Assembly (NCBI GenBank): GCA_934630855.1
Contig: CAKTWW010000032.1
Span: 1-26,090, forward strand
DNA length: 26,090 bases
Direction: 5' to 3'
Origin: an uncultured Collinsella sp.
GTDB lineage: Bacteria; Actinomycetota; Coriobacteriia; Coriobacteriales; Coriobacteriaceae
The notes below the pieces were generated by a model. The model saw only the letters and a program-made list of their open reading frames with translations. It did not search any database and was not told the origin of the DNA. This document shows, piece by piece, positions 1-26,090 of the stretch (its first letter is position 1; each line of letters starts with the position of its first letter). Position numbers and translations under genes: made by a program.

Positions 1-1031
1 GCAGTTGAGCAGATCGCGAACAACTGCGGGCTCATGCAATAAAAATCCTTCAAAATCTGGGGCCAGTCAGCTTGTGGCAGCAGCGACGACGATCCATGCG
101 CAGACCAAAGGCCCATCTCGCCCAGAACGTTCGAGAAGACCTCGCTCCAGCCCATTACAAACGCCGCGACAACCCATTTCGTCGCCCAGGTAAGCACAAA
201 CGAAAGCCCAAACCCAAAGAGTGCCTGCAGCGTCGTGACGACGCAGCGCTTGGGGCACTCGTCCTCAGGGAGCGCAATAAAGGCGAAAAAGCAGTGCAGA
301 GCGACAACTGCGGCAGGAATCGTCAAAAAGTCAAGAAACGAGAACACTGCTCCCGTCGCTATCGACCAAAGAACGAGACGGCTTACGAAGGTCTGCGTAC
401 TCGGAGCCGAGTCCAACCGAAGGCTCATACAGGACATCATAATGAGCGCCATAAAGAACGAAATGCACAGCAGCAAATCGCCGATAACGTTGAAAAACAG
501 ATTGGTCGAGAACAGCAGGATTGCAAGGAAGCCCAGCGTCAATGGCACCGAAAATCGCTTCCGCAATGCAAGATAAGCGCAAGCGGAACCAGCGATTGCC
601 AGAGCAGCCGCAGGCACCACGATAACGTCGATACCGCCAATAAACAGGCAGATATTTGTAAGCAGCTGCCATCCATGCCAGTAACGATAGTATTGCTGAT
701 GCGTAATCCCACCGGCTTTCGCAACGTCATCGATCTCGGCAACGGCCATCGTCTTAAACGGAGAACCCTGATCCTTTTGCTGCGCAATCTCCAAGATAAA
801 GCGATTGTTGTCAAAGCAAACAGGACCGGCAAATACGCGGTGGTCGTAGACATACATATCGGTCAGCAGAGCAGAGGATTCCGAGTCCTGCGCATGCGTC
901 TCGACAACGGCCCGGGGAAGGCAATTCGCCGCGGTGTTACACAGGACAAATACCAGCTGAAGGACCAAAAACAACAAGAGCGACTTTGCGGGAAGGCTAC
1001 CGGCAAAAGAAGCTAAACGGGTTTTATTCAC
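1..1031 (-). CDS. Multi-pass membrane protein of unknown function, 3' end beyond window
   Basis: The frame stays open from a GTG at 1031 down to base 1, giving 343 visible codons with no stop, so the C-terminus lies outside the window. The protein starts VNKTRLASFAGSLPAK and enters a hydrophobic helix at about residues 17-32. A soluble loop of about 85 residues follows, containing the segment QQYYRYWHGWQLL, and then at least five further hydrophobic segments rich in Leu, Phe, Val and Ala. I do not recognise a named family. The Tyr-Trp-His-Gly segment after a first extracytoplasmic loop recalls large polytopic proteins found near cell-surface polysaccharide genes, and the divergent glycosyltransferase fits that, but this is only inference. 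Another in-frame GTG lies about 60 bases upstream, so the start is uncertain. The antiparallel open frame at 72-1016 is a shadow of this gene. Confidence 0.72.
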   Translation of the reverse strand, partial: MNKTRLASFAGSLPAKSLLLFLVLQLVFVLCNTAANCLPRAVVETHAQDSESSALLTDMYVYDHRVFAGPVCFDNNRFILEIAQQKDQGSPFKTMAVAEIDDVAKAGGITHQQYYRYWHGWQLLTNICLFIGGIDVIVVPAAALAIAGSACAYLALRKRFSVPLTLGFLAILLFSTNLFFNVIGDLLLCISFFMALIMMSCMSLRLDSAPSTQTFVSRLVLWSIATGAVFSFLDFLTIPAAVVALHCFFAFIALPEDECPKRCVVTTLQALFGFGLSFVLTWATKWVVAAFVMGWSEVFSNVLGEMGLWSAHGSSSLLPQADWPQILKDFYCMSPQLFAICST

Positions 1032-1164
1032 AGGGCATCCAAACAGAAAAAATCGCGTCCATAGGAATCGGCACCTATGTAATACCACAATGCGTGCATG
1101 CAATCTCGCTACGCCCACACGTCGGCAAGGCTTATAACAGACGTTCTTGGTGATTAGCGGAACA

Positions 1165-1195
1165 TTGCCCGTGGGCGCCCGCCTACGCTTACAAT
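1165..1195 (+). promoter_or_regulatory. Putative promoter of the glycosyltransferase gene
   Basis: TTGCCC (1165-1170) and TACAAT (1190-1195) are separated by 19 bases and resemble a housekeeping sigma promoter. The -10 box matches the consensus at five of six positions; the -35 box is weak and the spacing slightly long. The predicted start, about 7 bases past the -10 box, falls inside the palindrome at 1200-1215. Confidence 0.4.
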
Positions 1196-1199
1196 AGTT

Positions 1200-1215
1200 G
1201 TGTCCCATGGGACAC
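1200..1215. promoter_or_regulatory. Perfect 16-bp palindrome, operator-like
   Basis: GTGTCCCATGGGACAC is an exact palindrome located 4 bases after the putative -10 box at 1190-1195. A dimeric regulator bound here would block transcription initiation of the glycosyltransferase gene. The site also contains an ATG that could serve as an upstream start in frame with the glycosyltransferase, but no ribosome binding site precedes it. No regulator can be assigned from sequence. Confidence 0.5.
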
Positions 1216-1269
1216 GTTGTTTATTCCGCAGGGCCAAAACGCGGTCCACGCGAAAGGATATTCTCGTTC

Positions 1270-2289
1270 ATGACTTCCACCCTTCCCGCCCCCATCGATA
1301 AGCTCGCCATCGTCGTCGTCACGTACAAGCGTCAGGAGCTCCTGGCCAACCTGTTCGACTCCATGATCGAGCTCACGGCTGCGCCCTGGCGCATCGTGAT
1401 CGTCGATAACGAGAATTCGCGCGAGACCGAGGCCATGTGCGCCGCGTTTAACGAGCGTCTGGCCAACCTGTGGGGCATCGACACCGACCAACCCGATGCC
1501 CAGGGTGGCACCGACCGCGTTATCTACGCACCCCAGCTCGAAAACGGTGGCGGCGCGGGCGGCTTTTCCGCTGGCACTAAGCGCGCCTATGACCTGGGCG
1601 CCCAGTGGTTCTGGGTGATGGACGATGACGTGCTCGTTGTCCCTGAGGGCATCGAGCGTCTTGCCAAGTGGACCGATCGCTACGACGTCATTCAGGGTTC
1701 TCGCCTGGACTTCGATGGCGGCGCATTCTTCTGGCAGTATCAGCTCATCCTTTCGCTCGGCATCCCCAACCCCATCGCCAAGTGGGACCTGGGCCCCGAG
1801 GGCTATCGTGCTATGAACCAGCTGTGCTTTGAGGGCGGCCTGTTCTCGCGCCGCGTGGTCGACAAGATCGGCCTACCCGACGCCCGCTTCTTTATCTACG
1901 GCGACGACGCCTGCTACGGCTATGTCGCCAGCCAGCACTTCCCCGCCGCCGTGGTCGCCGACGTGGTGCTCAAGCGCGCCCGCGCCGTTTCTAACTGGGA
2001 CATCGCCGGCAAGCGTCAACTCAACTCCACGAGCGACACCAACCGCTACTACATCATGCGCAACCGCGGCTTCCTGGCCCGCTACATGCAGATCTACGGC
2101 GACTACCACCCCGTGCTGTTCCGTCTGGGCAACGCCGCAACCTTCTGCAAGGAGTTCATCCGCCTGGCCGCCGTCGACAAATGCTTTAAGACCGGCATCC
2201 CGGCGCTACGCCGCGGCATGAAGGACGCCCGCAAGATCATCAAGGACCCCAACTGGAAGCCCATGCCACCCATGAAGGATGCCGAGTAG
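1270..2289 (+). CDS. Family 2 glycosyltransferase (GlfT2/COG1216-like)
   Basis: A cytoplasmic or membrane-associated GT-A transferase of 339 residues that probably moves a sugar from a nucleotide donor onto a surface glycan. The N-terminus has the typical strand and motif IVVVTYKRQELL (residues 14-25), then IVIVDNENS (42-50). Next come NGGGAGGFSAG (92-102) and the metal/nucleotide-binding DDD (118-120, within WVMDDDVLV). A later FIYGDDACY segment is likely to contribute acidic active-site residues. The NGGGAGGFSAG block and the overall layout resemble galactofuranosyltransferase-like GT2 enzymes, but the sugar cannot be deduced. The ATG at 1270 is preferred because AAAGGA lies 11 bases upstream; an in-frame ATG at 1198 would add 24 poorly conserved-looking residues. 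The gene is divergent from a membrane protein gene and convergent with the ATPase-like gene ending at 2315. Confidence 0.85.
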   Translation: MTSTLPAPIDKLAIVVVTYKRQELLANLFDSMIELTAAPWRIVIVDNENSRETEAMCAAFNERLANLWGIDTDQPDAQGGTDRVIYAPQLENGGGAGGFSAGTKRAYDLGAQWFWVMDDDVLVVPEGIERLAKWTDRYDVIQGSRLDFDGGAFFWQYQLILSLGIPNPIAKWDLGPEGYRAMNQLCFEGGLFSRRVVDKIGLPDARFFIYGDDACYGYVASQHFPAAVVADVVLKRARAVSNWDIAGKRQLNSTSDTNRYYIMRNRGFLARYMQIYGDYHPVLFRLGNAATFCKEFIRLAAVDKCFKTGIPALRRGMKDARKIIKDPNWKPMPPMKDAE

Positions 2290-2314
2290 CGGGACGCTTT
2301 CGGCAGCTCGCTCC

Positions 2315-4108
2315 CTACAGCCGCTGGCACACCACGGACACGCGTTGCCCATCAAAACCAAAGCCCCAGCGCATGCGGCCCACGGCGGGTCGAGGCACGC
2401 GGATCTCATCGACACCGTCGCGCTCTATGTCGAGTAGTGCCTGTACGGCAAGCAATTCCAACCCCAGCGCATCCACATCGGGGTCAAACATCATATTGAT
2501 CGTTATAAGTGGACGCTCGTCGAGCATGCCGAGGGTGTCAGCAATATCGAACACCTTCCCCGTGGGAAGCACCTGAATACCCCAACAACCCGTTCCGCGC
2601 TTTCTGCCAGACAACGGATTGGCGTAGCCGGGCAAACCAAAGCAGAGCCCCTGCAACAGCAGGTGATAAGGCAGCGGGGAATCCGCCTCGGCCGTACCAG
2701 CACCCGCATCGCCCAAGATTCGGCACAACGCCCGCCTCACCGTATCCTCGTCACCGCGGCACAATCCATCGCGAAACTCATCAACGTCCCGCGCATCCTC
2801 GGCGGCGCACTCAAACCATTCAATTATCACGAGGCGCAGCGCCTGGCGAAGCTCGCCATTGGGCAGACGCAGAGCACGCGAAAGGGCACCGCGCTCCGGC
2901 TCCCCAGTCTCATCCGTTGTCAAAAAGCCAGACAGGTAGAGCGCAGTCCAAATATCATCAGGCGACTCAGCCTCTTGCCCTGCAGCGTTCAGGTCCAGAG
3001 GAGCTTCGACGCAACCATGAGGCTCGAGCAGGTCGAACAACACCGACAGACGATCCAAGTTCCAATCGCCCATAACGCTGCTCAGACAATCAGCGTATCC
3101 ATAGAGATCCGTTCGCGTGGGCGGCATGCATCCGCGATCCATATAGCCGATCAAGCGCCCCGGATTTTCGCAGTAAAACTCGCCAAACCGGTAGCCTTCG
3201 AGCCATTCACACGCTTCGTCCAGACAATCCTTGTGACCGGCGCGCCCCAACAACGCCTGGCATTCGGCATCCGAAAAGCCAAACCAACGATCGCACCAGG
3301 ACGAAAGCGGAGACGCCATGCGAAACGAGCAGCCAGTCCGCGCCAGCGCCGCCTCTGCAGGCCCGGGGCGCTCGCCCATCAGGCAAGCCAATCGCAGCGA
3401 ATCGCCTGCCAAGCCAATGGCATTAAAGAGCATGCGTTCTAGCAACTCTGCCGGAGAGACGTCATTGCCGCGCTTTGTCACTGCGCAATTCGACCACGCC
3501 GCATCGTAGTCATCAACGAGCAGCACAACCTGTTCGTCGCAAGCCATCTCCAGCAACTCGATCAGAACACCAAGCACGGCATCGGTTTCATCGGGGCTCG
3601 CCACGCCGCGTGCAACACGCTCGACATGGCGCACCTTACGACTCGGTAAGTCCGGCGCTGCCAGCAGCGGCAGCAAACGAGCACACTCATGGGAGACGGC
3701 ATCGCGCAGGGCCACAGCAGCATCGGCGCCACGCTTTGCGGCGGAGGAAAAGTCCAGCATAATCACGGGGTAGCATGCATTCTCATCACGATAGAGTCCC
3801 TCTTCGGCGTCCCAAATCTGCGTGCCGACAAACATCCCGGGGTCCGCTCTCCCGATCACCGGGCACTCCAAAAACGCCTTGAGCATCGACAGGTTCATGC
3901 TCTTGCCAAAGCCCTCGGGGCGGCAACACACCACAACGGATGCGTCACAATCCAAAACATCGGCAATAAACATAGTCTTATCGACCAACATGCACCGATT
4001 AACTGCCTTGGCAAAATCGTGCACGCCGACAGGCAAAACCGCATCGTCTGCATGATTGATCAGTCGCACATCAATGCCGGTTTCACCATAATTCACCTGT
4101 TCAGACAC
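2315..4108 (-). CDS. AAA-ATPase-like protein with degenerate PD-(D/E)XK nuclease-like C-terminus
   Basis: A 597-residue member of the AAA-ATPase-like family (Pfam PF09820 type) common in gut bacteria; its cellular role is not established. The N-terminus has the family's VGVHDFAKAV and LVDKTMFI segments (27-48). A P-loop variant follows, CRPEGFGKS (62-70), where relatives usually read RPRRFGKT, and then a Walker B-like VVLLVDDYD (194-202). Relatives normally end in a PD-(D/E)XK nuclease domain whose motif runs YHxxLxGL, then GRxDI, then an IEFK strand. Here YHLLLQGL is present, but the GRxDI equivalent reads GCWGI and the E-x-K strand reads ITINMMF, so nuclease activity looks lost. The start is a GTG preceded by GGGAGAAG at good spacing. 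The gene is single and convergent with the glycosyltransferase. Confidence 0.82.
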   Translation of the reverse strand: MSEQVNYGETGIDVRLINHADDAVLPVGVHDFAKAVNRCMLVDKTMFIADVLDCDASVVVCCRPEGFGKSMNLSMLKAFLECPVIGRADPGMFVGTQIWDAEEGLYRDENACYPVIMLDFSSAAKRGADAAVALRDAVSHECARLLPLLAAPDLPSRKVRHVERVARGVASPDETDAVLGVLIELLEMACDEQVVLLVDDYDAAWSNCAVTKRGNDVSPAELLERMLFNAIGLAGDSLRLACLMGERPGPAEAALARTGCSFRMASPLSSWCDRWFGFSDAECQALLGRAGHKDCLDEACEWLEGYRFGEFYCENPGRLIGYMDRGCMPPTRTDLYGYADCLSSVMGDWNLDRLSVLFDLLEPHGCVEAPLDLNAAGQEAESPDDIWTALYLSGFLTTDETGEPERGALSRALRLPNGELRQALRLVIIEWFECAAEDARDVDEFRDGLCRGDEDTVRRALCRILGDAGAGTAEADSPLPYHLLLQGLCFGLPGYANPLSGRKRGTGCWGIQVLPTGKVFDIADTLGMLDERPLITINMMFDPDVDALGLELLAVQALLDIERDGVDEIRVPRPAVGRMRWGFGFDGQRVSVVCQRL

Positions 4109-4242
4109 CGTAACTTCTCCCTATATCGCAGCACGATACAAATTGTAATGAATGGCGAATAGGCAACGATGTCGCCGCGCAAACGTTTCGGGCAACGGTA
4201 GTAACAAAGACCCCGAGGGGGAACAACAAATCGTTGCACAAC

Positions 4243-4276
4243 AAAACGGGGCCCAATGCAACCGCACCGAGCCCCG
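4243..4276 (-). terminator. Rho-independent terminator of the surface protein gene
   Basis: Read on the minus strand, CGGGGCTC pairs with GGGCCCCG (8 pairs, one G-U) and the inner bases can form a small TGC/GCA stem with a GGTT loop. TTTTGTTG follows. It lies 31 bases past the stop of the surface protein gene. Confidence 0.75.
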
Positions 4277-4307
4277 CTCTCGTCCGCATCTTAAGACGCC
4301 CCGGGAA

Positions 4308-6077
4308 TTACTCCTTAAAGCCGTCCTCCTCAGCAGCCTTCTTCTGCTGATCGAGCTTATGCTTGCCGCTCACGATAGACGTAGCGCCCAGTGTAGCCAG
4401 GCTTGCACTGGCCAAGCTGGCCATCACGATAAGGTCGCCCGTCTTGGGCATGTTGCCGCCATTGTTGCCAGCATTACCATTGCCGGAACCGGAATCGTTC
4501 TTGCCGGCGGCATTGTTATCACCGGCGCCATCTTTGTTGTCGTCGGAACTATCCTTGTTGTCACCGACGTTGTTATTGTTCTCGCCACCGCCGGACTTGT
4601 TGTCCTTCTCCTTGGAGTCGTCCTTCTTCTCCTCAGAACCAGAGACCTTATCCGTTTCGGGCTTCCCAGATGTATCCTCGGATTTATTGTCCTTGGAGTC
4701 GGCCTTTGCGACCTCGGTCTTCGTCACGGAGTTCTGACCATCATTGTCCTTGTTAGAAGATGAGTTGCCGCTTGCACCAGCCATCAACGACCCCAGCGTG
4801 GAGCCAAACAGTTCGGGAACAGAGGGCTTCTTGTTCGCCGGGGTGACGGACGCATCCGTCCCCTTATTCGAATCGTCCTTAGAGCTATTGGAGCCAGACC
4901 CCGCGTTAGAGCCAGAGCCGGCTCCGGCAGAGGATTCGCTCGAACCGATGGAGGGTTTAGATGAGCCATTGCCGGTCGAGCCGGTGTTGTTGCTACCGGT
5001 ATCGGTAGGAGGCTCGTTCTTCTCGCCTCCATTGCTCTCTTTGTTATCAGTATCGGGCTTCTGTACGGGCTGAGACTCCTCAGGAGTCTGGCTTGAACCA
5101 GGCGTCGACGGGGACTCCGATTCCTCAGACTTCTTATCAGCCTCTGTGTTCTTATCAGCCGGCTCGTTCTTATCAGCTGATTCGTTCTTATCGGCAGCCC
5201 CGTTCTTATTAGCCGCTTCCTTCTCGTCCTCGGCAATATAGACCAGGCAGTCCTTGAGCTCGTTGCTGTAGCGGTTTCTCCAGCCGTTGTGATATTGGGA
5301 TTGATTCGGATACTTTTTCGCCACGTTATTGACCACGCTATCGGAGAGCGCCGTCACAAACTGACGATCGGTCATGTCGTTGGAAAGATTCGCCCAACGG
5401 AAAAAGTCCTGGCAACCATAGGTGCCGCACATGTTCGTAATGCTCCAGACCATGCCCTTGACGCAGTCGGCGCGGCCGGAAATGTCAATGCCCAGCGCGC
5501 TCTTGAGCCACGACTCGGTAACCGCATAGTAGGAGTTGTACGCATAGGCATCCTGCAGCGCCGAGAACTCCGCAGGGTCGGTGTTATAGGCGCCCAGGAA
5601 AGCATCCTGGGCAATGCGCCCCAACTCGGTAAGTTGGCCGTTCGCATACATGGGATTATTCGCGTTGGAAATCTCGCCACCGCGATCAATCGAGTCTTTG
5701 AGCATGCCATATTTAGCAGAATCGTAGTTGTAGACCTGCTTCATGAACGGGATGAGCGACCAGCGGCGATCGAACTGGTAATAGCCCAGCGCGTTATAAC
5801 CGTCACCGAACGAAAAACCCTGATTATAGTTGCCATGGCTCTCGTACTTGGTAAAGTACTTCATCTCGGTGGTCACGTTGACAAACGAGACGCCCTGGAC
5901 CGAGCGCAGCACACCCGAGAAGGACTGCTGGGTGTAAAGGCCCTTATCGATATTGGTGGCATCCGAGGCAACGCCCGGCGTGGGCTCCTCGGCAACAGCG
6001 GCCGTGGGCGCGGAAACGGCGCCAAACGAGAGCGCCAGCGTCAGGCCCGCCACGATAGCGGAATGCTTGGGCTGCAT
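4308..6077 (-). CDS. Secreted cell-wall-anchored protein, lysozyme-like domain plus disordered stalk, MPKTG sorting signal
   Basis: A 589-residue surface protein. Residues 1-29 form a Sec signal peptide (MQPKH, a hydrophobic core, then AVA before EE). Residues about 45-285 are a folded domain with FTKYESHGNYNQ (75-86) and ALGYYQF (96-102). The Glu-Ser-x-Gly followed by a Gly-x-x-Gln-type strand recalls the lysozyme/transglycosylase fold, making E79 a candidate catalytic residue; this is inference. Cysteines at 205, 217, 222 and 277 could form disulfides. Residues about 285-540 are low complexity, rich in Asn, Ser, Gly, Asp and Lys, and open with repeated ADKNE units. MPKTG (543-547) precedes a hydrophobic span and a basic segment, a sortase signal with Met in place of the usual Leu. 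A hydrophilic tail of about 19 residues after the span is longer than usual. GGGAGG precedes the ATG by 5 bases. No sortase gene is in the window. Confidence 0.85.
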   Translation of the reverse strand: MQPKHSAIVAGLTLALSFGAVSAPTAAVAEEPTPGVASDATNIDKGLYTQQSFSGVLRSVQGVSFVNVTTEMKYFTKYESHGNYNQGFSFGDGYNALGYYQFDRRWSLIPFMKQVYNYDSAKYGMLKDSIDRGGEISNANNPMYANGQLTELGRIAQDAFLGAYNTDPAEFSALQDAYAYNSYYAVTESWLKSALGIDISGRADCVKGMVWSITNMCGTYGCQDFFRWANLSNDMTDRQFVTALSDSVVNNVAKKYPNQSQYHNGWRNRYSNELKDCLVYIAEDEKEAANKNGAADKNESADKNEPADKNTEADKKSEESESPSTPGSSQTPEESQPVQKPDTDNKESNGGEKNEPPTDTGSNNTGSTGNGSSKPSIGSSESSAGAGSGSNAGSGSNSSKDDSNKGTDASVTPANKKPSVPELFGSTLGSLMAGASGNSSSNKDNDGQNSVTKTEVAKADSKDNKSEDTSGKPETDKVSGSEEKKDDSKEKDNKSGGGENNNNVGDNKDSSDDNKDGAGDNNAAGKNDSGSGNGNAGNNGGNMPKTGDLIVMASLASASLATLGATSIVSGKHKLDQQKKAAEEDGFKE

Positions 6078-6204
6078 AAGATCCTCCCTGCATTGGTGTA
6101 GTTAAAGTGCAGTTTGCAAAGATAGATTCAGTATTACAGCTCCCCGCTTGTTGCACAACAACAACTCGGCAAACGGCAACAACCCTTCGCGAAATCTCAA
6201 GGAA

Positions 6205-6624
6205 TTAGATGAACTGGTCGTCGGGGGCCAGAAGTAGATCGCCATAGTGTGCCAAAAGGCCGTCTCTCAGCTGGCAAAAGGCGGGGATATAGACGTTCAG
6301 GATGCGTTTGATCAAATCCTGCGCCAGCTTATTGTCATAAATATGAACGTTCGTATTGCGGTCTCTGAGCATGTCCAGCCAAGCAGCCTCATCAATAAAG
6401 TCGTAGAACCGATAGGCCTCTTTCAAGATGGCACGAGGAGAGCCCGACGCAGCAAGCGTAGCGCCCTCATACTCAAGCAGACGCTTGAGGAGCTTCCAGC
6501 TCAACTCAAACTGCAGGTTAAACTTATTGATCAAACCACTCTGAACAAAATCGTTATTAAGATCCTGATTGGGCGCATCCTCAAGATTCGCTAAGGCGCT
6601 GGCAAAGTTCTCATATTTTTTCAT
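6205..6624 (-). CDS. hepT: HEPN-domain protein, HepT-like toxin (HI0074 / nucleotidyltransferase substrate-binding family)
   Basis: A 139-residue all-helical HEPN protein that partners the nucleotidyltransferase encoded just upstream. It begins MKKYENFASALANLEDA, typical of the HI0074 family. It carries R89-NTNV-H94-I-Y96, an exact RX4HXY motif. In characterised HepT toxins this motif holds the RNase residues and the tyrosine that MntA modifies with AMP. A role as the toxic RNase of a toxin-antitoxin module is therefore likely but inferred. The start at 6624 overlaps the partner gene by 14 bases, implying translational coupling; an in-frame ATG at 6639 would add five residues and is a possible alternative. 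No obvious Shine-Dalgarno precedes either start, consistent with coupling. Confidence 0.85.
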   Translation of the reverse strand: MKKYENFASALANLEDAPNQDLNNDFVQSGLINKFNLQFELSWKLLKRLLEYEGATLAASGSPRAILKEAYRFYDFIDEAAWLDMLRDRNTNVHIYDNKLAQDLIKRILNVYIPAFCQLRDGLLAHYGDLLLAPDDQFI

Positions 6625-6898
6625 ACAGGACCACACCATCCCTGGCTATTTCGTCGAGCAATTGCTGTGATAAGGACTCATCGAGATTGACGATATCAAC
6701 GTCTAAAAGCGTATCGAGATGCTCCTCGATCAAGTATGAGAAATGCCGGAAGTCCTCGCAACCCGCAACAGCAATATCTATATCACTCTTGGGTAAATTG
6801 TCGCCTCGAGCTCGAGACCCAAAGAGCACTACTTTCTCGATATCACATTCTCGGGCAAACGATGCAATTTGCTGGTACACCCTGTCGAGAGACCCCAT
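6611..6898 (-). CDS. mntA: Minimal nucleotidyltransferase, MntA-like antitoxin
   Basis: A 95-residue minimal nucleotidyltransferase (MNT) of the DNA polymerase beta superfamily. GS at 27-28, ten residues, then DID at 39-41 form the canonical GSX10DXD motif, and D68 in LLDVDIV supplies the likely third metal-binding carboxylate. All catalytic residues therefore look intact. In characterised MntA-HepT pairs this enzyme adds AMP to the HEPN tyrosine and neutralises the toxin; the same role is inferred here. ATG at 6898 is preferred because AGGGG lies about 7 bases upstream; a TTG two codons earlier is possible. It is the first gene of a two-gene minus-strand unit, 9 bases beyond the stop of the Rrf2 gene, so the three genes may be co-transcribed. 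Confidence 0.87.
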   Translation of the reverse strand: MGSLDRVYQQIASFARECDIEKVVLFGSRARGDNLPKSDIDIAVAGCEDFRHFSYLIEEHLDTLLDVDIVNLDESLSQQLLDEIARDGVVLYEKI

Positions 6899-6907
6899 TT
6901 GCAACCC

Positions 6908-7339
6908 CTACAGCTTAATGTCGAAGTTGATCTCGGGGACGGCGGCTAGGTCGGCGAGCGTCACGCCGTCGACGTACTTTTCGATCACGTCGTCCAGGCC
7001 GCGCCAGAACTTGACCGTAGAGCACAGGTCGCTGCGGGTGCAGCTGTTGTCGATGCCGTCGCACGCCACCGGCGCCGTGCTGCCCTCGACGGCGCGTAGG
7101 ATGTCACCGGCGCGCACCTCGGCCGGGTCCTTGGCCATCATGTAGCCGCCGCCCTTGCCGCGCACACTCTTGAGCAGGCCCGCCTTCATAAGCGGACGAA
7201 CCAGCTGCTCCAGGTACTTCTGCGAAATATGCTCGCGGTCGGCTACTTCGCGCAGGGCAATCTTGCCCTCGGCGTCGCCGAGCGCCGCGATATAGATCAT
7301 CAGTCGGAGGGCATAGCGGCCCTTAGAAGAAATGAGCAT
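6908..7339 (-). CDS. Rrf2-family transcriptional regulator, probable controller of the suf operon
   Basis: A 143-residue winged-helix regulator of the Rrf2 family (IscR, SufR, CymR, NsrR). MLISSKGRYALRLMIYIA opens the wHTH, followed by ISQKYLEQLVRPL (38-50) as the likely recognition helix and VRGKGGGYMMAKDP as the wing. Cysteines C93, C100 and C106 match in number and place the three cluster-ligating cysteines of IscR-type sensors, though the first spacing is six residues rather than five. It probably binds a Fe-S cluster and represses suf when clusters are plentiful. The ATG at 7339 has GGAGGG upstream; the frame stays open for 32 more codons upstream, but those residues do not resemble the family. 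It is divergent from sufC across about 225 bases holding an inverted repeat. Confidence 0.88.
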   Translation of the reverse strand: MLISSKGRYALRLMIYIAALGDAEGKIALREVADREHISQKYLEQLVRPLMKAGLLKSVRGKGGGYMMAKDPAEVRAGDILRAVEGSTAPVACDGIDNSCTRSDLCSTVKFWRGLDDVIEKYVDGVTLADLAAVPEINFDIKL

Positions 7340-7455
7340 ACCTACCCTCCCATCGCATCCGGGACAACACAGCCAGGAGTATTTGCCCCAAATCTTACGC
7401 ACGCGGGACAGGCAATCCTGGTTATTTTGTCCCACAATCTGAAAAGTCGAGTGGA

Positions 7456-7499
7456 TTAGTCGGGTTTTCCCTTGACTAACGCCGAACCCATAGTAACTT
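7456..7499 (+). promoter_or_regulatory. suf operon promoter with operator-like inverted repeat
   Basis: TTGACT (7472-7477), 16 bases, then TAACTT (7494-7499) form a plausible sigma-70-type promoter ahead of sufC. The inverted repeat TTAGTC (7456-7461) and GACTAA (7474-7479), separated by 12 bases, overlaps the -35 box, as expected for a repressor site. The neighbouring Rrf2 protein is the obvious candidate ligand. Inside it, GGGTTTTCCC forms a second small dyad. Confidence 0.5.
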
Positions 7500-7563
7500 T
7501 ATTCCGAGAAGATTCCTAGGGTTTAGTACACCCATGAGTACACCATACACAGAGAGGGACAGC

Positions 7564-8364
7564 ATGAGCGCAAATCCGCTGCTTTCCATCGAGGGTCTGA
7601 CCGCCTCCGTGGACGAGAAGACCATCCTCCACAACGTCAACCTCAACGTCGCCGCTGGCGAGACCCACGTGCTGATGGGCCCCAACGGCGCCGGCAAGTC
7701 CACCCTCGGCCACCTGGTCATGGGCGACCCCGTCTACACCGTCAACGACGGCCGCATCGTCTTTGACGGCCAGGACATCACCGAGCTCACCACCGACAAA
7801 CGCTCGCGTGCCGGCCTGTTCCTGAGCTTCCAAGCCCCGGTCGAGATCCCCGGCGTGCCGCTGTCGAGCTTTTTGCGCGCCAGCATCGCCGGCCGACCCG
7901 GCCTGGAGATGAAGGGCAAAGAGTTCCGTCGTCGCGTAAAGGAGCTCGCGGCCGAGCTCAACATGGACACCGCCTACCTCAACCGCGAGCTGGGCGTAGG
8001 CTTCTCGGGCGGCGAGAAGAAGAAGGTCGAGATGCTCCAGCTCCTGCTGCTGCAGCCCAAGCTCGCCATCCTCGACGAGACCGACTCCGGCCTGGACGTC
8101 GACGCGCTTTCCACCGTCAGCCACGGCATGGACGCCTACCGCAAGAGCTGCGATGGCTCCATGCTCATCATCACGCACAACACGCGCATCCTGGAGCACC
8201 TGGATGTCGACCGCGTCCACGTTATGGTCAAGGGCCACATCGTGCGCGAGGACGACGCCTCGCTCATCCCCTGGATCGACAAGAATGGCTTTGAGACCTT
8301 CGAGCGCGAGGCCGCCGAGCAGCGCGGCCAGGCCGAGGCCGCCGCTGCCGAGCAGCAGGCGTAA
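7564..8364 (+). CDS. sufC: SufC, Fe-S cluster assembly ATPase
   Basis: A cytoplasmic ABC-type ATPase of 266 residues that powers the SufBCD scaffold complex during iron-sulfur cluster assembly. Walker A GPNGAGKST is at 39-47, the signature FSGGE at 147-151, Walker B LAILDE at 167-172 with catalytic E172, and the H-loop histidine is H205 in IITHN. The C-terminal tail (from about 245) is rich in Ala, Glu and Gln and looks disordered, which is unusual for SufC. ATG 7564 is chosen because GAGAGGGA lies just upstream; an in-frame ATG at 7534 has no ribosome binding site. It is the first gene of sufCBDSU, downstream of the promoter near 7472, and is followed after 12 bases by sufB. Confidence 0.96.
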   Translation: MSANPLLSIEGLTASVDEKTILHNVNLNVAAGETHVLMGPNGAGKSTLGHLVMGDPVYTVNDGRIVFDGQDITELTTDKRSRAGLFLSFQAPVEIPGVPLSSFLRASIAGRPGLEMKGKEFRRRVKELAAELNMDTAYLNRELGVGFSGGEKKKVEMLQLLLLQPKLAILDETDSGLDVDALSTVSHGMDAYRKSCDGSMLIITHNTRILEHLDVDRVHVMVKGHIVREDDASLIPWIDKNGFETFEREAAEQRGQAEAAAAEQQA

Positions 8365-8376
8365 AGGGGCGACGCA

Positions 8377-9789
8377 ATGACCAAGAACCGCACCGAGGTC
8401 GCGGACATCGACCGCAGCCTCTACGACTTCACCTATGGCGAGGAGGGTTTCGAGCGCCTCGACGCCGGCATCACGCCCGACATCGTGCGCGAGATCAGCG
8501 CCAAGAAGGACGAGCCGCAGTGGATGCTCGACCTGCGCCTCAAGTCCCTCGAGATCTTCAACCGCTTCCCGGACCCGACGTGGGGCCCCTCTATCGAGGG
8601 CCTGGACATGGACAACATCGTCACCTACGTCAAGCCCAACACCGACCAAAAGCACGATTGGGAGTCGGTGCCCGACGACATCAAGAACACCTTTGAGCGC
8701 CTGGGCATCCCCGAGGCCGAGCGCAGCTACCTGGCGGGCGTCGGCGCACAGTACGACTCCGAGCTGGTCTACCACAACATGCAGGACACCGCGTCCAAGA
8801 TGGGCATCGTCTACTCCGGTATCGAGGAGGCCCTGCACGACCCGCAGTGGGAGCCGCTCATCCACGAGAAGTTCATGACGCTCATCCCGCCCACCGATCA
8901 CAAGTTTGCGGCCCTGCACGGCGCCGTGTGGTCGGGCGGCTCGTTTGTCTACGTGCCCAAGGGCACCAAGCTCGACTTCCCGCTGCAGAGCTACTTCCGC
9001 CTCAACGCCAAGGGCGCCGGCCAGTTTGAGCACACGCTCATCATCGTCGAGGATGACGCCGACCTGCACTTTATCGAGGGCTGCTCCGCGCCCAAGTACA
9101 ACGTGGCCAACCTCCACGCCGGCGCCGTCGAGCTCTTTGTGGGCAAGCGCGCGCACCTGCGCTACTCGACCATCGAGAACTGGTCCAAGAACATGTACAA
9201 CCTCAACACCAAGCGTGCGCGCGTGGACGAGGACGGCGACATCGAGTGGATCAGCGGCTCCTTCGGCAGCCACGTGGGCTACCTCTACCCCATGAGCGTG
9301 CTCAACGGCCGCCGCGCCCGCTCGAGCTTTACCGGCATCACTTTTGCCGGCGCCGGCCAGAACCTCGACACCGGCTGCAAGGTCGTGCTCAACGCGCCCG
9401 AGACCTCCGCGACCGTCGAGACCAAGGGCATCTCCAAGAGCGGCGGCATCCAGACCTTCCGCAGCTCTATCGTGGCCACGCCCAAGGCCGAGGGCTCCAA
9501 GGCAACCGTGAGCTGCCAGTCGCTGATGCTCGACGACCAAAGCCGCTCCGACACCATCCCGGCCATGGATATCCGCGCCAAGAACGTCGACATCGGCCAC
9601 GAGGCCACCATCGGCCGCATCGGCGACGACAAGGTGTTCTACCTGATGAGCCGCGGAATCTCCGAGGAAGAGGCCCGCACCATGATCGTTAACGGCTTTG
9701 CCAACCCGGTCTCCAAGGAGCTGCCGCTGGAGTACGCCGTCGAGATGAACAACCTGATCAAGCTCGAGATGGAAGGAGCGATCGGATAA
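8377..9789 (+). CDS. sufB: SufB, Fe-S cluster scaffold subunit
   Basis: A 470-residue scaffold protein that, with SufC and SufD, assembles nascent Fe-S clusters. The length matches the family. The N-terminal helical part (YDFTYGEEGFERLDAG, then WMLDLRLKSLEIFNRFPDP) is followed by a right-handed beta-helix core including YVPKGTKLDFPLQSYFR. Near the C-terminus the segment ATVSCQSLML carries a cysteine at the position used for sulfur transfer in well-studied SufB, and GHEATIGRI supplies the conserved histidine. Both catalytic positions therefore look retained. AGGGG precedes the ATG. The stop overlaps the sufD start (TAATG), so translation of the two subunits is coupled. Confidence 0.96.
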   Translation: MTKNRTEVADIDRSLYDFTYGEEGFERLDAGITPDIVREISAKKDEPQWMLDLRLKSLEIFNRFPDPTWGPSIEGLDMDNIVTYVKPNTDQKHDWESVPDDIKNTFERLGIPEAERSYLAGVGAQYDSELVYHNMQDTASKMGIVYSGIEEALHDPQWEPLIHEKFMTLIPPTDHKFAALHGAVWSGGSFVYVPKGTKLDFPLQSYFRLNAKGAGQFEHTLIIVEDDADLHFIEGCSAPKYNVANLHAGAVELFVGKRAHLRYSTIENWSKNMYNLNTKRARVDEDGDIEWISGSFGSHVGYLYPMSVLNGRRARSSFTGITFAGAGQNLDTGCKVVLNAPETSATVETKGISKSGGIQTFRSSIVATPKAEGSKATVSCQSLMLDDQSRSDTIPAMDIRAKNVDIGHEATIGRIGDDKVFYLMSRGISEEEARTMIVNGFANPVSKELPLEYAVEMNNLIKLEMEGAIG

Positions 9790-11060
9790 TGAAACAGGAA
9801 ACCAACGCCGCTGCTACCACCCTTGAGCAGGTCAACGCGATGCCCGCAGGTACCTGGGGCTGGTTGCGCATGAACCAGACCAAGCTCGAGCTTTCCGACG
9901 AGCTTGCCGCCGCTCCTGCCGAGGCCGTAGAGGTCGAGGGCCTGGACGAGCAGTTTGCCGGTGCGGACGACGCCTTCGACACCGCCATGGAAGCCATGGC
10001 CGAGCGCTTCCCCGAGCGCCGTGCCTCTGCCCCCGGTGACGCCGCCGACCGCGCCCGCATCACACCCGATACTGAGCTCGACGTGCCCGCAACCTCGGTC
10101 TACCAGGCCGGCGCCATCAAGCTCGAGGAGGAGCTCTCCCCCGCCGAGGCCTTCGAGACCGGCATGGGTGAGGCCGCCTACACCTACCTAGCCGACCACG
10201 CCACCAAGCGTATCGTCATCGATGTACCCGCATATAAGCACGCCAAGGCCACTGTGCGCGTGAGCGGCGTCGACGCAGCGGCTGCGATTGCCGCCATCGA
10301 CGTCGTCGCCCGCCCGCAGGCCACGCTCGACCTGAACATTGCCCTGGACTCCCCCGTTGCCGGCGAGGGCGTCGTGGGTTCCGTGCTACGTGTGTGCGCC
10401 CACGAGTACGCCACCGTCAACGTGACCTGCACGCAGACGCTCGACGACAGCTGGATCGCACTCGACGACACCGGCCTGTTTTTGGACGAGGGCGCACGCG
10501 TCAACGTGCGGCACACCGTTCTGGGTGCCGGCGCAAGCGCCACCGGTCTTGCCGGCGACCTGCTGGGCGACACCGCCAAGGTAACGATTGACACTGATTA
10601 CCTGGGCGCTCGCGAGCAGGTGCGCGACTTTAACTACGAACTGCGCCACCGCGGCCGCAAGACCGAGTGCGAGATCGACGCCAACGGCGTGCTGACCGGC
10701 ACGTCCAAGAAGGTCTACCGCGGCACCATCGACCTCGTGCACGGCTGCAAGGGCGCAACCGGTACCGAGCGCGAGACGGTGCTGCTCGCCAACAAGGGCG
10801 TCGACAACAAGACCGTTCCCGTCATCCTGTGCGACGAAGACGACGTCGCTGGCAACCACGGCGCCACGATCGGCCATGTCCGCGACGAGCAGCTGTTCTA
10901 CCTCGCCTGCCGCGGCCTTGACCAAAACGCCGCCGAGGACCTGCTCATCCGCGCTAAGCTGGAGGACGCCGCGCTTTCCGCCGCCGACGAGCGCACCCAC
11001 GCCGCCGTCGTCCGCCTGGGCAACAACCTGATCGATAACTTTGAAGAGGAGCTCGCATGA
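9789..11060 (+). CDS. sufD: SufD, Fe-S cluster assembly scaffold subunit
   Basis: A 423-residue SufB paralogue that forms a heterodimer with SufB on top of SufC dimers. The N-terminal 140 residues are Ala/Glu-rich and divergent, starting MKQETNAAATTLEQVNAMPAG and containing GTWGWLRMNQTKLEL. The beta-helix core ends with the family's typical AGNHGATIGHVRDEQLFYLACRGL, where the histidine of NHGATIG is conserved, then ERTHAAVVRLGNNLIDNFEEELA. It shares one base with sufB and four with sufS (ATGA), so the cistrons are tightly coupled. AGGAG lies 11 bases upstream of the ATG. Confidence 0.93.
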   Translation: MKQETNAAATTLEQVNAMPAGTWGWLRMNQTKLELSDELAAAPAEAVEVEGLDEQFAGADDAFDTAMEAMAERFPERRASAPGDAADRARITPDTELDVPATSVYQAGAIKLEEELSPAEAFETGMGEAAYTYLADHATKRIVIDVPAYKHAKATVRVSGVDAAAAIAAIDVVARPQATLDLNIALDSPVAGEGVVGSVLRVCAHEYATVNVTCTQTLDDSWIALDDTGLFLDEGARVNVRHTVLGAGASATGLAGDLLGDTAKVTIDTDYLGAREQVRDFNYELRHRGRKTECEIDANGVLTGTSKKVYRGTIDLVHGCKGATGTERETVLLANKGVDNKTVPVILCDEDDVAGNHGATIGHVRDEQLFYLACRGLDQNAAEDLLIRAKLEDAALSAADERTHAAVVRLGNNLIDNFEEELA

Positions 11061-12382
11061 TCGACACCGAGCACGTTAAATGCGATACCTGCACCGCCCC
11101 CGAGCCCATGGAGCTCGACGCCAGCGACGAGGCTTCGCGCGGCTGGCCTACCGTGGACATCGAGACCAACCCCTACAAGGGCCAGTTCCCGCTGTTCCAG
11201 CAGCACCCCGAAATCGCCTTCCTCGATAGCGCCGCCACCGCGCAGCGTCCCGCCTGCGTGCTCGACGCCGAGCGCGACTTCTACCAGCGCATGAACGCCA
11301 ACCCGCTGCGTGGCCTGTACTCGCTGTCCGTCGAGGCCACCGAGGCCATCGCGAAGGTCCGCCAGCAGATCGCCGACCTCATCGGAGCTGGCCAGGCCAA
11401 CGAAGTCGTCTTTACCCGCAACACGAGCGAGTCGCTCAACCTGGTCGCCAAGAGCTTTGCGCCCACGGTGCTGGAGCCCGGCGACGAGGTCGTCATCACC
11501 ATCATGGAGCATCACTCCAACCTGATCCCGTGGCAGCAGGTCTGCCGCGAGACCGGTGCCAAGCTCGTCTACCTCTACCCCACCAAGACCGGCCAGCTCA
11601 CCACCGAGGAAGTTCTTGCCAAGGTGGGCCCAAAGACCAAGATCCTGGCCGTGGGTCAGGTCTCCAACGTGCTGGGCGTCGAGAACCCGGTCAAGAACCT
11701 CGGCAAGCTCGTGCACAAGTACGGCGGTTATCTGGTCGTTGACGGCGCGCAGTCGCTGCCGCACATGCCGGTTAACGTGGCCGATCTGGGCGCCGACTTC
11801 TTTGCCTTTAGCGCGCACAAGGCCATGGGTCCTATGGGCATCGGCGTGCTGTGGGGCAAGATGGACCTGCTCAACGCCATGCCGCCCATGCTCACCGGCG
11901 GCGAAATGATCGATTCGGTCACCGAGCAGGACGCCGTCTGGGCGCCCGTCCCCGAGAAGTTCGAGGCCGGCACGCAGGACGCCGCCGGCATCTTCGCTAC
12001 GGGCGCGGCCCTCGACTACCTGGTCAACACCGTGGGCTACGAGAACATCCAGGCCCGCGAGCAGGCACTCGTCCACTATCTGATGGGCGAGCTCATGCAG
12101 CTCGACTTTGTACAGATCATCGGCTCCATCTATTGGGATAACCACCACGGCGTCGTGAGCTTTAACGTTAAGGGCATCCACCCGCACGACGTCGCGAGCA
12201 TCATGGACATGGACGGCGTGTGCATCCGCGCCGGCCACCATTGCGCACAGCCGCTGCTTACCTGGTTGGGCGTCGAGAACCTTGCCTGCTGCCGCGCCAG
12301 CGTGGCCTTCTATAACGACAAGGCTGATATCGACAAGTTCATAGCCGGCCTACATCACGTTTGGAGCACGTTCAATGGGTAA
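11057..12382 (+). CDS. sufS: SufS, cysteine desulfurase (group II)
   Basis: A PLP enzyme of 441 residues that removes sulfur from L-cysteine as a persulfide and passes it to SufU. The PLP lysine is K255 in FSAHKAMGPMG; D229 in VVDGAQS pairs with the pyridine nitrogen and H152/H153 in EHHSN stack on the ring. The persulfide cysteine is C396 in RAGHHCAQP, and the C-terminal CCRASVAFYN segment is typical. About 40 extra residues precede the core (MIDTEHVKCDTCTAPEPME), including a C9-x-x-C12 pair that normal SufS proteins lack; whether it binds metal is unknown. The start overlaps the sufD stop and the stop overlaps the sufU start by 8 bases. Confidence 0.96.
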   Translation: MIDTEHVKCDTCTAPEPMELDASDEASRGWPTVDIETNPYKGQFPLFQQHPEIAFLDSAATAQRPACVLDAERDFYQRMNANPLRGLYSLSVEATEAIAKVRQQIADLIGAGQANEVVFTRNTSESLNLVAKSFAPTVLEPGDEVVITIMEHHSNLIPWQQVCRETGAKLVYLYPTKTGQLTTEEVLAKVGPKTKILAVGQVSNVLGVENPVKNLGKLVHKYGGYLVVDGAQSLPHMPVNVADLGADFFAFSAHKAMGPMGIGVLWGKMDLLNAMPPMLTGGEMIDSVTEQDAVWAPVPEKFEAGTQDAAGIFATGAALDYLVNTVGYENIQAREQALVHYLMGELMQLDFVQIIGSIYWDNHHGVVSFNVKGIHPHDVASIMDMDGVCIRAGHHCAQPLLTWLGVENLACCRASVAFYNDKADIDKFIAGLHHVWSTFNG

Positions 12383-12809
12383 TCTGTACACCTCCACCAC
12401 GTTTATGGAGCACAACTCGCACCCCGACTACAAGTACGAGATGGACGCTCCCACGCATGAGCACGACGGCATCAACCCCAGCTGCGGCGACGAGCTCACC
12501 TTGCAGCTGCGCGTCGAGAACGGTGTGATCGAGGAGGCTGCCTTTACCGGTCACGGCTGCGCCATCAGCCAGGCCAGTGCCGACATCATGGCCGACCTCA
12601 TCACCGGCGAGACGGTCGAGGAGGCCCGCCGCCTGGCCGGGCTCTTCCTGGCTATGATCCGCGGCGAGCAGCTCTCCGAGGAGGACTTGGAAGACCTAGA
12701 CGAGGCTGCCCAGCTCCAGGACATCTCGCACATGCCAGCCCGCGTCAAATGTGCCGAACTCGCCTGGCGCACCCTCGACGGCATGCTCACGGGACAAAAT
12801 AATCAGTAA
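12375..12809 (+). CDS. sufU: SufU, zinc-dependent sulfurtransferase partner of SufS
   Basis: A 144-residue SufU that accepts the persulfide from SufS and delivers it to SufBCD. The zinc ligands are all present: C37 and D39 in NPSCGDE, C62 in GHGCAIS and C126 in RVKCAELAW. The insertion between the second and third cysteines (about 63-125), which separates SufU from IscU, is present and contains the acidic GEQLSEEDLEDLDE stretch. It is the last gene of the operon, overlapping sufS, and is followed 28 bases later by a strong terminator. No sufE, sufA or sufT is seen nearby. Confidence 0.95.
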   Translation: MGNLYTSTTFMEHNSHPDYKYEMDAPTHEHDGINPSCGDELTLQLRVENGVIEEAAFTGHGCAISQASADIMADLITGETVEEARRLAGLFLAMIRGEQLSEEDLEDLDEAAQLQDISHMPARVKCAELAWRTLDGMLTGQNNQ

Positions 12810-12837
12810 TAGTTGTCTCAAATCTGAAGAAGTCTGT

Positions 12838-12879
12838 TGGCCGAATCGCTTGACTTTCGCGATTCGGCCATTTTCTTTT
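12838..12879 (+). terminator. Rho-independent terminator of the suf operon
   Basis: TGGCCGAATCGC (12838-12849) pairs perfectly with GCGATTCGGCCA (12859-12870) around a 9-base loop and is followed by TTTTCTTTT. The 12-bp stem ends 15 bases before the stop of the convergent gene, so it insulates the operon from it. Confidence 0.92.
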
Positions 12880-12885
12880 CTGCCT

Positions 12886-13686
12886 TTATTTTGAGCCCTC
12901 GGCTTGCGCGTCCACCTGCACATAAGCGCGCACAATGCGAGAAACGGTACTTTTGCCAATACCCGTATACCGCTCAATCTGACGCACCGTAAAACCGGCA
13001 TCGTGCAGTCCAAGAATAACGATATTGCGCTGCGCCGACGATGCGGCTTTAACCACGTGGAGCGGAACTCCGAGACCCTTCGCCAACTTTTCGGCAAAGG
13101 CGTGCCGCTCCCACTCCATCTCTTCCAGATCGGGCATCGCCGACTCGCCGTCGTCGGGCGTCGAAAGCGAATGGGCAATAAAGCCCTCGGCAGAACCAAA
13201 AAGCTCAAGCACGCAAGACGGGTCGGAAAATCCCCTCGTCATATCGCTGTCGTAGGCCCGTAGATACTCGGCAAAGCTACTCCACGGATAGTGCTCGATT
13301 AAGCTGATGCCAGCCTCCTGCGGATCGGCGTGCACAGAGCGAATAGACTCCATCACCTGCCAGTCGGTATCGAGCGAGCGGCGCTCAAAACGTTCACGAA
13401 ATAGGCAGCCCGCGCGCCCAGTGCGCTTATTGAACCGACGAGCATATGTCAACAACAGCCGCTGCATGGCTGCGCTCATTTCGTCCTCGTAATCCAAAAG
13501 CACCAGATCCACGTAGTCGCTCATTAGGCACCATGCCACGACCGTCACGCGCTCGTCGCGGCAGCAATCGCGCATCAGTTCCAAAAACTCCCGGCGGTCA
13601 GCGTCGTTTTCAAAGATGGCCTGCTTACCGACGCCTCGGGCCGAAACGTGATAATAACCGGTAACCGTTCTCCAAACGCGCTGCAC
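12886..13686 (-). CDS. REP-associated-transposase-like (Y1/COG1943) protein, catalytically inactive, with C-terminal HTH
   Basis: A 266-residue relative of RAYT/IS200-type Y1 transposases. The fold's landmarks are visible: GYYHVSARGVGKQAIF (10-25), WCLMSDYVDLVL (52-63), TYARRFNKRTGRAG (80-93), then the Tyr-motif region and YPWSSFAEYL (133-142). The metal-binding His-x-His of MPNHVHLLL reads Y58-V-D60 here, and the catalytic Tyr-Ile-His-x-Asn-Pro motif reads SVHADP (about 117-122). The metal-binding histidines and the nucleophile are therefore both gone. The C-terminus has a helix-turn-helix, FTVRQIERYTGIGKSTVSRI. A role as a DNA-binding regulator rather than a transposase is inferred. GTG 13686 is chosen because GGAAGGGG lies 5 bases upstream; an in-frame GTG at 13731 would add 15 residues. 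It is convergent with suf. Confidence 0.82.
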   Translation of the reverse strand: MQRVWRTVTGYYHVSARGVGKQAIFENDADRREFLELMRDCCRDERVTVVAWCLMSDYVDLVLLDYEDEMSAAMQRLLLTYARRFNKRTGRAGCLFRERFERRSLDTDWQVMESIRSVHADPQEAGISLIEHYPWSSFAEYLRAYDSDMTRGFSDPSCVLELFGSAEGFIAHSLSTPDDGESAMPDLEEMEWERHAFAEKLAKGLGVPLHVVKAASSAQRNIVILGLHDAGFTVRQIERYTGIGKSTVSRIVRAYVQVDAQAEGSK

Positions 13687-13731
13687 GGCAACCCCTTCCG
13701 CGGGACCTACTTGCGCCTTCCAATACACCAC

Positions 13732-14078
13732 GATTGAAGCGTGCTATCAAAACATACATGTAAAATGGCACCATCGCGCGGCAGAAGGCGGCAAACGGCC
13801 GGCGAACGGCGCCGCGGCACAGGTCAGACGATGTAACGTTTCCGTAAGCTGACCAAAATCGTCAAATAAAGAACAACCGCTTCTGATGAATTTGTCACAC
13901 TTAAATCGCTTCAATTGAAAGTTCCGCGCATCTCGCTACGAAAACTGCGCCGTTCGCCGAATATTCCGTGCATTTCGCGGTATTATAGGGCTGCATGTCA
14001 TGTCCCTTTCGAAGGGTCGCCCGGCAATCGCCAGCCACGACCCCCAGACGGGACGCCAACACGATAGAGAGGAGAGGC
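13732..14078. promoter_or_regulatory. Intergenic region with likely promoter of the NifU-like/GGGtGRT pair
   Basis: This stretch lies between two divergent genes and holds no convincing gene. TATTAT at 13981-13986 is a good -10 candidate for the plus-strand pair, placing a start near 13993 and an untranslated leader of about 85 bases; I see no clear -35 box at 16-18 bases. A perfect 10-bp palindrome, TTCAATTGAA, lies at 13910-13919. A GC-rich patch (about 13785-13820) has repeated GGC-AACGGC units. GAGAGGAGAGG directly precedes the ATG at 14079. Confidence 0.4.
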
Positions 14079-14813
14079 ATGCAGTACTCACAGGAAGTGG
14101 AGAACATGTGCCCCGTTGCCAAGGGTGCATACCACGGCCCCGCACCCATCCCCGAGGAGGGCAAGTGGGTCCAGGCTAAGGAGATTTCCGACATCTCCGG
14201 TCTTACGCACGGTGTGGGTTGGTGCGCACCTCAGCAGGGCGCCTGCAAGCTCACGCTGAACGTCAAGGACGGCATCATCGAGGAGGCCCTCGTTGAGACC
14301 ATCGGCTGCTCGGGCATGACCCACTCCGCCGCCATGGCTTCCGAGATCCTTCCCGGTAAGACCATCCTCGAGGCCCTCAACACCGACCTCGTCTGCGACG
14401 CCATCAACGTTGCTATGCGCGAGATCTTCCTGCAGATCGTTTACGGCCGCAGCCAGACCGCGTTCTCCGAGGGCGGCCTGCCCGTGGGCGCCTCCCTCGA
14501 CGACCTCGGCAAGGGCCTTCGCTCTCAGGTCGGCACCATGTTCGGCACCAAGGCCAAGGGCGCTCGTTACCTCGAGCTCGCTCAGGGCTACGTCACCCGC
14601 ATGGCTCTCAACGACAAGAACGAGATCATCGCGTTCGAGTTCCTGAACCTCGGCAAGTTCACCGACGCCGTCAAGGCCGGCAAGACCCCCGAGGAGGCCA
14701 TCGCTGGCGCTATGGGCCACTATGGTCAGTGGGAGAACGCTGCCAAGTACATCGACCCGCGCACCGACGAGGAGACTCACTCCGTCGCCAGCGTGTTCCC
14801 GGTTCACGAGTAG
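14079..14813 (+). CDS. NifU-like iron-sulfur scaffold-type protein paired with GGGtGRT protein
   Basis: A 244-residue protein whose first half resembles the NifU/IscU N-terminal scaffold fold: CKLTLNVKDGIIEEALVE (56-73), then TIGCSGMTHSAAMASEI with C77, as in the IscU GCGxAxASSS turn. Five cysteines are visible (C11, C49, C56, C77, C106). Their arrangement differs from IscU and SufU, because the NPxCGD motif is replaced by GVGWCAPQQGAC. The second half (about 115-244) has no feature I recognise. Proteins of this type are found in anaerobes next to GGGtGRT proteins and are annotated as iron-sulfur scaffold proteins without a defined function. ATG 14079 follows a strong GAGAGGAGAGG; a frame open from 13995 lacks one. 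Codon use is strongly biased (few rare codons), suggesting high expression. Confidence 0.82.
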   Translation: MQYSQEVENMCPVAKGAYHGPAPIPEEGKWVQAKEISDISGLTHGVGWCAPQQGACKLTLNVKDGIIEEALVETIGCSGMTHSAAMASEILPGKTILEALNTDLVCDAINVAMREIFLQIVYGRSQTAFSEGGLPVGASLDDLGKGLRSQVGTMFGTKAKGARYLELAQGYVTRMALNDKNEIIAFEFLNLGKFTDAVKAGKTPEEAIAGAMGHYGQWENAAKYIDPRTDEETHSVASVFPVHE

Positions 14814-14831
14814 AAAGGGAGGGAAATAACT

Positions 14832-15836
14832 ATGACTGTTACGTTCGAAGGTTACGAGCGCCGCGCTGGCAAGATCAACAAGTGCCTCGCCGACAACGGC
14901 ATCGCCTCCCTCGAGGAAGCTCTGCAGATCTGCACCGACAAGGGCTTCAACCCGCGTGAGATCGTCAACAACACCCAGTCCATCGCCTTCCAGAACGCTG
15001 AGTGGGCCTACACCCTCGGCTGCGCTCTCGCTGTCAAGCGTGGCGCCAAGTCCGCTTCTGAGGCTGCTGCCATCATCGGCGAGGGCATCCAGGCCTTCAC
15101 CGTTCCCGGCTCCGTCGCCGAGGACCGCAAGGTCGGTCTGGGCCACGGCAACCTGGGCGCTATGCTGCTCTCCGACGACACCGAGTGCTTCGCCTTCCTG
15201 GCCGGCCACGAGTCCTTCGCTGCCGCTGAGGGCGCTATCGGCCTGGCTCTGAACGCCAACAAGGCTCGTAAGAAGCCGCTGCGCGTCATCCTCAACGGTC
15301 TGGGCAAGGACGCTGCTCAGATCATCGCCCGCATCAACGGCTTCACCTATGTGAAGACCCAGTTCGACTACTACACGGGCGAGCTCAAGGTCGTCGAGAC
15401 CATCCCCTACTCCGATGGTCCCCGCGCTGCCGTTAACTGCTACGGCTCCGACGACGTCCGCGAGGGCGTTGCCATCATGTGGCACGAGAACGTCGACATC
15501 TCGATCACCGGTAACTCCACCAACCCCACGCGCTTCCAGCACCCCGTCGCTGGCACCTACAAGAAGGAGCGCATCGAGGCTGGCAAGAAGTACTTCTCCG
15601 TCGCTTCTGGTGGCGGCACTGGCCGTACCCTGCACCCGGACAACATGGGCGCCGGCCCTGCCTCTTACGGCATGACCGACACCATGGGCCGTATGCACTC
15701 CGACGCCCAGTTCGCCGGTTCTTCCTCCGTGCCTGCGCACGTCGACATGATGGGTCTCATCGGCATGGGCAACAACCCCATGGTCGGTGCCACCGTCGCC
15801 TGCGCTGTCGCCGTCGAGGAGGCCCTCAAGGCCTAA
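14832..15836 (+). CDS. GGGtGRT family protein of unknown function
   Basis: A 334-residue protein carrying the family's signature GGGTGRT at 260-266, followed by HPDNMGAGPASYGMTD and SVPAHVDMMGLIGMGNNP. These glycine-, histidine- and methionine-rich loops look like a binding or active site. No signal peptide or membrane span is visible. Cysteines (C18, C34, C64, C119, C203, C324) are scattered and form no classic cluster motif. It follows the NifU-like gene after 18 bases with GGGAGGG as ribosome binding site, and a terminator follows, so the two form a dedicated operon. Family membership is clear; the function is not established. A Fe-S-dependent metabolic or redox role is inferred only from its partner. 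Codon use is as biased as in its partner, pointing to abundant expression. Confidence 0.9.
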   Translation: MTVTFEGYERRAGKINKCLADNGIASLEEALQICTDKGFNPREIVNNTQSIAFQNAEWAYTLGCALAVKRGAKSASEAAAIIGEGIQAFTVPGSVAEDRKVGLGHGNLGAMLLSDDTECFAFLAGHESFAAAEGAIGLALNANKARKKPLRVILNGLGKDAAQIIARINGFTYVKTQFDYYTGELKVVETIPYSDGPRAAVNCYGSDDVREGVAIMWHENVDISITGNSTNPTRFQHPVAGTYKKERIEAGKKYFSVASGGGTGRTLHPDNMGAGPASYGMTDTMGRMHSDAQFAGSSSVPAHVDMMGLIGMGNNPMVGATVACAVAVEEALKA

Positions 15837-15871
15837 TCGCGCCCGCGCGATGCTCATATAGTTGAGCTTAC

Positions 15872-15906
15872 GAGCCGCTATCCACCTGGGTAGCGGCTCT
15901 TTTTTA
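15872..15906 (+). terminator. Rho-independent terminator of the NifU-like/GGGtGRT operon
   Basis: GAGCCGCTA (15872-15880) pairs with TAGCGGCTC (15891-15899). The stem can extend through TCC/GGG to a four-base ACCT loop, and is followed by TTTTTT. Confidence 0.93.
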
Positions 15907-15935
15907 TTCCCGAGGGTAACCAACGCCGATATATC

Positions 15936-16002
15936 AGTTGCGGTGAAATACGGACTGATTAGCCCTTATACGAGTCAAAACAGTCCATATTCCACCGCAG
16001 CT
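15936..16002. repeat. REP-like imperfect palindrome
   Basis: TGCGGTGAAATACGGACTG (15939-15957) and CAGTCCATATTCCACCGCA (15981-15999) are inverted repeats matching at 17 of 19 positions, separated by 23 bases. An outer AG/CT pair extends the stem with one wobble. It lies in intergenic DNA after a terminator and is not followed by a T tract, so it is not itself a terminator. Size, position and the two compensating-looking mismatches fit a REP element or a small non-autonomous element; the RAYT-like gene lies 2.3 kb upstream. Copy number in the genome is unknown. Confidence 0.6.
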
Positions 16003-16138
16003 TGATGAGGGATGGAGCTGATCGTTCAAGTGTTCGCGACGCCCACCTGCGATATCGGCCCTTTACCGATTAACGAAATCTTTTCGATGCCTTTGGCGAG
16101 CGCCCGTGCGACAATGCGCCGGACGAGAAAGGAATCCG

Positions 16139-17665
16139 ATGGAATCGACTGATGTACTGGTAATTGGATCTGGCATTGCGGGCCTCTGTGCCGGCATCGA
16201 GGCGGCACGCGCAGGCGCTACCGTCGCCATTGCGAGCGCCGGCAAGACCATGAGCGGATCGAGCTTCTTTCCGGGCACGTGGGGCCTCGGCCTTATCGGG
16301 CCCGTCGACGAAGCCGACGAGCAGGACCTCATCGACACCATCCAGGCCGTCGGTGGTGGTGTGGCCGACCCCGAGCTCGTCCAGACGTTTGTCCACGGCA
16401 TTCCTCAAGCGATCCAGTGGCTCGAACAGGATCTGGGTGTTGAACTCCAGCGACCGCAAAGCGCCGAGAGCGCCCAGCAAAAGCAATTTATCCCCTGCTT
16501 TGACCATAAGACGCGTATGTGGCGCGGCCTGACCCGCAAGCCCCTTGAGGACGCTCTGACAGCCCAGATCGAATCACTCGGCATTCGCCTGCTCCCCCGC
16601 CACGAGCTTATCGACCTTGTTGAGGCCACGGACGGACGAATCACCGGGGCCGTGCTCTACGACCGCGCAAACGAGCATCTCGTGCCTGTGATAGCTAAGG
16701 CCACGATCATCGCAGCCGGCGGCACAGGTGGTCTGTTCGAGCGCAGTCTCACTTCGGCCGATGTACTCAGCTCCTCCCAAGCCATCGCCCAAACACATGG
16801 CGCGTCGCTTACCAATATAGAGTTCATGCAGATGATGCCCGGCTTCATTGAGCCCAAGCGCAACCTCGTCTTTAACGAGAAGACCTGGCGCTACGTCAAG
16901 TTCGACCAATCGGTCGATATCGCCAACGATAAACTCGACGATTTGCTCGAACAGCGCTCCGGATACGGCCCCTTCACTTCGCGTCTGGATTCTCGCGCTA
17001 TCGACCTCGCCATCGACCAAGCGGGCGCCGAGGGCCTAGCACTGCATTACGACTTCCCCAGTGAGGACGTCCCCGAGTTTGTGCAGACCTTTGCCACGTG
17101 GCTCCAGGACGAGCACGGCATTGCCCCGACCGATGAGATGCGCGTGGCGATGTACGCCCACGCCTCCAACGGTGGCATCAAGATCGACAAGGCAGCCGCG
17201 ACCGGTGTTGCGGGTCTCTACGCCTGCGGCGAGGCTACAGGCGGCATGCACGGCGCCGACCGCATTGGCGGCCTGTCTAGCGCCAACGGCATCGTGTTCG
17301 GACGGATTGCGGGTGCTTCGGCGGCGCGGGCGGCGCAGGAAGCCCCGGAGGCGCCCCTGAAGACGGATGTCGCCCTCCCCCAGCGCGGCCTCGCCAAGGC
17401 AGATGCCGAGCGCCTAAGCCGTAGCCTCAAACACACGATGAGCACCCACTGCATGATCAACCGCACCGAGGCGAGCCTCTCCTCAGCGCTGCAAGAGCTT
17501 GAAGGTCTGACGTTCGAGTCCGCAACCCTAAGTATGCAAAACGCCAAGGACAGCCAAATCGCGGCCCTCGCCCGCCTGCAATCGCAAATTAAGCTGGCAA
17601 CCGAGATGGTCAAAGCCATGCGCAAGCGAACCGAAAGCCTCGGATCGCACTATCGAGCGGACTAA
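16139..17665 (+). CDS. FAD-dependent oxidoreductase of the FrdA/NadB (succinate dehydrogenase flavoprotein) family
   Basis: A 508-residue soluble flavoprotein. The N-terminus is a classic FAD-binding strand-loop-helix with GSGIAG at 10-15, followed by GATVAIASAG. The family's second signature is HASNGGIKID (341-350) and then LYACGEATGGMHGADRIGG with GLSSANGIVFGRIAG, matching the GxHGxNRLGG region of fumarate reductase and L-aspartate oxidase. A helical C-terminal part (about 430-508) resembles the cap found in both. There are no nadA/nadC genes or fumarate reductase Fe-S subunit beside it, so the substrate is undecided; no signal or haem-binding CxxCH is visible. ATG 16139 has AAAGGA upstream; an in-frame ATG at 16106 does not. 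The gene seems monocistronic. Confidence 0.83.
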   Translation: MESTDVLVIGSGIAGLCAGIEAARAGATVAIASAGKTMSGSSFFPGTWGLGLIGPVDEADEQDLIDTIQAVGGGVADPELVQTFVHGIPQAIQWLEQDLGVELQRPQSAESAQQKQFIPCFDHKTRMWRGLTRKPLEDALTAQIESLGIRLLPRHELIDLVEATDGRITGAVLYDRANEHLVPVIAKATIIAAGGTGGLFERSLTSADVLSSSQAIAQTHGASLTNIEFMQMMPGFIEPKRNLVFNEKTWRYVKFDQSVDIANDKLDDLLEQRSGYGPFTSRLDSRAIDLAIDQAGAEGLALHYDFPSEDVPEFVQTFATWLQDEHGIAPTDEMRVAMYAHASNGGIKIDKAAATGVAGLYACGEATGGMHGADRIGGLSSANGIVFGRIAGASAARAAQEAPEAPLKTDVALPQRGLAKADAERLSRSLKHTMSTHCMINRTEASLSSALQELEGLTFESATLSMQNAKDSQIAALARLQSQIKLATEMVKAMRKRTESLGSHYRAD

Positions 17666-17707
17666 GCTGGTACCCATCTAGAACAGAGCACAACTTCTCG
17701 ATATTTA

Positions 17708-17735
17708 TGGGCCCCGTATACGCTCGCGGGGCCCA
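17708..17735. other. Strong GC-rich hairpin after the flavoprotein gene
   Basis: TGGGCCCCG (17708-17716) pairs with CGGGGCCCA (17727-17735) around a 10-base loop, 43 bases beyond the flavoprotein stop. No T tract follows on the plus strand (ATCGTG), and on the minus strand only TAAATATC follows. It may be a Rho-independent-like pause, a Rho-assisted end, or an mRNA-stabilising structure. Confidence 0.5.
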
Positions 17736-17818
17736 ATCGTGTCCGCACGACCGCGTATTCTTATTCTGAATATAGAGCGGGCACAGCCGTGTAGACATAG
17801 GACTAGAGAGGAAGAGAA

Positions 17819-18244
17819 ATGGACAGTAGAGATATCGAGAAGTGGCGCGTCGAACTTAATAGCTACGCCCATACGGAAGACGATGTTGAGTATTGGCTCG
17901 CACGAGATTTAATGGAACCCCTCGGATATACCCAATGGCGAAATTTTGAGACTGCGATAAAGAGGGCTATGGCATCGTGTGAAGTCAACGAAATGCCAGT
18001 TGTTTCCTATTTTGCTGAGACCAGCAAAATAGTCCCAACCGGAATAGGACAAAAAGCCGTCAAGGACTATAAACTGACTCGCTACGCATGCTATTTAATC
18101 GCCCAGAACGGAGACCCGAACAAACCGGAAATTGCACTCGCCCAGGCTTACTTTGCCGTACAGACACGCCGCCAGGAGCTCATAGAGCAACGCGCAGGCG
18201 GTCGCCGCGGCGCTCCACGCCCCGACGGGTTCGACCCCATGTGA
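17819..18244 (+). CDS. DinD-like / BRO-N type protein, apparently truncated
   Basis: A 141-residue protein matching only the N-terminal half of DNA-damage-inducible protein D. Recognisable pieces are YWLARDLMEPLGYTQWRNFETAIKRA (about 22-47), then KDYKLTRYACYLIAQNGDPNKPEIALAQAYFAVQTRRQEL (about 81-120). Full-length DinD proteins run to about 270-280 residues, with a second helical half after the RRQEL segment. Here the frame ends 21 residues later with a basic, proline-rich tail. Codon use is more AT-rich and mixed than in its neighbours, and it sits at a tRNA array, both consistent with acquisition. AGAGAGG lies upstream of the ATG. It may be an intact short variant or a decayed remnant. Confidence 0.75.
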   Translation: MDSRDIEKWRVELNSYAHTEDDVEYWLARDLMEPLGYTQWRNFETAIKRAMASCEVNEMPVVSYFAETSKIVPTGIGQKAVKDYKLTRYACYLIAQNGDPNKPEIALAQAYFAVQTRRQELIEQRAGGRRGAPRPDGFDPM

Positions 18245-18251
18245 GGTCAAC

Positions 18252-18282
18252 AAAAAAGCGACCAGCCGAAGCCAGTCGCTTT
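18252..18282 (-). terminator. Rho-independent terminator of the tRNA array
   Basis: Read on the minus strand, AAAGCGAC pairs with GTCGCTTT; the loop contains GC-TTCG-GC, a stable cUUCGg tetraloop, and TTTTTT follows. It lies 10 bases past the CCA end of the last tRNA. In the plus direction the same hairpin is followed only by TTAACA, though it could also slow transcription leaving the DinD-like gene. Confidence 0.88.
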
Positions 18283-18291
18283 AACATACTT

Positions 18292-18367
18292 TGGTGGGCC
18301 GTCAGGGGGTCGAACCCTGGACCTTGGGATTAAGAGTCCCCTGCTCTACCAACTGAGCTAACGACCC
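18292..18367 (-). tRNA. tRNA-Lys (anticodon CTT), distal copy
   Basis: A complete 76-base cloverleaf with encoded CCA. The acceptor GGGTCGT pairs with ACGGCCC (one G-U); the D arm is GCTC-AGTTGGTA-GAGC, the anticodon loop CTCTTAA gives CTT, and the T arm is CAGGG-TTCGACC-CCCTG. The top pair of the anticodon stem is G-A, a mismatch also present in the second copy. It decodes AAG and is the last gene of the His-Lys-Lys array. Confidence 0.97.
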
Positions 18368-18371
18368 AAAG

Positions 18372-18397
18372 CTAAAGTCCGTTGTGGCGGACTTTAG
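18372..18397 (-). other. Perfect hairpin between the two tRNA-Lys genes
   Basis: CTAAAGTCCG (18372-18381) and CGGACTTTAG (18388-18397) form a perfect 10-bp stem with a six-base loop, ending 4 bases before the mature 5' end of the distal tRNA-Lys. There is no T tract, so an RNA-processing role in the tRNA precursor is more likely than termination. Confidence 0.7.
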
Positions 18398-18410
18398 AGG
18401 AGATATCGTG

Positions 18411-18486
18411 TGGTGGGCCGTCAGGGGGTCGAACCCTGGACCTTGGGATTAAGAGTCCCCTGCTCTACCAACTGAGCTAACGACCC
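18411..18486 (-). tRNA. tRNA-Lys (anticodon CTT), proximal copy
   Basis: This gene is identical over all 76 bases, including the CCA, to the copy at 18292-18367, pointing to a recent tandem duplication or gene conversion. It is the middle gene of the minus-strand array, 22 bases after tRNA-His. Confidence 0.97.
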
Positions 18487-18508
18487 GATATCAACACGAA
18501 GCAAGAAC

Positions 18509-18586
18509 TGGGGTGGGTAAAGGGACTCGAACCCTCGACCTACGGGACCACAACCCGTCGCTCTAGCCAACTGAGCTACACCCACC
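18509..18586 (-). tRNA. tRNA-His (anticodon GTG)
   Basis: The first gene of the array, with encoded CCA. The 5' end GGTGGGTG includes the extra G(-1) typical of tRNA-His, opposite the C of CACCCC-A. The anticodon loop TTGTGGT in stem ACGGG/CCCGT gives GTG, and the T arm is GAGGG-TTCGAGT-CCCTT. It decodes both histidine codons. Confidence 0.97.
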
Positions 18587-18612
18587 GTGTCCTGTGCGCT
18601 TCGCGCTCGACT

Positions 18613-18641
18613 ATTATTGCAAGGAACGCCACGCGATGCAA
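18613..18641 (-). promoter_or_regulatory. Promoter of the tRNA array
   Basis: On the minus strand, TTGCAT, 17 bases, then AATAAT form a good housekeeping promoter. The -10 box matches five of six positions and transcription would begin roughly 20 bases before tRNA-His. Confidence 0.68.
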
Positions 18642-18648
18642 GCCCCAA

Positions 18649-18667
18649 TTTTCAAGAATTTTGAAAA
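18649..18667. repeat. AT-rich inverted repeat between tRNA-His and the aminotransferase gene
   Basis: TTTTCAAGAATTTTGAAAA has perfect 7-base arms around GAATT. It sits just upstream of the tRNA promoter (minus strand) and about 85 bases ahead of the aminotransferase start (plus strand). It could act as an operator or an AT-rich promoter upstream element; nothing more can be said. Confidence 0.4.
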
Positions 18668-18751
18668 GAGTTTTTCGAGCCGGTTTCGAGCAAATCCCAT
18701 CGGTTTCATAGGAGTAAACTTGCCCCACCGCAAATGCTCGAAAGGACAGGC

Positions 18752-19933
18752 ATGAAAGAACTCTCCAACCGCACGGCGACATTCACCGATTCGGTCATCC
18801 GCCGCATGACGCGCATCTCCAATATGTACGGCGCCGTCAATCTCTCGCAGGGCTTCCCCGACTTCGATCCCCCGGCGCAGCTGCTCGAGAGCCTGAGCAC
18901 CATCGCCGCCGACCCCAAGCCCCTCTACCACCAGTACTCCATCACTTGGGGCTCGCAGGCCATGCGCGAAGCGCTCGCGGCCAAGCAGGAGCATTTTATG
19001 GGCATGCCGGTTAATCCCAACGAGAACATCGTGGTCACGTGCGGCTCCACCGAGGCTATGATGGCCGCCATGATGACGGTCACGAACCCCGGCGACAAGG
19101 TCGTCATCTTCTCACCGTTCTACGAGAACTACGGTGCCGACACGATCCTCTCGGGCGCCGAGCCCATCTACGTGCCGCTGAACCCGCCCACGTTCGACTT
19201 CGATCGCGAGGTCCTGGAGGCGGCCTTCCGCGACAACGACCCCAAGGCGATCGTCCTGTGCAACCCATCCAACCCCTGCGGCAAGGTCTTCACGCGCGAG
19301 GAGCTCACCTTTATCGCCGACCTGTGCAAAAAGTACGACGCCTACTGCATCACCGACGAGGTCTACGAGCACATCGTCTATGCGCCCCACGAGCATGTCT
19401 ATATGGCCACGCTGCCCGGCATGTTCGAGCGCACCATCAGCTGCAGCTCGCTGTCCAAGACCTACTCCATCACCGGCTGGCGCCTGGGCTACACCATCGC
19501 CCCGGCCGAGATTACCGAGCGCATCAAGAAGGTCCACGACTTCCTCACCGTGGGCGCCGCCGCTCCTCTGCAGGAGGCCGTCGTCACCGCCCTCAACTTC
19601 GACGACAGTTATTACCAGGAGGTCCTCGACCTCTACACCGCCAAGCGCGACCTGTTCTGCCAGGGTCTCGATAGCATCGGCCTTGAGCACAACGTGCCGC
19701 AGGGCGCCTACTACGTGATGATGGACATCTCGGAGTTTGGCTACGACAGCGACCTCGACTTCTGTGAGGACCTGGCCTCCAAGGTGGGCGTGGGCGCGGT
19801 GCCGGGCTCCAGCTTCTTCCGCGAGCCCGTCAACCACCTGATCCGCTTCCACTTTGCCAAGCGCGATGAAACGCTCAACGCCGCGCTGGAGAACCTCAAG
19901 TCGCTGCGTGATAAAATCAAGCCGCGCGGGTAA
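18752..19933 (+). CDS. PLP-dependent class I/II aminotransferase
   Basis: A 393-residue fold-type I aminotransferase. The PLP lysine is K236 in SCSSLSKTYSITGWRLGY, with D202 in TDEVYE and N174 in NPSNPCG. GSTEAMMAAMM (98-108) is the phosphate-binding helix and the C-terminal LIRFHFAKRDE supplies the substrate-carboxylate arginine. The N-terminal INLSQGFPDFDPP-type sequence (here VNLSQGFPDFDPP, 29-41) and YHQYSITWGSQAMREAL are typical of the aspartate/kynurenine/methionine aminotransferase branch. The amino-acid substrate cannot be assigned from sequence. ATG 18752 is preferred because AAAGGACAGG lies directly upstream; an in-frame ATG at 18734 would place that site inside the coding region. 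It appears to be monocistronic with its own terminator. Confidence 0.93.
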   Translation: MKELSNRTATFTDSVIRRMTRISNMYGAVNLSQGFPDFDPPAQLLESLSTIAADPKPLYHQYSITWGSQAMREALAAKQEHFMGMPVNPNENIVVTCGSTEAMMAAMMTVTNPGDKVVIFSPFYENYGADTILSGAEPIYVPLNPPTFDFDREVLEAAFRDNDPKAIVLCNPSNPCGKVFTREELTFIADLCKKYDAYCITDEVYEHIVYAPHEHVYMATLPGMFERTISCSSLSKTYSITGWRLGYTIAPAEITERIKKVHDFLTVGAAAPLQEAVVTALNFDDSYYQEVLDLYTAKRDLFCQGLDSIGLEHNVPQGAYYVMMDISEFGYDSDLDFCEDLASKVGVGAVPGSSFFREPVNHLIRFHFAKRDETLNAALENLKSLRDKIKPRG

Positions 19934-19958
19934 GGACGGCCCAGCAACTAAAGGCACC

Positions 19959-20002
19959 AAAGAAACCTCGCGAACCCGTTGGGCTGCGAGGTTTCTTTTT
20001 TA
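19959..20002 (+). terminator. Rho-independent terminator of the aminotransferase gene
   Basis: AAAGAAACCTCGC (19959-19971) pairs perfectly with GCGAGGTTTCTTT (19986-19998) around a 14-base loop, and the T run continues to 20001. It abuts the inverted repeat in front of the kinase gene. Confidence 0.93.
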
Positions 20003-20036
20003 TAGCGCTTTCTTATAGTTTTTAGAGCGCTATACT
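20001..20036 (+). promoter_or_regulatory. Inverted-repeat operator and promoter of the ROK kinase gene
   Basis: TATAGCGCT (20001-20009) and AGCGCTATA (20026-20034) are perfect 9-base inverted repeats with a 16-base spacer. The right arm overlaps TATACT (20031-20036), a good -10 box; the -35 element is weak. The layout suggests a repressor site controlling the kinase gene, perhaps by a sugar-responsive regulator encoded elsewhere. Confidence 0.5.
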
Positions 20037-20062
20037 TTAGAGGTGGAGCAACTCATCCCTGA

Positions 20063-20122
20063 GAGAGGAACACTATGGCAGAGTAGCAGCTTATCGGAGC
20101 GCTCGAGGCCGGCGGCACCAAG
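20063..20122 (+). other. Natural start of the ROK kinase gene, interrupted by in-frame TAG at codon 4
   Basis: GAGAGAGGAA followed 4 bases later by ATG (20075) is a strong translation start. The codons read ATG GCA GAG TAG CAG CTT ATC, then GGA GCG CTC GAG GCC GGC GGC ACC AAG in the same frame as the downstream kinase. Those codons give QLIGALEAGGTK, the essential ROK nucleotide-binding motif. Only the TAG at 20084-20086 breaks the reading; a CAG-to-TAG change would explain it. No ATG, GTG or TTG lies between the stop and 20123. Confidence 0.85.
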
Positions 20123-20968
20123 ATGGTATGCGCCACGGGCTATGCGGACGGTACGGTCTTGGAGCGCGAGCAGATCGCGACCACGACCCCGCAGGAGACC
20201 GTCGAGGCCGTCAACGCATGGTTTGCAGACAAGGGCATTGCCGCCCTGGGCATCGGCGCCTTTGGCCCCACCGCGGTCAACCCTGCCTCGCCCCAGTACG
20301 GCAAGATCCTGGAGACGCCCAAGACCGCATGGCGCTACTTTGACCTGCTGGGCACCATCCAAAATGAGCTCAACATCCCCTGCGGCTACGACACCGACGT
20401 CAACGTCGCCTGCCTGGGCGAGGTCACCTTTGGTTGCGCCAAGGGTCTTACCGACGTGGTCTACCTAACAATCGGCACCGGCGTGGGCGCCGGCGTGCTC
20501 TCGGGCGGCCAGCTCGTGCATGGCATGATGCACCCCGAGGCCGGCCACATCCTGGTCACGCGCGACCCCCGCGATACCATCGGCGAGCACAGCGGCTGCC
20601 CCTTCCACGACAACTGCCTAGAGGGCCTCATTGCCGGTCCTGGCGTCAAAAAGCGCTGGGATGGTAAGTCTGCCGGCGAGATGGCCGACGGCCCGGAGGC
20701 CATGGACCTGCTCGCCGGCTATCTGGCACAGGCGCTCATGACCTACACGCTGTGCTATGCGCCGCAGAAGATCATCATCGGCGGCGGCGTGGCCGACCAC
20801 ACCCCCATCGTGCCGCTTGCCCGCAAAAAGTGCTCCGAGATGCTCAACGGCTACATCGTCACGCCCAAGGTCAACGATATCGACACCTATATCGTCAACA
20901 ACAGCCTCGATGGCAAGCAGGGCATCATGGGCTGCCTGGCCCTGGGTGCCGCTGCGCTTTTGCAGTAG
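20123..20968 (+). CDS. ROK-family fructokinase (interrupted near its N-terminus; possible pseudogene)
   Basis: A sugar kinase, probably fructokinase making fructose-6-phosphate from ATP and fructose. The open part from ATG 20123 has 281 residues. Visible motifs are GAFGPTAVNP, the catalytic-Asp segment CGYDTDVNVACLGE, YLTIGTGVGAGVLSGGQLVHG, HPEAGHIL and the zinc-binding HSGCPFHDNCLEGL, which matches the H/CxxHxxC variant of GmuE/ScrK-type enzymes. The ATP-binding AGGTK motif lies before this ATG, behind the TAG at 20084-20086, so a protein starting at 20123 should be inactive. Either the gene has a nonsense mutation, or the TAG is suppressed, or the base is a sequencing error. The rest of the frame is undamaged, so any inactivation is recent. 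A strong terminator follows. Confidence 0.85.
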   Translation: MVCATGYADGTVLEREQIATTTPQETVEAVNAWFADKGIAALGIGAFGPTAVNPASPQYGKILETPKTAWRYFDLLGTIQNELNIPCGYDTDVNVACLGEVTFGCAKGLTDVVYLTIGTGVGAGVLSGGQLVHGMMHPEAGHILVTRDPRDTIGEHSGCPFHDNCLEGLIAGPGVKKRWDGKSAGEMADGPEAMDLLAGYLAQALMTYTLCYAPQKIIIGGGVADHTPIVPLARKKCSEMLNGYIVTPKVNDIDTYIVNNSLDGKQGIMGCLALGAAALLQ

Positions 20969-21055
20969 AGACGCGGCAAAGGGGCGCTACGGCGAGAGGC
21001 AAGCCCGACCCACGGGATGACGCCGCCACGCTCCGTATAAGCCCATCAAATATAC

Positions 21056-21097
21056 AAGGCCGCCTAGGACCAAGCAACGTGTCCTAGGCGGCCTTTT
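21056..21097 (+). terminator. Terminator between the kinase and VanZ-like genes, overlapping the VanZ-like stop codon
   Basis: AAGGCCGCCTAGGAC (21056-21070) pairs perfectly with GTCCTAGGCGGCCTT (21081-21095) around a 10-base loop and is followed by TTTTT-equivalent bases overlapping the stem end (TTTTTGG). The stop codon and last residues of the convergent VanZ-like gene are encoded within the right arm, so one sequence serves as coding end and shared terminator. Confidence 0.88.
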
Positions 21098-21533
21098 TGG
21101 CGCATATGAGCGATCGCAGAAGGTATCGGAGAACCACGCCAGTCGCGGCTCCGCAGCAGTCGATCAACACATCGGTGATCATGCCGGCGCGACCGGGCAC
21201 AAAGAGCTGGATCGTCTCGTCGATCGAGGGAATCAGCAGCAGAAACACCGCCGTGGGAAGCAGCACGTCAAAGGTGCGCCGACCCTCAATGTCAAAGGCG
21301 TGCGTCGCCAGGATGCCGAGCACAAGGTACTCGGTAAAATGCGCACACTTGCGCACGACGAAGTTGGTCACCCACTCATACGGAAGCCCCATGCCGCGCA
21401 GAAAGCCGCGAACGGCCTCCATGATCGACAGGCTCAGCGAGCCGGACCCCGTACCGGGAACCATCGAATTGCCCCAAATGAGCAACACCATAAGGCAGGC
21501 AGCGATTGCCCACCTGCGATCGACTTTCACCAT
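21084..21533 (-). CDS. VanZ-family membrane protein
   Basis: A 149-residue integral membrane protein with about four hydrophobic segments. The VanZ-like signatures are CAHFTEYLVLGILATHAF (about 63-80) and SIDETIQLFVPGRAGMITDVLIDCCGAATG (about 103-132). VanZ-like proteins are linked to teicoplanin resistance and, more broadly, to envelope functions, but most chromosomal copies have no proven role. The gene begins 7 bases after the stop of the gene at 21541-23106 and is likely co-transcribed with it; a GGAGG inside the end of that gene lies 12 bases before this ATG. Nothing in the neighbourhood suggests glycopeptide resistance. Confidence 0.88.
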   Translation of the reverse strand: MVKVDRRWAIAACLMVLLIWGNSMVPGTGSGSLSLSIMEAVRGFLRGMGLPYEWVTNFVVRKCAHFTEYLVLGILATHAFDIEGRRTFDVLLPTAVFLLLIPSIDETIQLFVPGRAGMITDVLIDCCGAATGVVLRYLLRSLICAKKAA

Positions 21534-21540
21534 GCAGACG

Positions 21541-23106
21541 CTATGCCTCCGCGCAGAGCGGCTCGAGGCTGGCGGTGCCGCCCTCGATAACGCTCAGGTA
21601 CGCACGGCCCGTGCGCCTCACCGCGGCAGACTCAACGCGATTGATCTCTTCCTCGAGAATCTGGTTGACGCGCTCGTGGCGGCGGTTCTCAATGACGCCG
21701 GCGGCAATGGCCTCGGCACGCTCGATACCCTCGCGGGAGATGCGAGCGGTGTCCTCAGGAAACACGGCGCTGTGGCGGCCGACATAGGTGGGAGCCGCGG
21801 GCGCGGGGGCAGGAGCGGGCACGAAAGTGGCCACGGGAGCAGGCTCGCTGATCTCATCCAGGATTGCGGCTGCGGCTGCCCACATGCCCTCATGGCCGGT
21901 GTAATCGGCCATGGGCACGTCTTCCTCGGCGGAAGCGTCGGCGGACTCGTCGACTGCGACGGACTGGTTCGCAGAAACGGGGGCATCTGCCGGAGCAGCT
22001 ACCACATACGGCATGACGCTCGAGATCACCGGCTCGTCCAGGTCATCGAGGTCGATGGCCGTGGCGGCGGCGTCGGTGATGATGGGCATATTGGCAATGT
22101 TGGTGTTGTACGGCACCGCCCCTGCTGTCTGCTGCTGGGCGGGAGCGCCCCACAGCGAACTCTCGGCAGCACGGCGGGCCGCGATGGTCTCCTCGTCGTC
22201 GACGGCCAAGGGCTCGTCGGCATACGGGTCGACCACGGATGCCGGAGTCACGGGCACGGCGGTGTCGTACGTAATGGTCTGAGCCGAAGCGTACGCAGCA
22301 CCGGGGGCAGCGTAGCCGGTGCCCGGCGCGGCGTACTCGGCGCCGGAAGCAGCATAGCCGGTGCCCGACGCAGCGGAATACGCGCCGTTGCCCGACGCAG
22401 CGTTGTTGGCGGCGGCGTTGGCCACGAGCGCCACAAAGGCGGCCGTGCTGCCCGCAGGCGCGGCCTGAGAGCCCGAAACGGCGCGCGCGGCGGCAGCGAT
22501 GTCATCGCGGTTGTAGGAACCGGTCTGTCCGCCGTAGGTCAACTCGTCGATGGCGACCTGGTAGACGTCGCGCGAGCGCGCGGGGTCGCAACTGACCGGC
22601 GAATCGTCGTCGAGCATGCTGTCGATCATGGACCAGGCGTCGGCCTCGCTCATGGCATCTGCGGCGCGGGCGATAGTGGGGACACCGTCGTCGGCATGGC
22701 GGCGCTGGAAGGCACCGGTCAGGCCGGAAAAGACCGAGGAAGGCTGCGCGGCATTAGGCTGACCGGCAGACGCGGCGGCCTGAGGGGCGGCATACTGCTG
22801 AGCCGGCATCGAGGCAGTCTTGAACTCGTTGTGGGTCCGTCCAAACTGAGCGGCGCCACCCATGGCGTCGGGCTCGAACAGGCGCTCGGCATGCTGGGCA
22901 CGATATTCAGAAATACCCAGCGAAGCGGCATAGATTCCCACGCCCGCCACGGCACCCACGGCAAAGGGAACAGCGCCCGCGACCACCGTCTCGTTCACCG
23001 GCGAAAACGGCAGCGTAGCAGCGTACATCACCACGGGAGCGGCAAGGCCGATTCCGCAGGAAAGTCCAGCAAGGACTGCTCGTTGTGTTGCATCAGAAGA
23101 AGCCAT
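21541..23106 (-). CDS. Ala/Pro-rich membrane-anchored protein of unknown function
   Basis: A 521-residue protein with no recognised domain. Two hydrophobic segments (about 8-35 and 41-66) form a hairpin anchor, followed by ISEYRAQHAERLFEP. The remaining 450 residues are largely disordered and rich in Ala, Pro, Ser and Asp, with a short tandem repeat YAA[SP]G (around 240-275). The segments MSEADAWSMIDSMLDDDSPVSCDPARSRDVYQVAIDEL and, near the end, ISREGIERAEAIAAGVIENRRHERVNQILEEEINRVE look folded and helical. The end reads RAYLSVIEGGTASLEPL. An envelope scaffold or regulatory role is possible but unsupported. ATG 23106 follows GGGGAGAGCTC; a frame open from 23133 adds only nine residues. It is transcribed ahead of the VanZ-like gene. 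Confidence 0.8.
   Translation of the reverse strand: MASSDATQRAVLAGLSCGIGLAAPVVMYAATLPFSPVNETVVAGAVPFAVGAVAGVGIYAASLGISEYRAQHAERLFEPDAMGGAAQFGRTHNEFKTASMPAQQYAAPQAAASAGQPNAAQPSSVFSGLTGAFQRRHADDGVPTIARAADAMSEADAWSMIDSMLDDDSPVSCDPARSRDVYQVAIDELTYGGQTGSYNRDDIAAAARAVSGSQAAPAGSTAAFVALVANAAANNAASGNGAYSAASGTGYAASGAEYAAPGTGYAAPGAAYASAQTITYDTAVPVTPASVVDPYADEPLAVDDEETIAARRAAESSLWGAPAQQQTAGAVPYNTNIANMPIITDAAATAIDLDDLDEPVISSVMPYVVAAPADAPVSANQSVAVDESADASAEEDVPMADYTGHEGMWAAAAAILDEISEPAPVATFVPAPAPAPAAPTYVGRHSAVFPEDTARISREGIERAEAIAAGVIENRRHERVNQILEEEINRVESAAVRRTGRAYLSVIEGGTASLEPLCAEA
22294..22380 (-). repeat. Coding tandem repeat, about 21-bp unit
   Basis: About four units of 21 bases encode successive Y-A-A-[S/P]-G-x-x heptads (YSAASGTG, YAASGAE, YAAPGTG, YAAPGAA). 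Such a repeat can change copy number by slippage, which would lengthen or shorten the disordered linker without shifting the frame. Confidence 0.75.
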
Positions 23107-23243
23107 GAGCTCTCCCCATCTTCCAGCACCCAAATCGCATCATTCAGTTGGCTGCGCGAGAGAAGATGAAGCGGGGCCTGGGCCCCAAAGCAACGGTATA
23201 TGGTTCGTTTCATCTGCGTTTTCCGTCGCGAAGCTTAAAAGCT

Positions 23244-23272
23244 ATTATGCGAAACCACACCCTCGATTGCAA
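23244..23272 (-). promoter_or_regulatory. Promoter of the Ala/Pro-rich protein and VanZ-like genes
   Basis: On the minus strand, TTGCAA, 17 bases, then CATAAT. The -10 box matches five of six and the -35 four of six consensus positions. The start site would be near 23237, leaving an untranslated leader of about 130 bases before ATG 23106. I see no riboswitch-like fold in that leader. The rest of the 23107-23350 gap shows no gene. Confidence 0.55.
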
Positions 23273-23348
23273 GCAAAGATGTCGGATTGAAACGCGAAAG
23301 GCGCTGGTTGCCGGTCCCAAGGTCAAATAATGCGTCCAGCGACACAAT

Positions 23349-23380
23349 GCAAAAGGGTCGGGGCGCAAACCCCGACCCTT
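23349..23380 (-). terminator. Rho-independent terminator of the rho gene
   Basis: AAGGGTCGGGG (23353-23363) and CCCCGACCCTT (23370-23380) form a perfect 11-bp stem with a six-base loop. Read on the minus strand it is followed by TTGCATT, giving a short T run together with the stem end. It lies 40 bases past the rho stop. Confidence 0.85.
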
Positions 23381-23419
23381 CAAAAGAGCGTATATCGGCT
23401 TTCGCGAACGGCAAACGGC

Positions 23420-26011
23420 CTAGAACGTCTGCTCGTAATCGCTGTGCTTTTTGGCCGAACGAACCAGGAACTCCTGGTTGGTATTGGTGCCCTTGAGGCC
23501 CTTGATAAACGACGCGGCCGCGCGCTCGGTATTGTTCATGCCGGCGAGGATACGGCGCAGGCCAAAGACAAACGGGCGCATCTGCTCGTCGACCAGCAGA
23601 TCCTCGTTGCGCGTACCCGAGGCGACGGGGTCAATGGCCGGGAAGATGCGGCGGTCGGCCAGATCGCGGTCGAGCTTGAGCTCCATGTTGCCGGTACCCT
23701 TGAACTCCTCAAAGATGACCTCGTCCATTTTGGAGCCGGTGTCGATGAGGGCGGATGCCAGGATGGTGAGCGAGCCGCCGTTCTCGATGTTGCGGGCAGC
23801 ACCCAGGAAGCGTTTGGGCGGATAGAGGGCCGCCGAATCGACGCCGCCCGACAGGATGCGGCCCGAGGCGGGAGCGGCCAAGTTGTAGGCGCGGGCAAGG
23901 CGCGTGATGGAGTCGAGCACCACTACGACGTCGCCACCCAGCTCCACGATGCGCTTAGCGCGCTCGATCACGAGCTCGGCAACGCGGGTGTGGTTGTCGG
24001 CAGGCATATCGAAGGTGGAGGCAACGACCTCGCCCTTAATGGAGCGCTGCATGTCGGTGACCTCTTCGGGGCGCTCGTCGACGAGCAGGCAGATGAGGTG
24101 CACCTCGGGGTTGTTGATCGAGATGGACTGGCAGATCTTCTTGAGGATCGTGGTCTTGCCGGCCTTGGGCGGCGACACGATCAGGCCGCGCTGACCCTTG
24201 CCGATCGGCGACACGATGTCGATGGCGCGACCAGTGATGGAATCCTTACCATGCTCCATGCGCAGCGGCTCGTTGGGATAGACCGGCGTGAGGTCGCCGA
24301 ACTTGGGGCGGTTGCGAATCTGCTCGGGATCCAGGCCGTTGACGGTCGTGATTTTGGCGAGGCCGGCGCGCTTGTCGCCACCGCGCGAAGGACGCAGCGA
24401 GCCCTCGATGACGTCACCCGTGCGCAGGCGCGCGGAGCGGATGAGATATGCGGGCACGAAGGCGTCGTCGTTGGACTTCATGTAGCCGTGGGCATGGATG
24501 ATGCCGGAGCTGTCCGGGCGAATCTGCAGGATGCCCTTGATGTCGCGGAAGCCCTCGGCCTTCGCGGCGGTGGTGTAGATCTCCTCGACGAGCTCGGCCT
24601 TCTTTTTGCCGGTCGTCTCGATCTCGAACTCCCTGGCCTTCTCGCGCAGCTCGGCGACCTTCATGGCCGCGAGTTCCTCGCGCGAAAGCGTGGGCTCGGT
24701 CGGGGCGGCGTTGCGCTCCTTGTTGCGCTGCTTGCGGTCGCGCTGACGGTTGCGACGATCGTTGTTGCGCTCGTCCTTGCGGTCGTTGCGCTCATCGTTG
24801 CGCTTGTGCTGACGGCGGTTGGGGCGGGCGTTCTCTTCGGTCTCGGCGGACGCGGCGCCCTCGGCTGCGGGGGCATCGGCATTGGCCGGGGCCTCGCCGC
24901 CGGACTTAGTGTCGGTGTCGGAGCCGGCCTCGGCTTCGCCCCGCTGCTCGGCGGCCTTGGCCTTTGCGGACTTCTTGCGTGTGCGCTTGGGCTTCTCGCT
25001 TGCCGGCTGATCGGCATTCTCGGACTCGGGGGCGGCGTCAGTTGCCTCGGCGGCCTCGTTGGCAGCATCCTCGGAGGCGTCCTTTTTCGCACCCTTTGCC
25101 TTGGTCGCGCGCTTAGCGGCCGTGCGGCGACTGCGACCGGGACGGACATCGGCCGACTCGCCCTCGGCGGGTGCGGCGGTCTCGGAGGCTGCGGCTTCCT
25201 GGGCAGGAGCGTCGGCTGCAGGCGCGGGCTCGGCAGTTGTTGCTGCTGCCTGAGCTGCGGCTGCGGCAGCGGCGGCCTTCTCGGCCTCCACGAAAGCCTT
25301 GGGCTTGCGGCCACGACGATGCGGACGCAGGGCGGGGTCGACGACAGGAGCCTCGCTGGCCTCGGAGGGCGTTGCAAAACCAGAGGCCTGCGCGCTCTCC
25401 CCCGCTGCGGAACGAGTCGGAGCTTCGACGGCCTCGGGGGCCGCCTGCTCGGCATCCTGCTGGGCCTTGGGGGTGGCACGGCGACGTGTACGGGAAGCCG
25501 GCTTCTCCGCCGACTGATCGGCAACGCGAGCCTCGGGAGCCGAAGGCGCCTCAGACGCAGACGGAGCCGCCAGCTCGGTCAAAGCCGCGGCCTCGCGCTC
25601 GGCAGCGCGACGACGGGCGCGCACAACCTGGGCCTCGCTAATCTGCGCCAGCGCGCGGGCCTGCGCAACCTCGTCGGAAACCGGCGCGGAGGGGTCGGTC
25701 GCAACGGTGCGCTTGACTCGCGCCGTGCGCGTGGTACGGCGCTTGGGCTTTGCGGTCTCCTCACCGTCCGCCGCCGGCTTAGCCACACGGCGCGTACGCT
25801 TGGGCTTTGTGGGCGCGGCGTCCTCGCCAGCGGAGGATGCGGCAGGCACGGCCTTCTCAGCCGTAGCGGGCGCGGTTGCCGGGGCAGCCTTAAGAGCCTC
25901 AGCGGCAGAAGCCTGGGTCGGCGTGGGCATCGCGACCTGGTCCGACGCGACCGGTGCAGCGGGAGCGGTTTGCGCCATCGTTATTTCGTTTTCTTGCTGT
26001 TGATCAGACAC
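23420..26011 (-). CDS. rho: Transcription termination factor Rho with long disordered N-terminal extension
   Basis: A hexameric RNA-dependent ATPase of 863 residues; E. coli Rho has 419. The conserved part begins near 440 with the Rho_N helices (LSREELAAMKVAELREKAREF). The RNA-binding cold-shock-like domain follows (GILQIRPDSSGIIHAHGYM ... VPAYLIRSARLRTGDVIEG), then the ATPase core. Walker A is PPKAGKTT (about 613-620) and Walker B is VVVVLDSITRLARAYN; LSGGVDSAALYPPKRFLGAARN and the C-terminal FIKGLKGTNTNQEFL also match. Residues 1-440 are low complexity: Ala-, Glu- and Pro-rich stretches with KPKRTRR-type basic clusters, ending in an Arg/Asn/Asp-rich tract just before Rho_N. The GTG at 26011 is the likely start; ATG 11 codons downstream (25978) is an alternative, and neither has a strong ribosome binding site. 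In the 79 bases upstream I see no clear promoter. Confidence 0.96.
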   Translation of the reverse strand: MSDQQQENEITMAQTAPAAPVASDQVAMPTPTQASAAEALKAAPATAPATAEKAVPAASSAGEDAAPTKPKRTRRVAKPAADGEETAKPKRRTTRTARVKRTVATDPSAPVSDEVAQARALAQISEAQVVRARRRAAEREAAALTELAAPSASEAPSAPEARVADQSAEKPASRTRRRATPKAQQDAEQAAPEAVEAPTRSAAGESAQASGFATPSEASEAPVVDPALRPHRRGRKPKAFVEAEKAAAAAAAAQAAATTAEPAPAADAPAQEAAASETAAPAEGESADVRPGRSRRTAAKRATKAKGAKKDASEDAANEAAEATDAAPESENADQPASEKPKRTRKKSAKAKAAEQRGEAEAGSDTDTKSGGEAPANADAPAAEGAASAETEENARPNRRQHKRNDERNDRKDERNNDRRNRQRDRKQRNKERNAAPTEPTLSREELAAMKVAELREKAREFEIETTGKKKAELVEEIYTTAAKAEGFRDIKGILQIRPDSSGIIHAHGYMKSNDDAFVPAYLIRSARLRTGDVIEGSLRPSRGGDKRAGLAKITTVNGLDPEQIRNRPKFGDLTPVYPNEPLRMEHGKDSITGRAIDIVSPIGKGQRGLIVSPPKAGKTTILKKICQSISINNPEVHLICLLVDERPEEVTDMQRSIKGEVVASTFDMPADNHTRVAELVIERAKRIVELGGDVVVVLDSITRLARAYNLAAPASGRILSGGVDSAALYPPKRFLGAARNIENGGSLTILASALIDTGSKMDEVIFEEFKGTGNMELKLDRDLADRRIFPAIDPVASGTRNEDLLVDEQMRPFVFGLRRILAGMNNTERAAASFIKGLKGTNTNQEFLVRSAKKHSDYEQTF

Positions 26012-26090
26012 AGTGTTTGCTCAACTTTCTTTTCAAGCCCTGTGATCACATGCTCCCTGCATATACCTTCAGGGCGGCTAAACAGTCTAG

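Follow-up and report, generated by a model that had tools for sequence, protein, structure and literature searches.

What does a protein that looks like an iron-sulfur (Fe-S) scaffold do next to a GGGtGRT protein? The question is raised by a two-gene operon in the window, by which we mean the whole stretch of 26,090 nt from an uncultured Collinsella sp. that was analysed. The first gene, U (14079..14813, plus strand), encodes a protein of 244 aa with a predicted IscU fold. The second gene, G (14832..15836, plus strand), encodes a GGGtGRT protein of 334 aa (PF14057, 629 bits). Both open reading frames (ORFs) are co-directional and only 18 nt apart, just as expected for the operon that had been proposed here.

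Operon structure and expression signals

The operon lies downstream of a housekeeping Fe-S assembly system, sufB, sufD, sufS and sufU (8377..12809, plus strand). Between the suf genes and U there is an IS200-like (Y1_Tnp) transposase ORF with a helix-turn-helix match on the minus strand (12886-13731). Further downstream, at 17819-18244 and 18295-18585, a 141-aa ORF that matches the first part of DinD only sits beside three tRNA genes (minus strand). This region is possibly the remnant of an insertion.

The operon had been predicted to have strong ribosome-binding sites, a marked codon bias, a promoter of its own and a terminator. The first two predictions are borne out. Purine-rich ribosome-binding sites precede both genes: GAGAGGAG before U (14067..14074, plus strand) and AGGGAGGG before G (14816..14823, plus strand), the latter read from the sequence. 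Each column of the U site is at least 90% conserved in 38 non-redundant upstream regions from Coriobacteriia, all from loci chosen by a pattern on the N-terminus of U. Codon bias is strong, with an ENC of 29.4 for U and 28.2 for G. No other window ORF among the 20 scored lies below both except sufB, at 27.7.

The promoter and the terminator fare less well. A -10-like TATTAT box at 13981..13986 (plus strand) is the candidate promoter element. TAnnATA/G counterparts of the box occur upstream of U in several other Collinsella, but a sigma-70 promoter scan returned no promoter-like site upstream of U. A promoter at this box is thus plausible. Similarly, a terminator-like hairpin with a 12-pair stem and a TTTTTT tract behind it is present at 15872..15905 (plus strand), but it was found with a permissive scan for which 1.9 such matches are expected by chance.

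U and G occur together

U adjoins G, always on the upstream side, in all 102 loci that were found through G. These loci come from a class search (12), genome contigs (80) and plasmid and phage records (10). They are not independent: most are from Coriobacteriia, many are close relatives, and some genomes were reached twice. The window belongs to the C. aerofaciens group of Collinsella, and in the best loci G is 99-100% identical to that of the window. In nine more distant loci (L093-L099, L101 and L102) identity to the window falls to 68-75% for U and 69-77% for G. Named organisms with an adjacent pair span four phyla and include Collinsella, Olsenella, Bacteroides, Parabacteroides, Phocaeicola, Persicobacter, Subdoligranulum and Vibrio.

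The gap between the two genes measures 4-31 nt in 95 of the 102 loci, as determined by a script that takes the first ATG. Among the seven loci outside this range are a Parabacteroides locus with a 63-aa ORF between U and G (L096:5791-5982) and a human-gut contig with an early TGA inside G (L100, near 5001; GYE-stop-RID). The early TGA is either an error or the mark of a pseudogene. An apparent natural fusion of U and G (P0051, 585 aa) was taken to be a gene-calling effect: it carries Gln at the TAG stop of U, and its length is that of a read-through product. Several records of a plasmid collection from one gut-isolate series (OY725xxx) also carry the operon. They resemble pieces of chromosome, so their plasmid label may be doubtful.

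Searching without regard to adjacency gives the same picture. Of the Actinomycetota genomes surveyed (396), 18 contain full-length U (>440 bits), and these are exactly the 18 that contain G; a further 18 genomes contain weak, generic matches to U only (27 bits or less). Thus, within this one phylum neither gene was met without the other, in line with the predicted co-occurrence. A search with U turned up four viral contigs that carry G too, and all four had already been found by G. G is present in 39 of 149 Coriobacteriia and, among 14 control genomes, only in Bacteroides ihuae.

The two proteins also diverge together. Across 28 non-redundant pairs the distances of U and G correlate with r = 0.90 (0.87 for the 11 pairs outside Coriobacteriia), although shared ancestry alone also raises this correlation. 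Within Coriobacteriaceae both proteins are as conserved as SufB. Because G is the constant neighbour of U, G is the natural candidate for a client or co-subunit of U.

U lacks the motifs of a cluster-releasing scaffold

Residues 38-130 of U are predicted to adopt the IscU fold, which is the fold of the top 18 matches listed. At the sequence level the relationship is faint. The NifU_N profile (PF01592) matches U with an E-value of 3e-4 and 21.3 bits, just below its gathering cut-off of 22, and some relatives of U carry a precomputed PF01592 listing. The SufU equivalog TIGR01994 gives no match to U at an E-value of 0.001, whereas the window's own sufU (at 12375) reaches 146.9 bits.

Compared to the N-terminal scaffolds of the IscU/SufU/NifU type (PF01592), U differs in four ways. 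First, neither PxCGD nor PPxK, the pattern of the LPPVK-like chaperone loop, is present in any of 132 U sequences (0/132 for each). LPPVK is reported to be the motif recognised by Hsp70; this loop belongs to IscU and is absent from SufU. The window's SufU, by comparison, retains PSCGD. In the alignment Gln53 of U takes the place of the first ligand cysteine of PxCGD, and U has no Asp at the place of D39. Second, the first cysteine is displaced by four residues. Third, U has an extra C-terminal part (130-244). Fourth, its genomic partner is G instead of a desulfurase.

The missing Asp recalls the D39A-type variants of IscU, in which the cluster is stabilised, except that U is a natural and conserved protein. 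Clusters are more stable after the D39A exchange in both A. vinelandii IscU and S. pombe Isu1 (PMC3789972). D39A is also reported to move human ISCU to the disordered state and to have the opposite effect in E. coli IscU.

Four non-canonical cysteines had been singled out in U, and three of them hold up. In a sample of 121 U sequences that is rich in Vibrionaceae, C49 is kept in 120 and C77 and C106 in all 121, but C56 is kept in only 24. In 12 diverse sequences C49, C77 and C106 are kept in all 12 and C56 in 10. C49 (CAPQQG; codon 14223..14225, plus strand) is the displaced cysteine, four residues ahead of the first-cysteine position of IscU in the alignment. C77 (GCSGMT; 14307..14309, plus strand) is the counterpart of the second ligand, IscU C63, according to alignments. 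C106 (TDLVCDA; 14394..14396, plus strand) lies where the final helix of the IscU-like part begins (modelled at residues 107-121), and it may correspond to the third ligand, IscU C106. Since C49 sits four residues away from the ligand position of IscU, a pocket formed by the three cysteines is not certain.

Outside the IscU-like part, residues 150-232 resemble a second IscU hairpin by eye. This internal repeat was rejected: hhalign against residues 38-130 scored 12.0, while 60 column-shuffled control runs reached up to 18.7. The Collinsella proteins end in about 14 extra residues (14769-14813 in the window), which are absent from 11 other diverse U sequences.

G is a conserved protein with a motif-like segment

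G itself belongs to an already known family; the new part is the reading of U as release-deficient. G is a full-length PF14057 member that does not differ from other GGGtGRT proteins (629.4 bits against a cut-off of 27, profile positions 1-327 of 327). No second Pfam family appears in G at E-values up to 10, and neither NCBIfam (at 0.001) nor PHROG gives a match. A PDB sequence search found nothing below an E-value of 0.02, and Foldseek with the G model nothing at or below 0.001. A second look at G with VIA produced tied Rossmann-like matches, and Rossmann-like alpha/beta folds such as the universal stress protein 2pfs are among the closest known systems. The absent relatives do not show that the fold is new. 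The GGGTG of G may resemble the glycine loops of FtsZ or YvcK/CofD.

The motif GGGTGRT lies at residues 260-266 (15609..15629, plus strand), at the start of a nearly invariant segment, 260-304 (GGGtGRT...HPDN...MGRMHSDAQFAGSSSVPAH). Invariant His and Met residues were found as well, which agrees with the description that had been given of G. A model of U and G as one fused chain is of middling confidence (pLDDT 67.9) and leaves the conserved residues 260-300 unordered.

Three cysteines of G are conserved: C119 (codon 15186..15188, plus strand) in 233 of 233 sequences, C34 and C203 in 232 each. These cysteines bear on a transient role for U, as a maturation factor that supplies G with a cluster or sulfur and then departs, so that the working Fe-S protein would be G by itself. 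Besides the cysteines of G, the three conserved cysteines of U and the strict pairing would fit such a role. However, U has no release motifs, and in the diverse set only C119 is invariant (12/12), with C34 and C203 at 11/12 each. We consider this maturation role quite unlikely.

A separate assembly system in the same genomes

A SUFBD match was obtained in each of the 39 Coriobacteriia that carry G, in one of them (G117) a weaker one only. G147, of the same genus as G117, has neither SUF nor G, a double absence that may come from one assembly gap. Hence, U is not the sole scaffold of these cells. Database names such as 'nitrogen-fixing protein NifU' and 'iron-sulfur cluster assembly scaffold protein', as well as the predicted fold, speak for a general scaffold. 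Set against the strict pairing with G, a SUF system that comes with a SufU of its own, and the absence of PxCGD and PPxK, they leave such a role highly improbable.

The closeness of the suf genes and the operon in the window is not general. Among the places listed, 23 of the 24 genomes in family f1 have SUF and G on a single contig, at most 25 kb apart; the remaining genome, G117, is unlisted. In family f3 (14 genomes) they are more than 50 kb apart in 7 and on different contigs in the other 7. SUF proximity is thus a trait of one family.

Because the release motifs are absent, three cysteines are kept and SUF is found in every one of the G-bearing Coriobacteriia, U probably holds a cluster as a partner or subunit of G and does not act as a general scaffold. 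The original prediction that U serves G instead of general assembly is partly supported. Adjacency in every locus, occurrence in the same 18 genomes, the ubiquity of SUF, correlated divergence and the missing release motifs are all on its side, but the conservation it implied for C56 fails.

Iron response and iron storage

Published data from two phyla show that U and G respond to iron. When B. thetaiotaomicron is depleted of iron, BT0173-74 are reported to decrease by a factor of 11 to 12.8 (PMC10434189). In C. pasteurianum at iron excess, G was 7.1-fold higher early and 2.2-fold late; U, detected as two spots, was 2.4- and 3.7-fold higher early and 1.6- and 2.9-fold late (PMC5395762). PFOR, hydrogenase and aconitase moved in the same direction as the pair and flavodoxin in the opposite direction (PMC5395762). 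Since the levels of the pair track PFOR and hydrogenase, an iron-using enzyme is indicated rather than an uptake or starvation function. The iron response in two phyla also fits iron better than zinc. This bears on U as a structural or zinc-binding subunit that carries no cluster, with G an enzyme that is iron-regulated for other reasons. Two sets of solved relatives of the IscU fold do bind zinc (SufU and zinc IscU), and the first cysteine of U is displaced, but overall we regard this explanation as improbable.

The products also appear to be abundant. G is termed highly expressed in vivo in several chicken gut anaerobes (PMC11204068). Rumen metaproteomes list G together with a 'nitrogen-fixing protein NifU' that is not stated to be U (PMC7035244, PMC6043501). 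In a cancer study, GGGtGRT and NifU proteins with neighbouring locus tags fall together (PMC12014591). GGGtGRT is also among the software-predicted virulence factors of C. innocuum (PMC9942572), to which we give no weight. The passages that name GGGtGRT proteins assign no biochemical function to them, and a literature search for a function of the pair or for an attachment site found nothing.

Could the pair be a store? An abundant U-G complex might act as a reservoir of iron or Fe-S clusters, which takes up iron in times of plenty and yields it in scarcity. Iron-dependent levels, the high expression reported from several gut anaerobes and cluster retention by U would all suit a store, and this is the main rival explanation. 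Two observations argue against it: most of the G-bearing Coriobacteriia contain ferritin, and G is conserved in the manner of a functional site. A strong ferritin match (E-value below 1e-20) is found in 27 of the 39 G-bearing Coriobacteriia compared to 39 of 110 without G, a comparison confounded by order. A role of the pair as a plain substitute for ferritin is therefore not supported. Furthermore, G has one invariant cysteine and a motif-like invariant segment instead of a repetitive metal-rich sequence. On balance, a reservoir seems unlikely.

Twelve of the 39 G-bearing Coriobacteriia have no strong ferritin match (G001, G065, G077, G101, G107, G109, G119, G131, G133, G141, G143 and G149). 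Ten of these belong to the genus of G001. Relatives do have such a match. [FeFe]-hydrogenase is uninformative, being present in 111 of 149 genomes and in 35 of the 39 with G.

A proposed role for the pair

We propose that U and G form a dedicated iron-dependent system, in which U holds a cluster and G is most likely an Fe-S-dependent enzyme. In our estimate this proposal has an even chance of being right. Points against it are the displacement of C49, the contrary behaviour of human ISCU with D39A, the middling confidence of the fused model and the closeness of SUF to the pair in one family only. SUF would build clusters for the whole cell. U would take or build one cluster and, having neither the Asp of PxCGD nor the chaperone loop, would keep it. 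Ergo U would be an IscU-type protein in which a scaffold that released clusters has come to hold them. It would present the held cluster to G or share it with G. The segment 260-304 would form the functional site of G and most likely serve as the active site of the enzyme, and G would be abundant and produced when iron is plentiful. The cluster on U, the contact between U and G, catalysis by G and the order of these events are what we infer.

A more specific version places the cluster at the U-G interface, bound by C49, C77 and C106 of U and C119 of G, with GGGtGRT as the active site and the scaffold fold as a permanent enzyme subunit. Anaerobes would then make U-G in bulk whenever iron allows. 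We hold this version to be possible, though rather unlikely.

The motif analysis provides a test of the proposed holding role: U should retain its cluster instead of releasing it, and G should be its only client. If U does hold a cluster for G alone, then a new kind of Fe-S protein would be defined, and some of the iron that anaerobes use would be accounted for.

Mobile elements at the 3' end of G

In two loci of Bacteroidota type the 3' end of G is duplicated, with identity beginning at about codons 277-281 (window numbering). A Phocaeicola locus (L101:5824-8301) contains two copies 2.3 kb apart; in the other case (L108:467-700 with L168:581-814) the copies are about 14 kb apart. Att repeats were found for both L101 and L108. 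The junction corresponds to codons 278-283 of the window's G (SYGMTD; 15663..15680, plus strand), where the window itself has no element. Two further contigs (L170 and L171) start at about the same codon of G (~278).

An integrase is the next ORF after G in all six IMG/VR contigs that hold the 3' end of G (L103-L108). This sample is biased, because a viral collection takes contigs in which phage genes adjoin. Four phage-collection contigs continue past the end of G (L098, L169-L171), and none of them has an integrase next to it. For L104-L107 the stretch from G to the integrase and the other end share no 12-mer, and L103 has a single 12-base match. Thus, for L103-L107 it is the adjacent integrase alone that suggests integration. 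A literature search combining NifU, integrase, Bacteroides and 'attachment site' found no publication.

Judged from these contigs, mobile elements seem to integrate recurrently at the 3' end of G. Since the 3' ends are duplicated, an arriving element would supply a new 3' end in place of the old one, so that G stays complete. An intact G after integration suggests that G matters to the host.
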